DNA of 64,000 nucleotides. Source: a bacterium (GTDB taxonomy: Bacteria > SZUA-79 > Acidulodesulfobacterales > Acidulodesulfobacteraceae). This document shows, in pieces, positions 1 through 64,000 of this stretch. Where the stretch lies: NCBI GenBank assembly GCA_021789605.1, contig JAJYJI010000004.1:1-64000 (forward strand). The letters are read 5' to 3'. The translations under genes and the position numbers were made by a program. Every line of letters begins with the position of its first letter. The stretch's first letter is position 1. A model generated the notes under the pieces. The model was given only the letters and a program-made list of their open reading frames with translations. It had not been told where the DNA came from and made no database searches.

Positions 1-28
1 AAATAAATTCTATTCGTCTATTCGGGCT

Positions 29-2011
29 CTAGACCGCCAAAGACTTAATCTCCGCGTATATCTGGTCGTCCATAAACCCTTTGACGTCGATGGATTTAGA
101 AAAACACGCGTTGACGCATGCGCCGCACCCCGTGCAAAGTCCAGGATTTACATTGGCCACGACCTTTATGAGCTTGCCGCTTCTGTCTTTAATTTCTTTT
201 CTGCCGATTGCGTTATACGCGCATACCCTCTGGCAGTAAAAACAGGCCGAACAGGTGGCTTCGTTAACGCTGGAGATGGTTCCTTCGACTTCGTATTCGT
301 TTTTGGAAAATAGCCCTAATATCTTGGACGCCGCCGCAGAGCCCGAAACGACGGACTCGGGGATATCTCTGGGCCCCTGCGCCATACCGGCAAGAAAAAT
401 TCCCGCCGTCGAAGATTCGGCCGGACGGAGTTTGGGATGTGACTCAGTAAAGAATCCATATTTGTCGTAAGATATTCCAAGCATCTGGGCAAGTTTATCC
501 GAGCCTTTTTTAGGTATAACCCCTGTGGCGAGAACTACCATATCCGCCGCGATTTCCACTTGATTTCCGGAAAGGGTGTCTGCGCCTTTAACGATAAGTT
601 TGCCTTTGTCTTCGTAAATTTTGGAGACCCTGCCTCTTAAATATACCGCGCCGTCCTGTTCCATCGTTCCCCTGACAAACTCCTCGTATCCTTTGCCTGT
701 CGCTCTTACGTCTATATAAAAAACATAACTCTGCGAACCGTGAACCTTGTGAGCGAACAATTTTGCGTGTTTTGCGGTATACATACAGCATACCTTGGAA
801 CAATAAGGAACGCCCTTTTCCGGGTCCCTAGAACCTACGCACTGGACGAAAACGATGGTTTTGGGGGTTTTTCCGTCAGACGGCCTTTTGATTACGCCTT
901 CGGTTGGACCGGAAGCGGATAAAAGCCTCTCGAACTGAAGCCCCGATATTACGTCTTTATATTTGCCGTAGCCGTATTCGCCGTACATAGATGTATCCAT
1001 AAGGTCGTAGCCGGTCGAAGCGACGATAGCGCCGACTGTTTCTTCTATAATTTCGTCTTTCAAATCAAAGTTTATGGCTTTAGGACCGCACGCATCAAAA
1101 CATTTCTGGCATTTGCCGCCTTTTTTAAAGTGAAGGCACACCGACCTGTCAAGTACCGGAATAAGGGGAACGGCTTGCGGAAAAGGAACGTATATGGCGG
1201 TTCTTTCGGAAAGGTTCATGTTAAATTCGCTTTTTATATTTTTATGCATCGGACAGGCGTTCCAGCATTCTCCGCAGCCCGTGCAGTCCTTTTCGACGAC
1301 GCTTCTCGTCTTTTTCTTTATTTTTATTTTGAAATTTCCTATATATCCCGAAATATCCTCCACCTCGGAATAAGTATATAGTTTTATGTTTGGATGCTGA
1401 TTGGCTTCGACCATCTTAGGCGTCATAATGCAGCTTGAACAATCCAGCGTCGGAAAAGTCTCGTCAAGCTGTATCATTCTTCCCCCTATAGACGGCTCTT
1501 TCTCCACGAGCAGGACTTCTACGCCGCCGTTTGCTATATCGAGGGCGGTCTGTATTCCGGCGATTCCGGCTCCTATAACGAGAGCGCGCTTGTTCAGCGG
1601 AACCCTGACGTCTTCTATCGGCCTGTCCCTTTTAACCTTCTCGACCATCATTTTCATTAAGTCGACGGCTTTATTGGTAGCTCTTTCCTTATCGTCGTGC
1701 ACCCACGAAACCTGCTCCCTGATATTGGCAATCTCGACGAAATAGGGGTTTAATCCTTCCTTGACGGCGGCCTTTCTGAAAGTATTTTCGTGCATATGGG
1801 GCGAACACGCTGCAAGGACTACGCCGGTTAGATTTTTTTCTTTGATTATATTTCTAAGACTGTTCTGTCCCGGGTCGGAACACATATATTTATAGTCTAT
1901 GGCGCTGACGACGCCGGGAATTTTCGACGCCTCTTCCCTGACCTTTTCGACATCTACGGTTCCTGCTATATTAGAACCGCACCAGCAAACAAATACGCCT
2001 ATTCTGGACAT
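29..2011 (-). CDS. hdrA: HdrA-like FAD/iron-sulfur heterodisulfide reductase subunit A
   Basis: Cytoplasmic flavoprotein that in Hdr complexes bifurcates or relays electrons between HdrBC and ferredoxin or other carriers. The 660 residues match the length of classical HdrA. Visible are the N-terminal CWCG motif (C9, C11), an FAD-binding GAGIAG at 147-152, a CSSC pair near 191-194, an inserted ferredoxin cluster with C243/C246/C249/C253, the family motif YCSKVCCMYTAKHA in the middle, and two C-terminal 4Fe-4S motifs (CSACFYCQRVC and CTGCGACVNAC). It is the last gene visible of hdrC-hdrB-hdrA; the cluster may continue beyond the left edge. A GAGGT Shine-Dalgarno precedes the ATG. The physiological disulfide or partner cannot be read from the sequence; in this lineage such modules can serve sulfur or menaquinone-linked metabolism. 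Family assignment is secure, the reaction is inferred. Confidence 0.93.
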   Translation of the reverse strand: MSRIGVFVCWCGSNIAGTVDVEKVREEASKIPGVVSAIDYKYMCSDPGQNSLRNIIKEKNLTGVVLAACSPHMHENTFRKAAVKEGLNPYFVEIANIREQVSWVHDDKERATNKAVDLMKMMVEKVKRDRPIEDVRVPLNKRALVIGAGIAGIQTALDIANGGVEVLLVEKEPSIGGRMIQLDETFPTLDCSSCIMTPKMVEANQHPNIKLYTYSEVEDISGYIGNFKIKIKKKTRSVVEKDCTGCGECWNACPMHKNIKSEFNMNLSERTAIYVPFPQAVPLIPVLDRSVCLHFKKGGKCQKCFDACGPKAINFDLKDEIIEETVGAIVASTGYDLMDTSMYGEYGYGKYKDVISGLQFERLLSASGPTEGVIKRPSDGKTPKTIVFVQCVGSRDPEKGVPYCSKVCCMYTAKHAKLFAHKVHGSQSYVFYIDVRATGKGYEEFVRGTMEQDGAVYLRGRVSKIYEDKGKLIVKGADTLSGNQVEIAADMVVLATGVIPKKGSDKLAQMLGISYDKYGFFTESHPKLRPAESSTAGIFLAGMAQGPRDIPESVVSGSAAASKILGLFSKNEYEVEGTISSVNEATCSACFYCQRVCAYNAIGRKEIKDRSGKLIKVVANVNPGLCTGCGACVNACFSKSIDVKGFMDDQIYAEIKSLAV

Positions 2012-2057
2012 AATATAATATACCTCGCATACCGCTCAATTTTTTATTTTATTTTTT

Positions 2058-2948
2058 TTAACTTTCTTTTTCCTTGTCCGGTTCTTCTATTTTCCTTAAA
2101 ACCCTGTCCGCCGGAACCATATGCCCTTCTATCGCAAGGTCTTTGGGGTCTATTCCGAAAGAAAGCCCTAAAAGTTCGGTTATAAAAAGAACCGGCAGTC
2201 CCAGCTTTTCGCCGTATTTTCTTTCTATTTCCCTCTGCCTTACGTCCAGATTTGAATGGCACAGGGGGCATGCGACTACTACCGCGTCCGCGCCGTGTTT
2301 TTTAATATCGTATAAAACGTTTCCCGTTAAAGCCATTACCACGTCCGGTTTGGAGAGCGAATTGATAGCGCCGCAACATTCCGTTTTAAAAGAATAATCG
2401 ACCGGTTCGGCTCCGGTAAGAGCCACTAGTTCGTCCATAGAAACCGGGTTTTCCGGGTCGTCAAACCGCATTACCTTAGGCGGCCTGACCAATAAACAAC
2501 CGTAATAAGATGCAACCTTAATGCCCTTTAAAGGCTTTTTGACCGCGGCCTTTATTTTATCTTTTCCAACGGCCCCGATGAGAAACTCAAGCATATTATT
2601 TATGCTCATTCCCGAATTATAGGGCATTTCTATAGAATCCGTTATTTTCTTTTTGAGAATATCGTCCTTTTTAAGCTCGTAATCGGCAGTTTTAAGCCTG
2701 TTTGAACAGGCGGCGCAAGGGGCGAGAAGGGATTCGTATCCTTCGTTCTCGGCTATCGCAAGATTTCTTGCGGAGAGCGCTATCGAAAGATTATGATTTA
2801 TGCTGTGGGCGGCGGAAGCCCCGCAGCAGTTCCAATCAGGTATTTCGTTAATTTCTATGTTCAGCGCCTCGAGCATTTTTAATAAGGATGCCTCATACTC
2901 GAACGACGTTCCTTTAAGCGAACATCCTGGATAATATGCAAATTTCAT
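2058..2948 (-). CDS. hdrB: HdrB-like CCG-domain subunit of heterodisulfide reductase
   Basis: Catalytic subunit type that in methanogen Hdr carries two noncubane 4Fe-4S clusters for disulfide cleavage. The 296 residues contain both CCG domains: the first with C9, the C41-C42-G motif and C78/C81 (CAAC), the second with YYGC, ECCG and ACPLC. Both cysteine sets look complete, so catalytic competence is plausible. It lies between hdrC and hdrA with short spacers (32 and 46 nt), consistent with one transcript. It is distantly related to the CCG protein at 17941-18828, which belongs to a different (SDH-type) complex. Subunit assignment is firm; the substrate disulfide is unknown. Confidence 0.92.
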   Translation of the reverse strand: MKFAYYPGCSLKGTSFEYEASLLKMLEALNIEINEIPDWNCCGASAAHSINHNLSIALSARNLAIAENEGYESLLAPCAACSNRLKTADYELKKDDILKKKITDSIEMPYNSGMSINNMLEFLIGAVGKDKIKAAVKKPLKGIKVASYYGCLLVRPPKVMRFDDPENPVSMDELVALTGAEPVDYSFKTECCGAINSLSKPDVVMALTGNVLYDIKKHGADAVVVACPLCHSNLDVRQREIERKYGEKLGLPVLFITELLGLSFGIDPKDLAIEGHMVPADRVLRKIEEPDKEKES

Positions 2949-2980
2949 ATGTATGGTTTCTCCCCGGTAGTTTTAACGTT

Positions 2981-3529
2981 TTACTCAAAGTCCTTAAAAA
3001 TTTTAGCAATCTGGTTTAAATCGGATATTTTTTCTCCGTGCATTTTAAGTTTGCCTTTTTCGAGCATTTTCGGCGCCAGAAAAATATCCCTGAACAGATG
3101 GCGCGTTTTCAATTTATATTTGCCGACGAGTTCGAGTTCGAATATTCTGCCGTTGGATTTAACGTTATCTAAGAAAACCTCGTGAAACATCTGGATTTCC
3201 TTTTCCGTTTTCGAGGAAATGCCCTTCCTTTCAGCTATTTCACGCAGAACGTCCATAATTCCGGTAACCTCGAAGCCTTTGGGACAGCGGGTAGAGCATG
3301 TGTTGCACGAAACGCACAGCCAGATGGTTTTTGAATTGAGAACTTTATCTTCCATTCCAAGTTCCGCCATTTTTATAATCTGGTTGGGCGTATAATCCAT
3401 TTCAAAATTAACCGGGCATCCGGCCGAGCATTTGCCGCACTGATAACATTTGGAAAGCTTATCGTGAAGCATCGATTCTACCAAAGATACGAAGTTTCGC
3501 CTGTCCTGTTCGTTTATGACTGTTTTCAT
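2981..3529 (-). CDS. hdrC: HdrC-like ferredoxin subunit of heterodisulfide reductase
   Basis: Small iron-sulfur subunit that passes electrons from HdrA to HdrB. The 182-residue protein has two canonical 4Fe-4S motifs, CYQCGKCSAGCP (about residues 28-39) and CVSCNTCSTRCP (about 72-83), followed by a helical C-terminal region with no membrane segment. The complex is therefore soluble, unlike membrane HdrDE. It is the first gene of hdrC-hdrB-hdrA and sits about 95 nt below a strong promoter-like sequence at 3630-3658. A GGGA element lies about 8 nt before the ATG. Function follows from motifs and neighbours. Confidence 0.92.
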   Translation of the reverse strand: MKTVINEQDRRNFVSLVESMLHDKLSKCYQCGKCSAGCPVNFEMDYTPNQIIKMAELGMEDKVLNSKTIWLCVSCNTCSTRCPKGFEVTGIMDVLREIAERKGISSKTEKEIQMFHEVFLDNVKSNGRIFELELVGKYKLKTRHLFRDIFLAPKMLEKGKLKMHGEKISDLNQIAKIFKDFE

Positions 3530-3629
3530 CGTAATATCCCGAAGTTTTGATTAAGATTAAATATTTATAATTTATCTTTTTATATATGTATATCGATAAT
3601 CTGATTAATTTTTAAAAACACGTCTTATT

Positions 3630-3658
3630 ATTATAATTTGTTCCTAATTTTTAGTCAA
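3630..3658 (-). promoter_or_regulatory. sigma-70-like promoter for hdrCBA
   Basis: On the minus strand TTGACT (3653-3658) and TATAAT (3630-3635) are separated by exactly 17 nt, between the end of rimO and the start of hdrC. The predicted start is near 3623, giving a leader of roughly 95 nt. Only one base differs from the two consensus hexamers. Not experimentally supported. Confidence 0.75.
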
Positions 3659-3675
3659 GAAATTTTAAGGCTTCG

Positions 3676-5061
3676 TCAGGGCTTCAAATAAGACTCTACG
3701 GGGACGCCCAATAAATCGTAGTCCTTTGCTTTCAATATCTTGACCGGCATGAAGCCCCTGCCGGAATTTATTTCAAATCCGGGTTTTAAATCCCGAAGAT
3801 ACAGATTGACGCATCCGTCTATATCGGGAGATTGGAAATACGTCCTTAATTTTACCGTTTTATTGGTTATGCCGTCTATAATGGAATAATAGGTTTTCCC
3901 TATGTGCTTTGAAAATATTTGGGGCAAAAGGTCCTGCTGGGTTTTCATCAATATTTTATATCTCGCGTTTTTTGTTTTCGGGCTTACTTTGCCGCCATAT
4001 TTAAAGGACGCCGCTTCTCTTTCGTCGGAATATTTAAAAACGCCGAGATTGTCGAACTTCATATCTTTCACGAACTCCAAAAGTTCCTCGAAATTTTCGT
4101 CCGTTTCGCCCGGAAATCCTGCTATAAGAGACGTTCTGAGAGCGACGCCCGAAATTTTATTCTTTAATCTTTCTATCAGCCCCGTTATGTCTTTTTTTGT
4201 TCCGCCCCGCTTCATTAGCTTTAAGATGCCGTCGTTTATATGCTGAACCGGCATATCTATATACCGCGGGATTTTTTCCTCGTTATTCATAAGCTCTATT
4301 AAATCGTCGGTAAACAGGGCTTTCAGAGGATAAAGATACATAAGCCTTAGCCATTCTATTTCTTTTATCCGGACAAGTTCTTTTAACAGCTTATATAATC
4401 CGTTTTTAATATTTAAATCTTGTCCGTAGCAGGAGGTATCCTGGGATACTATTATAAGCTCCCTTACTCCCCTAGCGGCCAAATATGAGGCTTCATTTTT
4501 AATCTCTTCTATGCTCTTCGATTTATATTTTCCCCTTATATAAGGAATCGTGCAAAAAGAGCATAGCCTGCCGCAGCCTTCGGAAATTTTGAGATACGCC
4601 GTTCTTTTTAGATTAAAATGCTCCCTAGCAAATTTTTCGGCGGCATTGTTTTTTTTATGCTTTCCGCCCGTTATTTTTTTGCCTGCCAGCAGGGCAATTT
4701 TTTCCGCAATTTTGCTTTCGTCGAAAGTCGGAATAAAAATATCGACTTCCGGCAGTTCCTCTTTAAGCGCCCGCAAGTTGTTGTTGACCATGCATCCCGC
4801 CACGGCTATGTATTTAATTTTTCCTTCCCTCTTTTTTTCAATCGCTTCCATTATGACGCCTATCGATTCTTTTCTCGCCGCTTCTATAAATCCGCAGGTA
4901 TTTATAACGCAGACGGATAATGCTTTTTCGGGGTCTGCGCTTCCGCAGTCTTCATCGGAAACGTATTTCATGCCGGCGTTTTTTAAGCGCGTAAACATTT
5001 CTTCCGAATCGACCTGATTTTTCGGGCATCCCAAACTTATGAGACTAAAGCTGAAAGACAT
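3676..5061 (-). CDS. rimO: Ribosomal protein S12 methylthiotransferase RimO
   Basis: Radical-SAM enzyme that methylthiolates the conserved aspartate of ribosomal protein S12. The 461 residues show the N-terminal MTTase domain (SLGCPKNQVDSE with C12, then C56 and C90 for the auxiliary cluster), the radical-SAM triad C163/C167/C170 in SEGCGRLCSFC followed by the RimO-type IPYIRGKYKS, and a C-terminal TRAM-like region. These RimO-specific motifs separate it from the MtaB paralogue at 14147-15517. A good AAGGATGG ribosome binding site precedes the ATG. The gene is divergent from the tolC operon and ends just before the hdr promoter. Confidence 0.95.
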   Translation of the reverse strand: MSFSFSLISLGCPKNQVDSEEMFTRLKNAGMKYVSDEDCGSADPEKALSVCVINTCGFIEAARKESIGVIMEAIEKKREGKIKYIAVAGCMVNNNLRALKEELPEVDIFIPTFDESKIAEKIALLAGKKITGGKHKKNNAAEKFAREHFNLKRTAYLKISEGCGRLCSFCTIPYIRGKYKSKSIEEIKNEASYLAARGVRELIIVSQDTSCYGQDLNIKNGLYKLLKELVRIKEIEWLRLMYLYPLKALFTDDLIELMNNEEKIPRYIDMPVQHINDGILKLMKRGGTKKDITGLIERLKNKISGVALRTSLIAGFPGETDENFEELLEFVKDMKFDNLGVFKYSDEREAASFKYGGKVSPKTKNARYKILMKTQQDLLPQIFSKHIGKTYYSIIDGITNKTVKLRTYFQSPDIDGCVNLYLRDLKPGFEINSGRGFMPVKILKAKDYDLLGVPVESYLKP

Positions 5062-5100
5062 TTGCCATCCTTATTTATTTTATTTATCTTTATTTTTCGA

Positions 5101-5158
5101 AATTTGCATAACTTGGAACTTTGGATAACTTGGAAATTTGCATAACTTTGCATGTTTT
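5101..5158. repeat. 17-bp tandem repeats upstream of the tolC promoter
   Basis: Units begin ATAACTTGGAACTTTGG (5108-5124), ATAACTTGGAAATTTGC (5125-5141) and the more degenerate ATAACTTTGCATGTTTT (5142-5158). The preceding AATTTGC (5101-5107) matches the tail of a unit, so about 3.4 copies are present. They end about 10 nt before the -35 box, a location typical of activator sites, but no binding protein is known. Confidence 0.7.
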
Positions 5159-5168
5159 CGACTTTTCA

Positions 5169-5197
5169 TTGACTAATGACTTTTAAGTCATTATAAT
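5169..5197 (+). promoter_or_regulatory. sigma-70-like promoter for tolC-macA-macB
   Basis: TTGACT (5169-5174) and TATAAT (5192-5197) are separated by 17 nt on the plus strand. The spacer is occupied by a perfect inverted repeat (see 5175-5192). This is the best promoter match before tolC. Confidence 0.7.
5175..5192. promoter_or_regulatory. palindromic operator-like site inside promoter spacer
   Basis: AATGACTTTTAAGTCATT is an 18-bp perfect inverted repeat (8-bp arms, 2-bp centre). It begins directly after the -35 box and overlaps the first base of the -10 box. A dimeric regulator bound here would directly control the efflux operon. The regulator is not encoded next to the operon. Confidence 0.6.
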
Positions 5198-5334
5198 ATA
5201 TTTTAAATATAGTTAAAAATTTAACATAAATGTAATAAAATTATAATAATTATTGATATAATTTAATGAATTCAAAAAAAATAAATTTTATTATGGTTTG
5301 TTTATGAAATGTTTATATTTTATTTATCGCCGGG

Positions 5335-5364
5335 CTTTATAATACTTTATAATGCTTTATAATA
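5335..5364. repeat. 10-bp tandem repeat with three TATAAT boxes
   Basis: CTTTATAATA, CTTTATAATG and CTTTATAATA follow one another without gaps, each carrying TATAAT in near helical phase. They could be alternative -10 elements nearer to tolC, but no convincing -35 boxes are seen, and the surrounding sequence is low-complexity AT. Confidence 0.55.
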
Positions 5365-5482
5365 ATTATAAAATGTATATTAATCGGCAATATAAGGAAT
5401 AAAACTAAAACCATGCGGCTCCCGCGCAATTATCCATAAGATTCCATATGTATAAAAATAAATAAATATAATAATAATATAA

Positions 5483-6916
5483 ATGGCTGTTAATTCCAAT
5501 AAAAAATTCTTACGATATGTTTTAAGCGCGTGTTTCTTTGCGGTCTTAATTTTATCGCTCGGCCCTTATTCTTTTGCGGAAGCGAAATCCGGCGCGATAG
5601 TCTTAAACAAAAACGGGTACGTCATGACGGAAAATTCCGCCGCGCGGGACGGAAAAGCGGCGATAGGCTTGAAAGATGCCCTGCGGCTTGCACTGAAATA
5701 TTATCCCGGAATAATGTCGTCAAAATATGCTTATATATCGTCGGTTTATACCAAAAATCAGACGCTTTCGCAGTATTATCCTCAGATTTCCGGAACCGCC
5801 GGATTTTCTAAGAATTCGTTTATGTACGTGAACAATCAGGCCGCGCTTTCAGGCGGGCAAATTTATAACGGGCCGGGTATAAACTATTCTTTAAACGATT
5901 ATACGGCGACTTTAAGCGCCACTTATACCCTATATTCTTTCGGCTCGCGCTACTATAACTATCTTAACGCAAAATACCAGATGAAGGGCGCAAACGCAGG
6001 TTATAATTATACCGCCGACAGCGACCTTTACGGAGTGTTTCTTAATTTTACGCAATATTTTGCCGACAAGGAATTAATGAAAGCCGACGAAGAAAATCTT
6101 AAAAACGACGAAATACAATATAAAGCGGCTGAGGCGTTTTACAGGGTCGGAACCGGCGACCTTTTAGACGCGGAAACCGCGAAAGCGGCTATGGAAACCG
6201 CAAGAGCCGCATATATAAACTCTAAGTTCAGCGTCAAAATTGCAAAGCTGGCGCTCATCAATTCTATCGGGCTTCCATTTTCAAGAAAATACGTCTTCGT
6301 CAACACGCTTAAATTTACTCCTTTTCGCGATAAACTTGGCGGCCTTATAGAAACTGCGTTAAAATATAATCCGCAGCTGAAACAGGCCGCTTATGCCGTA
6401 AAAGCATCGCAAGCCTCGGTAAAAGAGGCTGTCAGCGGTTATTTCCCCTCTTTTAATGCCGATTTTTCATATACGGGAGAAAATTCTTCTTTTCCTTTAA
6501 ACAGGAACTACTCCGCAGGTTTATCCGTTTCAATACCTATATTTAACGGATTTTTAACCCGGAATAAAATCGATTATTCCAAAGCGGCGTTAAACGGCAA
6601 TATCTGGAACAAACGGCTCACCCGGAATAACCTCGTTTATACAGTATCCGGCGATTATTACGCAGTTTTGAACCAATATTTAACCGTAAAGGCGCTTAAA
6701 TCCTCAGCCGACGCTTCTAAGCTTGCATATGCGCTCGCGCTGAAAAGCTATGAAGTAGGCGTAGGTTCGATGGTTCAGCTGGTAACCGCGAACGCCCAGT
6801 ACATATCGGCTGTAACAAACTATATAAGCGCAAAATATACTTATTCTTATCAAAAGGCCAAGCTTTATTCAGATTTAGGCCTGATGGCCGAACATTATAT
6901 AAAAAAACATTCATAG
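5483..6916 (+). CDS. tolC: TolC-family outer membrane efflux protein
   Basis: Outer-membrane channel subunit expected to complete the tripartite MacAB efflux system encoded next to it. The 477-residue protein starts with a signal peptide (basic start, hydrophobic stretch to about residue 32, SFAEA cleavage region). It then shows the repeated alpha-helical/beta-strand halves of the OEP family, including the paired segments ending QYFADKEL and GDYYAVLNQY, and many Tyr/Asn residues typical of the barrel. No good Shine-Dalgarno precedes the ATG, which is unusual here. The signal peptide nevertheless supports this start. The substrate is unknown; the operon is tolC-macA-macB(ATPase)-macB(permease). 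Confidence 0.88.
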   Translation: MAVNSNKKFLRYVLSACFFAVLILSLGPYSFAEAKSGAIVLNKNGYVMTENSAARDGKAAIGLKDALRLALKYYPGIMSSKYAYISSVYTKNQTLSQYYPQISGTAGFSKNSFMYVNNQAALSGGQIYNGPGINYSLNDYTATLSATYTLYSFGSRYYNYLNAKYQMKGANAGYNYTADSDLYGVFLNFTQYFADKELMKADEENLKNDEIQYKAAEAFYRVGTGDLLDAETAKAAMETARAAYINSKFSVKIAKLALINSIGLPFSRKYVFVNTLKFTPFRDKLGGLIETALKYNPQLKQAAYAVKASQASVKEAVSGYFPSFNADFSYTGENSSFPLNRNYSAGLSVSIPIFNGFLTRNKIDYSKAALNGNIWNKRLTRNNLVYTVSGDYYAVLNQYLTVKALKSSADASKLAYALALKSYEVGVGSMVQLVTANAQYISAVTNYISAKYTYSYQKAKLYSDLGLMAEHYIKKHS

Positions 6917-6955
6917 GGCAAAAATACCTGATGAACAAGGTAAAAAAGGACGAAA

Positions 6956-8152
6956 ATGAAAAAAAACAATAAAAAAATTATAGTTATAATTTTAGCCGTT
7001 CTAATTATACTGTCAACCGGCTTTTATTTTTTAACTAAACTTAAATCAAAAAAGCCCGCTTACGAACTTTATGCCGTAAAACCCATGACTATACAAAAAT
7101 ACGTCAATACGACGGGAACGGCAAACCCCGTCAATACCGTTAACGTCGGCGCCCAGGTTTCGGGAATATTTACCAAACTTTACGTATGGTATAACTCGGT
7201 AGTAAAAAAAGGACAGCTCCTTGCGGAAATAGACCCCACCCCGTTTATTCAGAAAATCGACCAGGACAAGGCAAACCTTGCATCGGCAAATGCCAGCGTC
7301 CTCAAGCAAAAGGCCCAGACGGCTTACGACAAAATCACGTACGAAAGCGACAAAAAGTTATGGAAAGAAAACCTTATAGCCCATTTAACGGAACAAAGCG
7401 CCCGCAGTCTTTATCTTCAGGATTTAGCCCAGCTTAAATTTTTGCAGAATTCGGCTGAAGCCTCTAAGGCGCTGCTTGCGCAGGACGAAACCAACCTTTC
7501 TTATACAAAAATATACTCGCCCGTCAACGGAATTATCATAAACGTTAGCGTCGTCGTCGGCCAGACGGTGGCTTCCACCTTTCAAACCCCAAGCCTTTTT
7601 ACCGTAGGAGAGGATATTACGAAAATGGAAATAGATACCACGACAAACGAAGCGGACCTCGGCGGCATAAAAAAGGGGGACAAAGCGTCGTTCACCGTAT
7701 ATGCTTATCCCGACAAGACGATATTGGGATACGTCCATAACGTGAGGATAAATCCCACGACCGTTTCGGGAGTAGTAAGCTATAACGTCACCATATTTTT
7801 CGATAATAAAAACGGGCTTATACTTCCGGGAATGACGGCAATCGCAAAAATATACGTTTCGGCTAAAAAAGACGTCCTTGGCGTTCCCAATGCGGCGTTA
7901 AGGTTCATTCCGCCTAACGAAAACAAGGGGGTTTTGGACGAACTTACTAAAAAACTTAAAATCGGCGAGGGCGTGCTATGGGTGTTAAAAGGCGGCAAAC
8001 CGGAGCCCCAGATAGTAAAGCTCGGCATCAACAACGACAATTATACCGAGATTGTTTCTAGAGATATTAAAGCGGGAACGGAAATAATAACGGGTTTGAA
8101 ATCCAATAACAACTCCGCGCAGACGCAGGGTAAAAAAAGATTCTTATTCTAA
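6956..8152 (+). CDS. macA: MacA-like periplasmic adaptor (membrane fusion protein)
   Basis: HlyD/MacA-family adaptor that links the inner-membrane ABC transporter to TolC. The 398 residues begin with an N-terminal membrane anchor (about 8-27). A lipoyl/barrel-sandwich half (VNVGAQVSGIFTKLYV) and the matching half after the hairpin (YSPVNGIIINVSVVVGQTV) flank an alpha-helical coiled-coil hairpin at about 95-170. Beta-barrel and membrane-proximal domains follow. It lies 39 nt after tolC and 23 nt before the ATPase gene, so it is very probably co-transcribed. Family role is secure, cargo unknown. Confidence 0.9.
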   Translation: MKKNNKKIIVIILAVLIILSTGFYFLTKLKSKKPAYELYAVKPMTIQKYVNTTGTANPVNTVNVGAQVSGIFTKLYVWYNSVVKKGQLLAEIDPTPFIQKIDQDKANLASANASVLKQKAQTAYDKITYESDKKLWKENLIAHLTEQSARSLYLQDLAQLKFLQNSAEASKALLAQDETNLSYTKIYSPVNGIIINVSVVVGQTVASTFQTPSLFTVGEDITKMEIDTTTNEADLGGIKKGDKASFTVYAYPDKTILGYVHNVRINPTTVSGVVSYNVTIFFDNKNGLILPGMTAIAKIYVSAKKDVLGVPNAALRFIPPNENKGVLDELTKKLKIGEGVLWVLKGGKPEPQIVKLGINNDNYTEIVSRDIKAGTEIITGLKSNNNSAQTQGKKRFLF

Positions 8153-8175
8153 CGAACGGACGGGACGGCTGATTT

Positions 8176-8901
8176 ATGGATAACGATAACGCAAACAATA
8201 TACCGCTTATAAGGCTCGAAAATATAGGCATGATTTATAAAGTCGGAGATATTTCTTACGAGGTGCTAAAAGGAATAAACATCGTAGTCGAAAACGGAGA
8301 ATTTGTTTCCATAATGGGGGCGTCCGGCTCGGGCAAATCCACCCTTATGAACATATTGGGATGCCTCGATATTCCTACGTCGGGAAGATATTTCCTTCAG
8401 GGAAGGGATGTTTCCGGACTTACGTCGGACGAACTGGCTGAAATAAGAAACAATAAAATAGGATTCGTATTTCAGGGCTTTAACCTCATACAGCGGCTAT
8501 CGATTATCGAAAACGTAATGCTGCCGCTTTATTATTCGGGACTTCATTCTAAAATCGCGGCGGAAATGGCAAGAGAAGCTCTAAGCCTCGTAAGCCTTTC
8601 GGACAAAGAAAATAAATTTCCCAACCAGATATCCGGCGGAGAACAGCAAAGGGTCGCTATCGCGCGGGCTATAGTAAACAACGCGCCTATAATTATGGCG
8701 GACGAGCCTACGGGCAATCTTGATTCCGCGAGAGGTGCGGACGTTATGAATTTTTTCGGAAAAATAAATAAGGAAAGGGGCGCCACCATCATTCTGGTAA
8801 CCCACGATAAAAATATCGCAAACTACGGAAGACGGCTTATTACCGTTAAAGACGGCATAATTACGTCTTCCGAGACAATAGGGCAAGAGAAGGCTGCATG
8901 A
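8176..8901 (+). CDS. MacB-type ABC transporter ATP-binding protein
   Basis: LolD/MacB-type ATPase of 241 residues. It has Walker A GASGSGKST, Q-loop FVFQGFNLI, signature SGGEQQRVAIARA, Walker B IIMADEPTGNLD and the switch histidine in LVTHD. It overlaps the permease gene by an ATGA junction at 8898-8901, indicating translational coupling. In Escherichia coli MacB the ATPase and permease are one chain; here they are split, as in many other phyla. Confidence 0.93.
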   Translation: MDNDNANNIPLIRLENIGMIYKVGDISYEVLKGINIVVENGEFVSIMGASGSGKSTLMNILGCLDIPTSGRYFLQGRDVSGLTSDELAEIRNNKIGFVFQGFNLIQRLSIIENVMLPLYYSGLHSKIAAEMAREALSLVSLSDKENKFPNQISGGEQQRVAIARAIVNNAPIIMADEPTGNLDSARGADVMNFFGKINKERGATIILVTHDKNIANYGRRLITVKDGIITSSETIGQEKAA

Positions 8902-10133
8902 AACAAAAGAGAGTAAAATTCGCATTTTTTCTGGATTTGCAATCCGCCTACAAAACTCTGCTGAGGAACAAAATAAGGTCATTTTTAACGGTTCTCGGCA
9001 TCATTATAGGCGTAGGTTCCGTTATAGCGACCGTAAGCATAGGGCAGGGCGCTTCCAGGGCAATACAAAATTCAATCAATTCTATGGGCTCTAATATGCT
9101 CATAATACTTCCCGGCTCGTCTTCGCTCGGCGGCATAAAAAGCGGATTCGGCGTTTTACCCACCTTGACTTTAAGCGACGCCTATGCCATAAGAAGCCTT
9201 GCTTCGGTAAAAACAGATTCGGGAATGCTCGGGATGTCGCAACAGGTAATATGGAGGGGAAACAACTGGACGACGTTAGTAAACGGCGCAAACTCCACTT
9301 TTACTAAGATAAGGAGCTGGCCGGTGGCTAAGGGGACTTTTTTTACGCATCAGCAGGTCGTTTCTGCGGCCAACGTAGCCGTTATAGGCAATACGGCCGC
9401 TACCGAACTTTTCGGTTTAATAAACCCAATAGGACATATAATACTTATACATAACGTTCCTTTTACGGTTATAGGCCTTTTATCCGTTAGGGGCTTCAAC
9501 GCGTTCGGCCAGGACCAGGACGATACGGTAGTGATACCCATAACTACTATGCTTGAAAAAGTCGCCGGAACTACCTGGGTGCATGCAATCGCCGTATCTG
9601 CAAAAACCCAGAAAGATACCGTCTTGGCTCAGTCCCAAATCACCGCTCTTTTAAGGCAAAGGCATCATATACCCCTTCATAAGCCGGACGACTTTTTTGT
9701 CAGAAATCTTACCGAAATAGCGCAGGCCGCAAACTCCAGCGCAAATACCTTTACCATTCTTTTGGCGAGCATTGCGGCCGTTTCGCTCCTCGTGGGCGGC
9801 ATCGGAATTATGAATATTATGCTTGTTTCCGTTACGGAAAGGACGAAAGAAATCGGCATCAGAATGGCGATAGGCGCAAAAAAATCGGATATTTTAAAAC
9901 AGTTTTTAATAGAATCTTCCGTTTTAAGTCTTTTCGGCGGAATACTCGGCATAGGTTTAGGCTTCGGCATTTCAAGCGCTATAACGGCTTTTTCTCCCCT
10001 TAAAACAATAGTTACTACCGAACCGATAATAATATCTTTAGTCTTTTCCCTATGCGTAGGAATATTCTTCGGTTTCTATCCGGCTTACAAAGCCTCACGC
10101 ATGCACCCCGTAGAAGCCTTAAGATACGAGTAA
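8898..10133 (+). CDS. MacB-type ABC transporter permease (FtsX family)
   Basis: The 411-residue inner-membrane protein has the MacB topology: a first membrane helix at about 22-45 (RSFLTVLGIIIGVGSVIA), a long MacB_PCD-type periplasmic domain up to about residue 285, then three helices of the FtsX domain (including LLVGGIGIMNIMLVSVTER and the conserved KEIGIRMAIGAKKSDIL). The end reads HPVEALRYE, the usual MacB terminus. With the preceding ATPase, MacA and TolC it forms a mechanotransmission efflux pump for periplasmic substrates (antibiotics, heme, lipopeptides or similar). The actual substrate cannot be inferred. Confidence 0.92.
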   Translation: MKQKRVKFAFFLDLQSAYKTLLRNKIRSFLTVLGIIIGVGSVIATVSIGQGASRAIQNSINSMGSNMLIILPGSSSLGGIKSGFGVLPTLTLSDAYAIRSLASVKTDSGMLGMSQQVIWRGNNWTTLVNGANSTFTKIRSWPVAKGTFFTHQQVVSAANVAVIGNTAATELFGLINPIGHIILIHNVPFTVIGLLSVRGFNAFGQDQDDTVVIPITTMLEKVAGTTWVHAIAVSAKTQKDTVLAQSQITALLRQRHHIPLHKPDDFFVRNLTEIAQAANSSANTFTILLASIAAVSLLVGGIGIMNIMLVSVTERTKEIGIRMAIGAKKSDILKQFLIESSVLSLFGGILGIGLGFGISSAITAFSPLKTIVTTEPIIISLVFSLCVGIFFGFYPAYKASRMHPVEALRYE

Positions 10134-10449
10134 ACTGCGCGATTAACCTGAAATGCATTCTAAATTTTACCGCCGCGTTTCTGCTATCCCCTCAATAACA
10201 TAAAAGATAAAAGCGGTTCTTGCGGAAAAATACGGCGGCAAAAATGGTATTAGTTTATATAGCTGGAATGTTATTCCTTTTATATGGCGATTATGCTATA
10301 ATTTTCTATATACTCGGCTTTAGCCGATAATTTAAAGCGGTATTTACTAAATCTTTAATTTGCCGGGCAAATATAAATATAATACGGGCACGACATCGCA
10401 AGGAAGTTAAATTTTCCTTTATTCAAAAATTTACCGCGGTCCGCTATAT
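10134..10449. other. 316-bp intergenic region, macB / cysE
   Basis: Non-coding as far as I can see. It contains an extended -10 promoter candidate (10294-10302) followed at once by a perfect palindrome TCGGCTTTAGCCGA (10314-10327). No clear intrinsic terminator for the macB operon was found and no known riboswitch consensus was recognised. Confidence 0.6.
10294..10302 (+). promoter_or_regulatory. extended -10 promoter candidate for cysE
   Basis: TGCTATAAT is a full extended -10 element (TGnTATAAT). The -35 position (10274-10279, TTCCTT) is weak, as usual for extended -10 promoters. The palindrome TCGGCTTTAGCCGA lies at about +5 to +18 of the predicted transcript and could be an operator or a small 5' hairpin. 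Confidence 0.45.
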
Positions 10450-11100
10450 ATGTTTAAAACATTAAAAGAAAATATAAATTCGGTTTACGAAAGAGACCCC
10501 GCGGCTCGGAACGCATTGGAAGTCCTGTTTTGCTATCCGGGGCTGCATGCGGTGTATTTTCACAAAATTTCACATTTTTTATGGAAATATAAACTGCGGC
10601 TGGCGGCGAGAATGGTATCACAGTTTGCAAGGTTCGCTACCGGCATCGAAATTCATCCCGGAGCAAAAATAGGCAAAAGGTTTTTTATCGACCACGGAAT
10701 GGGCGTAGTAATAGGAGAAACCGCCGAAATAGGAGACGACGTTACCATTTATCACGGCGTTACCCTCGGCGGAACGAGCTGGAAAAAAGAAAAAAGACAT
10801 CCTACGATAGGCGACAGAGTCATAATAGGTACCGGCGCAAAGGTATTGGGTCCTTTGACCGTAGGCAGCGATTCTAAAATAGGCGCAAATTCGGTCGTAG
10901 TAAATAGCGTGCCGCCTCACTCCACCGTAGTGGGGATACCGGCAAAATCGGCAAAAAGAGACGAATCTGAAGTCCACGACAACATAGACCTCGAACACGA
11001 CAGGCTGTTCGACCCGGCTTTTTACGAAATTTCGCTTTTAAAATCCAAAATATTTGAGCTTGAAGGAAAGCTCAGGGAAATAGAAAACAAACGGGGCTGA
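10450..11100 (+). CDS. cysE: Serine O-acetyltransferase
   Basis: Acetyl-CoA-dependent acetylation of serine, first step of cysteine synthesis. The 216 residues have the short CysE form: helical N-terminus with RDPAARN, then a left-handed beta-helix of hexapeptide repeats with TGIEIHPGA, the catalytic D81-H82 in [17 protein letters not shown], the glycine-rich VTLGGT, and VVGIPAK. A C-terminal extension (about 175-216) replaces the usual short tail and is partly coiled-coil. The residue equivalent to Escherichia coli Asp143 appears to be Glu67 (IEIHP), a common variant in short CysEs. It precedes an Rrf2 regulator and iscS, linking cysteine supply to sulfur transfer. cysK is not in the window. 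Confidence 0.93.
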
Positions 11101-11162
11101 AAAAGCGCTCCGACCGCGGCGCAATTTGGCGCAAGCTGTTTTTATGGCGTTATTGACGGGCT

Positions 11163-11192
11163 TGGCGCCGCGCTTACGCGTAAGGCTCGGCC
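11163..11192. promoter_or_regulatory. GC-rich hairpin/palindrome before the Rrf2 gene
   Basis: CTTACGCGTAAG (11173-11184) is a perfect 12-bp palindrome inside a larger imperfect hairpin with GCCG/CGGC outer arms. It stands 55 nt before the regulator gene and has no T-run, so an operator (possibly autoregulatory) is more likely than a terminator. Speculative. Confidence 0.35.
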
Positions 11193-11239
11193 GCACAATA
11201 TAAAAGAAATTAAACGAAAAAGGAACGGGCGGAAAAGAT

Positions 11240-11752
11240 ATGAGACTTTCATCTAAGGGGCAGTATGCCGTCAGGGCTTTAATAGACCTGTCATATCATT
11301 CAGACGATAATTCTTTGCCTGTAAGCTTAAAAGACATCGCGGAAAGGGAATCCATTTCAATAAATTATCTGGAACAGATATTCTTTATTTTAAAAAAAGC
11401 GGGGATAGTCAGAAGCTTAAGGGGGCCGAACGGCGGCTATCTGCTTAATAAAAAATCTTCCGAGATATTAATAGGCGATATAATAGCTTCCGTAGAACCC
11501 ATCGAAATTATCAGCTGCGCGAGCAAATCTAAAAACAAACGCGAATGCGACAGAAAATCGACATGCCTTGCTTTCGATATGTGGAATTCCATTTCCAATA
11601 AAATAACGGAATTTTTAAACTCTTTTACCATACAAGACGTAATAAACGAATACAATAATAAAAATAACACGCGTCAGAAAGCATCGGGGGAATCCGGCAA
11701 AAAATCCTCGAACCCGCACGGCGGCTCAAAAACTAAAAATTGCCGGAATTAA
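11240..11752 (+). CDS. Rrf2/IscR-family transcriptional regulator
   Basis: The 170-residue protein carries an Rrf2-type winged helix-turn-helix (MRLSSKGQYAVRALIDLS, KDIAERESISINYLEQIF, LRGPNGGYLL). A three-cysteine segment follows, with a CASKSK...ECDRKSTC pattern, the place where IscR-like proteins bind a 2Fe-2S cluster. The last 30 residues are a low-complexity basic/Ser-rich tail. Directly upstream of iscS, it probably senses iron-sulfur or cysteine status and controls this sulfur-mobilisation operon. Exact orthology (IscR versus CymR-like) is not decidable by eye. Confidence 0.88.
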   Translation: MRLSSKGQYAVRALIDLSYHSDDNSLPVSLKDIAERESISINYLEQIFFILKKAGIVRSLRGPNGGYLLNKKSSEILIGDIIASVEPIEIISCASKSKNKRECDRKSTCLAFDMWNSISNKITEFLNSFTIQDVINEYNNKNNTRQKASGESGKKSSNPHGGSKTKNCRN

Positions 11753-11832
11753 AATATAAGACGGCGTATTTAAAAGAAAAATACGCATAAATATAATATA
11801 ATATAATATAACGAATAACTGGAATAAAAAAA

Positions 11833-13002
11833 ATGCCGCGGATTTATTTAGACTATAATGCTACGACGCCCATCGACCCTTTAGTTTTAGAGGAGGTAAC
11901 AAGCGCCTTAAAAAACTATCAGGGAAACCCATCTTCCGTTTACGAAGAAGGAAGAGCCGCAAGAATTTTAATAGAAGATTCCAGGGAATTCGTCAGAACT
12001 TTCTTAGACGCCGGCAATTCCGGCGAAATAATTTTTACCGGTTCGGGGTCGGAGTCCGTTAATCTTGCCATAATAGGTTCCGTTTTTGCATATATGCGGA
12101 ACAACAAAAATGCGATTCCGCATATTATAACGTCGCGGGTAGAACATCCGGCGGTTCTTAATACATTTAAATTCCTGGAGCTTCACGGAGCGGAAACTTC
12201 TTATATAGGCGTAAACGAATTCGGCGGCATCCTTATGGACGACCTTCTTGCCGCTATTAAAGAAAGCACGGTTCTGATATCGGTAATGGGCGCAAATAAC
12301 GAAACCGGAACGATATTTCCCCTAAAACAAATTTTAGAAGAAGTAAAAAAGGTTAAAGAAGATATACTGTTTCATAGCGACCTTGTTCAGATTATAGGGA
12401 AAAGCTATTTCAGCCTGAAAGATATTCCTCTGGATTTATGCAGCTTTTCCGGGCATAAATTTTACGCCTTAAAAGGCTGCGGGGCTTTATACGTAAAAAA
12501 GGGAGCCAATATCGACCCGGTAATTCACGGAGGACATCAGGAAAGAGGCTTAAGGGCGGGAACGGAAAACATAGCCGGAATAGTATCGATAGCGAAAGGA
12601 TTGAGTATTTTTAAAAATAATATAGATGAAGAATTGAAAAGAATAAATACGCTGGGCGGAGCTTTTTTGGACAAACTTTTTTACGGCATAGAAGGCATAA
12701 AACTTAACGGACATCCCGTAAACAGGCTCAAAAATACCATAAACGTATCTTTCGACGGCGTAAAAGCGGAAACGCTGCTTTTTAATCTCGACCTTTACGG
12801 AGTCAGCGCTTCGGCAGGTTCCGCGTGCAATGCGGGAGCGGTTTCTTTATCCCATGTCTTAAAAGCCCACGGCTACGACGTTAAAAGAATAGAATCGGCT
12901 ATAAGATTCAGCATAGGAAGGTTTACGACGGAAGAAGATATAGATTATGCGGTTAGCGCCATAAAGAAAGGAGTGTTAAAATTAAGGGCTAACCCTTCAT
13001 AA
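11833..13002 (+). CDS. iscS: Cysteine desulfurase (IscS/NifS family)
   Basis: PLP enzyme that abstracts sulfur from cysteine as a persulfide for Fe-S clusters and thiolated tRNA. The 389 residues include YLDYNATTPID, GSGSESVNLAI, the histidine of SRVEHPAVL, NNETGTIFP, HSDLVQIIGK, the PLP lysine in SFSGHKFYALKG and the catalytic cysteine in SASAGSACNAGA. Gene order Rrf2-iscS-mnmA suggests that its main partner here is MnmA. No iscU or iscA follows, so cluster scaffolds must be elsewhere. Start at the ATG of MPRIYLDYN is supported by family alignment. Confidence 0.94.
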   Translation: MPRIYLDYNATTPIDPLVLEEVTSALKNYQGNPSSVYEEGRAARILIEDSREFVRTFLDAGNSGEIIFTGSGSESVNLAIIGSVFAYMRNNKNAIPHIITSRVEHPAVLNTFKFLELHGAETSYIGVNEFGGILMDDLLAAIKESTVLISVMGANNETGTIFPLKQILEEVKKVKEDILFHSDLVQIIGKSYFSLKDIPLDLCSFSGHKFYALKGCGALYVKKGANIDPVIHGGHQERGLRAGTENIAGIVSIAKGLSIFKNNIDEELKRINTLGGAFLDKLFYGIEGIKLNGHPVNRLKNTINVSFDGVKAETLLFNLDLYGVSASAGSACNAGAVSLSHVLKAHGYDVKRIESAIRFSIGRFTTEEDIDYAVSAIKKGVLKLRANPS

Positions 13003-13016
13003 TAAAAAAAATAAAA

Positions 13017-14144
13017 ATGCTCGTTAAAACGAACAAAACCGTCGCCGTTGCAATGTCGGGCGGAGTCGACAGCTCTGCCTGCGCGATACTTCTGAAAAAG
13101 AAAGGCTATTCCGTTATAGGCGTCTCCATGCACTTGACTCCTTCAGAATCCAATTATTCTGAAGGGCTTAAAACATGCTGCGGCACCGAAGACCTTCTTG
13201 ACGCTAAAAAAGTCTGCGTTAAGCTCGGAATACCGCATTTCGTAGTTAATCTCGAATCCGAATTTAAGACCGCGGTAATCGACCGTTTTATTTCCGGATA
13301 TCTCGGCGGGAAAACCCCTAATCCCTGTATTTTATGCAACAAAGAGATGAAATTCGACGCATTGCTTAAAATAATAAAAGAACTCGGCGCCGAATTTCTG
13401 GCGACCGGACATTACGCCCGCATAACAAAAAATATTTCCGGCGGATATTCCCTTTTAAAATCGAAGGATTCTACGAAAGACCAGTCTTACGTGCTTTATA
13501 ATCTGACGCAGGGAAATCTTAAGGACATAATGTTCCCGGCAGGAAACTTGGAGAAGCTCCGCATTAGAAAAATTGCATACGAAGCCGGATTTAAAGAAAT
13601 ATCCGGCAAAAAAGACAGCGTCGAAATATGCTTCGTCCCCGGCACAGATTATGCGGCGTATATAAAAAAAGAAAAACAAAAAGCGGGCTTCCCCTCCGGA
13701 CGCGAGCGGGAGGAAGCGCCGGACAGAGGCTTTATAAAAAATTTAAATGGGGAAATCATAGGAGAACATAAAGGCATATATAACTATACCGTGGGACAGA
13801 GAAAAAGGCTCGGCATATCTTCCGAATTCCCCCTTTACGTAGTAAATATCTCTGCGCATAACAACGAAATAACGGTAGGGAGCTTGGAAGACTGCCGCAG
13901 GGACGATTTAACCTTAGAAAATTTTAATTTTATCCGTCCGGAAGATAAGAACAGGCTTGCGGAAATGGAACTTTCCGCAAAAATAAGATATTCTTCCCCA
14001 AATTATAAATGCGGGGCTGTTCCGTGTGAAAAAGGCGATAAAATAAAGGTTTTATTCGCTCAAAAGGTAAAATTTATTACCCCGGGGCAGTCCGCTGTGT
14101 TATATTGCGGAAATAAGGTGATAGGGGGGGGAATTATAGCATAA
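13017..14144 (+). CDS. mnmA: tRNA-specific 2-thiouridylase MnmA
   Basis: Forms 2-thiouridine at U34 of Glu, Gln and Lys tRNAs using persulfide sulfur from the neighbouring IscS. The 375 residues show the PP-loop AMSGGVDSS, the first catalytic cysteine within NPCILCNKEMKF, the GHYARI and KDQSYVLYNL motifs, the second catalytic cysteine in SVEICFVPG, and the GQRKRLGIS region leading to the C-terminal beta-barrel. Fourteen nt after iscS and 2 nt before mtaB. Confidence 0.95.
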   Translation: MLVKTNKTVAVAMSGGVDSSACAILLKKKGYSVIGVSMHLTPSESNYSEGLKTCCGTEDLLDAKKVCVKLGIPHFVVNLESEFKTAVIDRFISGYLGGKTPNPCILCNKEMKFDALLKIIKELGAEFLATGHYARITKNISGGYSLLKSKDSTKDQSYVLYNLTQGNLKDIMFPAGNLEKLRIRKIAYEAGFKEISGKKDSVEICFVPGTDYAAYIKKEKQKAGFPSGREREEAPDRGFIKNLNGEIIGEHKGIYNYTVGQRKRLGISSEFPLYVVNISAHNNEITVGSLEDCRRDDLTLENFNFIRPEDKNRLAEMELSAKIRYSSPNYKCGAVPCEKGDKIKVLFAQKVKFITPGQSAVLYCGNKVIGGGIIA

Positions 14145-14146
14145 AA

Positions 14147-15517
14147 ATGAATATAAAAATGAATAAAATATACGAATTATTACAGTTGGATAAAAAGGAT
14201 TTCGACAGAGCATCAGGCGAGCGCGTCCCAATAAATTTCGCCGTAATATCTTCCGGCTGCAAACTCAACCAGTTCGAAGCGTCCCAATTCGAAGAAATAT
14301 TTAAACGCATGGATATGAACATAAATATCGTGGAACCGGATTTATCTGCCGCAAACGGAAACGGCCCCGTCGATTTATTTTTAGTCAATACCTGCGCGGT
14401 TACGGAAAAAGCCGACGCCGAAACAAATAAAATTATAAGAAAAATTAATAAAAATTACCCCGGAAGCCGCGTGATATTGACGGGATGTTCCGTGCAGTTA
14501 AATAAAACAAAATTGTCCGGACTGCCCGGCATAAAATTAATCGACAACGAAAAGAAAACGGAACTGTTAAAAATTGCCTCAGAAAAATTTCCCGGCGCCG
14601 TACTTCGCCAGAAAAGAATAAGGCCGTATTTAAAAATACAGGAAGGCTGCGATTTAAATTGTTCTTACTGCGCAATTCCCATAGCAAGGCCGTCAAGATG
14701 GTCTTTAGATATAAAAAGCGTATTGAATTCTATCGAGGATTTCGGAAAACTCGGATGTAAAGAGGTCATTTTAACTGGAGTAAATCTGGGGGCTTACGGA
14801 GATGCGGATAATAAGAAGAATGCGTCGGGGTTAAAAAACCTGCTTAATATGATAGAAGGAACGGCTAACGCCGTTAAAATAAGATTGAGTTCCATAGACC
14901 CCGTTTATATAGACGACGAACTCATAGATATTTTTGCAAGCGGCAAAAAGATTCAAAACCACTTCCACATACCTCTCCAGAGCGCGTCCGATAAAACTCT
15001 GGGGCGTATGAACAGGCATTATTCTTTTAAAGATTATGCGTACGCGGCGGCGGAAATAACCCGAAAGGTTAAAGACGCGGCGATAGGCACGGATATAATT
15101 AGCGGGTTCCCGGGCGAAACAGAAGAGGATTTTTTAGAAACCGTCGATAACCTCGAAAAACTGCCGATTTATTATATACACGCTTTTTCTTATTCGCAAA
15201 GACCAGGAACCGCATCATATTATCTACGGCAAAAAGTTAGCGAAAAATTAATAAAGCAGCGGACCGGCAAAATCAGGGAGATTTCTTTCCGAAAAAAAGT
15301 CGAATTTCATAAAAGATTTATAAACAGAACGCTGGAATTTATAAGTTTGCCGGGAAATAAAGCCCTAAGCTCAAATTACATAAAGGCGGAGATAGCCGGA
15401 ACCGCTCCGGCAGTGCCTCCGGGGAAATTTTTCAGCGGAAAACTTGCTCTTGCGGATAACGCGGATAACGCCGGAACCTGCGGCGGATTATCGGTTATGC
15501 CGTCGGATTATCTTTAA
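14147..15517 (+). CDS. mtaB: tRNA t6A37 methylthiotransferase MtaB
   Basis: Radical-SAM methylthiotransferase making ms2t6A37 in ANN-decoding tRNAs. The 456 residues contain the MTTase-domain cysteines (SSGCKLNQFEA, VNTCAVTEKAD, TGCSVQ), the radical-SAM motif QEGCDLNCSYCAIPIARP typical of MtaB, and a C-terminal TRAM region. The N-terminus has about 28 extra residues before the conserved domain. The ATG at 14147 is 2 nt from the mnmA stop, so a slightly later start cannot be excluded. It is the second methylthiotransferase in the window after RimO. Confidence 0.92.
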   Translation: MNIKMNKIYELLQLDKKDFDRASGERVPINFAVISSGCKLNQFEASQFEEIFKRMDMNINIVEPDLSAANGNGPVDLFLVNTCAVTEKADAETNKIIRKINKNYPGSRVILTGCSVQLNKTKLSGLPGIKLIDNEKKTELLKIASEKFPGAVLRQKRIRPYLKIQEGCDLNCSYCAIPIARPSRWSLDIKSVLNSIEDFGKLGCKEVILTGVNLGAYGDADNKKNASGLKNLLNMIEGTANAVKIRLSSIDPVYIDDELIDIFASGKKIQNHFHIPLQSASDKTLGRMNRHYSFKDYAYAAAEITRKVKDAAIGTDIISGFPGETEEDFLETVDNLEKLPIYYIHAFSYSQRPGTASYYLRQKVSEKLIKQRTGKIREISFRKKVEFHKRFINRTLEFISLPGNKALSSNYIKAEIAGTAPAVPPGKFFSGKLALADNADNAGTCGGLSVMPSDYL

Positions 15518-15529
15518 ACGCGCAAATCA

Positions 15530-16222
15530 ATGGTTCATTCTATTTTAAAAAAAATCGAAAAATGCATCGGTTATTCGTTCAACGATAAAAGACTTATAGA
15601 ACTTGCGTTTACGCATAAATCCGTTAACCGGCTGCAAAATTACGAAAGAATCGAGTTTTTGGGGGATGCGGTAATAGGCGCGATAGTAACGGAATATCTA
15701 TATTTGAATTTTTCCGGGATAGACGAGGGCGAACTTTCAAAATTCAGGGCATCGATAGTAAGGCTCGAAAATTTATACAATATAGCCGAAAGCCTTAAAA
15801 TTTCCGAGTTTATTCAGAAAGAACGCGATAACAGCCTGCAGGGCGCAGGCAGTAAAAATAAAAGAATAATAAGCAACGTTTACGAAGCAGTAATAGGCGC
15901 CGTATTTTTAGATTCGTCTTACGAAAAGGCAAAAGAAATATTATTGTCGCATCTGTTTAAGCATGAACCGGACATTTATGCAAAAATGTTGAAAGACGCC
16001 GATTTTAAAACGACCTTGCAGGAACTCGTTCAAAAGAAAAGCGGCGATACGCCAAAGTATTATACTATTAAAAAAGAGGGGCCTGACCACTCCGTTATAT
16101 TCACGGTTTGCGTTAAAATAGACGATAAAATATTCGGCGACGGAAGCGGTTCTTCAAAAAAAACTGCGGAGCAGAACGCCGCAAAAAAGGCTATAAAAAA
16201 ATTTATGGAGGAGGCTAATTGA
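15530..16222 (+). CDS. rnc: Ribonuclease III
   Basis: Double-stranded RNA endonuclease for rRNA processing. The 230 residues comprise an RNase III domain with the signature ERIEFLGDAVIGA and the second metal-binding region (NVYEAVIGAVFLD), then a double-stranded RNA-binding domain from about residue 158 (DFKTTLQELVQKKSG to KKTAEQNAAKKAI). It overlaps der by 4 nt, and its 3' end supplies the strong GGAGGAGG ribosome binding site of der. Confidence 0.96.
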   Translation: MVHSILKKIEKCIGYSFNDKRLIELAFTHKSVNRLQNYERIEFLGDAVIGAIVTEYLYLNFSGIDEGELSKFRASIVRLENLYNIAESLKISEFIQKERDNSLQGAGSKNKRIISNVYEAVIGAVFLDSSYEKAKEILLSHLFKHEPDIYAKMLKDADFKTTLQELVQKKSGDTPKYYTIKKEGPDHSVIFTVCVKIDDKIFGDGSGSSKKTAEQNAAKKAIKKFMEEAN

Positions 16223-17559
16223 TAAAAAACAATGATTTTTTTGTAATATTGATAGGAAGGCCTAACGTCGGCAAATCGACTATATTCAATAAAATCCTCG
16301 GCAAGGCTTCCGCCCTGTCTTCAAAGATTTCCGGAACGACGCTCGACCTGAACATTAAAAGCGTTTCATACGGCGATACGGACTTCCTTATAGCGGACAG
16401 CGGCGGATTTAATATTTCGCCCGCAAACGAAACCGAAAAAAAAATAAAGGAAAAGGTTTTTGAATATTTGAAGAAGGCAGGGGCGGTTTTATTCACGGTG
16501 GATTATAAAAGCGGCTTTATACCGGAGGACAGGGAAATTTTTCTTAGGTTGATAAAAACCGGGGCGGATATAATACTCGTTATAAATAAAGTCGATTCTC
16601 CGAAAGACGCAAGAAGCGCTTTCGCCGAATTTTCGCCTTTAGGCTTAAAGAAAAACATTGCGGTATGCGCCGAAACAGGAACGGGCATTGATGAAATATT
16701 GGAAAAAATAACTGAAGAAATAAATTTAAAAAAACCGGTAAAACCCCTTAAGAAAGATGAAAGCGGCAGCTTTAAGGTTGCGATAGTGGGACGCCCCAAC
16801 AGCGGAAAATCAACCTATATAAACCGCGTTCTGAAAGAAGATTTGCTTTTTACGGACGAAAAACCCGGCACTACCCGCGATTCGATAGATGCTTGCATTA
16901 AATACCGGGGGCGCCGCATAATCCTTATCGATACCGCCGGCATCAGAAAAAAATCCCGGCTCGACGAAAATTCTGCGGCATTCCAGAAGCAGAGCATAGA
17001 GCAAATAAAAAGGGCGGACGTGGTAATAATTTTCATGGATATTAATTCGGAAATAACGCATGAAGACCTTGCCCTCCTTAAAAAAACTGCTATGGAGAAA
17101 AAACCGTTCATGATAGCTTTTACCAAGTGGGATTTAAAAGAAAATGAATCCGGCGGCATTACGGAATTAAAAAAAGATATAAAATTCAAATTAAAAGAGT
17201 TTTCGGAAGTACCCTTCATTTTTATTTCATCGAAGATAAATAAAAATTTAAACAAATTATTAGATTTATGCATAGAAATAAACGATTCTAAAAAGATAAA
17301 AATTAAGACGAAGGAATTTAATAAATTTATAGAAAGCGCAAAGAACGCCGGCAAAACGGGAAATTTATACAGGCATATATCTTACGGGGTGCAGAAAGAA
17401 GGCGAGAATATTCCTACTTTTATTCTGTTTGCCGGCAGTAAAGGAAAAATATTCAGTATGGCGGATATAAAGTTTTTAAGAAACGAGATAAAGGAAAGAT
17501 TCGGCATAAAATCGAACGTGGAGATTCTCATAGAATATAAAAAATATAATAATGCATAA
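16219..17559 (+). CDS. der: Ribosome-assembly GTPase Der (EngA)
   Basis: Double-GTPase needed for 50S subunit maturation. Domain 1 has GRPNVGKST, a G3 motif DSGGF and NKVD; domain 2 has GRPNSGKST, DTAGI and TKWD; a KH-like C-terminal domain follows (446 residues, normal length). The start is a TTG at 16219-16221 overlapping the rnc stop, preceded by an excellent Shine-Dalgarno (GGAGG at 16207-16214). It is convergent with the next gene with only 16 nt between stops. Confidence 0.95.
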   Translation: MIKNNDFFVILIGRPNVGKSTIFNKILGKASALSSKISGTTLDLNIKSVSYGDTDFLIADSGGFNISPANETEKKIKEKVFEYLKKAGAVLFTVDYKSGFIPEDREIFLRLIKTGADIILVINKVDSPKDARSAFAEFSPLGLKKNIAVCAETGTGIDEILEKITEEINLKKPVKPLKKDESGSFKVAIVGRPNSGKSTYINRVLKEDLLFTDEKPGTTRDSIDACIKYRGRRIILIDTAGIRKKSRLDENSAAFQKQSIEQIKRADVVIIFMDINSEITHEDLALLKKTAMEKKPFMIAFTKWDLKENESGGITELKKDIKFKLKEFSEVPFIFISSKINKNLNKLLDLCIEINDSKKIKIKTKEFNKFIESAKNAGKTGNLYRHISYGVQKEGENIPTFILFAGSKGKIFSMADIKFLRNEIKERFGIKSNVEILIEYKKYNNA

Positions 17560-17575
17560 CGCTTTTTGTTTATTA

Positions 17576-17890
17576 TTACCTGTTGTCCTGCTTCGCAGGC
17601 GGTTTAGGAGACAGTTCGTCCAATCTGTTTTCGAGTTTTTGAATTTTTCTGGCAAGTTCTTCTATGTCGTATGTAGAAGCAAAATGCATTTCGTCCAATA
17701 AAATATCGGCTAATTTTTCCTTTATCGATTTAAATATAACGCCGGATTCGTATTTTACCGTTTCGATAATCTGGTCGGCGGCTTCCTTGCTTTCTTTATC
17801 GGATATATCGACGTAATCGTCCAATTTTTCCTGAGCGAGTATGGAAAGACCCTTAAGCGCCTTAAGAACTAAATTTATATTGTCCGACAT
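17576..17890 (-). CDS. Small phasin/UbiK-like coiled-coil protein
   Basis: A 104-residue, highly charged helical protein with no signal or membrane segment. The second half (residues about 55-95, including DIEELARKIQKLENRLDEL) is a heptad-like coiled coil. The arrangement resembles small phasin-like and UbiK/YqiC-type proteins that associate with lipid or granule surfaces, but similarity is too weak to name. It follows sdhE by 50 nt on the same strand and may be the last gene of the sdhABE transcript. Confidence 0.65.
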   Translation of the reverse strand: MSDNINLVLKALKGLSILAQEKLDDYVDISDKESKEAADQIIETVKYESGVIFKSIKEKLADILLDEMHFASTYDIEELARKIQKLENRLDELSPKPPAKQDNR

Positions 17891-17940
17891 CTTGACCTTC
17901 CTTTAGATTTATAAATTAATTTATTTTTTAATATCGAATA

Positions 17941-18828
17941 TCAGATTTCATTCTGCCTGATTTTTGCCATAATGCTTCTAAGGGATATATTGTGCCGGGA
18001 AAAACCCATATCGGCATAATCTCCTCCTAATGCAACCCCTATAAGCTGGGGAACGTGCATTATGGGTAAAGATAATTTTTTATTTATGCTTTTTGCCGCA
18101 ACCGTCTGATAAGTATCCAAGCTTAAATGACAGAGGGGGCATGGCGTAACCATAACGTCGGCATTTTTTTCCTGAGCCTCGAATATAGCGTTTCCGGCTA
18201 ACGAAGTCGAAGTGGCTTCATTTACTAATATAGTCTGAAAGCCGCAGCATTTTGTCCTGCGCTGGTAAGATACCGGTTCTCCGCCGAGAGCCTCTATAAG
18301 CTCTTCGAATCCGCGGGGATTTTCGGCATCGTCGAACTTTACCGCGCTCGACGGCCTTAATATGTGGCATCCGTAAAAAGGAGCGATATTAATCCCCTTC
18401 AGGCTTTTTACTGTTTTTTTCCTAAGATTATCGAAGCCTATGTCGTCCCTGACGGCATATAAAAGGTGTTTTACCTTAACGCCCCCCGAATACTTAAGCC
18501 CGATTTTCGCAAGATATTCGTTTGTTTTTTCTAAAGATTCGGGATTATTTATAAGCTCTTCGTTGACTTCGCTAAGGGTAAGGGTGCAGGTATTGCATAT
18601 CGTCATTATATCGAGCCCATCTTTTTCCGCCAGAGCCAGCGTCCTTCCGTTTATAAAAAGTTTTAAATTTTTATCGAACCCGTCTAAAATACCCCCTCCG
18701 CAGCAAGAGGCTTCCGGCATCGGAATTAAATTTATGTTTAATTTATCCGCGACGAATTTGGTGGCGTTATCAAGCTCTTTCGCGCTTTCCTGGGCTACGC
18801 ATCCCGGGTAATAAGCATAGGCGATCAT
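17941..18828 (-). CDS. sdhE: CCG-domain subunit of SdhABE-type succinate dehydrogenase / fumarate reductase
   Basis: A 295-residue HdrB-like protein with two CCG domains: YPGC, the C-C-G of ASCCGGG and ICNTC in the first; FYGC, KCCGF and TPCPLC in the second. In non-classical SDH enzymes (SdhABEF) and thiol:fumarate reductase TfrB such a subunit replaces the heme-b membrane anchor. The start ATG overlaps the sdhB stop (18825-18828). No amphipathic anchor gene (SdhF-like) was recognised nearby, so the electron partner (quinone or thiol) is open. The name sdhE here means the CCG subunit, not the flavinylation factor. Confidence 0.87.
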   Translation of the reverse strand: MIAYAYYPGCVAQESAKELDNATKFVADKLNINLIPMPEASCCGGGILDGFDKNLKLFINGRTLALAEKDGLDIMTICNTCTLTLSEVNEELINNPESLEKTNEYLAKIGLKYSGGVKVKHLLYAVRDDIGFDNLRKKTVKSLKGINIAPFYGCHILRPSSAVKFDDAENPRGFEELIEALGGEPVSYQRRTKCCGFQTILVNEATSTSLAGNAIFEAQEKNADVMVTPCPLCHLSLDTYQTVAAKSINKKLSLPIMHVPQLIGVALGGDYADMGFSRHNISLRSIMAKIRQNEI

Positions 18829-19820
18829 TTTTCCTCCAGGTCTAATTCTTTATATGCAAGTCTTATATCGTCCATATCTTTTATTAGTTTAAGGCGGATA
18901 GGCGGGATTTTACCTTTAAGCCCGGCTCCGAACGCCATGGGCAAATCGTTGATGAGCCCTGATATGCCTCCAGATTCGAACGCGACCTTGACCTCGTCCA
19001 GCCTTCCGGTTTCCCCGATAGATTTGGCGATAGAAATAACGTGTTTCGCCCCCTTGGAAAAAATAACGGAATTTTTAATAGTTCTTTCGTGCATTTTAAC
19101 TATCGTTCTAACGGGCGAGATGCCTTTCGGGCAGAACTCTTCACAGGCCTGGCAGTGTACGCAATCCCACATTCCATCCGGCTTGGAGCCGTTCACTAAA
19201 CGCGAACCGTTTTTATCGTTATCCCTAGGGTCTTCGCTGTATCTGTAAAGTTTGGCTAAGGCGGCAGGGCCTAAATATTTGGCGTTTCCGGTAACTCCTC
19301 CGCATTCGGAATAACAGCATTCGCATAAAATACAATTAGGGGTATCGTTGTTTCCGGTTAAATTTTTAAACTCCGATTTATAATAAACGGGCTGGGATAT
19401 TTTTTCCCCTTCTTTTAATATATGGAAACCTTCGCGTCCGTCGTCTTCCCTTTGTCCCAGAAGATACGGTTTTATTTCTTTTATTTTATCGAAAAAACTT
19501 TCCTGGTCTATTATAAGGTCGCGAATGACGGGCATATTGGAAAGAGGCTCGACGGAAACCGTTCCGAATTTTTCTATCTCGGAACTTACCTGCGTTTTAC
19601 AGGCAAGTTTTGAAATTCCGTTTATTTTCATAGCGCATGAACCGCATATCGCGCTTCTGCACGACCTTCTAAAACTGAGCGTTCCGTCTGTTTCCGCTTT
19701 TATTTTTATTAAGGCGTTCAAAACGGTCATGCCCGGGTAATCTTCCAGCGTATATTCTTTAAAATACGGCTTTTCGTCAATTTCGGGATTAAATCTGTAT
19801 GCCCTTAAGTTAAATTTCAT
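18825..19820 (-). CDS. sdhB: Succinate dehydrogenase/fumarate reductase iron-sulfur subunit
   Basis: Iron-sulfur subunit carrying electrons between SdhA and the CCG subunit. The 331 residues include the plant-type 2Fe-2S motif SCRSAICGSCAM plus a downstream cysteine (LACKTQ). Two further cysteine motifs, CILCECCYSEC and CVHCQACEEFCPKG, make up the 4Fe-4S and 3Fe-4S sites. The chain is longer than a classical SdhB (about 240) because of a helical C-terminal extension of about 90 residues, as in SdhABE systems. A GAGGAA ribosome binding site precedes the ATG; 29 nt separate it from sdhA. Confidence 0.92.
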   Translation of the reverse strand: MKFNLRAYRFNPEIDEKPYFKEYTLEDYPGMTVLNALIKIKAETDGTLSFRRSCRSAICGSCAMKINGISKLACKTQVSSEIEKFGTVSVEPLSNMPVIRDLIIDQESFFDKIKEIKPYLLGQREDDGREGFHILKEGEKISQPVYYKSEFKNLTGNNDTPNCILCECCYSECGGVTGNAKYLGPAALAKLYRYSEDPRDNDKNGSRLVNGSKPDGMWDCVHCQACEEFCPKGISPVRTIVKMHERTIKNSVIFSKGAKHVISIAKSIGETGRLDEVKVAFESGGISGLINDLPMAFGAGLKGKIPPIRLKLIKDMDDIRLAYKELDLEEK

Positions 19821-19849
19821 TATAATATTTCCTCTTTATATAACATTTA

Positions 19850-21523
19850 TCAGTATGTCCTAGGCTGCGGCTTAAATTTTGAAATAGAAACTTTGGAAAA
19901 GTCGAATTTTATATTTTGCTTATCGTCTAAGGTAGCCAGCGTATGTTTAAGCCAGTTTTCGTCGTCTCTTTCGGAAAAATCGGTCCGGTAATGCGCTCCC
20001 CGCGATTCTTTTCTTAAAAGAGCGCCTCTCGCAATCACTTCGGCTATAAGCAATATATTGTTAAATTCGAAAGCCTCCACGATATCGGTATTGAATGTTT
20101 TAGATTTATCGTCAATGCCGATATTTTTGGCGCGCTCCTTAAGCTCCTCTATTTTTTTAAGAGCTTTTTTCATTGCGGATTCTTCCCTGAAGACTCCGAC
20201 GTTCGCCCTCATTTCTTCCTGAAGTTCGGCTTTCAATATTCCGTGCCTTTCTTTTCCGTTAGATTTTTTAAGGCTGTCAAAAATTTCTTCGTCTCTTTTA
20301 ACCGCCTTTTCGTCGAATTTTCCGAATGAAGCGTCTTTTAAATATTGAATTATATCTATGCCCGCCCTTCTTCCGAACACGACGGTATCGAGCAGAGAAT
20401 TGCCCCCAAGCCTGTTTGCCCCGTGAACGCTAACGCATGCGGACTCGCCCGCCGAATAAAATCCTTCGATAACCGTTCTGCCGTTATTGTCGGTTTTAAT
20501 TCCGCCCATAGAGTAATGCGCGCCGGGCCTGATAGGAATAGGTTCGTAAATTGGATTGACGCCTTCGAAATCGATAGAGAGCTGCATTATCTGGGGAAGT
20601 TTTTCCATAATCCTTTCTTTTCCAAGATGCCTTATGTCTAATAAAATAGCGCCGTCTATACCCCTTCCTTCGTTTATCTCTATCTGTTCGGCTCTTGCGA
20701 CCACGTCTCTCGGGGCAAGCTCCATAGCCTTCGGGGCATATTTGGACATAAACCTGATACCTAGCGAATTAAGGAGATATGCGCCCTCGCCCCTTGCGCC
20801 CTCTGTTACTAATATTCCCGTGCTTTTAAGGGTCGTAGGATGGAACTGGACGAATTCCATGTCCATTAAGGGCACGCCCGCTTTTATGGAAACCGCCATC
20901 CCGTCGCCGGTATTGATAAGGGCGTTGGTATTGGACGAGTAAACCTGTCCGTAGCCGCCGGTGGCAAATAATACCGCCTTTGCGGAAATACCTTCGAACC
21001 TTCCGTTTTTAATATCGTAAGCTACTACGCCGCCGATTTTTCCGTTATCCGCGATTATACTCGTAACGAAATATTCGTAGAGGATTTTCGTTTTATATTT
21101 GAGGACGTTGTCGAAAAGCCCGTGGAGCATCATATGCCCGACCGCATCGGCATAATAGCATGAACGGGGGAAACTCTGCCCGCCGAAGGGCCTTTGCGCG
21201 ATGCCGCCGGATTCGTTCCTGTTAAAAACAACGCCCATCTTCTGGAGTTCAAGTATATTTGCGGGCGCTTCGCTCGTTAAAATTTCTATGGCGTCCTGGT
21301 CTCCAAGATAATCGCTCCCCTTGACGGTGTCAAAAAAATGGGATTCCCACGAATCGTTCTCGTCGAACGCGGCGTTGACTCCGCCCTGCGCCGCCCCCGA
21401 ATGGGACCTCGTAGGATAAACCTTGCTGACTATTACGGCATCTATGCCTTTTTTCCTGAGTTCTACGCATGCCCTTAAACCTGCGAGCCCCGCCCCAACG
21501 ATAACGACGTCGTGTTTTATCAT
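19850..21523 (-). CDS. sdhA: Succinate dehydrogenase/fumarate reductase flavoprotein subunit
   Basis: Catalytic flavoprotein interconverting succinate and fumarate. The 557 residues show the FAD fold GAGLAGLRA, the covalent flavin histidine H41 in TRSHSGAAQGG, FATGGYGQVY, the substrate loop HPTTL, the GAHYSMGGI motif and the C-terminal HYRTDF / DDENWLKHTL. All sites expected for covalent FAD and catalysis are present. It is first in sdhA-sdhB-sdhE and lies behind a good promoter at 21573-21601. Direction cannot be told from sequence. Confidence 0.94.
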   Translation of the reverse strand: MIKHDVVIVGAGLAGLRACVELRKKGIDAVIVSKVYPTRSHSGAAQGGVNAAFDENDSWESHFFDTVKGSDYLGDQDAIEILTSEAPANILELQKMGVVFNRNESGGIAQRPFGGQSFPRSCYYADAVGHMMLHGLFDNVLKYKTKILYEYFVTSIIADNGKIGGVVAYDIKNGRFEGISAKAVLFATGGYGQVYSSNTNALINTGDGMAVSIKAGVPLMDMEFVQFHPTTLKSTGILVTEGARGEGAYLLNSLGIRFMSKYAPKAMELAPRDVVARAEQIEINEGRGIDGAILLDIRHLGKERIMEKLPQIMQLSIDFEGVNPIYEPIPIRPGAHYSMGGIKTDNNGRTVIEGFYSAGESACVSVHGANRLGGNSLLDTVVFGRRAGIDIIQYLKDASFGKFDEKAVKRDEEIFDSLKKSNGKERHGILKAELQEEMRANVGVFREESAMKKALKKIEELKERAKNIGIDDKSKTFNTDIVEAFEFNNILLIAEVIARGALLRKESRGAHYRTDFSERDDENWLKHTLATLDDKQNIKFDFSKVSISKFKPQPRTY

Positions 21524-21572
21524 TTATATAACCTCTGATTTATTCTCTTTTTTGGAAAATGCAGTTTTTGAT

Positions 21573-21601
21573 ATTATAGAATAAACCCGTTGAATTTGCA
21601 A
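21573..21601 (-). promoter_or_regulatory. sigma-70-like promoter for sdhABE
   Basis: Minus-strand TTGCAA (21596-21601) and TATAAT (21573-21578) with a 17-nt spacer, giving a leader of about 45 nt before sdhA. The gap after moaC is only 88 nt and is largely filled by this element. Confidence 0.6.
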
Positions 21602-21611
21602 TAAGATTTTT

Positions 21612-22100
21612 TCACTTCTTTCTTTCGTATTTCCCGCTTTTCCCGCCATCTTTGCGCATCAGGTATATTTCGGATATTTCGATAGATTTATCGGCCGCCT
21701 TCAACATGTCGTAAACCGTAAGGGCCGCAACGGACGCCGCGGTCAGGCTTTCCATCTCTACTCCGGTTTTGCCGGATATCTTAACGGTAGATATTATCGT
21801 TACGGCGTTTTCTTTTTCGCCGTATTCGAAGGCGACGTCGCAACTTTCGATATTTAAAGGATGGCATAACGGGATTAATTCCGCGGTTTTTTTTGCGGCC
21901 ATAATGCCCGCAATTTTAGCCGTTCCGAACACGTCGCCTTTTTTACCGGTTCCGCATACGGCAAGATTAAAGGCTTCTTCCGACATGGATACCTTTGCAT
22001 GCGCCGAAGCTGTTCTTACCGTTTCGGTTTTTTGGGAGACGTCCACCATTTTCGGCATACCTTTTTCGTCCACATGGGATAATTTTATTTCTTTTTTCAT
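21612..22100 (-). CDS. moaC: Cyclic pyranopterin monophosphate synthase MoaC
   Basis: Converts the MoaA product 3',8-cH2GTP to cPMP in molybdenum-cofactor synthesis. The 162 residues match MoaC throughout: SHVDEKGMPKMVDVS, KGDVF, the active-site LIPLCHPL, VEMESLTAASVAALTVYDM, and KSG near the C-terminus. Unlike moaA and moeA at 34-36 kb, nothing in it looks divergent. It is separated from the other moco genes by about 10 kb and stands between sdhA and an ABC solute-binding protein. Confidence 0.95.
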   Translation of the reverse strand: MKKEIKLSHVDEKGMPKMVDVSQKTETVRTASAHAKVSMSEEAFNLAVCGTGKKGDVFGTAKIAGIMAAKKTAELIPLCHPLNIESCDVAFEYGEKENAVTIISTVKISGKTGVEMESLTAASVAALTVYDMLKAADKSIEISEIYLMRKDGGKSGKYERKK

Positions 22101-22168
22101 AAAAAGGCCCCTTTTTTTAAAATTTAAATAAACGCCGTTTTAATTTTAATTTAATTTTAACGGGCTCG

Positions 22169-23839
22169 TCATGATAAGGCGCCGTAATACCATTTTCTTA
22201 TATCGTATCCGATGCCCGCGGGAGCCTGTTTTATTCCTTTAATGCCGGCCTTTACCACCGGCATGGCATAAGGTATATATAGAAAAGTATAAGGCGCTTC
22301 TTTTGCGAGAAGCTTTTGTATTTTAAAGTAATACGCCCTTTGTTTTTTTAAATCGAAAGTAGAACGGGCTTTTCTAAACAAAGAGTCTATTTCGGGATTT
22401 TGAAACGACGTAAAATTCAATCCTTTAGGCACGATATTAGTACTCATGAATATGGAAGCGTTGTCGTAAGGGTCCGGGGTGATTGTAAAACCGAGCAGGA
22501 CGGTTTGAAATTTCTTTTTCATTATAAACTCGGATATCAAAGACGTCCATTCCATTACTCTTATGCTGACTTTTATGCCTATTTTTTTTAAATTCTGCTG
22601 GATAATTTCTGCCGCGGACAATCTTTCCTGATTTCCCTGAGGAGTTAATATGGTAAATTTAAAAGGCTCTCCCCTTTTTTTCAAAACCCCGTTTTCGAAC
22701 CGCCATCCGGCTTTATTTAAAAGCCTTAAAGCTTTTGCCGGATTATATCCGTATCTTTTTACGTTTTTATTATAAAAATATGTTCCCGGCATAAAAGGTC
22801 CGTAGCACGGCACGCCCAGACCGAAAAGCGCTCCTTTTATTATTTCTTTTTTATTTACGGCGTAACTCAGTGCGCGTCTTACCGTCGCGCTTTTAAAAAT
22901 AGGGTCTAAAAGATTATAGCCCAAAAAGGTGAAGCTAAGGGAGGGATGCAAATATTTTTTAAAGCGCGAATTAAATTTTTTCCCGCCGGATTCAAATTTG
23001 TACTGCATGGGGCTTAGTCCCATATAGTCTATGCCGTTTGATTTAAGCATAAGAAACATGGACGAAGAATCGGGGACGATTTTATATATTAATGTTTTTA
23101 TGCGGGGCGGCCCCATAAAATAGCGCGGATTTGCCTTTAAAATAATTTCATATCCGTGAACCCATTTATAAAACGCATAAGGGCCGGTACCGACGGGATG
23201 GCTTCTAAGCCTTGTAGACAGTAAATTTTTGCCTTTAAGAAGCTTCTCCGGCAGAATGCTCAAACCCCACGAAGATAAAGCCGGGGCGTAAGGCTTTTTA
23301 TAAGTTACCCTGAAAATATATTTCCCTATTATGCGCGCCTTATAAACCTTAACGTATTCAGCGGCATAAGGAGTAGGAGTTTTCGGATTGACCATTAAAC
23401 GATAGGTGAAAAGAACGTCTTTTGCCGTGAATTTTTGACCGTTCTGCCAGTAAACGTTACGGCGGAGATAAAAAGTTATGATTTTACCGCCGCCGCTTAT
23501 TTTCCAAGATTTCGCCAGGTCCGGAACGATTCTGAAATTTCTGTTATATCTTACCAAACCGTCGTAAATTTGGGATGCGACCTCCGCGGTCGGGGCGTCG
23601 GCCGCCATGTTGCCGATAAGATTGGTGGCATCCGATGGAAGCCCGATAATCAATGTGTTTTTTAAATTTTTATTTAAACGGGTTAAGCGTAAGCGCGCTT
23701 TGTTTTTATCGTTTGCCCGGCTTTTATGCCCGCCGGGCCGAATATGTAGCAATAAAAAAATAGCCGTCAGGCATAAAACTGAAATTACAGGTAAATATAT
23801 TATGAAATTTATAAACTTTTTTTTACTTTTAAGTATCAT
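22169..23839 (-). CDS. Peptide/oligopeptide ABC transporter substrate-binding protein (SBP_bac_5)
   Basis: A 556-residue family-5 solute-binding protein. After an N-terminal hydrophobic segment (about 12-33, no lipobox, so an uncleaved anchor or signal peptide) come the usual blocks: IYDGLVRYNRNFRIVPDLAKSW, FYLRRNVYWQNGQKFTAKDV, VGTGPYAFYKW, and RRALSYAVNKKEI. Dpp/Opp permease and ATPase genes are not adjacent, so this is an orphan receptor that must either share a distant transporter or have another role. Flanked by moaC and argC. Confidence 0.88.
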   Translation of the reverse strand: MILKSKKKFINFIIYLPVISVLCLTAIFLLLHIRPGGHKSRANDKNKARLRLTRLNKNLKNTLIIGLPSDATNLIGNMAADAPTAEVASQIYDGLVRYNRNFRIVPDLAKSWKISGGGKIITFYLRRNVYWQNGQKFTAKDVLFTYRLMVNPKTPTPYAAEYVKVYKARIIGKYIFRVTYKKPYAPALSSWGLSILPEKLLKGKNLLSTRLRSHPVGTGPYAFYKWVHGYEIILKANPRYFMGPPRIKTLIYKIVPDSSSMFLMLKSNGIDYMGLSPMQYKFESGGKKFNSRFKKYLHPSLSFTFLGYNLLDPIFKSATVRRALSYAVNKKEIIKGALFGLGVPCYGPFMPGTYFYNKNVKRYGYNPAKALRLLNKAGWRFENGVLKKRGEPFKFTILTPQGNQERLSAAEIIQQNLKKIGIKVSIRVMEWTSLISEFIMKKKFQTVLLGFTITPDPYDNASIFMSTNIVPKGLNFTSFQNPEIDSLFRKARSTFDLKKQRAYYFKIQKLLAKEAPYTFLYIPYAMPVVKAGIKGIKQAPAGIGYDIRKWYYGALS

Positions 23840-23998
23840 TATTTATTCATTATCTCAAATTTTTTAATAAATTTTCAACAAAAAAGGGCAGGGGCGGTAA
23901 AAGATTTAAAGCGCGGGTAAGCAATGTCTAATAACCGGAAGATAGAAAAAATAAAATGGGGCCGTGTTCGGCGCTGTTTTTACGGAGTTCGTTCCAGT

Positions 23999-25096
23999 TT
24001 ATGGAAACGGCGAATATTCCGGCATTCCGAAATCCTGCTCCAGATTAAACATGAGGTTCATATTCTGAACGGCTTGGAGCGATGCTCCTTTGCCCAGATT
24101 GTCTATCGCGCTGACGATTTTTAATATTCGCTTATTATCTTTCTTGCCTGCTTCGAACGCTATATGGCAATTATTTGAATAGATAACGTTTTTTATATCG
24201 CAGTCGCCTATATTTTCAAGAATGGAAACGAACGGGCTTTCGCCGTAAAAATCTTTATATATGCCGTATATTAAGTCTTCGGATATGCCGTCTTTTAATT
24301 TTATATATATGGTCGTCAATATTCCTCTTGCCGCCGGAATGACGTGGGGAGTAAATATGACGTTAGGAGTAATGCCTTGCGGAGAGCCAGAATTTAAAAA
24401 AGCGCCGCTTACCTTTTCTCCGATTTCCGGGAGATGCCTGTGCGACCAGACGTTGTAAGCTCTGGCGGAATTTTCGGCTTCGCAAAAAAGATTGGATAAT
24501 TTAAGCCCTCTTCCCGCGCCGGATATTCCCGATAAAGAATCTATTATTACCGGCGACGTAAAATCGGCGGCGTTTCGTAAGACGAGCGGCAGGACCGGCA
24601 ACAGGGCGCCCGTCGGATAACAGCCGGGATTGGCGACGAATTGCGAATTTTTAATTTTATCGGAAAAAATATCGGAAAGCCCGTAAACGAATTTTGAATT
24701 TAATTCCTCGGAAGAGTTATGCGCTCCGTAAAATTCTTCGTATATTTTTAAACTGTCGAATCTGAAATCCGCCCCTATATCTATGACCCTGATTTTACCG
24801 TTTTTATTTATTATGTCAGGTATGAGCTTTGAACTTTCGCCGTGAGGCAGGCAAAAAAATACCGCATCGGAAGCTGCGGATATGGCATCGGAGTCGAAAA
24901 GGCTAAGTTTAATTTCGGAAACCGGATTTTTTTTTAACGCCGGCTTAGCAAACAAAGGAAAAACTTCCGAAAGCCTTTTGCCGGAAAAAGTCTTGGACGT
25001 CAGCGCCGAGAAGGAAACATCCGGCCTCAAGGATAGGGCGTGAATCAAATAAATGCCGCTATAACCGGACGCTCCTGCCACTGAAACTTTAATCAT
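23999..25096 (-). CDS. argC: N-acetyl-gamma-glutamyl-phosphate reductase
   Basis: NADPH-dependent third step of arginine synthesis. The 365 residues have the N-terminal dinucleotide fold VAGASGYSGIYL, the catalytic cysteine in NPGCYPTGALL, SGISGAGRG, and the substrate-binding histidines in the HRHLPEI segment. It follows rpsI by 33 nt, forming the rplM-rpsI-argC arrangement seen in several deltaproteobacteria. No other arg genes are in the window. The 159 bp downstream contain nothing I can name. Confidence 0.94.
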   Translation of the reverse strand: MIKVSVAGASGYSGIYLIHALSLRPDVSFSALTSKTFSGKRLSEVFPLFAKPALKKNPVSEIKLSLFDSDAISAASDAVFFCLPHGESSKLIPDIINKNGKIRVIDIGADFRFDSLKIYEEFYGAHNSSEELNSKFVYGLSDIFSDKIKNSQFVANPGCYPTGALLPVLPLVLRNAADFTSPVIIDSLSGISGAGRGLKLSNLFCEAENSARAYNVWSHRHLPEIGEKVSGAFLNSGSPQGITPNVIFTPHVIPAARGILTTIYIKLKDGISEDLIYGIYKDFYGESPFVSILENIGDCDIKNVIYSNNCHIAFEAGKKDNKRILKIVSAIDNLGKGASLQAVQNMNLMFNLEQDFGMPEYSPFP

Positions 25097-25129
25097 CGGA
25101 TTAGGATAATAAAGATAATGGATATAAAA

Positions 25130-25525
25130 TTATCTTTTAGAAAACTGAAACCTTGCTCTGGCAGCTTTCTGTCCGTATTTTTTCCGCTCTTTAACCCTTG
25201 GGTCCCTTGTAAGCATAGAAGCTTTGGCGAGAGTTTCTTTAAGTTCCGGATTAATTAGCAGGATTGCCTTGGCAAGCGCAAGTTTTATCGCCCCCGCCTG
25301 GCCGCTTAACCCGCCGCCCGCTACGTTGACGTATATATCGAATTTATTTTCTACGGAATAGAACGTTAAAGGCTTTGCCGCGACGACTCTGAGGCTTTCG
25401 AGCGGAAAATACTTATCGAAATCCCTTCCGTTAATTATTATCTTTCCGGTGCCTTCTTTAAAATATGCCCTTGCTATGCCCGTTTTTCTTTTTCCTACGG
25501 AGTGAATGATATTCTTTTTTGCCAT
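25130..25525 (-). CDS. rpsI: 30S ribosomal protein S9
   Basis: 131 residues with the universal S9 pattern: SVGKRKTGIARAYF at the start, the internal VNVAGGGLSGQAGAIKLALA segment, and the invariant C-terminal tail ending RFQFSKR that contacts the P-site tRNA. Partner of rplM in the usual operon order. Confidence 0.98.
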   Translation of the reverse strand: MAKKNIIHSVGKRKTGIARAYFKEGTGKIIINGRDFDKYFPLESLRVVAAKPLTFYSVENKFDIYVNVAGGGLSGQAGAIKLALAKAILLINPELKETLAKASMLTRDPRVKERKKYGQKAARARFQFSKR

Positions 25526-25540
25526 AATTATTATTACCCG

Positions 25541-25570
25541 TTTATTTTAATTTATTTTAATTTATTTTAA
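25541..25570. repeat. 10-bp tandem repeat in the rplM-rpsI spacer
   Basis: Three perfect copies of TTTATTTTAA. Low-complexity AT sequence just upstream of the rpsI ribosome binding region; probably replication slippage, with no assigned role. Confidence 0.6.
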
Positions 25571-25609
25571 TTTGGCTTAGTTTAGCATGACTTGCTTGGC
25601 TGCCGAGGC

Positions 25610-26017
25610 TTACTTAACAATTTCTAATTTAACCGGCTGCTGGGCAAGATGAGGATGATTTTCGTCGGCATATATCTTGACTTTTTTAAGGATAGCGTCG
25701 GAAAGCCTGTTTTTGGGAAGCATGCCCTTTATAGCCTGATAAATAGGATATGTGGGGTCTTTTTTAAGCATATCCCTATAATTAAACGTCTTAAGCCCCC
25801 CCGGATAACCGCTATGGAAATGGTATTCTTTATCGGTAGCTTTTCTGCCGGTAACTTTGGTTTTAGAACTGTTGACGATTATGACGAAATCCCCGTTATC
25901 GGAATAAGGCGTCCAGTTTGTTTTATCTTTTCCCATAAGCCTGTTTGCCGCAAAACTTGCGACTCTTCCTAAGCTTACTCCTTTTGCGTCTATGAGTATC
26001 CATCTGCTTTCCGTCAT
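25610..26017 (-). CDS. rplM: 50S ribosomal protein L13
   Basis: 135 residues with the L13 landmarks WILIDAKGVSLGRVAS, NGDFVIIVNSSKTKVTGRK, HSGYPGGLK, and GMLPKNRLSDAILKK. Slightly short but complete. First gene of rplM-rpsI-argC, with a promoter candidate about 110 nt upstream. Confidence 0.98.
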   Translation of the reverse strand: MTESRWILIDAKGVSLGRVASFAANRLMGKDKTNWTPYSDNGDFVIIVNSSKTKVTGRKATDKEYHFHSGYPGGLKTFNYRDMLKKDPTYPIYQAIKGMLPKNRLSDAILKKVKIYADENHPHLAQQPVKLEIVK

Positions 26018-26123
26018 TTAAGTCTCCCTATTCCTTTCTTTGAAATCTTAACGTGCAACCGACCGTCGTATAAAATATTATTATATATATCGAATATAAA
26101 TTAAAATTCGAGCGTAGTTTATT

Positions 26124-26152
26124 ATTATTTAATAAATTTATTTTTTTGTCAA
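26124..26152 (-). promoter_or_regulatory. promoter candidate for rplM-rpsI-argC
   Basis: Minus-strand TTGACA (26147-26152) with AATAAT (26124-26129) at 17 nt. The -35 is consensus, the -10 is weaker with overlapping alternatives. It lies within the 252-bp gap between rplM and the HPP gene, which otherwise holds no recognisable feature. Confidence 0.5.
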
Positions 26153-26269
26153 GAAATTTTTTGCTTTTTGTTTTTGCGTCAAACTGCTGATATGAAACGG
26201 CGGACAAATTATTCCCGGATTCAGCCTGCGGCGAGACGCAAAATAGATAACCCCGTTTTAAAATTACTT

Positions 26270-26809
26270 TTAGAACCAGTATTCGGGATATTTCCGATTG
26301 CCGGAAAGATTGTTCACGAGAACTGCGATGATTAATAAGACGAACGCCCCGAGACCCGCTGGAATCAAAGCGTAAAAAAACCCTAAACGGTGTATAAGCG
26401 GACTGCCTATCACCGCCCATAAAGCCGTCGCTCCCCCTGGAGGATGCAGCGTTTTCGTAGCAAGCATGGCCATAATGGCAAGAGATACGGCAAGGGCTGA
26501 GGCCAGCACTATATCGTGGCCAAAAAGCTCATAGCATGCGACTCCGACTATTCCTGAAATAATATGCCCCCCTATTAGGTTTCGCGGCTGGGCTAGAGGG
26601 CTTTTTATAGCCGCATAGACTAAAACAGCGGACGCCCCGAATGATGCTATCATAAGCGTGGTATCGAGCGGAGTAAAATATTTAACGGTAAGGTATCCGC
26701 AGGCAAAAATTCCAAGAAAAGAACCTATGCCCGACCATATGATTTCCCAAATCCCCACGGCCGGAGGACTTGCCGCGCCTCCTTTCATTTTCAGAAAATA
26801 TTGTCTCAT
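26270..26809 (-). CDS. HPP-family integral membrane protein
   Basis: A 179-residue membrane protein with about five hydrophobic helices and the family hallmarks FGASAVLVY, QPRNLIGGH and the eponymous HPPGGATALWAV. Some HPP proteins have been linked to nitrite transport in plastids and cyanobacteria, but most bacterial ones are uncharacterised. It overlaps the CBS-domain gene by an ATGA junction, so both products are coupled. In other bacteria HPP and CBS domains can occur on one chain, which suggests the CBS protein regulates this membrane protein. Substrate unknown. Confidence 0.85.
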   Translation of the reverse strand: MRQYFLKMKGGAASPPAVGIWEIIWSGIGSFLGIFACGYLTVKYFTPLDTTLMIASFGASAVLVYAAIKSPLAQPRNLIGGHIISGIVGVACYELFGHDIVLASALAVSLAIMAMLATKTLHPPGGATALWAVIGSPLIHRLGFFYALIPAGLGAFVLLIIAVLVNNLSGNRKYPEYWF

Positions 26810-27408
26810 GGCCGAACGCCTCCGGTATTTCTTACGATATCTCCGGTCGATATAATTCCAAGTAGTTTATAGTCTTTATCTACTACGGGCAGATTGTTTA
26901 TTCCTTTTTCGACCAATTTATTAGCCGCCTCTTTTAGGCCGCTTCCCGAATAAATTACGATAGCGGGGGACGACATTATGTCTTTGACCGCTTTATCGCT
27001 TACGTCGGGGCGGCGGGGCGCGGGAACGCCGATAAGATGCTTTACGATATCCTTGAGGGTGTGGTTCTTCGCCAGTCCGGACGCCGCGATTATATCTTTG
27101 CGGGTTACTATGCCGGCTATCCTGTTTTCGTTATCTACTACGGGCAGGCAAGTTATCTTGTTCTCCGAAAATAAACGGATTGCATCGTCAATGCCGACGT
27201 ATTCCGAAACGGAAATTATGCTTCTGGCCATAACGGCATCTACGGGAACGTTATGCAGCCTGTCCTTTGCATGTTTTAAAGCGTGGAGGTATATTTCCTT
27301 AAAATCGTCGAGGGAGATATCCACATATGCTTTAAGCTCTTTAAACGCCGCCTTGATATCTTCGTCCGATATTTCGGCTATTTCGCATGTTTCGTTCGTT
27401 TCCTTCAT
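26806..27408 (-). CDS. Tandem CBS-domain protein
   Basis: 200 residues: a helical N-terminal region (1-55), then two CBS modules (about 58-110, DAVMARSIISVSEYVGIDDA to VTRKDIIAA; and about 140-195, VKDIMSSPAIVIYSGSGLKEA to ISTGDIVRN). A pair of CBS domains binds adenosine nucleotides. Translationally coupled to the HPP membrane protein, it is most simply its nucleotide-sensing regulatory subunit. A minus-strand TATAAT lies at 27478-27483, but no good -35 was found. Confidence 0.85.
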   Translation of the reverse strand: MKETNETCEIAEISDEDIKAAFKELKAYVDISLDDFKEIYLHALKHAKDRLHNVPVDAVMARSIISVSEYVGIDDAIRLFSENKITCLPVVDNENRIAGIVTRKDIIAASGLAKNHTLKDIVKHLIGVPAPRRPDVSDKAVKDIMSSPAIVIYSGSGLKEAANKLVEKGINNLPVVDKDYKLLGIISTGDIVRNTGGVRP

Positions 27409-27513
27409 AATAACATCCTCCTGCCGCGCTTCCGGAAAAACCGGGCGAAATTGAAATTGCGCGATGCGTTAATAATGATTATATACGAATTAAAATATTA
27501 AAGAAAATGACGC

Positions 27514-27543
27514 TTGACACATATTATTTTTTCTCGTTATAAT
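27514..27543 (+). promoter_or_regulatory. consensus promoter pointing antisense to the ferredoxin gene
   Basis: Plus-strand TTGACA (27514-27519) and TATAAT (27538-27543), both full consensus, with an 18-nt spacer. All annotated genes for many kilobases downstream are on the minus strand. The transcript would start about 27550 and run antisense into the 3' end of the gene at 27566-28693. A 14-codon ORF begins with the ATG at 27573, without a clear Shine-Dalgarno. Confidence 0.55.
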
Positions 27544-27565
27544 GAAAATGGATATTTTTGTAAAT

Positions 27566-28693
27566 TTAATCATATGAAAGCAAAACTTTCCGGTTTGAAA
27601 TATCCTTTATGTTTTTAACCCGATGCATTCTTACCGCACCAAAACCGCATATATCCCTGCAAAGATTGCACCCGGTGCATAAAAAAGGCTCGAGCGACAC
27701 CTCTTTTTCTTTAAACGTTAAAGCTCCGGTCGGACACAGTTCCCAGCAATTTGAACAGAAAGCGCAGTTCCCGTTCAGTTTGGGCAGCCTGATATTCAGC
27801 AGGGGCAATAATTCTTTATTTTCCTTTAAAAAAAGATACAGCTTTTTCTGCCTTTCGATAAGCAGTTTATTGCCCGGCTCTTCTTTTTTATTTCCATAGC
27901 CGGCGTTACCAACGCCGGACGAAAAAAACTCCGATAACGGCAGGTCTTCTATCGACAAATTGCCCGCTATATTTTTGGCTTTATTTTTAATCCCTTTAAG
28001 AGAATTTATAAAAAATTCCCTTCTGTCCAATACTTCAAAATCATGATTGCTTTTTTTCTCCGCCCGCTTATTCTTAATATCTATATAGCCGTCCGCCTCT
28101 TTAGCGCCCGCGGCCGTTTCTTTCTCCAAAAACACGTTTTCGTCGAAATCTTTTATGTTAACTTCCGACGCGCCCGCGGTTAAATTAAAAAACTTTTTTA
28201 TTTCGCCGATTCTCTTAATTTTTTTACCGTAAAAATATTTAAATTTGCAGGACTTGCAGTCCCCGGTTATAAAATGTAATTTCTTTCCTTTTTTAAAAAA
28301 AGTTATTATATCTAAATCGCCGATTTCAAAAATACATTCGATTTTATTAAACTGGGTCTTTCCGGCTGTTTTTATTTCCCGTCCCGTTTCGGAACAGAAA
28401 TAATAAATATCGCCTGAAGGCGAGTTTTTAGCTGTTGCGGATTCCGTTAAATTGTTATTTTTAAAGTAAAAAACGGAATTTGGACAGATATAAAGGCATG
28501 CTTTACAATTTATGCAATTTTCTAAAATCTTAACTTCCGTATCGGTAATTTTTATGGATGAAACGGGGCATCTTTCTATGCATTCGTAACATCCGGCCAT
28601 AGGCGTTTTAAGCCTTACGCAAAAATCCCCGTTAACGGATATTAATTCGTCTTCGCGGTTTAAAAATTTTTCCAGCAAACCTAATATATTCAT
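27566..28693 (-). CDS. Four-cluster-motif ferredoxin-like protein
   Basis: A 375-residue soluble iron-sulfur protein with cluster motifs at both ends. The N-terminal pair is C25, C35, C38, C42 (first cysteine displaced, irregular C-x9-C-x2-C-x3-CP) and C60/C63/C66/C70 (CINCKACLYICP). The C-terminal pair is CAFCSNCWELCP and CTGCNLCRDIC. Between them are extra cysteines (FCSETG and TGDCKSCKF) and a charged linker with DRREFF. Similar ferredoxins accompany molybdoenzyme or oxidoreductase systems, but I cannot identify a specific partner. Its start overlaps dusB by 4 nt (28690-28693), so the two are co-translated. Confidence 0.75.
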   Translation of the reverse strand: MNILGLLEKFLNREDELISVNGDFCVRLKTPMAGCYECIERCPVSSIKITDTEVKILENCINCKACLYICPNSVFYFKNNNLTESATAKNSPSGDIYYFCSETGREIKTAGKTQFNKIECIFEIGDLDIITFFKKGKKLHFITGDCKSCKFKYFYGKKIKRIGEIKKFFNLTAGASEVNIKDFDENVFLEKETAAGAKEADGYIDIKNKRAEKKSNHDFEVLDRREFFINSLKGIKNKAKNIAGNLSIEDLPLSEFFSSGVGNAGYGNKKEEPGNKLLIERQKKLYLFLKENKELLPLLNIRLPKLNGNCAFCSNCWELCPTGALTFKEKEVSLEPFLCTGCNLCRDICGFGAVRMHRVKNIKDISNRKVLLSYD

Positions 28694-29715
28694 ATTATAT
28701 CAACGGCGTTATCGTTATTATCCAAAAAAAAATCTCCTTCGCTTAAGGTTTTTAATATATTCGCGAGTTCTTTTCCGCTTTTCGCATCATTTACCGAACG
28801 CCTTAATTCCTTAGACCCTCTAAACCCTTTTAAAAGATTGTACAGATGAGGCCTTATAAGCCCGCACCCCCTTTCCTTGCCGTAAAACAGGCTCATTTCC
28901 TCCATTAACTCTATTATTATATCTATTTTCCGTTTAAGTTCGAGCGCAGTTGTATCTGCGGAACCGGCCGCCGCCGGAGCGCCTTCCGCTCCCGAAAGCG
29001 CAGCTCTGGAATGCTCCGCAAATATCCACGGCTTGCCTATTGCGCCTCTTGCGAACATAACGCCGTCTGCTCCAGTATTTTTTTTTATTTTTAAGGCGCT
29101 TTCTACGGTAAAGACGTCGCCGCTTGCGTAAACCGGAATAGCCAGAGCGTCTTTAAGCCTTTTCGTCAGCGAATGGTCCGCCGCTCCCCCAAACATCATA
29201 GCCCTTGTCCTCGGATGAAAGAATATTGCATCGACGCCGCAAGATTCAGCAATTTTTCCTATTTCGATGAAATTAACCGAATTTTCGTCAAACCCGCTTC
29301 GCGTTTTAATAGTAAAAATACAATCTTTTACGGCATGCCTGACGGCTTCGGCTATGAGGAAAAATTTTTTGCCGTCTTTTAAAATTGCGCTTCCGGCACC
29401 CGTTTTCACGACCTTTTTAACGGGGCATCCCATATTTATGTCGATAACTTTGAAACCTTTATCCGCAGCTTTTTTAGCGGCCAGCGCAAGCGCGTCGGGA
29501 ACGCTTCCGAAAAGCTGTATTCCTGTCGCATCTATGTCTTTTCCGGCTTCCGTCAGTTCCAGAGTAGCTTTATCGTTATGTAAAAATCCGTCCGCGCTTA
29601 TCATCTCCGTAAAACAAAATTCTGCTCCGTATTTTAACGATATTTTCCTGAACGGAAACCCCGTTATTCCCGCCATAGGCGCAAGAATTTGTCCGCCTAT
29701 TTTATCTTTAATCAT
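28690..29715 (-). CDS. dusB: tRNA-dihydrouridine synthase (DusB-like)
   Basis: FMN enzyme reducing uridines in tRNA D-loops. The conserved protein begins MIKDKIGGQILAPMAGITG. Family blocks include DINMGCPVKKV, the catalytic-cysteine position conserved as C in that motif, TRSGF, FHPRTRAMMF, SGDVFT and ARGAIGKPWIF. The open frame continues 40 codons further upstream to 29835, but that stretch overlaps the end of the ATPase gene out of frame and has no Dus homology. The ATG at 29713-29715 overlaps the ATPase stop (ATGA), and I use it, giving 341 residues. Unusual operon partners: an H+-ATPase and a ferredoxin-like protein. Confidence 0.9.
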   Translation of the reverse strand: MIKDKIGGQILAPMAGITGFPFRKISLKYGAEFCFTEMISADGFLHNDKATLELTEAGKDIDATGIQLFGSVPDALALAAKKAADKGFKVIDINMGCPVKKVVKTGAGSAILKDGKKFFLIAEAVRHAVKDCIFTIKTRSGFDENSVNFIEIGKIAESCGVDAIFFHPRTRAMMFGGAADHSLTKRLKDALAIPVYASGDVFTVESALKIKKNTGADGVMFARGAIGKPWIFAEHSRAALSGAEGAPAAAGSADTTALELKRKIDIIIELMEEMSLFYGKERGCGLIRPHLYNLLKGFRGSKELRRSVNDAKSGKELANILKTLSEGDFFLDNNDNAVDII

Positions 29716-32069
29716 TTGTCCGCGGCGGCATAATTTAGAACCGACACCTTTACAAAGTCTAATAGAATCATATATATCAACGTAAAAACAACAATATACA
29801 AAATAATAATTAACGGAATAGCCGCTATCAGCCATCCGAACGCCGCCATTAAAGTAGCCAGGACTATTCCGCCAAATTCAGCCGCGAGAAGAGGTTTTGA
29901 CGGCATAGAATTCCATAAATAGGATTTTTCGCGGACTAAGAATATATTGGCATGTCCGGAATAAACAAGTCCCAGAAATATAACGGCGTCTAATTCGCCC
30001 CCGCTCAGATTAAACAATTTCCATCCGGCAAGATATACTCCAAATATATAGGCGAGCCAGCCTATAGAAAATGCCGCCGAAATTTTCATCAGCTCTTTTA
30101 TGTTCCATTTATTGGGCGTTATGGAATATCTAACGTTATCGGTCGATAAGGACATAGTGACAAAATCGTTGGTAAAAATGAGCAAGAGAATTATTAAGGG
30201 CAGCGACTTTATGTCAAAGTTTTTACCGAATAAAAAAAGACCGAAAGCCAAAAATAAACCTACCTGTATAGTCTTTACTATCTTATTGGATATATAGGAA
30301 AACAGCCTTTGATAAACGCGCCTGCCCGTCTTGACGGCCGTTAACGCTCCGGATAATCCCGGATTCGTGAGAACGAGGCTTGCGGCCGCTTTTGCTACGT
30401 CCGTTGCGCTCGACACGGCGATGCCGACCTGAGCCTGCTTGAGGGCAGGCGCATCGTTTACGCCGTCTCCCGTCATCCCTATAACCTCTTTTCCGTTTTT
30501 TTGAAGCGCTTTGACGAGTTCATATTTATCTTCTGGGAAAATTCCGGCATAAGCCTCGCAGTCCGGAAATCCTGAAACTAATTCGACTCTGCCGTCTTTT
30601 TTTAAGCCGCCGTAATTGCAAATGCCTCCCGCCATGCCTAATTTTTGAGCCATATTAAGAGCCGTCGCGGGGTTATCGCCCGTAAGCATTTTTACCGTAA
30701 CGCCCAAATCTTTAAGTTCCGCTATAACCTCTTTGGAATCCGGACGGGGCGGGTCGGAAAGACCCAATAATCCGTAAAACTTCAGAGGCGAACCCTCTTC
30801 TCCGCCTAAAACCGCGATAGTCCTTTCTCCCCTGTTTGCAAATTCTTCCGATTCTTTTTCCCAGTCTATACCGGGGTCGAATTGTTTTATAATTAAAGGA
30901 GAGCCTTTTACCGCGGCATATTTCTTTCCTTCCGCCTCAAAGAAACCTTCCGACCGTTTGGTCTCAGGTTCAAACGGAATAAATTTAGTTTTTTGTGGAA
31001 TATCTATATTTAATTCTTTAGCTTTGCCTATAATAACTTTATCTATGGCATCCATTGCGGCTTCTTCCGAAGCGGCGGAAGCCATTTTAAGCAGTTCAGG
31101 CACGGTAAACCCATTATATGGACGCATAGTGGACAAGGTAAGCTCGTTCATGGTCAGGGTTCCGGTTTTATCGCTGCATAAAATCGCCATTGCCGCTGAG
31201 TCCTCTACCGCGCTTAATCTTGTGGTTAATACCCCTTCTTTGGATAAAGCCAGAGAGCCTATAGCGTTAGAAAGGGTAAACGTCGGAGGAAGAGCGACCG
31301 GAACGGAAGCGATAAGTAAAATAAGCGCAAATGGAAGCATCTCGCCGGCCGGTATTCCCAAAAGCAACGAATATATAAAAATAGCCCCTACGAGAACGGC
31401 GTCCATGGCAAGGAGATATTTAATTATCGACATAATAAGCATTTCCGCCTGGCTCGGAACTTTTGCTGTTTTTACCAGCTCGGCCGTTTTTCCGAAATAA
31501 CTGTTCCGCCCGGTTGCCGCAATAATGCCGCTTGCTTCGCCTCTTAATATGATAGAGCCGGCATAAACGGTGTCTTTTTGTCCTTTTTCCGCCGGAAGCG
31601 ACTCTCCCGTTAAAGCGGACTGGTCTGCTTCGACGCTCCCTTCGCCTATTTCCATGTCGGCAGGCGCAAAATCTCCCATCCGCAGAAGGACGTAATCTCC
31701 GGGGACAAGCTCTTTCGCCGGTATGACCGTCCATTTGCCGTCCCTTAACGCTCTTGCGTTAATCTGCAGTTTCTTTTTTAAAAGTTCTAACGCGCTCTGG
31801 GCTTTCTGCTCCTGAAGATAACCCAAAACGGCGTTGAAAACCAATAAAAATGATATTATTGCGGCATTTAAAAATTTCCCGAAGACAATTTCCAATATAA
31901 GCGTTGCTTCAAGCATCCACGGAATAGTACCCCAAAATTTTTTAAATAAAAACAGCAGTCGGTTTGGACGCTCTTCCGTAATTTCATTTAGTCCGTATTT
32001 CTCCAGAAGCTTTTTTGCTTCTTCGCCGCTTAATCCTTTGGATTGAGAGAAATTGCTTCCGTCTGTCAA
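29712..32069 (-). CDS. P-type (plasma-membrane H+-ATPase family) cation ATPase
   Basis: P3A-like ATPase of 785 residues, the type that exports protons and is common in acidophilic archaea and bacteria. Visible are the N-terminal GLSGEEAKKLLEKYGLNEI, the actuator motif LTGESLP, the membrane PVALPP, the phosphorylation site CSDKTGTLT, nucleotide-binding KGSP, and hinge MLTGDNPATA / GMTGDGVNDAPALKQA. About ten membrane helices. No C-terminal regulatory R-domain as in plant/yeast enzymes. The start is a TTG (32067-32069) with GAGGT 10 nt upstream. An acid-resistance role is inferred. The order mobB-ATPase-dusB-ferredoxin is compact. Confidence 0.9.
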   Translation of the reverse strand: MTDGSNFSQSKGLSGEEAKKLLEKYGLNEITEERPNRLLFLFKKFWGTIPWMLEATLILEIVFGKFLNAAIISFLLVFNAVLGYLQEQKAQSALELLKKKLQINARALRDGKWTVIPAKELVPGDYVLLRMGDFAPADMEIGEGSVEADQSALTGESLPAEKGQKDTVYAGSIILRGEASGIIAATGRNSYFGKTAELVKTAKVPSQAEMLIMSIIKYLLAMDAVLVGAIFIYSLLLGIPAGEMLPFALILLIASVPVALPPTFTLSNAIGSLALSKEGVLTTRLSAVEDSAAMAILCSDKTGTLTMNELTLSTMRPYNGFTVPELLKMASAASEEAAMDAIDKVIIGKAKELNIDIPQKTKFIPFEPETKRSEGFFEAEGKKYAAVKGSPLIIKQFDPGIDWEKESEEFANRGERTIAVLGGEEGSPLKFYGLLGLSDPPRPDSKEVIAELKDLGVTVKMLTGDNPATALNMAQKLGMAGGICNYGGLKKDGRVELVSGFPDCEAYAGIFPEDKYELVKALQKNGKEVIGMTGDGVNDAPALKQAQVGIAVSSATDVAKAAASLVLTNPGLSGALTAVKTGRRVYQRLFSYISNKIVKTIQVGLFLAFGLFLFGKNFDIKSLPLIILLLIFTNDFVTMSLSTDNVRYSITPNKWNIKELMKISAAFSIGWLAYIFGVYLAGWKLFNLSGGELDAVIFLGLVYSGHANIFLVREKSYLWNSMPSKPLLAAEFGGIVLATLMAAFGWLIAAIPLIIILYIVVFTLIYMILLDFVKVSVLNYAAADK

Positions 32070-32108
32070 AATAAGTTTAACCTCGTTTTAAAGATTTTAA
32101 TAAAGAAA

Positions 32109-32648
32109 TTAAAGTACCGTTTCTAAGATAATATTCCGCTCTATAAAATCGGCAATCTTTTCCGAATCGTTTATATTTATCTGAGGGATTTTTAAATTTT
32201 CGACAGGTTCGTCGCCGCAGACGAGTATGAGGTTGGGGTCGTTTTTAAACCGCGGCTCGAAATCCGGATTTAAATCTTTTCTGAAAAGTTCTATTTTTTT
32301 TATCTTAACGTCTTTGAATCCTTCAATTATAACTATGTCCGAGGCGGCGAAATATTTTCGGATTAAGCATTCAACGCCTGCATCGGAAAAATTATCGGCA
32401 TCGCTAAAGAAAGAAAGTTTTCCGGCGGAAAGCAGCATGGTCGAATACGCTCCCGCATTTTTATGCCTCCACGAGTCTTTTCCGGGAATATCCGCATCGA
32501 TATCGTGGTCGGTATGTTTAACGGACGAAACCCTGTAGCCCCTTCCAGATAATTTTTTTATAATTTTTTCTATAAGGGTAGTTTTGCCGGTGCCGGATTT
32601 AGCGACGAACGAAACCGCTTTGGGATTCCCTTCGGTATTTTTTAACAT
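32109..32648 (-). CDS. mobB: Molybdopterin-guanine dinucleotide biosynthesis protein MobB
   Basis: GTP-binding accessory protein for bis-MGD synthesis. 179 residues: P-loop FVAKSGTGKTTL, VKHTDHDIDADIPGKDSWRH (the family HDF/H-D-x-D region), and EGFKDVKIKKIELFR, which is the MobB signature. It follows mobA by 30 nt on the same strand. Confidence 0.92.
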   Translation of the reverse strand: MLKNTEGNPKAVSFVAKSGTGKTTLIEKIIKKLSGRGYRVSSVKHTDHDIDADIPGKDSWRHKNAGAYSTMLLSAGKLSFFSDADNFSDAGVECLIRKYFAASDIVIIEGFKDVKIKKIELFRKDLNPDFEPRFKNDPNLILVCGDEPVENLKIPQININDSEKIADFIERNIILETVL

Positions 32649-32678
32649 AAAAGACGAAAATATAAATTTATCGAAAAT

Positions 32679-33644
32679 TTATTTGTTTGTTTTAAAAGAT
32701 TCAACCGGGTCGGGGAGCATCTTTATGATTTTATCGCCCATAAAATTTAATTCGTTATCGTAATACATAGAGCCGTCTTTTTGAAAATTCTCGAAAGATT
32801 TTCTAAAATAAAAATAATTTCCGGTTTTGGCGTAAACCCACCAGTAATAAAAAGCCTTAGCCAATATCCCGTATGGTTCGTTTTTAGGGCTTGCCAAATC
32901 GAAAAACCTGTTGGCCTTTCTGATTTTAACGCTTTTAGAGCCGCCTTTATTAAATATCCTTTTATTAATATTATAATCTTCGATATCTTTTTTGCAGTTC
33001 ATATTCATAAAAATATACGGCGTTAAATTTTGGTTATTTTTTGCCATATCGAATATATTATAATAATAAACGGACGGCAAAAGCCTAAGTATATTAACCG
33101 AATCGTTAAATAAAAAATGTTCCTTCAGGTTAAGTGCGTAACCGTTCAGCATATCGAGCGCGTAAACAACGTCTTTTATTTTATAGCATGCAAGAAGCGG
33201 TTCCACGGTCGAATCCGGCCATAATGGGACGGCCGCTTTAACGTTCTCGGATTTTATTTTGCTTATCAGTTCTCTTGCGGCATAGGCGCTAAAAAAAGGA
33301 GCATCGACCTCCATAATTAAAACAATCTCCCCCTTCAGCCTTTTAATTGAACTGTAAATGCCTCTTAACGGACCTTTAAAGCCGCAGTTTTTATCGTCTA
33401 TAATTATGGCGGGAGCCGGTCTTTTTTTACCGGCTTTAGAACTTTTTTCTGCGGCATTTTCGGCTTCCGCGCGGTAATCTTTTATCCTGCTTTCATTCCT
33501 GCCGCATATTATTATATCGTCTGCGACTTCCATGGCGGCGGTTAACGCCCTTCCCAGAAAGGAAATTCCATTAAAATTATAAAAAGTCTTGTCCTCGCCG
33601 AATCTCTTGGACTCGCCGCCGGCAAGTATAATACAGCTAACCAT
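32679..33644 (-). CDS. mobA: MobA-like molybdenum cofactor guanylyltransferase with extra C-terminal region
   Basis: Residues 1 to about 222 are a MobA-type nucleotidyltransferase: LAGGESKRFGEDKT at 7-20, FKGPLRGIYSSI (GPLxGI), the metal site MEVDAPFF, and EPLLACYK. A poorly conserved insertion lies at about 55-78. Residues about 225-321 form an additional region (with ILAKAFYYWWVYAKTGNYFY) rich in aromatic and basic residues. It is not part of normal MobA (about 190-210 residues) and I cannot assign it. Starts 14 nt after the PTPS-like gene. It should attach GMP to molybdopterin; the tail may serve delivery to a client enzyme. Confidence 0.85.
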   Translation of the reverse strand: MVSCIILAGGESKRFGEDKTFYNFNGISFLGRALTAAMEVADDIIICGRNESRIKDYRAEAENAAEKSSKAGKKRPAPAIIIDDKNCGFKGPLRGIYSSIKRLKGEIVLIMEVDAPFFSAYAARELISKIKSENVKAAVPLWPDSTVEPLLACYKIKDVVYALDMLNGYALNLKEHFLFNDSVNILRLLPSVYYYNIFDMAKNNQNLTPYIFMNMNCKKDIEDYNINKRIFNKGGSKSVKIRKANRFFDLASPKNEPYGILAKAFYYWWVYAKTGNYFYFRKSFENFQKDGSMYYDNELNFMGDKIIKMLPDPVESFKTNK

Positions 33645-33657
33645 ATGGTTTAATTTT

Positions 33658-34149
33658 TCATTTCAGGTTCATCCCGATTTTTCCTCTCTGACCGTGGCCT
33701 TCGCTGAGCGTAACTTCAAGATAATCGATTTTATTATCGAACATTTCCCTGTTTTTAAGAGCGCATGCAAGCTCTCCGGCAAAATAAACCGTTAAGTCTT
33801 CTATATTAAGAGAGGGGATTTCCATCTTAAAAATATCGGCTTTCGGAATAATATAGAGCTTATCGTTTATCTCTATGCGGTAATGAAGCGCCTCTTCCGC
33901 AATTTTCTGAACGCTTGCCGGATAATCTGCTATCAAAATTTTATCTTCGAATGTTGCGCATATTTTTTTTATTGCGGATTTTAGATTGTATAAATGTATT
34001 ATCCTTCTTTTATCGTCAAATTCCCCGTTTATTAAAACGTCAACGTAATGAAAATGGGGATGTATTCTAGAACAATCGCCCCTGCCCGGAACGATGTGCA
34101 TGCATTCGAAAATCAAATCCGCTTCTTTTCCGATAAGTTCAACGACCAT
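33658..34149 (-). CDS. 6-pyruvoyl-tetrahydropterin synthase / QueD-like protein
   Basis: 163 residues of the PTPS/QueD fold. The zinc ligands are intact (H18, H30, H32 in CMH and CSRIHPHFH) and so is the family cysteine C26. The DHxxLN block that supplies the catalytic Asp-His pair is not recognisable: the aligned stretch reads FEDKILIADYP. A C-terminal Glu is kept in LEVTLSEGHG. It lies between moaA and mobA in a molybdenum-cofactor cluster and no queuosine gene is nearby. A pterin-related but non-QueD reaction, or a chaperone-like pterin-binding role, is therefore inferred. Ordinary QueD cannot be excluded. Confidence 0.75.
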   Translation of the reverse strand: MVVELIGKEADLIFECMHIVPGRGDCSRIHPHFHYVDVLINGEFDDKRRIIHLYNLKSAIKKICATFEDKILIADYPASVQKIAEEALHYRIEINDKLYIIPKADIFKMEIPSLNIEDLTVYFAGELACALKNREMFDNKIDYLEVTLSEGHGQRGKIGMNLK

Positions 34150-34195
34150 AGTTTATAAGCCTCTTATTTATAGTTAATTATGTTAAAGCGGCATT

Positions 34196-35041
34196 TTATT
34201 CATATAGGAAATTTTTCAAAAAACCGTTGGGAAGAAGCCTTAATCCCGAGCATCTGCCGCCCGATGATTCGCACGGGTCCTTTACGTTCCTGCAAAGCGT
34301 TATTTTAGCTCCGTTTATTTTAAAAAACTGCCTGTCGTTGGATTTTAAAGAATTAAAATCCATACCTGATTTTTGCAGTATCTTCACGGGGTCGCCGTAA
34401 TAATTGCGGTAAATGCCGCTTTCCGTTTTATCGGAAAGTTCTATAAACTGAAGGCTGAAACCGTTTTCCGAACAATATCCGATAATATCGTTCAGGCATT
34501 TTTTATCGGTATTTAAACCTTTTAATAAAAGGTTGTCTATTTCTATATTATAGCCGTTTTTTTTCAGCATGTTAAGTCCCGACAGAACCTCACCGAGCAG
34601 ATTCTTTCCGGTTATAAATTTGTAGATATCGGGGTTTAACGTATCTAAACTGACGGATATTTTGTTTATTATGTTAGGACTTAGGTCTTTCATCCTTTTT
34701 CTAACAAGCGTGCCGTTAGTCGTAATAAATATGTCCGCGTCCGCAATGTGCCTTATCTTATATAATAAATTTTTTAAGTCTTTGAACAAAAGGGGCTCTC
34801 CTCCGGTAAATTTTATTTTTTTGAGGCCGTATTCCCTTAACATATATATATTATTTATTATATCTCCGGTTTGGATGACTGACGTCATTTTTTTTGGAAC
34901 TCCTTCGTTATGGCAATAAAAACAATTTTCGTTGCAGCCGCTCGTCAACGATATCCTTAAAGAAGGAACCTCGAATCCAGACCTGTCCCGCCAGTAATCT
35001 TTTTCGCTTCTGCCGAATATTTTAAAAGGGTATCGATTCAT
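34196..35041 (-). CDS. moaA: MoaA-like radical SAM protein, C-terminally divergent
   Basis: Radical-SAM enzyme of the MoaA family, expected to rearrange GTP to 3',8-cH2GTP. The N-terminal cluster is C36/C40/C43 (SGCNENCFYC), GGEP sits at 80-83, and the N-terminal LRISLTSGC is typical. MoaA normally has about 320-340 residues, a C-terminal 4Fe-4S cluster on C-x2-C-x13-C, and often a Gly-Gly tail. This protein stops at 281. Its C-terminal cysteines are C250, C257 and C264 (x6/x6), the third canonical cysteine is F278, and there is no Gly-Gly tail. No frameshifted remainder follows in the 46 nt before the next gene. Either a variant MoaA or a relative with a different substrate. Confidence 0.8.
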   Translation of the reverse strand: MNRYPFKIFGRSEKDYWRDRSGFEVPSLRISLTSGCNENCFYCHNEGVPKKMTSVIQTGDIINNIYMLREYGLKKIKFTGGEPLLFKDLKNLLYKIRHIADADIFITTNGTLVRKRMKDLSPNIINKISVSLDTLNPDIYKFITGKNLLGEVLSGLNMLKKNGYNIEIDNLLLKGLNTDKKCLNDIIGYCSENGFSLQFIELSDKTESGIYRNYYGDPVKILQKSGMDFNSLKSNDRQFFKINGAKITLCRNVKDPCESSGGRCSGLRLLPNGFLKNFLYE

Positions 35042-35067
35042 TTTGTAGTTTTAAAATATTTTTTTAA

Positions 35068-36360
35068 TTATTTCAATCTAATGCTTTCGTAATCGTTCAG
35101 AGTAACGGATATATTGACGCCAGAACTTATGTGCGTTGAATCTTCGTCCATAAAGAAACTGCCGTCGGCTTTGAGCATTGGGCTCAAAGACCTTGCGGCG
35201 GAGGGAGGTTTAGGAGCCGGCACGACGGATGCCGATAAAACTCCGTTTTCTTTCGTTAATTTTACTAAAAAATATTTTCTCGAGCCGGGTTCTTTGGAAA
35301 TGCTTTCTTTCAGGACCGCGGTTACCGAAGGGTATCTTTTGTAAATGCTTTTGCAGTTCATCATTTTTTGGATATAAGGCCTGATAAAAAGGTCGAATGC
35401 GGTCAGAACGGAGTATGGCCATCCGGCAAGGGCAAATACCGGCGTCCCATGATTTAAGACCCCAAAAGACGTGGGTTTCCCGGGAACCAGCTTAACGCCG
35501 TGAAACAGTAATTTGCCGGTTTCTTCTATTGCCGAAGGAATAAGGTCGTAAAAGTTTACTACATCTTTATTTTCCAGCACTAAAAAACTTGCTCCGGTTC
35601 CGCCCGTCGAAATTATTAAGTCGTATTTGCAGGAATCGTCTGCGGTTTTAAAAATTCCAACCAATTTTTCCAGATTATCCTCAGCGGCGCAGATAAGCTC
35701 GGGAATGCCTCCGGCGTCCTTAACAAGCGCTTTAAGGACGGTTGAATTTATATCGTAAATTTTATTGCGCGCCAGATTTTTTCCGGGCTGAATAAGCTCG
35801 TTGCCGCCCGATAATATTCCTATAACCGGTTTTTTATATACGGAAACTAAATTTAAACCAATGCCGGATAAAGCCGCAATATCGCATAATCTAATCCTGT
35901 GCCCTTTTTTAAATAATACTTTACCCGATTTTATATCGTCGCCCGGCGGCGAAATATAGGAACCTTTCTCGACGGTTTTTTTATATATCATGCGGCCGCC
36001 TGAATAACTTTCGGTTTCTTCTATTAATACGACGCTGTCTGCGTTGGGAGGAAGGGGCGCCCCTGTAGTAACGAACGCGGCCTCGCCCGAATTCAAAGGG
36101 GCTATTTCTTTTGAATAACCGGCGGTAATTTGATTTTTAACTATATATTCGTTTATTTTTTTTTCAAAAAAATCGGAATACATTAATGCGAATCCATCGA
36201 CGGCAGACCTGGCGAAAGGCGGAACGCTATAAGCCGGAACTACGTCTTCCGATATAATTCTGCCTGCGCTGTCCTCGACGCTTATATGCTCAGACAAATT
36301 TATTTTTTTGATATTTCTTTCAGAAATTTTCAACAGGCTTTCGACTGTTTTAGCGCGCAT
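35068..36360 (-). CDS. moeA: MoeA-like molybdopterin molybdenumtransferase, divergent
   Basis: 430-residue MoeA-family protein that would insert molybdate (or tungstate) into adenylylated molybdopterin. Domain order is normal: RSAVDGFAL with D55, TTGAPLPPNADSVV, LSGGNELIQPGKN, and a C-terminal beta-barrel domain. Several active-site blocks are altered. The canonical GGVSVGxxD reads GGTGASFL, and the canonical GLPGNPVS reads ALAGWPYS. PGKPTSFG is kept. The gene leads moeA-moaA-PTPS-mobA-mobB and starts 83 nt after the tRNA-Phe. It may be a specialised MoeA paralogue, for example for another metal. Confidence 0.85.
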   Translation of the reverse strand: MRAKTVESLLKISERNIKKINLSEHISVEDSAGRIISEDVVPAYSVPPFARSAVDGFALMYSDFFEKKINEYIVKNQITAGYSKEIAPLNSGEAAFVTTGAPLPPNADSVVLIEETESYSGGRMIYKKTVEKGSYISPPGDDIKSGKVLFKKGHRIRLCDIAALSGIGLNLVSVYKKPVIGILSGGNELIQPGKNLARNKIYDINSTVLKALVKDAGGIPELICAAEDNLEKLVGIFKTADDSCKYDLIISTGGTGASFLVLENKDVVNFYDLIPSAIEETGKLLFHGVKLVPGKPTSFGVLNHGTPVFALAGWPYSVLTAFDLFIRPYIQKMMNCKSIYKRYPSVTAVLKESISKEPGSRKYFLVKLTKENGVLSASVVPAPKPPSAARSLSPMLKADGSFFMDEDSTHISSGVNISVTLNDYESIRLK

Positions 36361-36442
36361 AATTTTAAAATAATAAAAACCGCCAATCTATATCGGCGCA
36401 ATGGCGGCAATGACGGTTTAAATTTATACAATATTCTTAAGG

Positions 36443-36518
<76 letters not shown>

Positions 36519-36579
36519 TTAATACGCGGAAAATGAAGCTTCATAATTTGTCAGAAAATATTTATGCCGCCGTAAAAAT

Positions 36580-36629
36580 TCCCGCAATAAAAATATTTGA
36601 GAGAATTTTGGACAATATTTATTGCGGGA
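36580..36629 (-). terminator. probable intrinsic terminator of the atp operon
   Basis: A 12-bp perfect stem (36580-36591 with 36618-36629, TCCCGCAATAAA and its complement) encloses a 26-nt AT-rich loop. On the minus strand it is followed by ATTTTTA. It lies 14 nt after the stop of atpE copy 1. The long loop and short T-run make it imperfect, but the position fits. Confidence 0.6.
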
Positions 36630-36632
36630 TTA

Positions 36633-37089
36633 AAAAAATTCGTTATTTCAAAAATATTCCTTTAAAAGGATTCGCGTAAAAGAGAATAAAGGTTATTAGA
36701 AGGGCGTAAAGCGCCAAGGATTCCATAATGGCCATACCGGTAATCATCCATACGATAAGCTTTTTTTCCATTCCGGGGTTCCTTCCCATGGATTCGAGCG
36801 CTCCCCTGACGGCGTTACCCATACCTACGCCTGCGCCGATAACGCCCAGGCCTATCGCAAGCCCTCCGCCTAACGCGGACAGTCCGAAAAACAAACTTTT
36901 GGAAAACAGGACGGAATGTGCCATTATATGGTGATGAACCGCCGGCGCATTATTCATTGTTTTCTCCGCAAAAGCCTTAACGCCGAAAACCAATACGGCC
37001 GCAAACGTAAAAATCGAAATAAATACCTTAGACATTAATAATACCCCCGAATTTTATTTTATTTTTTTTAAATTTTAATGCTCTTCTTC
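36633..37089. repeat. 457-bp perfect direct repeat, copy 1 (atpB 3' end + atpE)
   Basis: Identical base for base, by reading, to 43406-43862 (offset 6773). It holds, in transcript order, the last four codons and stop of atpB, the 39-nt spacer, the whole of atpE and 10 nt after its stop. Outside these limits the two loci diverge completely. Confidence 0.95.
36643..37035 (-). CDS. atpE: F-type ATP synthase subunit c, copy 1
   Basis: Rotor-ring proteolipid. The 130-residue precursor has a signal peptide (1 to about 23, VKAFA) and a short His-rich segment. Helix 1 carries the glycine motif GLGVIGAGVGMG, the polar loop is R85-N86-P87, and helix 2 has the ion-binding carboxylate E105 in IMESLALY. 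E105-S106 and Y110 resemble Na+-type c subunits, but the glutamine that completes the Na+ site is methionine (M72), so protons are the more likely ion. It follows atpB by 39 nt and ends the operon. The protein is identical to that at 43416-43808. Confidence 0.96.
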   Translation of the reverse strand: MSKVFISIFTFAAVLVFGVKAFAEKTMNNAPAVHHHIMAHSVLFSKSLFFGLSALGGGLAIGLGVIGAGVGMGNAVRGALESMGRNPGMEKKLIVWMITGMAIMESLALYALLITFILFYANPFKGIFLK

Positions 37090-37731
37090 TAAAGACAGCG
37101 CGATATAAATAATCGCGAGCAGATAAAAAACGAACGCCTGCATTAAGTCGGTAAAAATTTGCATATACATCATTATAGCAGGAATTGCCCATGGAAGTAA
37201 AAACAGCAAAACGGTAACCATAAATTCTTCCGCAAAAATATTCGCAAACAGTCGCAACGCGTGCGAAAACGGACGCGACAGCGCCGACATAACCTCGATT
37301 ATAATCATTATAGGCGCAATTATTATTAGAGGGCCGAGGAACTTTTTAATATATTTTACTCCGTGCTTTCTAATTCCTACAAAGTGGGACAGTAAAAATA
37401 CGATAAGAGCGAGCGTAGCAGTAGTGTCTATCGTGGCTGTGGGAGAAGTAAAACCGGGAATGCTGCCGATTAAATTCGAAAAAAGAATAAAAACGGCGAA
37501 TGAGGCTATCAGAGGCAAATACACGGCTCCTTCTTCGCCTATTATTTCTTTGAGAAAATACTCGGTCATTATATATATCAGTTCAAAAAAACTTTGAATG
37601 CCCGCCGGTATTACTTTTAAATTTCTGCCGACGAGAAATGCCGTTAATAAAATTAAACCCATTACGAGTATCGTCATCGTCCAGTATATAGGAATACCCG
37701 GAATATTGATAAGTATAGGAGCTCTCAGCAT
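37075..37731 (-). CDS. atpB: F-type ATP synthase subunit a
   Basis: Membrane stator subunit forming the proton half-channels. 218 residues with five to six helices; the essential arginine is in SHALRLFANIFAEE, and the conserved C-terminal helix includes QAFVFYLLAIIYIALS. It is encoded after atpC, not in the usual position between atpI and atpE. Only one full atpB is present; a four-codon remnant lies at 43848-43862. Spacing to atpC is 47 nt, so co-transcription is likely. Confidence 0.95.
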   Translation of the reverse strand: MLRAPILINIPGIPIYWTMTILVMGLILLTAFLVGRNLKVIPAGIQSFFELIYIMTEYFLKEIIGEEGAVYLPLIASFAVFILFSNLIGSIPGFTSPTATIDTTATLALIVFLLSHFVGIRKHGVKYIKKFLGPLIIIAPIMIIIEVMSALSRPFSHALRLFANIFAEEFMVTVLLFLLPWAIPAIMMYMQIFTDLMQAFVFYLLAIIYIALSLEEEH

Positions 37732-37778
37732 ATGATTAGATTGTTATAATTTGGTTAATTATCGATATTAAAATTTCA

Positions 37779-38024
37779 TTAAGAGTTTATCATAATATTA
37801 ACGTTATCGGAGCTAACCTCTACGAAGCCCCCGCCGGTTATGTCTATCTCGCCGGATTTTTCGCCTAAGCGGTATTTTATCTGGCCTTCCGCCAAATTTG
37901 ATATAAAATTTATATGCTTAGGCAATATGCCTTCTATTCCGGCTTCGGTGGGAATTTCGCAAAAATCCGCCTCACCCTCGAAAACCAATTTGTTTTTGCT
38001 GACTATTTTTAATTTAAGTGGCAT
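37779..38024 (-). CDS. atpC: F-type ATP synthase subunit epsilon, short form
   Basis: 81 residues, covering only the N-terminal beta-sandwich (LKIVSKNKLVFEGEADFCEIP, GIEGILPKH, GGGFVEVSSDNVNIM). The usual C-terminal helical hairpin that inhibits ATP hydrolysis (full length about 130-140) is missing. The reading frame ends cleanly, and short epsilons occur in some green sulfur bacteria and other anaerobes. The start abuts the atpD stop with no spacer. Confidence 0.92.
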   Translation of the reverse strand: MPLKLKIVSKNKLVFEGEADFCEIPTEAGIEGILPKHINFISNLAEGQIKYRLGEKSGEIDITGGGFVEVSSDNVNIMINS

Positions 38025-40326
<2,302 letters not shown>

Positions 40327-40344
40327 ATATTTGTTTTATTTTTA

Positions 40345-41856
40345 TTAATCTTCCACGAAAATCTTTTTAAATTTATCTAAGGCGGCTATAAGATTTGCCT
40401 TGATAGCGTCGTCTATAACCTTTTTTTCCCTGATATCTTTGAATATTTCCGGATTGTTATTTTCTATATACAATAAAAGTTCCTTCTCGTATTTCTTAAT
40501 GGAGGTAAGTTTATAATCGTGCAGATAGCCGTTGTTGGCGGCAAACAGCATAGTAACTTCCTTTTCGACCGGCATAGGGGCGTACTGAGCCTGTTTAAGA
40601 AGCTCGGACATCATTCTGCCGCGGGAAAGCAATTCCTGAGTAGTTTTATCGAGGTCTGCCCCGAACTGGGAAAATGCCGCCAGTTCCCTGTATTGGGCAA
40701 GCGAAAGTCTTAATCCGCCCGAAACCTGTTTCATTGCTTTAATCTGGGCATCGCCTCCTACCCTCGATACCGAAAGACCGGCGTTAACGGCAGGCCTGAC
40801 GCCCGCGTAAAAGAGGTCCGTTTCGAGAAATATTTGTCCGTCAGTAATAGATATAACGTTTGTTGGGATATATGCGGAAACGTCGCCGGCCTGAGTTTCG
40901 ATAACGGGCAGGGCGGTAAGCGAACCTCCGCCGCTTGCGTCGTTTAACTTGGCGGCTCTTTCTAAAAGCCTTGAATGCAAATAGAATACGTCTCCGGGAT
41001 ATGCCTCTCTGCCCGGCGGCCTTCTGAGAAGCAGGGATAATTCTCTGTATGCGACTGCATGCTTGGATAAATCGTCGTATATTATAAGGCAGTGCATACC
41101 GTTATCCCTGAAATATTCTCCCATCGTAACTCCGGTATACGGGGCAAAGTATTGAAGGGTGGCCGGGTCGCTTGCATTAGCGGCTATTATCGTCGTATAT
41201 TCCATTGCTCCTTCGTTCATAAGCCTGTCGTAAATAAAAGAAACGCTGGACTGCTTCTGTCCGATAGCGACGTATATGCAATAAACGCCGGAACCTTTCT
41301 GGTTAATGATAGTGTCTATGGCAATGGCGGTTTTTCCCGTCTGCCTGTCTCCTATGATAAGCTCTCTTTGACCTCTTCCGATAGGTATTAAGGCGTCTAT
41401 AACTTTTATTCCGGTATATAAAGGTTCGTTGACCTTTTTCCTCGCCACTATTCCCGGACCCTTTTTCTCTATGGGGGAATATTTTTCGGCTTTAATGGGA
41501 CTTTTTCCGTCTATCGGCCTTCCTAATCCGTCTAAGACTCTTCCTAGGACTTCTTTCCCTATAGGAACCTCGGCAATTTTTCCGGTTCTTTTTACGGTAT
41601 CCCCTTCCTTGACTAAAGATTCTTCTCCCAGAATAGCAACGCCTGCATTATCTTCTTCCAAATTTAAGACATATCCGTAAACATCGGGAGAAAATTCCAA
41701 CATCTCGCCTATCATCGCATTCCTGATTCCGTATATTTTTGCGACGTTGTCTCCCACAGATAAAACGACTCCCACCTCGCTTATATCGATATTTTTCGTA
41801 TAAGACTCTATCTTTTCCTTGATGATATTCGTAATTTCCGATGCTTTAATTGCCAT
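40345..41856 (-). CDS. atpA: F-type ATP synthase subunit alpha
   Basis: Non-catalytic nucleotide-binding subunit, 503 residues. P-loop [29 protein letters not shown] and the C-terminal helical domain are all present. The start overlaps the end of atpH by 11 nt. Confidence 0.98.
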
Positions 41857-42406
41857 AGGTAAATGCTCCTTGTTTTAAATAATTATAAAAATTATTTATT
41901 TGCGTTTTTATGCTGCCGTCGTATAATGTGTTATCGATATTTATTATATAGCCGCCTATTATTTCCTCATCGACTTCGCATGATATGGCGACCTTCTTAT
42001 TTAAAGCCTTTTCTATCATATTCTTAATTTTATTTTTTTCTTCCTGTTTCATTTCTTTTGCGGAAATTACTTTTGCTTTGATTATATTTAAAAAATTATC
42101 CCTGAGGGCGGAGAAATCGTAATAAATACGCGGCAAATATTCGGTGCGTTCGTTTTCTACAAGAAGATGGAGAAGATTCATGAGGTCGTCGCCCAATCGC
42201 AATTCTTTGCCTAGTAAATCAACGATTTCCAATCTTTCTTTTTTATCTATATATGTTTGGGATAAAAATTCTTTCAGGCACATGTTTTCGTGGCAGAAAT
42301 TAATAATTTTACCGAGACCGCCGTAGATTTCTTCTATAGCGCCTGAATTGCGGGCAATTTCAAACAATGCCGCCGCGTATCTTTTATTTATTTGATTGTC
42401 TAACAA
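41846..42406 (-). CDS. atpH: F-type ATP synthase subunit delta
   Basis: Peripheral-stalk connector, 186 residues: helical N-terminal domain beginning [13 protein letters not shown] and the C-terminal signature [20 protein letters not shown]. Overlaps atpF by 23 nt and atpA by 11 nt. Confidence 0.95.
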
Positions 42407-42872
42407 GTGCTTCCTCTTGGAGTTTAAGAAAACTGTCGTTAATTTTATTGTACGCGCCGCCCGCCATTTCTTTCCGAATAATACCGCGAACTTCTTTAAA
42501 GGGCATATTTAACGCTTCTTCGAATAACTGTTTTTTTTGATTTTCTATTTCCGACTTTGCTTGATTTATATAATTTTCTACAATTTTTTCGGCGGATTTC
42601 CTTGCATCTTCGATAATATGGCGCTTTTCGGTTTCAGCCTCTTTTGCCGCTTCTTTTTTTATATTTTCAATCTCAGTTCTAACCTCTGCAAATTTGATTT
42701 GGGCATCTTCGTAAAGTTCTTTGGTTTTTTTTTCGTATTCTGCGGCTTTTTCTAAAGATTCTTTTATTTCATCTCTTCTTTTAGCGAAAAAAGGAGCTCC
42801 GTACTTTACCATTATGTAGGCAAGTCCCGCGAACAGAAGAGCAGTATCGAACAAACGCCAAAAAAGATTCAT
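42384..42872 (-). CDS. atpF: F-type ATP synthase subunit b
   Basis: 162 residues: one N-terminal membrane helix (about 6-25) with a following KRRDEIKESLEKAAEYEKK start of a long charged coiled coil that runs almost to the end. Pairs with the divergent b' encoded just upstream. 10-nt spacing to b'. Confidence 0.93.
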   Translation of the reverse strand: MNLFWRLFDTALLFAGLAYIMVKYGAPFFAKRRDEIKESLEKAAEYEKKTKELYEDAQIKFAEVRTEIENIKKEAAKEAETEKRHIIEDARKSAEKIVENYINQAKSEIENQKKQLFEEALNMPFKEVRGIIRKEMAGGAYNKINDSFLKLQEEALVRQSNK

Positions 42873-42882
42873 AATTGATTGA

Positions 42883-43308
42883 TTATTCTAAAATTTTTTT
42901 ATAAATTGAGTTTGCAAGTTCTTCGGATTTGGATTTATAAAAATCTATCATGGATTTTTTTTCCTCTCCGAAATCTTTGATTATATTGTCGAATTTTATG
43001 GAAGCGTCGGTTTTTGCCGAAGAAACTATAACGGCGGCTTCGTCTAACCCTTCCTTCCTATAGCTTTCCTTTATTTTATTTACTTCTATTTTTAATATCT
43101 TTTTTTCCCGTTCCGAATCTTCGTCTAATTTGTTTATCAATACCTCGAAATGCTTCTGATTTTCGTTGTTGGAACCTACTATCTCGCTTCTTTTTTTCAG
43201 AATAACGCTTATGGGCTTAAATAGAAATATATTTAGAAGAAATGTGAATATCAAAAAAGAAACGGCTTCGAATAAAAGTCCCTGCCAATTTATTAGTAAT
43301 TCCGTCAT
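42883..43308 (-). CDS. atpF': F-type ATP synthase subunit b'
   Basis: 141 residues with an N-terminal membrane helix (about 12-32, SFLIFTFLLNIFLFKPI) and a charged coiled coil. The FLLNIFLFKPI...LKKR stretch is characteristic of b/b' subunits. First gene after a near-consensus promoter at 43347-43374 and downstream of atpE copy 2. Confidence 0.9.
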   Translation of the reverse strand: MTELLINWQGLLFEAVSFLIFTFLLNIFLFKPISVILKKRSEIVGSNNENQKHFEVLINKLDEDSEREKKILKIEVNKIKESYRKEGLDEAAVIVSSAKTDASIKFDNIIKDFGEEKKSMIDFYKSKSEELANSIYKKILE

Positions 43309-43346
43309 ATGTGTTTTTGGATTTTTTAAAAAATTATTGTCAAAAA

Positions 43347-43374
43347 ATTATATCATATAAAAGAAAAATGTCAA
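43347..43374 (-). promoter_or_regulatory. internal consensus promoter upstream of atpF'
   Basis: On the minus strand TTGACA (43369-43374) and TATAAT (43347-43352), both perfect, with a 16-nt spacer. The predicted start is near 43340, about 30 nt before atpF'. It lies after atpE copy 2, so the transcript would carry b', b, delta, alpha, gamma, beta, epsilon, a and c (copy 1), which is a complete enzyme. Confidence 0.7.
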
Positions 43375-43415
43375 CTTAAAATTTTAAAAAATTTTATAAA
43401 AAATTAAAAAATTCG

Positions 43416-43808
43416 TTATTTCAAAAATATTCCTTTAAAAGGATTCGCGTAAAAGAGAATAAAGGTTATTAGAAGGGCGTAAAGCGCCAAGGATTCCATA
43501 ATGGCCATACCGGTAATCATCCATACGATAAGCTTTTTTTCCATTCCGGGGTTCCTTCCCATGGATTCGAGCGCTCCCCTGACGGCGTTACCCATACCTA
43601 CGCCTGCGCCGATAACGCCCAGGCCTATCGCAAGCCCTCCGCCTAACGCGGACAGTCCGAAAAACAAACTTTTGGAAAACAGGACGGAATGTGCCATTAT
43701 ATGGTGATGAACCGCCGGCGCATTATTCATTGTTTTCTCCGCAAAAGCCTTAACGCCGAAAACCAATACGGCCGCAAACGTAAAAATCGAAATAAATACC
43801 TTAGACAT
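43416..43808 (-). CDS. atpE: F-type ATP synthase subunit c, copy 2
   Basis: Protein and nucleotide sequence identical to the copy at 36643-37035 (130 residues, signal peptide, E105 carboxylate, M72). This copy occupies the position between atpI and atpF' that atpE holds in most bacterial operons. It is preceded by a fossil of the atpB end rather than by atpB. It lies upstream of the internal atp promoter, so its expression should depend on the Rieske/cytochrome b promoter or read-through. Identity implies recent duplication or gene conversion. Confidence 0.95.
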   Translation of the reverse strand: MSKVFISIFTFAAVLVFGVKAFAEKTMNNAPAVHHHIMAHSVLFSKSLFFGLSALGGGLAIGLGVIGAGVGMGNAVRGALESMGRNPGMEKKLIVWMITGMAIMESLALYALLITFILFYANPFKGIFLK

Positions 43809-43847
43809 TAATAATACCCCCGAATTTTATTTTATTTTTTTTAAATT

Positions 43848-43862
43848 TTAATGCTCTTCTTC
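43848..43862 (-). pseudogene. atpB: atpB remnant: last four codons and stop
   Basis: GAA GAA GAG CAT TAA on the minus strand reproduces exactly the C-terminal EEEH and stop of atpB, in the same position relative to atpE as in copy 1. No further atpB homology extends upstream, where 12 unrelated nt lead to the atpI stop. Read as a deletion scar. Confidence 0.85.
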
Positions 43863-43874
43863 CGCTTAACGCAG

Positions 43875-44297
43875 TTAAATTTCCTTATCGGTGTTTAAGG
43901 GAAAAAATAACCAGAGTATTCCCATAGAAACAGGCATTATTGTAATTCCGGCAACTATGAAAATAAAGTTTAGTTTAATAAACTTGGAAAATATTATAAA
44001 AAAAAATAAAATAAAAAGCAAGTCTTTTATTAATATAAGATTAATTTTTATCGCATTTAATTTTTTTAGATTTTTAAATAAATATAAAGCAACGTCTATA
44101 AACAAAAAATAGGAGACCGAAAAGCCTATAAATATGTTTAACAGGCTGTCCTGCTGCCCAAAAAATAATTCGGATATAATTCCCGAAATTAAAATAAGGA
44201 CTGCTCCTATTATAATAACCTTAAAAATTAGATTAAATTTTAACGATTCATTAAAATTTCGTATTAAGCTCTTTTTTAATAGCTTTATATATTTCAT
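43875..44297 (-). CDS. atpI: ATP synthase subunit I (AtpI-like)
   Basis: 140-residue, strongly hydrophobic protein with four predicted helices, in the place where AtpI (c-ring assembly or Mg2+ uptake helper) is normally encoded. Sequence similarity is weak, as usual for AtpI; the assignment leans on topology and position. It overlaps atpZ by 47 nt and no later in-frame start gives four helices. Confidence 0.75.
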   Translation of the reverse strand: MKYIKLLKKSLIRNFNESLKFNLIFKVIIIGAVLILISGIISELFFGQQDSLLNIFIGFSVSYFLFIDVALYLFKNLKKLNAIKINLILIKDLLFILFFFIIFSKFIKLNFIFIVAGITIMPVSMGILWLFFPLNTDKEI

Positions 44298-44466
44298 ATA
44301 TTCCCGCTAAAACGCCCATAATAAAGAAAATTATCAGAAAAAGATATTCGAAGCCGAAAAATTTATCGAGTTCGATTCCTATAAAAATCCCGATTAATAC
44401 CGATATTATCAGGTTTAATCCTAAAGAGCTCATTCTCGCAATCTGTTTTACGAATTCTTTGTCCAT
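44251..44466 (-). CDS. atpZ: AtpZ-like ATP synthase accessory protein
   Basis: 71-residue protein with two membrane helices (LGLNLIISVLIGIFIGIELD and the LFLIIFFIMGVLAGIYEIY stretch), the AtpZ/AtpQ pattern found at the head of atp operons. The open frame extends 43 codons further upstream (to 44595), but that region overlaps the preceding gene and is unlike AtpZ. I therefore take the ATG at 44464-44466. Confidence 0.8.
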   Translation of the reverse strand: MDKEFVKQIARMSSLGLNLIISVLIGIFIGIELDKFFGFEYLFLIIFFIMGVLAGIYEIYKAIKKELNTKF

Positions 44467-44567
44467 TTTAAATTTTAAATTAGAAAACCGGCGGCTCTTC
44501 GCTTGATAATGCAAAGCGGCTTTAATTCTATGGCGGAATGATAATTGCCGGCAATGAACGGAAGAAA

Positions 44568-46037
44568 TCAGGGCAATGAAACGGGCGGAACCCATTTCTT
44601 ATGCTCTTTTTCGAGTCGCAGGTTATATGAGATAATATGCAGGGAATTTAAATAATCGACTACCTGCCTGCCTTCCGCGGCGGTTATAGGGCATCCGTTT
44701 TTATCCTTCATAATGCGCAAAACGACGTTTTTCCAATTTCCGTATGACTTGCCGTCGTATTTTTCCACCCTTTTTAATGTATGGCATATGACGCATTTGT
44801 CCTGAAGCAGGCTGAAACCCTTTTTGACCGGCCACGGATAAAAAACATGCGGGACATAATTCGTTCCGTCTAAATTCATAGTCTGATATATTATGCTGTC
44901 AGTTCCTCTTGCGGCAATTTTCATATAGCCCATAAGCGGAACGTTTACTGCAACGCACAGCCCGGAAAATACCAATAAAATTTGGGAGAACTTTGAAATA
45001 CCGCCGAATTTGAAATTAGGGGTAAGGTCTTTAAGATAATAACCGAGGACTAAAAATCCGGTAATAAAAAGACCGGCTAGGGATAAATATTTAACGGGCT
45101 GCATATTTCCTAAAACGCCGACTGTCATGGGAAGCATGCCGAAAATCAGGGAAATAAGTCCGGCTATTATAAGAAAAATCATGAGCCCAGGCGAAACCGA
45201 CGGCCTGCTCTTATCCCTGCCGTTAATTAATTTCCACAGCATATATGCGTATTCCATTATAAGCGCCGCACCAGTCGTTCCCAGAAATACGTACATAATC
45301 CACTGGTACTTTCCCAGCATTATCCTGTTGAATCCGGAACTTGCGGTAGCCCTGTAATGCTTAAACCAACCGAAATATATGACCGGATACATAGTTAAAA
45401 ACATTACCGTTACGATGCTTGCAAATGAACCGAGCCAGTCATAATATTCCTTATCCTTTTGTTTAGTGGAAAAAATATACGCTCCTCCCGCCCATAGCGC
45501 TAGCAAGGCGCCCGCCAGAGCGAAAATTTCAATATTTTTTTCGATAATCAACAGCAAAACCATAGGCGTCCTTATAGCCGTATCCGGAGAAGGGCCTATC
45601 GTATAGCTTTCGGAAATCGAATAAAATACGTCGGAAGTAAAACCGGCAAGAAAGGCGGCTATCCCTATAAATATGTTCCAGCCCTGATGTTTGCCGCTAT
45701 TAGGCTTATTGCCGAATCCTTCGTAATATAACGCCCCCAGGATAAGAAACAATAAAAGAAATTCCATGGAATAACGGATGACGCCCGGCTGTATTTTATT
45801 CATAAAAATCCAAAAATTGGGAATTCCGTTTTTAAGAAGGCTTAAAAAGTAAAAATAAATTATCGTTTGAATAACGCCGGTTACAAGCGAAATGAGGATA
45901 AGGGGCTTTGCGAGCCTGAAATATCTTTCTTCTTTTTTAAATATTCCTATATAATGCGATATAAAGGCTAGCGCCATAAAACCCAGCGCAAGCCTGTTTA
46001 TAAAAAGATTTGCTATATCCATAAAGCTAAGTTTCAT
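44568..46037 (-). CDS. Polytopic membrane protein with C-terminal mono-heme cytochrome c domain
   Basis: 489 residues. About ten membrane helices occupy 1 to about 372. The layout (His28 in the first helix, EFLLLFLILGALYYEGFG, and so on) recalls the CydA/bd-like fold, though no GRQPW motif is present and the resemblance is weak. Residues about 405-489 are a cytochrome c domain with the heme site C415-V-I-C418-H419 and a possible methionine ligand M443 in RIMKDKNGC. It is third in Rieske-cytochrome b-this gene, where cytochrome c1 would normally be, and directly precedes the ATP synthase genes. I infer that it carries electrons out of the Rieske/b complex; an independent quinol-oxidising role is possible. 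Confidence 0.75.
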   Translation of the reverse strand: MKLSFMDIANLFINRLALGFMALAFISHYIGIFKKEERYFRLAKPLILISLVTGVIQTIIYFYFLSLLKNGIPNFWIFMNKIQPGVIRYSMEFLLLFLILGALYYEGFGNKPNSGKHQGWNIFIGIAAFLAGFTSDVFYSISESYTIGPSPDTAIRTPMVLLLIIEKNIEIFALAGALLALWAGGAYIFSTKQKDKEYYDWLGSFASIVTVMFLTMYPVIYFGWFKHYRATASSGFNRIMLGKYQWIMYVFLGTTGAALIMEYAYMLWKLINGRDKSRPSVSPGLMIFLIIAGLISLIFGMLPMTVGVLGNMQPVKYLSLAGLFITGFLVLGYYLKDLTPNFKFGGISKFSQILLVFSGLCVAVNVPLMGYMKIAARGTDSIIYQTMNLDGTNYVPHVFYPWPVKKGFSLLQDKCVICHTLKRVEKYDGKSYGNWKNVVLRIMKDKNGCPITAAEGRQVVDYLNSLHIISYNLRLEKEHKKWVPPVSLP

Positions 46038-46058
46038 CTGGTAGGCACCTTTTTGATT

Positions 46059-47165
46059 TTATACGGTGGCCGGCGCTTTCGGTTCCGCGCCGATTAACGT
46101 TAAATAAACTAGTAAAAGCAGGAATAAAATTCCCAGAACCGTCGCCGCAGGCCTTTTAAAAGGACTCCTCTCCGTTCCCCTGTCGATAAAAGGCAGCGCG
46201 AACAGCACCGCAAATCCTATAACGGGAATAATCGTCGTCGAAAAAATAATCAATCCGTGGCCCGGAAAATATTTGAGCAATTCTTCGCTTGCAAGAAAAT
46301 ACCAGTCTGCTTCGGGAGCAAAATTAAGCGCCAGCGGCCTGTACATCGGGCCGATTTCCGCCCCGAAATATACGGCAAGGAAATAAACGACCGCAAATAC
46401 AGCTAAAGCTACTATCATATCTTTATAAAACTGGTCCGGAAAAAAAGGCACTGTGCCGTCCGGATGCTTCCATTTATTTATATCGCCGCTTTCGAATTTG
46501 CTGTTCTTATACTCTAAAGCCATTCCCTGATGGCCTGTCTTCCTGATAAAGAACAGGTGCATAGGAATGAACATAATAACGGTTAAAGGCAAAAGCCAAA
46601 CGTGAACCGCAAATATGTGCTGCATCGTTAAAACCGAAGTTTCGGTTCCGCCTCTTATTATAATCCTTAAAAACCCGCCTATAAAAGGGGTATGCGAAGC
46701 TACGTTGGTAAGAACGTTGATAGTCCACCATGAGTTTTCGTTGCCGATAAGCATATAGCCGGTCAAACCCAGCACGACTACCGCCGAAAATAAAACCATG
46801 CCTGCGACCCATTGAAGCTCGCGCGGCTTTTTATATGCGCCAGAAAAATAAACTCTGGACATATGGACCAATAGAAAAAATATCATGGCGAAAGCGCCCC
46901 ATAGATGAATTCCAAGCAGTATATTCCCGAGAAGCACCCCGTGCTTTATAAAATACGTCACGTTCCTTGCCTCAGGAAAATACGGAACGTAATAAAACAG
47001 CAAAGATATACCCGTTACCACCTGAACCGTAAAAAGAAATGCCAGCAAACTGCCCAAAGTATAAGCCCAGCCTCCTCTTGCCGGAATCCTTTCGCCGTTA
47101 AACTCTTTTATTAAAGCGGTAAGCTGTATTCTTTCGTCGAACCAGTTCTGGATTTTTTTCAGCAT
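46059..47165 (-). CDS. petB: Cytochrome b of a b6/bc-type quinol complex
   Basis: 368 residues from the ATG at 47163-47165 (a TTG one codon earlier is also possible). A full-length b (b6 plus subunit-IV-like part) with eight or so helices. Heme ligands are H87/H101 (13 residues between) and H188/H203 (14 between); the 14-residue spacing is the b6-type pattern. The Qo-site motif appears as PEADWYF. It overlaps the Rieske stop, so the two are translationally coupled. Should oxidise menaquinol/quinol and pump protons by the Q cycle. Confidence 0.92.
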   Translation of the reverse strand: MLKKIQNWFDERIQLTALIKEFNGERIPARGGWAYTLGSLLAFLFTVQVVTGISLLFYYVPYFPEARNVTYFIKHGVLLGNILLGIHLWGAFAMIFFLLVHMSRVYFSGAYKKPRELQWVAGMVLFSAVVVLGLTGYMLIGNENSWWTINVLTNVASHTPFIGGFLRIIIRGGTETSVLTMQHIFAVHVWLLPLTVIMFIPMHLFFIRKTGHQGMALEYKNSKFESGDINKWKHPDGTVPFFPDQFYKDMIVALAVFAVVYFLAVYFGAEIGPMYRPLALNFAPEADWYFLASEELLKYFPGHGLIIFSTTIIPVIGFAVLFALPFIDRGTERSPFKRPAATVLGILFLLLLVYLTLIGAEPKAPATV

Positions 47166-47686
47166 CAAATCCCTCTATCTTTTGGATTATTCAAAAATTT
47201 GTTCTGGATAAACACCGTTCCGTTCTCTATTTTATGGACCCATTCGAACAGCGGCCTTGGCGGAGGCCCGCCTACAACCTTTCCGAGAATGTTGAACATG
47301 CCGCCGTGGCATGGACACATAAATTTTTGCCGGGCGACAATCCAGTGCAAAGGGCATCCTAAGTGGGTGCATTGATTGGAAAAAAAATGTAAAGAACCGT
47401 CCACGTCTTTAACCGCTATGACTTGGCGGGGAAGCGTATTTACGGTCCACCCTTCCCTGACTTTGAAGTAAACAGGAATAAACTTGGGAGATAACGGCTC
47501 TATTTTTTCTAAATCGCTTTGTTTGCCGAGTTCCTCCCATACGATATCCCTTTGTTTAAATAAGGGGCTTAAAATTTCCCCCAGAATAGGAATCGCCAGC
47601 GCAACGGCGACCAATGCGGTAATCAAGCCGATAACGGCGGTCATAAAGGTTCGCCTTGAAGGCGACTCTTCCGAACTTTTTGCCAA
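47165..47686 (-). CDS. petC: Rieske iron-sulfur protein
   Basis: 173 residues: a twin-arginine motif SRRTFM at 10-15, a membrane helix at about 17-36, and a Rieske domain with cluster ligands C106, H108, C124 and H127 (CTHLGC and CPCHGG) plus the disulfide pair C111/C126. The start is a TTG (47684-47686) with GAGGA 4 nt upstream. First gene of the energy cluster, about 150 nt after its promoter. Confidence 0.95.
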   Translation of the reverse strand: MAKSSEESPSRRTFMTAVIGLITALVAVALAIPILGEILSPLFKQRDIVWEELGKQSDLEKIEPLSPKFIPVYFKVREGWTVNTLPRQVIAVKDVDGSLHFFSNQCTHLGCPLHWIVARQKFMCPCHGGMFNILGKVVGGPPPRPLFEWVHKIENGTVFIQNKFLNNPKDRGI

Positions 47687-47844
47687 TTTTTCCTCTTTAT
47701 TGCATTTTTAATTTATGATTTATTTAAATTTAAATTATTCAATTTTATTTTATCTTTTTTAAAATTTAAAATAACGGCGCGATAAAGGCTCCTTATTGCG
47801 ATACGGCGTATTATGTTTAGATAGAATTTTAAGCGTTTATGTAA

Positions 47845-47874
47845 ATTATAATCCCTAAAACTTTAAAAAGTCAA
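47845..47874 (-). promoter_or_regulatory. sigma-70-like promoter for the Rieske/cytochrome b-atp cluster
   Basis: Minus-strand TTGACT (47869-47874) and TATAAT (47845-47850) with an 18-nt spacer; predicted leader about 150 nt. It lies between uvrA and the Rieske gene in a 217-bp AT-rich gap that has no other clear element. Confidence 0.65.
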
Positions 47875-47903
47875 TATATTTTTAAGTATTTGATATGTAT
47901 TTG

Positions 47904-50738
47904 CTAATTTTGCCTATTTTTATATTTTTCCGTCTTAATGACTTTGGCAAGATATTTGCCCGTATAAGAATCTTTATTTAGAGCCAGTTCTTCCGGAGTT
48001 CCGCAGGCGACGATGAGCCCGCCGGCGTCTCCGCCTTCCGGTCCCATATCTATTATATAATCCGCCGACTTTACGACGTCTAAATTGTGTTCTATGACTA
48101 TGACGGTATTGCCGGCTTCTACCAAAAGATTTAATATGCCCAGCAGCCTGTTTATATCGTCGAAATGAAGGCCGGTCGTAGGTTCGTCTAGTATATACAA
48201 CGTTTTAAACTGCCCCGGCCTCGATAATTCTTTTGAAAGCTTAATCCTTTGGGCTTCTCCTCCGGACAGCGTGGTCGCAAGCTGTCCTAAGTTTATATAA
48301 TCGAGCCCTACGTCCATTAAAAAATTAAGCTTATGAAAAAGGGCTGGGATATTTTCGAAAAAATCGCATGCTTCTTTAACCGTCATATTTAAAACATCGT
48401 AAATATTTTTATTTTTGTAGGTTATTTCTAAAGTGGGAGCGCTGTATCTTTTACCTTTGCAGACGTCGCACATTACATAAACGTCGGGCATAAAAAGCAT
48501 TTCTATTTTTTTTACGCCGTCTCCGCCGCAGGCCTCGCACCTGCCGCCCTTTACGTTGAAACTGAATCTTCCCGGGTCGTATCCTCTTGCCTTGGATTCT
48601 TTAACCGCCGCAAAAATTTCCCTTATAAGCGTAAATATTCCGGTATAAGTCGCGGGATTAGACCTGGGCGTCCTTCCTATGGGGGACTGGTCGATATTTA
48701 CTATTCTGTCGAAATAGTCCATGTTTAATATATTATCGGCTCTAAACCTTTTAAAATCATTTATATGGCCGTTTTTATAGGCCGACATCGCCCTATAAAG
48801 GGTATCTATGATAAGCGTACTCTTCCCCGAACCCGATACGCCCGTTACGCAGATAAAATTATTCAGCGGAATTTCCACGTCGATATTTTTTAAATTATTC
48901 ATTCGCGCATTCTTAACTTCTAAAAAACCGGACAGCCCGTTACGCCTAAATTTAGGCATCTCTATTTTTAATTTTCCGGCTAAATATTTGCCCGTTAAAG
49001 AATCGGGGTTATCCATAATCTCGCGCGGCGTTCCTTGGGCTACCACGTAGCCGCCGTTTTTCCCCGCGCCCGGACCCATATCTATTATATAATCGGATTT
49101 AAGCATAGTAGCTTCGTCGTGCTCTACTACTAAAAGACTGTTGCCTTTATCCCTTAAATCGAGAATCGTTTTGAGAAGCCTTTCGTTATCGCGCATATGC
49201 AGTCCTATGCTCGGTTCGTCCATAACATATAAAACTCCGGTAAGTCCGGAGCCTATTTGCGAAGCGAGCCTTATTCTCTGAGACTCTCCTCCGGACAGAG
49301 TTTGAGCCTGCCTCGAAAGCGTCAGATAATCAAGCCCTACGTTAATTAAAAATTGCAGCCTGTCTTTTATCTCGTTTAAAATCTTTGCCGCGATGCCTGT
49401 TTCATAATCGCTCAGATTCAAATTGACAAAAAAGGCTAAAGCGCCCTTAATGCTTAAATTGGTAACGTCCGCTATCGACAAACCCTCTATTTTATAGCTT
49501 AAAGATTCTTTTTTTAATCTAAAACCGCGGCAATCGGGACATAGTTTTTCGACCTTGTATTTTTTCGGGTCTATTAAATAATTTCCTTCTTTTATATTTC
49601 TGTCGAGCATCGGAATAACCCCTTCCCAATATTTTAAATGAAAAGACTTGTCGTCGTTCATAACGTCGTAAAATTTTATCTTTTCGGCGCCGGAACCAAA
49701 CAATACGGCCCGCTTTACGTCGTCGTCCAGCTCTTCATACGGAGTGCCGGGCTCGAACGCATAATGTCTCGATAATGCTCCGATTATCTGATTCTTATAT
49801 ATGGGGGTGGAATTTTTAAATACGCTCAGGGCATCTTCTTTTAAAGAAAGGCGTTTATCCGGAATTATAAGGTCTTCGTCAAAATATTCCCTGTAACCCA
49901 GCCCTCCGCATTCCGGACACGCGCCCTGCGGACTGTTGAAAGAGAACACGGCCGGTTCGGGCTTGCCGTAACTTATGCCGCAGTCTATGCAAATAGAGTT
50001 TTCGGTTAATATTTCTTCTTTGTTTTCGTATTTCAGCTTTAAAATTCCCTGGGACAGTTTTAAGGCAAGCTCTATGGAATCGAACATTCTTTTTTTGTTT
50101 TCTTCTTTTATAAAGAACCTGTCTATAACCAAATCTATATCGTGTTTCTTATTTTTATCCAGCGGTATCGGCTCGTCCAGATTATATTCGACTCCGTCCA
50201 CATATACCCTATAAAAACCGTGTTTAAGATAATCGTCGAATTTCGCCCGGAATTCGCCCTTTCTGCCCGTAACTACCGGCGATAAGATTATCAGCTTTTC
50301 TCCGATTTTATGCGAAAAAACGGATTCCGCCATCTGGTCGATTGTTTTAGGCTCTATTTTTTTTCCGCAGTTATAGCAATAAGGAATACCGATTCTGGCA
50401 AAAATTACTCTGAGGTAATCGTATATTTCCGTTATGGTTCCAACGGTTGAACGCGGATTTTTGCTTACCGACTTCTGCTCTATCGAAATGGCGGGGGAGA
50501 GCCCTTCGACGGAATCTACGTCCGGCTTGTCCATCTGCTCCATAAACTGCCTTGCGTAAGAAGACAGGGATTCCAAATATCTTCTCTGCCCTTCGGCAAA
50601 TACGGTATCGAACGCCAAAGAAGATTTTCCGGACCCGGAAAGTCCGGTAACGACGACAAGCCTGTCTTTTGGAATTTCTAAATTTATATTTTTTAAATTA
50701 TGCTGCCTTGCCCCTTTGATTATAATTTTTCTGTCCAT
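47904..50738 (-). CDS. uvrA: Excinuclease ABC subunit A
   Basis: Damage-recognition ATPase of nucleotide excision repair, 944 residues. Two ABC modules with Walker [10 protein letters not shown] and GVSGSGKST, signatures [12 protein letters not shown] and [12 protein letters not shown], and zinc-binding cysteines in CIDCG...CPECGG and CEACGG...CDVCKG. Overlaps pdxA by 19 nt, so it is the third gene of surA-pdxA-uvrA. Confidence 0.97.
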
Positions 50739-51760
50739 TTATTTCTGTTCCTCGAAATTTCTGCAGCCAGTTTAATCGATTCGACCATGCTGCCGAAATC
50801 CGCCGAATTTTTACCTGCAATATCGTATGCCGTTCCGTGAACCGGCGAAGTTCTAATGATTTTAAGACCCGCCGTCACGTTCACGCCCTTACCGAAAGAA
50901 AGCAGCTTAAAAGGTATCAGCGCCTGGTCATGATACATAGAAATTATTAAATCGAAGGATTTGTATTTTTTCGCAAAAAAACTGTCGGCTGGAAAAGGGC
51001 CTTCGATATGGGCGCCCTCCCGTATTTCAAATTCTTTAACCAGCGGTTCTATAATATCCTTTTCTTCCTTTCCTATTTTTCCGGATTCTCCGGCATGCGG
51101 GTTTAAACCCAGCACGGCGATGCGCGGATTAATTCTCCCAAAGTCTTTTTTCATGGAGTCAATGGAAATACCTACGATTTTTTCTAAAGACTTTTTCGTG
51201 ATTTTGGCAGAAACCTCCGAAACCGGAATATGAATAGTCGATAGGGCGATTATTATCTTTTTTGAATAAAAAAGCATAGCAAAATTTTCCGAGCGGGCTA
51301 GATATCCTAAAAGTTCGGTATGCCCTCCAAACTTTGCTCCGCCTTCAAGCATCATGTCTTTATTTATTGGAGCTGTCGCAAAACCTGAAATTTTTCCGGC
51401 TAAAGAATATTCTGCCGCGAATTCTATAAACCTTTCGACGTCTTTTGCAAATTCTGGATTCGCAACGCCTGATTTTACCGATTTATATGATTTGGACGAC
51501 AGGTCTATTATGTTTATGCATCCGTCTTTATAGGAAGTTCCCAAAGGCGATTCCGGTTTAATTAAATTTTGCGGGGGATACGCGCCTGCGGCATTGCTTA
51601 AAACACGGCCTATATGTTCGCTGGACCCAAAGATAACGGGCCTGATGCGGCTGCTGCTTTTTATGAAATACAACGATGATTTGACCGAAATTTCCGGCCC
51701 TATTCCGCCGGGGTCCCCCATCGTTATTCCGATAAAGCCGCCTTTTTCTATTTTATTCAA
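50720..51760 (-). CDS. pdxA: 4-hydroxythreonine-4-phosphate dehydrogenase
   Basis: Pyridoxal-phosphate pathway enzyme, 346 residues: [11 protein letters not shown] at the N-terminus, metal-binding histidine in [27 protein letters not shown] and [13 protein letters not shown]. The start is a TTG (51758-51760) without an obvious Shine-Dalgarno. It follows surA by 22 nt, a linkage also known from enterobacteria. Confidence 0.95.
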
Positions 51761-51782
51761 ATAATTTTATTTTCTTATCGGG

Positions 51783-52799
51783 TTATACGGCTATCAATAT
51801 TTTTATATAAGAATTTTTTCTCGCCTTATTTAAAAGTTTCATAAGATATTTGTTTGTTTTATATTTTTCTAAAACGGATAATATTCCCTGTTTTGCCTGT
51901 TTATAAGTTTTAAAAGCGCCCATTTTTTTGCCTACGGATTTCAGAAGGGCATAACCGAAAGGCGTCCTTATGACGCCGCTGACTTCTCCGACGTGCAGCT
52001 TAAAAGCTGTATCGGAAAAATTAGGGGACAGCTTGTTCTTAAAGACGTATCCTATCCTGCCTCCATTTTTTTCGGAAGGGTCCTGTGAATATTTTCTTGC
52101 CAAATCCGAAAAACTTTCGCTGCCGGCAACGGCTTCCGACCTTATTTTTAAAATTTTTTCGTATATCTTTTGTTCTGCTTTCTTGCCGGAATTTGCGGGC
52201 ACCGATAAAAATATAAGCTTTAAATCTACCTTAGGCTCGCCCCTGAATTCTTCTATGTTTTTTTTATAATAAGCCAATAACTGCGGCTTGGTTATAGCCA
52301 TTTTATTGCCGTAAACTTTCCTTAAAAGTTCCATTTTAGTAAAATTATTTTTTACCTGTTTTATATACTCTTTTTTGCTTATGCCTCTTTTGCTTAAAAA
52401 ATTGAAAAACTGGCTTTCGGTAAGATTATTCGCGTGGGCTACGGCTTTTATGTACTCGTCTAAGCGTTTAGGGGATATATAGATGGCCGCTTTTTCTTCT
52501 TCCTGCTTAAGCAGGATATTGTCGATTAAGATATTAAGAATATCCTTGGTTTTAGACATTATCCTCGAATCGGAAGCCGTAAAGATGCCCTGCGAAGCTT
52601 CATTCTGCATGCGCTCGTAATCTTCGAAGTCCTGCCTGTCGAAATTGGCAAATTCATACAACGTTACGGGGGTTTTATTCACGACGGCTATAACCTGGTC
52701 TATTATCAAGGCGTCTGCTTTTCCTGCGCCGAAAATAAACAGGCTTGAGATAAAGGCAAAAATCGCCGCGGCAATAAAAATCTTGTTTTTTTCTATCAT
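51783..52799 (-). CDS. surA: SurA-like periplasmic peptidyl-prolyl isomerase/chaperone
   Basis: 338 residues: signal peptide (hydrophobic about 7-28), SurA N-terminal domain (IDQVIAVVNKTPVTLYEF), and a single parvulin domain (about 195-300; DLARKYSQDPSEKNGGRIGYV). Escherichia coli SurA has two parvulin domains. Expected to aid outer-membrane protein folding. A strong hairpin-T terminator lies immediately upstream, ending only about 17 nt before the ATG. Confidence 0.88.
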   Translation of the reverse strand: MIEKNKIFIAAAIFAFISSLFIFGAGKADALIIDQVIAVVNKTPVTLYEFANFDRQDFEDYERMQNEASQGIFTASDSRIMSKTKDILNILIDNILLKQEEEKAAIYISPKRLDEYIKAVAHANNLTESQFFNFLSKRGISKKEYIKQVKNNFTKMELLRKVYGNKMAITKPQLLAYYKKNIEEFRGEPKVDLKLIFLSVPANSGKKAEQKIYEKILKIRSEAVAGSESFSDLARKYSQDPSEKNGGRIGYVFKNKLSPNFSDTAFKLHVGEVSGVIRTPFGYALLKSVGKKMGAFKTYKQAKQGILSVLEKYKTNKYLMKLLNKARKNSYIKILIAV

Positions 52800-52816
52800 A
52801 CTTTATTAAATAAACA

Positions 52817-52851
52817 AAAATGTGATTCCCGCAAAGCGGAAATCACATTTT
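52817..52851 (-). terminator. intrinsic terminator between parvulin lipoprotein gene and surA
   Basis: A 16-bp stem (one mismatch; arms 52817-52832 and 52836-52851) with AAA loop. On the minus strand it is followed by TTTTTGTTTATTT. It lies 25 nt after the stop of the lipoprotein gene and 17 nt before the surA start, so it either ends the mfd operon or works as an attenuator. Confidence 0.85.
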
Positions 52852-52876
52852 ATCCTCCGCAATATAAAAATTAGGC

Positions 52877-53830
52877 TTATTTTTTCGCAACCTGCGCTTT
52901 TTGCGCCGGTTCTTTTTGCGCCCCCGCATTCTGCGCCGAAACTGACGCATTGCCCTGAGGGCTTGCGGCAGGCAAATTATTGTAAAAATATTTGATTTTA
53001 GATTTCGTTCTTAAATTTCTTACGAAGGCCTTAAGTATTTTAGAGGCCTTTTTCTGCTTCATCATTCCTATAATCTGGTCTTTGACGGCGGAAAACGGTT
53101 TCGGTTTGCCGGCGACGGCCTTATTGAGCTTTATTATATCGAAATGGCTTCCGACTTTAGCTATCTTGGATATGCCGCCGACTTTAGAAATACCGAAAGC
53201 GGCATTGTTAAACGCCGGGGTCGTTTCCTGAAATTTAATCCATCCTAAAACTCCGCCTTTTTTCGCGTTAGGAGCGGTTGAATATTTTTTTGCGGCCAAA
53301 GCAAAAGGTTTGCCGCTCTTTAACATTTTATATACGGATTCCGCCTGTTCGGGCGAGTTTAACTGAATATAGCTTACGTTAATTTTAGAAGGCATGTTAA
53401 AAGATAAATAATTTTTTTTGTAATAAGCTTTCGCTTCCGCATCCGAAATCTTAACTTTCTGAGCAACTTCTTTGTGCAAAAGAATCTGGACTAAAAGCCC
53501 TTTTTTGAAATCGGCTATTTGGGTTTTATAAGACTTTGACTTATTTACGCCTTTTTTTAAAGCTTCGTTGACTAAAATCTGCCTGTCCACAAGGCTTTTA
53601 AGGAGCCTTTTCTCGCCGGAGGGCGTTTCAAGATAATTCCTTAAAGAGGGGGGAAATTTGGACATTTCCTGTTTAAACATAGCCGCGGTAATCGGTTTCC
53701 CATTTACCGTAGCGACGGCTTTTGGAGAAACGGACGGTTTTTTGGAGCATCCGTACAAACCGGACGATATAACGATAGAAAATAACGAGATTAATAAAAT
53801 CGAGCCTTTCATTTTTTTCATTTTTTTCAT
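52877..53830 (-). CDS. Parvulin-type peptidyl-prolyl isomerase lipoprotein (PrsA/PpiD-like)
   Basis: 317 residues: lipoprotein signal (lipobox SGLYGC at about residues 23-28), a SurA-like N-terminal helical part (VATVNGKPITAAMFKQEM), a parvulin domain (about 150-245; KYSTAPNAKKGGVLGWI), and an Ala/Gln/Lys-rich tail. A periplasmic foldase anchored in a membrane. Follows mfd by 54 nt and ends just before a strong terminator. Confidence 0.88.
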   Translation of the reverse strand: MKKMKKMKGSILLISLFSIVISSGLYGCSKKPSVSPKAVATVNGKPITAAMFKQEMSKFPPSLRNYLETPSGEKRLLKSLVDRQILVNEALKKGVNKSKSYKTQIADFKKGLLVQILLHKEVAQKVKISDAEAKAYYKKNYLSFNMPSKINVSYIQLNSPEQAESVYKMLKSGKPFALAAKKYSTAPNAKKGGVLGWIKFQETTPAFNNAAFGISKVGGISKIAKVGSHFDIIKLNKAVAGKPKPFSAVKDQIIGMMKQKKASKILKAFVRNLRTKSKIKYFYNNLPAASPQGNASVSAQNAGAQKEPAQKAQVAKK

Positions 53831-53884
53831 TTTCCTCTTAAAATTTTATAAAGATTGCGACAAGATAAAAATTTATAAATATCT

Positions 53885-56800
53885 TTAAATATTAACATAG
53901 TCGTATAAACGTTGCAAGATAATTTTAGCCGAATCAAGTTTATCTATTATGGAGCCGTCTTTTTTAAACCTTAAAGCGATTTTGAATTCCCCGGTAAATT
54001 TTATGATATATTCATGGGATAATTCGCCGTCGTTGACAAATTTTACCAGAGCGTCGAAAATAGTTCCGGCCGATTCATGAAATTCCAGCGCAAATTCTTT
54101 ATCTTTTATTTCGAGAATCTGCAATTTTGTCATTTTCATATAAGTTTTGAGTTCCGCTATTTTTAAAATATTTTCTACGGGATTTTCTATTTTTCCGAAT
54201 CTGTCTTTAAGCTCCGACCTTACCGCATATGTTTCGTCCGGCGTATCGCAGTTTGAAAGTTTTCTGTATATAGACATTTTAGTTTTTTCGTCTTTTATGT
54301 AATAATCCGGAATATACGCCGACAAATTCACTTTTACCTCGGGAATAACCTGAACCGGCAGAATGATTTCTTTTATCTTTTCTATTTCTTCCTTAAGCAT
54401 CTGCATGCACATCTCCAGTCCTACCGCATCTATATGTCCCGACTGCGCCCCGCCGAGAACGTTGCCGGCTCCCCTTATTTCCAAATCGGCCATAGCAAGT
54501 TTAAAACCAGCGCTGAGTTCGCTGTAATCTTTAAGCGCGTTTAATCTTTTTTTTTGTTCCGCGCTTAAATCCGCTATATCCGTTCCAAGCGCAAGCAGGC
54601 AGTAAGCCTGTATATGCGACCTGCCTACCCTGCCTCTTAACTGATACAGCTGGCTTAAGCCAAACTGTTCCGCATTATTTATAATAATCGTATTAACGTT
54701 TGGGTTATCTAATCCCGATTCTATAATAGCGGTGGAAAGAAGCATATCGTATCCCTTATTATAAAAAGTATGCATAATATCCATAATTTCTTCGGGATTA
54801 AGCCTGCCGTGGGCAATCCCTATTTTTATATCCGGCATTATTTTTTTCAGCCTGCCATAAACCCCTTCGATGCGCAATATTCTATTGTCGATAAAGTAAA
54901 CCTGCCCTCCTCTGCTTAATTCCTTATATACGGCATCTTTAACCGCCTGCTCTTCGTATCTTATTATTTCGGTAACGACGTTTTTTCTTCCGGAAGGAGG
55001 AGTGCTTATTATGCTTAAGTCTCTTATACCCGACATGGAAAGATATAGCGTTCTGGGAATAGGCGTCGCGCTCATAGCAAGGACGTCTATGGAATATCTG
55101 ATTTTTTTAATCTTTTCTTTTTGGAGCGTTCCGAATTTCTGCTCTTCGTCTATAATTAAAAGGCCTAAATCGCTATATTTAAATTTATCGGACAATAATT
55201 TGTGCGTTCCGATTATTATATCTATTTCTCCCTTTTTAAGAAGTTCGGCTGTTTCTTTCACCTCGCTTTGTTTTACGAATCTAGATACGCAGGCAATTTT
55301 AACGGGATATTTTTCAAATCTTTTTTTAAAATTATTGTAATGCTGGTCTGCCAAAAGGGTGGTGGGCGCCAGAAAAGCGGTCTGCTTTCCGTCCATGGCC
55401 GCTTTGAATGAGGCTCTAATCGCGACTTCTGTTTTTCCGAATCCGGCGTCTCCGCAAATCAGCCTGTCCATAGGCTTATTGGACTGCATATCGGCAAGAA
55501 CGTCTTTTATCGCCCTTGCCTGGTCCTGCGTTTCTTCGAATTCAAAGCTTTCCTCGAATTCTCTGTAAACTTCATCCTCATCGGAAAACGCGAATCCTCT
55601 GCCGGCCATTCTTTTTGCGTATAAAACCTTTAAATCTTCGGCTACTTCTTCTATCCTCTTCTTTGCCTTCGCTTTAGTTTTTTCCCAGGACTTGTTTCCC
55701 AATCTGCTTAAAGCCGGCGAAATCTCGGCGGAAGACGCGATATACTTATGGAGCAGATAAATTTTGTCGGCAGGAACGAAAACCTTGTCTTTGCCCTCGA
55801 ACACGAGGCTGAAATAATCGGCGGAGATGCCGTTAAACGTTATCTTTTTTATTTCGACGAATTTCGCTATCCCAAATTCGCTGTGAACTACGAAATCTCC
55901 AGGATTAAGTTCTTCTATGCTTTGAAAAAAATCCCGGTTCTGATTCCCGCCGCCGGATTCTTCCGCAAACTCTAAATGTTCCCTGAAAAGCTCTTCGTCT
56001 TTAATAAGAAATAGCCTGTGCTTTTTCGATATTATTCCCGAAGAAACTTCCCCGGAGGCGATGCGGAAGCCTCCTCCAGTTTTATCTTCGTTCAAACCGG
56101 CGGAACCGAAAATTTTTTTCAGTCTGTCCCGATGAATTTCATTCTTGGAAATTAATATTATTCTGTATTTTTTTTTCAGAAGATTTAAAAAAAACCTTCC
56201 GATTAATTTTAAATTTAATCTTCCGTTCTCATATTTAAATTTTTCGATAAAATTAATGCCGCGCGGCTCTACTTTTAAGAATACCGCGCGGGAAGAATTT
56301 TCTGAATTTTCGCCGCCGTAATATATTTCTGATTTTTCTATATTGTAGAAATAAATTTTGGAAGTTTTATTTGATAAGCCGCTAAAAATATTTTTATTTT
56401 CGGCATTAAGGTTTAATGCGGCTAAAAGTTCGGTTTCAGGTTCTTCGACGTATAAAACTGGATTTTCTATAACGTCTAAAACATTAAGCTTTTTTTCGTA
56501 ATAATCCGGCTTAACCGGGAATACGGTGAAACCGTCTATGTTTTTAAAACTCCTCTGCGAGTTCAAATCAAAATAGCGTATGTCTTCGACGGTTTCATCG
56601 AAAAAATCCACTCTCGAGGGATAAAGGCTGTCTTCGTTAAATATGTCTATTATGCCGCCTCTGACAGCAAATTCGTTTGCTCCGCCAATCTCGTTCCGCC
56701 TTTCGTAGCCGTAAGATATAAGCGTTTTAATAAGGCCGTCCCTTGAAAAGGACGAGCCCTTTTTAATGTTTATGAAAGATTTCAGGAGACTGCCGGGTTC

Positions 56801-57118
56801 CGGAACTTTTGAAAAAAAAGAAACAGGGGTCAATATTATAACGGCGTCGCTATCGCATTTTAAATCATACAGAAGGCTTACCGGAATTATTTCCTCGCAA
56901 AAAAAAACTCTTTTCGCGGAATCTTTACGCAAATAATTTTCTAAAAACAAGATATTTCTATACAGGTTTTTAGCGGAAATGTAATTGTCGCATAAAAAAA
57001 CCCGTGCGCCTTTCCCGGTTGAAAGTTCCGGTAAAATATCCAGCGCAAAAGCGGCGCCGGCGTTTGTTTTCGCTTTATTGCGCTCTGGAATGGCAAATGC
57101 CGAATGTTTCGAATGCAA
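53885..57118 (-). CDS. mfd: Transcription-repair coupling factor Mfd
   Basis: 1077 residues. A UvrB-like N-terminal module (EFAVRGGIIDIFNEDSLYPSRVDFFD), the RNA-polymerase-interacting domain (ELNPGDFVVHSEFGIAKF), RecG-type helicase motifs (GDAGFGKTEVAIRA, DEEQKFG, MSATPIPRT, GRVGRS) and the C-terminal TRCF domain are present. Slightly shorter than usual at the N-terminus. The start is a TTG (57116-57118) with GGAAA upstream. uvrA lies about 3 genes away on the same strand. Confidence 0.95.
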   Translation of the reverse strand: MHSKHSAFAIPERNKAKTNAGAAFALDILPELSTGKGARVFLCDNYISAKNLYRNILFLENYLRKDSAKRVFFCEEIIPVSLLYDLKCDSDAVIILTPVSFFSKVPEPGSLLKSFINIKKGSSFSRDGLIKTLISYGYERRNEIGGANEFAVRGGIIDIFNEDSLYPSRVDFFDETVEDIRYFDLNSQRSFKNIDGFTVFPVKPDYYEKKLNVLDVIENPVLYVEEPETELLAALNLNAENKNIFSGLSNKTSKIYFYNIEKSEIYYGGENSENSSRAVFLKVEPRGINFIEKFKYENGRLNLKLIGRFFLNLLKKKYRIILISKNEIHRDRLKKIFGSAGLNEDKTGGGFRIASGEVSSGIISKKHRLFLIKDEELFREHLEFAEESGGGNQNRDFFQSIEELNPGDFVVHSEFGIAKFVEIKKITFNGISADYFSLVFEGKDKVFVPADKIYLLHKYIASSAEISPALSRLGNKSWEKTKAKAKKRIEEVAEDLKVLYAKRMAGRGFAFSDEDEVYREFEESFEFEETQDQARAIKDVLADMQSNKPMDRLICGDAGFGKTEVAIRASFKAAMDGKQTAFLAPTTLLADQHYNNFKKRFEKYPVKIACVSRFVKQSEVKETAELLKKGEIDIIIGTHKLLSDKFKYSDLGLLIIDEEQKFGTLQKEKIKKIRYSIDVLAMSATPIPRTLYLSMSGIRDLSIISTPPSGRKNVVTEIIRYEEQAVKDAVYKELSRGGQVYFIDNRILRIEGVYGRLKKIMPDIKIGIAHGRLNPEEIMDIMHTFYNKGYDMLLSTAIIESGLDNPNVNTIIINNAEQFGLSQLYQLRGRVGRSHIQAYCLLALGTDIADLSAEQKKRLNALKDYSELSAGFKLAMADLEIRGAGNVLGGAQSGHIDAVGLEMCMQMLKEEIEKIKEIILPVQVIPEVKVNLSAYIPDYYIKDEKTKMSIYRKLSNCDTPDETYAVRSELKDRFGKIENPVENILKIAELKTYMKMTKLQILEIKDKEFALEFHESAGTIFDALVKFVNDGELSHEYIIKFTGEFKIALRFKKDGSIIDKLDSAKIILQRLYDYVNI

Positions 57119-57140
57119 ATTGGTTTCCGTTCGACCGCCC

Positions 57141-59795
57141 TTACGATTCTTTAATCGACGCCTGCGCCGAGGATATTATAGCGACCGGAACCCTGTAGGG
57201 CGAACAGCTTACGTAATCGAGATTTAAATTATGGCAAAACTCTATCGAACCGGGGTCTCCGCCGTGCTCGCCGCAAATTCCCAGCTTTATGTCCGGCCTT
57301 GCCGTCTTGCCTTTATTAACCCCTATTTTCATAAGTTCGCCGACGCCGTTTCTGTCTAATTCTATGAAAGGGTCGCTTTTAAGTATATTTTTACCGATAT
57401 AATCCGGCAAAAAAGAACCTATGTCGTCCCTCGAAAAACCGAAGGTAGTCTGAGTAAGGTCGTTGGTTCCGAAAGAGAAAAACTCGGCTTCTTTTGCTAT
57501 TTCGTCCGCAACCATGCACGCTCTCGGCAGTTCAATCATCGTTCCGACGAGATACTTAAGTTTTATGCCGTATTTTTCGGTTACCTCAGCCGCTTTTTTA
57601 TCTACCAGTTCTTTTAATAATTTTATTTCTTCATAAATGCCTACGACGGGAATCATAATCTCCGGAATTATGCTGTTGCCGTTTTTATGAAATTCGCATG
57701 CCGCCTCCATAATAGCCTGAACCTGCATTTCATAAATTTCTGGGTAGCTGACTCCGAGCCTGCAGCCCCTGTGTCCGAGCATTGGATTGACTTCGTGAAG
57801 AGAAGCTACTTTTACCTTCAACCTTTCGTATGGCAAATCCATAATTTCGGCAAGCTCTCTTATCTCTTTTTCTGTTTTCGGCAAAAATTCGTGGAGCGGC
57901 GGGTCAAGCAAGCGTATATTAACGGAATAGCCTTTCATTTCATTATATAGCTCGATAAAATCGGATTTTTGCATAGGCATAAGTTTAGCAAGGGCTTTTT
58001 GTCTTTCTTCCTGCGTTTCCGAAAGTATCATTTCCCTCACGGCTTTTATTCTGTCTCCTTTAAAAAACATATGCTCCGTCCTGCACAGCCCGATTCCTTC
58101 CGCGCCGTAGCCTCTTGCGACTTTTGCGTCTTCCGGCGTATCGGCGTTAGCCCTGACTCGCAATTTTCTAAAACCGTCGGCAAATTTCATTATGGATTTA
58201 AAGTCTTCGTTAATCTCCGGCGTTACCATCCGCACGTAGCCGGAATAAACTTCCCCGTTGGAGCCGTTTAAGGTTATAATGTCTCCCCTTTTTATGGTTC
58301 TGCCGCCTACTATTATTTCTCCCTTTTTTTCGTTGATTTCAAGGGAAGAACAGCCCGTTATCGCACACTTGCCCATTCCTCTGGCAACGACTGCGGCATG
58401 AGACGTCATTCCGCCCCTTGCGGTAAGAATTCCTTCCGCTACGCTCATTCCGTGAATGTCTTCGGGCGACGTTTCCATTCTGACCAATATTACTTTTTTC
58501 CCTTTCTTTGTTTCTTCTTCCGCTTCTTCCGCGGAAAAAACCGTTTCGCCGCTGGATGCGCCGGGAGAAGCCGGCAGTCCTTTTGCCAGAACGTCTTTTT
58601 TAGCGGCTGCGTCTACCGCCGGATACATAAGCTGGGCGATAGAATAAGGGTCTATTCTTAACACCGCGGTTTTTTTATCTATCATGCCTTCTTTTTCCAT
58701 ATCGACGGCAATCTTGACGGCCGCTTTCGCGGTTCTTTTGCCGGTTCTTACCTGAAGCATATACAGAACGCCTTCCTGAACGGTAAATTCCAAATCGAGC
58801 ATTTCTTTATAATGCTTTTCCAGTAGCCCCGCGTATTCAAGAAGGTCGTTATACACGGAAGGCATCGCCCTCTCGAGAGATATATCTGCCGGATTTTTCT
58901 TTGAAATTTCGTTTACGGGCTGCGGCGTTCTTATGCCGGCGACGACGTCTTCGCCCTGGGCGTTAATAAGATATTCTCCGTAAAAACCGTTTTCGCCGGT
59001 GGAGGGATTCCTCGTAAAAGCGACTCCGGTAGCGGAAGTTTCCCCCATGTTTCCGTAAACCATGGATACTACGTTTACCGCCGTTCCCCAGTTTTCAGGA
59101 ATTTTGTTGAGTTTTCTGTAGGTTATGGCTCTCGGAACGTTCCATGATTCGAATACCGCGGATATGCCCATCCATAACTGTTCTTCCGGGTCTTCGGGAA
59201 ATTTAACCCCTTTTTCTTTTTTAACCGTTTCTTTAAATTCCGAAACAAGCGTTTCTAGGTCGGTTTCGCTAAGTTCGTTATCGTTTTTTACGGACTTTTC
59301 CCGCTTTTTATTTTCTAAAATGGACTCCATAATGCCGGAATCTATTCCGAGGACGACGTTGGAAAACATCTGCACGAATCTTCTGTATGTGTCGTAGGCA
59401 AATCTTTTGCTGCCGGACTTATTTATGAGCCCTTTAATCGTAACGTCGTTTAATCCAAGATTGAGAACCGTATCCATCATGCCCGGCATGGAAACCCTGG
59501 CTCCGCTTCTGACGGAAACCAAAAGCGGATTTTGCGCATCTCCGAATATGGACCCCATAGCCTCTTCTGTCCTTTTAAGATTAGCTTTAACTTCTTCCTT
59601 TAATTCCGGCGGATAATTTTTATTATGCCCGTTATAATATGCGCAGACGTCGGTAGTTATAGTGAAGCCCGCCGGAACCCTTATGCCTAGGCCTGTCATC
59701 TCGGCAAGTCCCGCCCCTTTGCCTCCAAGCAGATTTTTCATGGAGCCGCCGCCCTCGGCCTGTTTGTTTCCAAAAAAATAAACATATTTAGCCAT
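57141..59795 (-). CDS. ppdK: Pyruvate, phosphate dikinase
   Basis: Interconverts pyruvate, ATP and phosphate with phosphoenolpyruvate, AMP and pyrophosphate. 884 residues, standard length: the nucleotide-binding domain starts KNLLGGKGAGLAEM, the phospho-histidine is in GGMTSHAAVVARGMGK, and the PEP-binding C-terminal domain ends with CGEHGGDP and the catalytic cysteine region VSCSPYRVPVA. Good CGGAGG Shine-Dalgarno. It stands between glyS and mfd without related genes. Confidence 0.97.
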   Translation of the reverse strand: MAKYVYFFGNKQAEGGGSMKNLLGGKGAGLAEMTGLGIRVPAGFTITTDVCAYYNGHNKNYPPELKEEVKANLKRTEEAMGSIFGDAQNPLLVSVRSGARVSMPGMMDTVLNLGLNDVTIKGLINKSGSKRFAYDTYRRFVQMFSNVVLGIDSGIMESILENKKREKSVKNDNELSETDLETLVSEFKETVKKEKGVKFPEDPEEQLWMGISAVFESWNVPRAITYRKLNKIPENWGTAVNVVSMVYGNMGETSATGVAFTRNPSTGENGFYGEYLINAQGEDVVAGIRTPQPVNEISKKNPADISLERAMPSVYNDLLEYAGLLEKHYKEMLDLEFTVQEGVLYMLQVRTGKRTAKAAVKIAVDMEKEGMIDKKTAVLRIDPYSIAQLMYPAVDAAAKKDVLAKGLPASPGASSGETVFSAEEAEEETKKGKKVILVRMETSPEDIHGMSVAEGILTARGGMTSHAAVVARGMGKCAITGCSSLEINEKKGEIIVGGRTIKRGDIITLNGSNGEVYSGYVRMVTPEINEDFKSIMKFADGFRKLRVRANADTPEDAKVARGYGAEGIGLCRTEHMFFKGDRIKAVREMILSETQEERQKALAKLMPMQKSDFIELYNEMKGYSVNIRLLDPPLHEFLPKTEKEIRELAEIMDLPYERLKVKVASLHEVNPMLGHRGCRLGVSYPEIYEMQVQAIMEAACEFHKNGNSIIPEIMIPVVGIYEEIKLLKELVDKKAAEVTEKYGIKLKYLVGTMIELPRACMVADEIAKEAEFFSFGTNDLTQTTFGFSRDDIGSFLPDYIGKNILKSDPFIELDRNGVGELMKIGVNKGKTARPDIKLGICGEHGGDPGSIEFCHNLNLDYVSCSPYRVPVAIISSAQASIKES

Positions 59796-59892
59796 AACGC
59801 CATCCTCCGACTAAAAAATAAGTAAGATATTTTTAAATAGCAAATTATTATAAAATGTTCCGTTCTAATAAAAATTAAATATAATTAATAAT

Positions 59893-62004
59893 TTAATAAG
59901 ATAAATTGGAAAAATCGCAAAAATTATTTAAAAGATTTAATATATTGTTCAACAAGCCTATTCTTGAATTCCTTGTATCTTCTTCGTCAGCCAAAACTAA
60001 AATTTTATCGAAAAAATCGCTGACGGGACCGGTTAATTTATGCATTTCGTTCATCGTTTCGGTATAATCGTTTTTTTTAAGGGTATGGAGCATATTCTTT
60101 TTAACCGATTCAAACGCTTTAATAAGGCGGACTTCTTCAGGCGCAGCAAGTTTAGCGGCGTCAAAATCGGCAATGCCGGAATATTTATAGGTAATATTGT
60201 TAATTCTTTTATAAACCTGCGAAAGTTCGAAAATTTTTTCATGAAGCTTATATTTGGAAAGAAAATCTATCTTTAGGAAGGCCGTATAAAAATCGCAGGA
60301 GGATTCCGATACCGGAACGGATAAAATTTCGTCCGGCTTGTAGCCGGCGGTAAGCAAAAAATTTTTAAATCTCGTATTGGCGAAATTTATAAAATCTTTT
60401 TTTAAATCGCCGGAATTTAATTTCCTTTCTTTAAAAAAATTAGCAAAATAGAAATCGAATATGCGGCTTAAATCTATTTTATATTTTTTATCAAGAATAA
60501 TTTCTATGACCCCTATCATGGCTCTGCGCAAATAAAACGGGTCGGATTCGCCGCTCGGAAGTTTTTTCAGCATTACGAAAGAAAAAACGGTGTCTAATTT
60601 GTCCGACAGGGAACAGAGAGCCGATAAATCGTTTGAAGGCAGAACCCGCCTTTTTGCCTTGGTAACCGGATAATAATGTTCTTCTATGGAAAGAGATACT
60701 TTTTCGCTCTCGTTAAATATTTTTGCATATATTTTCCCTATTATTCCCTGCATCTCCGGAAATTCATATACTACATGGGTCGCAAGGTCGAATTTCAGCA
60801 AACCCGCGGCTGTTTTAAAATCTGCGGCGTCGTCGTCTCCGAAATTGCCCTCGCGGGCTATAAAAACTCCTAATTTTTTTATCCTCTCGGTTTTATCGTA
60901 ATATGAACCAAGCCCTTCGTAAAATAAAATATTTTTTGTATTTTCTATGAAAAGCTCCGGCGGTTTTTTAATATCTTCCTTAAAGAAAAAATCGGCGTCG
61001 GCAAGCCTTGCCGTCAAGACCTTGGAATAGCCGGATTTTATATTGTGCCTTAAAGAATCTTCCAAAGAAGGGCGGGGGATTACATCGGCGATTCCTATAA
61101 AATACGGCAATAAAGCTCCGTCCGCGCTAAGCGGGAAGAATCTCTGGTGTTTGCGCATAACGACGGAGAGAAGTTCTTTCGGAATCTCCAAAAATTTTTT
61201 GTCAAACCCGCATGACGCGGCAAACGGCGTTTCGGTCAATCCGGCTATCTCGTCTATAAAATCGTCGTCGTATTCGGGCATATCGGCGTTCAGTTTTTTC
61301 GATAATGTTAAAAGTTCCTTTTCTATGTATTCTTTTCTAACGTCGTTTTTTAAAATAATGCCCCCCGAAGATAAAACGTTAAAGTAATCTTCGGAATCGA
61401 TAATCTTTATTGAGCGAGGTTTATAGGAAAGCCCGGTTTTAAGGTATGTGCGGCCGGATGCCTTTATATCTCCAAAATTAAAAGGCAGGGGCTTGCCGTC
61501 GAACAGGGATAAAATCCATAAAACGGGTCTGGGATAACGTATTTCTTTGTTAAGCCAGAACATCGTCTTTTTATATGGAATTTTTTTAATGATGCCGGGG
61601 ATGTTTTCTTTCAGCAAATCTCTGAGAGCGGCTCCTTTTATCGTTTTTTTACAGGCTACGTAAGCTCCTTTCTTTTGATTTATAATATATATATTTTTTG
61701 GATTGGAAATTCCGTTCTTTTTCATGAACTGAACAAGCGGAGCGGCTGGAATATCGCCGCGGTAAGAAATGCTTAAAGGCGGTCCGACTATTTCTAATTC
61801 CCTATGCGGCGTTTTTTCCGGCAGTTTCTTAATTATGACGGCGACGCGCCTCGGAGTAGAAAACACCGATATATCCGGTTTTACCGGAATCATTATTTCA
61901 TTTTCAAAAAAATTTTGGAGTATATTTTTTAATGCGGGGGGTATGCTCCTTACTTCGCCGTAAGGCAGTTCCCCCGAACCTATTTCCAATAGATACTCGC
62001 TCAA
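59893..62004 (-). CDS. glyS: Glycyl-tRNA synthetase beta subunit
   Basis: 703 residues with the bacterial alpha2beta2 GlyS beta pattern: LLEIGSGELPYGEV at the N-terminus, STPRRVAVIIKKLP, FPEMQGIIGKIYA, HD-type and anticodon-binding domains towards the end. Follows glyQ by 41 nt. Confidence 0.95.
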   Translation of the reverse strand: MSEYLLEIGSGELPYGEVRSIPPALKNILQNFFENEIMIPVKPDISVFSTPRRVAVIIKKLPEKTPHRELEIVGPPLSISYRGDIPAAPLVQFMKKNGISNPKNIYIINQKKGAYVACKKTIKGAALRDLLKENIPGIIKKIPYKKTMFWLNKEIRYPRPVLWILSLFDGKPLPFNFGDIKASGRTYLKTGLSYKPRSIKIIDSEDYFNVLSSGGIILKNDVRKEYIEKELLTLSKKLNADMPEYDDDFIDEIAGLTETPFAASCGFDKKFLEIPKELLSVVMRKHQRFFPLSADGALLPYFIGIADVIPRPSLEDSLRHNIKSGYSKVLTARLADADFFFKEDIKKPPELFIENTKNILFYEGLGSYYDKTERIKKLGVFIAREGNFGDDDAADFKTAAGLLKFDLATHVVYEFPEMQGIIGKIYAKIFNESEKVSLSIEEHYYPVTKAKRRVLPSNDLSALCSLSDKLDTVFSFVMLKKLPSGESDPFYLRRAMIGVIEIILDKKYKIDLSRIFDFYFANFFKERKLNSGDLKKDFINFANTRFKNFLLTAGYKPDEILSVPVSESSCDFYTAFLKIDFLSKYKLHEKIFELSQVYKRINNITYKYSGIADFDAAKLAAPEEVRLIKAFESVKKNMLHTLKKNDYTETMNEMHKLTGPVSDFFDKILVLADEEDTRNSRIGLLNNILNLLNNFCDFSNLSY

Positions 62005-62045
62005 CGTGAATTACCCGAATAAATTAAATAATTTAAATCTTTAAG

Positions 62046-62912
62046 CTATTGCGTTTTATCTTTTTTGGTATAAAGTCTGGCGCATCCTTCCGCGAGAGTT
62101 CTGACTCTTAATATAAAGTTCATTCTTTCCGAAACGCTTATAAGCCCTCTTGCGTCCAGCAGATTAAAAACATGCGAACATTTAAGGCAATATTCGTAAG
62201 CTGGTTTGACAAGCTCTTTGAGTTTTGACGAAATAAGCCTGCCGGATTCGTTTTCATAAATATCGAATAATTTGTGCAGCGTTTGTCCGTCCGCATATTC
62301 AAAACTGTATTTGGAAGACTGGAGCTCGTCGTCTTTGTGGATATCGCCGTATTTAAGGGAATCGTTCCACTGCAAATCGAAAACGTTATCCTTGTTTTGA
62401 AGAAACATCGCGATTCTTTCCAGCCCGTATGTAATTTCTATGGCGGGCATAGAAAGTTCTATGCCGCCAATCTGCTGAAAATAAGTAAACTGGGTTACTT
62501 CCATTCCGTCGAGCCAAACTTCCCATCCGAGTCCCCATGCGCCTAAAGTCGGGGATTCCCAATCGTCTTCCACGAACCTTATATCGTGTTCGTCGGGATT
62601 TATATCGACGCTCTTAAGGCTGTTTAAATATATTTCCTGAATCTTTTTTATATACGGCTGAATAATAACCTGAAACTGGTAATAGCGGCCAAGCCTGTTG
62701 GGGTTTTGCCCGTATCTGCCGTCGGTAGGCCTTCTGGACGGCTGTATATAGGCGGCTTTCCAGCTTCCGCCGTCTAAGCACCTAAGGAAGGTATGCGGCG
62801 CAAATGTAGCGGCTCCCACTTCGATATCGTAAGGTTGTAAAATTACGCATCCAAAATTCGACCAGAAACTTTGGAGTCTGAATATTAATTGTTGAAAACC
62901 TAAGTTTTTGAT
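62046..62912 (-). CDS. glyQ: Glycyl-tRNA synthetase alpha subunit, apparent ATC start
   Basis: Catalytic alpha subunit (288 residues with this start). Landmarks: [38 protein letters not shown], and [10 protein letters not shown]. The first standard start is a GTG at 62819, but it would remove the conserved N-terminus. The same frame upstream encodes [13 protein letters not shown] and [14 protein letters not shown], the usual GlyQ beginning. Between the in-frame TAATAA and this segment there is no ATG, GTG or TTG. ATC at 62910-62912 has AAGGA 7 nt upstream (62920-62924) and gives an N-terminus M-K-N-L-G-F-Q. I therefore annotate a non-canonical ATC start; ATT or ATA nearby are less likely, and a sequence error is possible. 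Confidence 0.85.
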
Positions 62913-62983
62913 GGTTCTTTCCTTGAAAATTTTGCTATAAAATAATTCTTATTAAATTTATTAAATAAAGAAATTATATTATA

Positions 62984-63910
62984 CTAAAGGGCGAGCATAT
63001 TTTCAATAGATTTTCTTGCGTTTATTCTGACGCTTTCAGGGATTTTTATAATATTATCCATATTTTCCAGAGAGCCTATTATGTCGTCCAGATGGGTTTT
63101 TTTCATATTCGGGCAGACAAGCCTTTTATTGGACGGTATAAAAATTTTATCTGGATTTTCCTTGAACATCCTATACATTATGCCTCTTTCTGTTCCTATT
63201 ATAAAATATTTCGCTTTGGATTCCCTGACAAATTTATACATGCCCGACGTCGAAGAAACGTGGTCGGCGGCGTCGATTGTAGGCGGCGTCGATTCGGGAT
63301 GGGCGACGAATACCGCTCCCGGATATTTATCTTTCAGGACTTTGACGTCTTCCGGCGTCGTCATTTTGTGGGGAGGGCAGTATCCCGGCCAGCTTATGAC
63401 CTCTTTATCGGTAAACCTCTGGACATAGCTTCCGAGATTTTTATCGGGAACCATTATTACTTTTTCCGACCGCAAAGAGTTGACTATTTTTACGGCGTTG
63501 GCGGAAGTACAGCATATGTCTGAAACAGCTTTGCATTCTGCGGAAGTATTGACGTAAGCGACGACTGGAGCGCCGGGATGAGCTTTTTTTAAATTAATTA
63601 TATCTTTCGCGGTTATCATATCGACCATAGGGCATCCCGCATTTTCGTTGGGAAGTATCACCGTTTTATCGGGGTTCATAATCGCCGCGCTCTCCGCCAT
63701 AAACTTTACGCCGCAGAATACTATAATCTCCGCGCCGGTTTTATTCGCTTTAATGGATAGCTCTAAAGAATCGCCCTGAAAATCGGCAATTTCCTGAATT
63801 TCGTCTCTCTGATAGTTATGCGCCAGCAATATCGCGTTCTTTTTCTTTAATAGGCTTTTTACGATTTCCTGTTTTATTTTTATATCTTCCTTATTAACTG
63901 CGTTATCCAT
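62984..63910 (-). CDS. nadA: Quinolinate synthase A
   Basis: 4Fe-4S enzyme condensing iminoaspartate and dihydroxyacetone phosphate in NAD synthesis. 308 residues: ILLAHNYQRDEIQEIADFQGDSL, FCGVKFMAESA, YVNTSAECKAVSDICCTSANA, and the C-terminal cysteine in LVCPNMKKTHLDDI. The three cluster cysteines (one in each of FCG, ICC and VCP motifs) appear present. nadB and nadC are not in the window. Upstream is an inverted repeat near candidate promoters. Confidence 0.96.
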   Translation of the reverse strand: MDNAVNKEDIKIKQEIVKSLLKKKNAILLAHNYQRDEIQEIADFQGDSLELSIKANKTGAEIIVFCGVKFMAESAAIMNPDKTVILPNENAGCPMVDMITAKDIINLKKAHPGAPVVAYVNTSAECKAVSDICCTSANAVKIVNSLRSEKVIMVPDKNLGSYVQRFTDKEVISWPGYCPPHKMTTPEDVKVLKDKYPGAVFVAHPESTPPTIDAADHVSSTSGMYKFVRESKAKYFIIGTERGIMYRMFKENPDKIFIPSNKRLVCPNMKKTHLDDIIGSLENMDNIIKIPESVRINARKSIENMLAL

Positions 63911-63943
63911 CGCTTATCCTTATAATTTTAACTTGTTTATATT

Positions 63944-63985
63944 ATTATAACATATTATAATCTAAATCATAACGGAAATCCGTTA
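63944..63985 (-). promoter_or_regulatory. candidate nadA control region with palindrome
   Basis: TAACGGAAATCCGTTA (63970-63985) is an inverted repeat with 7-bp arms and a 2-bp centre. Two minus-strand TATAAT boxes lie at 63954-63959 and 63944-63949, the latter with TTATGA at 17 nt. The palindrome therefore covers the -35 region. It resembles a repressor operator, but matches no NAD regulator motif I know. Confidence 0.45.
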
Positions 63986-64000
63986 CTCTAAATTTAACAA

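Follow-up and report, generated by a model that had tools for sequence, protein, structure and literature searches.

A lineage-specific second set of molybdenum-cofactor genes in the Acidulodesulfobacterales suggests a side branch of cofactor biosynthesis

Introduction

The C-terminal CxxCx13C motif of MoaA carries an auxiliary [4Fe-4S] cluster that binds GTP. The molybdenum and tungsten enzymes of all organisms are generally held to share essentially a single pyranopterin structure, with only the metal, nucleotide and sulfur ligands varying. A metal-specific branch has been described in Methylorubrum extorquens, where the MoeA paralogue MoeA1 and MobB form a tungsten branch, and Arg291 and Ala312 of MoeA1, which replace the canonical Lys and Ser of the oxyanion pocket, bias it to tungsten (PMC13197769). 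Within the PTPS superfamily (COG0720), CxxxHGH is the motif of QueD, or PTPS-I (PMC5041015), and ExxHGH that of PTPS-III, the enzyme of the folate bypass (PMC5041015, PMC2229834). A PTPS-I/III hybrid motif, CExxHGH, is said to serve both queuosine and folate synthesis (PMC5041015).

Here we describe an altered second gene set in acid-mine SZUA-79 bacteria of the Acidulodesulfobacterales that suggests an undescribed side branch of molybdenum-cofactor biosynthesis. The set resembles the MoeA1-MobB branch in linking an extra MoeA paralogue to mobB and mobA and in its putative service to a DMSO-reductase-family enzyme, but the Methylorubrum branch has neither a radical SAM nor a PTPS partner. We found no account of this gene arrangement in the literature, and the paper describing the order Acidulodesulfobacterales does not mention molybdenum.

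Results

The window, a stretch of 64,000 nucleotides, lies on contig C34 of a 2.0 Mb assembly that is 99% complete with 5.2% contamination. Five cofactor genes are encoded on its minus strand in the order moeA2, moaA2, ptps2, mobA, mobB. This bears out a reading made earlier from the sequence only, which had described a contiguous moeA-moaA-PTPS-mobA-mobB cluster with a PTPS-like gene embedded in it (here between moaA2 and mobA) and a normal moaC elsewhere. Pfam and NCBIfam name all five genes as that reading did, mostly under the curated 'equivalog' cut-offs. The features of the locus are as follows.

tRNA-Phe(GAA), 36443-36518, minus strand: moeA2 is next in line, the genes that intervene in relatives being absent
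moeA2, 35068-36360, minus strand: divergent MoeA paralogue of 430 aa, assigned by Pfam MoeA_N, MoCF and MoeA_C and by alignment with the family and with the genome's own canonical MoeA
moaA2, 34196-35041, minus strand: shortened, re-wired MoaA homologue of 281 aa
ptps2, 33658-34149, minus strand: PTPS/QueD-superfamily protein with CxxxHPH
mobA, 32679-33644, minus strand: MobA-like nucleotidyltransferase with a C-terminal extension
mobA/mobB junction, 32649-32678, minus strand: the genes for a 184-aa FeS protein and a 441-aa NADH oxidoreductase found in relatives are absent
mobB, 32109-32648, minus strand: MobB (TIGR00176, 129 bits; cut-off 76)
moaC, 21612-22100, minus strand: ordinary member of the canonical pathway (PF01967, 181.9 bits)

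At Rfam thresholds, no upstream riboswitch such as the Moco motif was detected in the corresponding part of the window or in five relatives. The neighboring atp region contains two genes for ATP-synthase c-type subunits of 130 aa each (36643-37035 and 43416-43808).

Among 30 genomes from a single family, the window genome included, 27 carry the set. Apart from the window genome, moaA2 and ptps2 are adjacent in 26 of 29 members, and the survey of neighborhoods showed the block moeA2-moaA2-ptps2-mobA to be contiguous in these 26 relatives, with mobB nearby. Neither protein was found in the 31 genomes outside the family that were searched first. A PTPS2 profile run over 386 genomes matched only the family members and one remote protein (genome G091), beside which no Moco genes were seen. 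Two peptide patterns from PTPS2, scanned against 84,980 species, returned 23 loci with matching gene order, all in metagenome-assembled genomes, some of them named SZUA-79 or Candidatus Acididesulfobacter diazotrophicus; such a scan needs near-exact patterns, and remote relatives elsewhere would escape it. Between close pairs of genomes, dN/dS was mostly 0.03-0.06 for PTPS2 (higher in one very close pair that differs at few sites); the values were 0.06-0.10 for MoaA2 and, in most pairs, 0.05-0.13 for MoeA2. The set is thus under strong purifying selection, and its motifs and gene order are not due to chance, as both recur in 26 further genomes under low dN/dS.

MoaA2 shares with Staphylococcus aureus MoaA (1TV7/2FB2) a radical-SAM core in which the CxxxCxxC motif (C36, C40, C43) is intact, with cysteines invariant across the family, and a GGEP motif (T79-P83) that is likewise invariant. 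Its predicted fold (pLDDT 81) best matches MoaA, with a TM score of 0.73. The protein matches MoaA models along its own entire length but far under the NCBIfam cut-offs (171 versus 231 and 140 versus 284 bits), and Pfam Mob_synth_C is not matched. The C-terminus falls just past the position of the second auxiliary cysteine. Alignment with the genome's own canonical MoaA identified C264, in that second position, as the sole survivor of the auxiliary triad; it is kept throughout the family except in one member with Arg. An extra cysteine, Cys250, is nearly invariant in the family (invariant in one alignment). The Gly-Gly tail is gone, all members ending in ...NFLYE or ...FxY where the canonical copy ends in EIGG. 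The sequence-only reading had MoaA lacking both the C-terminal cluster motif and this tail; the tail and two auxiliary cysteines are indeed missing, but one cysteine stays.

Further differences from S. aureus MoaA lie at positions that contact GTP in MoaA structures. The equivalents of Arg17, Lys69 and Arg268 are kept, whereas Lys163 is replaced by Glu167, Arg192 by Gln198 and Arg266 by Gly266, all three invariant in the family. Three of six basic residues of the GTP phosphate site are thus replaced and fixed as Glu, Gln and Gly. PDB entry 2FB2 is itself an Arg17/266/268 mutant of the S. aureus protein. MoaA2 is closest to MoaA, not QueE. In a phylogenetic tree, it makes up a single clade on a long stem, separate from the MoaA of the phylum itself; this rules out a recent duplicate of the genome's own MoaA, although the exact position of the clade has low support (45). 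A degraded pseudogene is ruled out by purifying selection and the fixed motifs.

PTPS2 retains the T-fold, the three zinc histidines, a cysteine at the QueD position and the pterin-anchor glutamate of the PTPS superfamily. His18, His30, His32, Cys26 and Glu150 are invariant in the alignment, as is the motif CxxxHPH, with HPH where QueD has HGH. The catalytic Asp-His pair is replaced by an equally invariant Glu68-Asp69. ExxHGH of PTPS-III is absent, Ser standing at the Glu position of that motif and HPH in place of HGH, and Cys in place of the PTPS-III Glu. By published motif rules (PMC5041015), PTPS2 belongs to none of PTPS-I, II or III, and it forms its own clade confined to one family. Its predicted fold (pLDDT 89) best matches the PTPS of Plasmodium vivax (3lze, TM 0.84), including the inserted segment of that protein; QueD gave a TM score of about 0.5.

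MoeA2 matches MoeA_N and MoCF_biosynth above the Pfam cut-offs and MoeA_C slightly below. As previously proposed, its GGVSVG and PGNP blocks are altered: STGGTGASF plus an insertion of about 10 residues stands where canonical MoeA has SGGVSVG, and AGWPYS where it has PGNPVS. Both substituted blocks are fixed in the family members aligned, and they fall in the region that forms the metal/pterin site of known MoeA. No MobA other than that of the cluster was found in the genome. Its C-terminal extension (within 32679-33644) evolves fast, and in one genus MobA reaches 540 aa and is Asn/Lys-rich (L082:7781-9403).

Canonical counterparts of the divergent proteins are encoded elsewhere in the genome. 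A single protein with Mob_synth_C was found: the canonical MoaA, encoded on contig C16 and 342 aa long (TIGR02666, 365 bits; cut-off 284), which carries [22 protein letters not shown], CxxCx13C and a GG end. A second MoeA, canonical with PGNP, and a canonical QueD, above the NCBIfam cut-off and with motif CExxHGH, are both on contig C25. A MoaD-MoaE (ThiS-MoaE) fusion of 228 aa is encoded at about 94-95 kb of contig C34 (L089:9793-10479), adjoining a MogA/MoaB-type protein. With canonical MoaA, MoaC, MoaD-MoaE, MogA and MoeA present, the ordinary pathway is therefore complete without moeA2, moaA2 and ptps2. The genome also encodes at least two further bis-MGD-type enzymes, an NAD-dependent formate dehydrogenase and a TtrA-like enzyme. 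QueE is present in a close relative. With a separate QueD here and QueE in that relative, PTPS2 cannot be taken by default for the enzyme of the queuosine pathway; together with the failed motifs, these genes rule out a default assignment to queuosine or folate synthesis.

In relatives, the cofactor genes are embedded in an enzyme operon. Following the atp genes and, at most loci, tRNA-Phe are genes for an HdrB-like protein, an 847-aa DMSO-reductase-family enzyme, a 217-aa DmsB-like FeS protein and an 81-aa protein; these four lie between tRNA-Phe or the adjacent atp genes and moeA2. After moeA2, moaA2, ptps2 and mobA come genes for a 184-aa FeS protein and a 441-aa NADH oxidoreductase (PadH-like), with mobB nearby. 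The 847-aa enzyme is 90-98% identical at the amino acid level across genera, and the MoaA2 proteins of relatives are 51-73% identical to that of the window. The enzyme (at L066:2530-7022 together with its HdrB-like, DmsB-like and 81-aa partners, with homologues in 25 relatives) appears cytoplasmic and passes none of the cut-offs set for curated enzyme families. A protein of 76-81 aa without a Pfam or NCBIfam match always adjoins it (L141:3269-3499, L066:6777-7022).

In the window genome, moeA2 comes straight after tRNA-Phe and mobB straight after mobA, and neither the 847-aa enzyme nor the 441-aa protein was found anywhere in the assembly. This apparent loss of two enzyme modules flanking the cofactor genes (36361-36642 and 32649-32678) is seen in this genome only. 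The four genes moeA2, moaA2, ptps2 and mobA are intact; their terminal branches are long, but mobB and a dus gene have long ones as well, and the private substitutions of the four genes are few, conservative and comparable to those on other deep branches. The 847-aa enzyme occurs in 25 of the 26 relatives with the MoaA2/PTPS2 pair, the exception (G008) being at a contig end, and the three family genomes without the pair also lack the enzyme. Outside the family, the unrelated genome G312 encodes a 54% identical enzyme with 208- and 76-aa partners, and has canonical MoaA only, with no PTPS2 among the matches listed.

Discussion

We read the cluster, with slightly less than even confidence, as a second, lineage-specific bis-MGD cofactor module on top of a complete canonical pathway. 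Since the sole MobA found in the genome belongs to the unit, the set would best be read as a lineage-specific tailoring branch of bis-MGD assembly built on a re-purposed MoaA and a new PTPS. We infer its chemistry, from substrate and product to the sequence of steps and the enzymes served: MoaA2 would act on a pterin, not GTP, PTPS2 would share its intermediate, and the product would enter the cofactor. Canonical MoaA, MoaC, MoaD-MoaE and MogA would produce (adenylylated) molybdopterin. MoaA2, devoid of the auxiliary [4Fe-4S] cluster and of part of the triphosphate contacts, would direct radical chemistry to another substrate, probably a less phosphorylated one of pterin type. PTPS2, a T-fold enzyme with zinc whose proton relay is altered, would work on this pterin or a neighboring one; action on a pterin intermediate is plausible given its conserved T-fold, zinc and pterin-anchor residues. 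MoeA2 would insert the metal, and MobA/MobB would complete the dinucleotide. The clients would be the cell's DMSO-reductase-family enzymes, namely the 847-aa enzyme in relatives, and in the window genome the NAD-dependent formate dehydrogenase and TtrA-like enzyme, which the unit should also serve because no other MobA was found. In a more specific version, possible but rather doubtful, a pterin made or modified by MoaA2 and PTPS2 would give the DMSO-reductase-family enzymes of this phylum a bis-pterin cofactor of different chemistry, to which MoeA2 and the extended MobA would be adapted.

Adjacency alone is no proof that the cofactor is the target of MoaA2 and PTPS2: moeA2 and mobA may persist for ordinary reasons, the pair just lying next to them. 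The pair might instead make a free pterin or, like QueD and then the radical-SAM QueE, a deazapurine, which would serve as a redox or one-carbon cofactor, the operon being merely shared. A PTPS-superfamily enzyme adjoining a radical-SAM enzyme does recall the QueD-QueE pair, the rewiring of MoaA2 leads away from the GTP triphosphate, and MoaA2 and PTPS2 are retained here without the 847-aa enzyme. However, the radical-SAM partner is nearest to MoaA and not QueE, QueD and QueE are encoded separately (QueE in the relative), and ptps2 and moaA2 sit exactly between moeA2 and mobA in every genome examined, so that we consider a free product unlikely. The co-occurrence of enzyme and pair across the family might alternatively indicate a private maturation system of the 847-aa enzyme, with the enzyme lost recently from the window genome and the cofactor genes on their way out. 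We find this quite improbable: both flanking modules are gone, yet the four intervening genes are intact with few, conservative substitutions, and G312 has the enzyme without the pair. Because the window genome keeps the pair without the enzyme and G312 the reverse, each case being one genome, the pair is not strictly private to the enzyme. Judged by gene content, this type of enzyme can apparently do without MoaA2 and PTPS2, at least in G312.

A different division of labor would have MoeA2 and MobB/MobA as an insertase branch for tungsten or another metal, with ordinary pterin and MoaA2/PTPS2 as accessories. In favor of it, a single genome encodes two MoeA paralogues and one of them lies with mobA and mobB, which recalls the published tungsten branch (PMC13197769); both changed MoeA2 blocks also lie at the metal/pterin site of known MoeA. 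Unlike MoeA1, however, MoeA2 shows neither the Arg291 nor the Ala312 change: its Lys (in PGK) and Ser (in GWPYS) are the canonical ones, while the insertion and the AGWPYS block are peculiar to it. Searches for AOR in the window genome and 18 genomes of the same family gave no hit, and no Tup/Wtp genes were noticed beside the cluster. Tungsten specificity is therefore not supported by the known MoeA determinants, and a metal branch of any kind seems improbable to us. Least credible, to the point of being very improbable, is ordinary redundancy, in which MoaA2, PTPS2 and MoeA2 are divergent isofunctional copies, such as an extra GTP cyclase and a folate or queuosine PTPS. Homology to MoaA, PTPS and MoeA is clear, but MoaA2 has lost the second cluster, the GG tail and GTP contacts, PTPS2 the Asp-His dyad and HGH, and canonical copies of all three are present, the genome's own QueD bearing the hybrid motif. 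The sequence-only reading had considered a modified pterin or another metal, and would have been overturned had the genome no other moaA/moeA, with close relatives using the same sequences in the ordinary way, or had the PTPS gene proved to be QueD. It withstood this check, since both canonical genes exist and PTPS2 fails the QueD motifs and is not QueD by default. A modified pterin is possible, whereas the tungsten idea is not supported.

The preferred reading, a tailoring branch of bis-MGD assembly, has several consequences. The operon is conserved and supplements a complete canonical pathway with a rewired MoaA and a new PTPS subfamily, so that a second branch of pterin synthesis becomes a hypothesis open to test; one genome without the neighboring enzyme and another with the enzyme but without the pair provide experimental entry points. 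MoaA and PTPS annotations in the SZUA-79 phylum are likely wrong at the level of the reaction. If the bis-pterin reading is true, these bacteria would have a cofactor that is new to the molybdopterin class.
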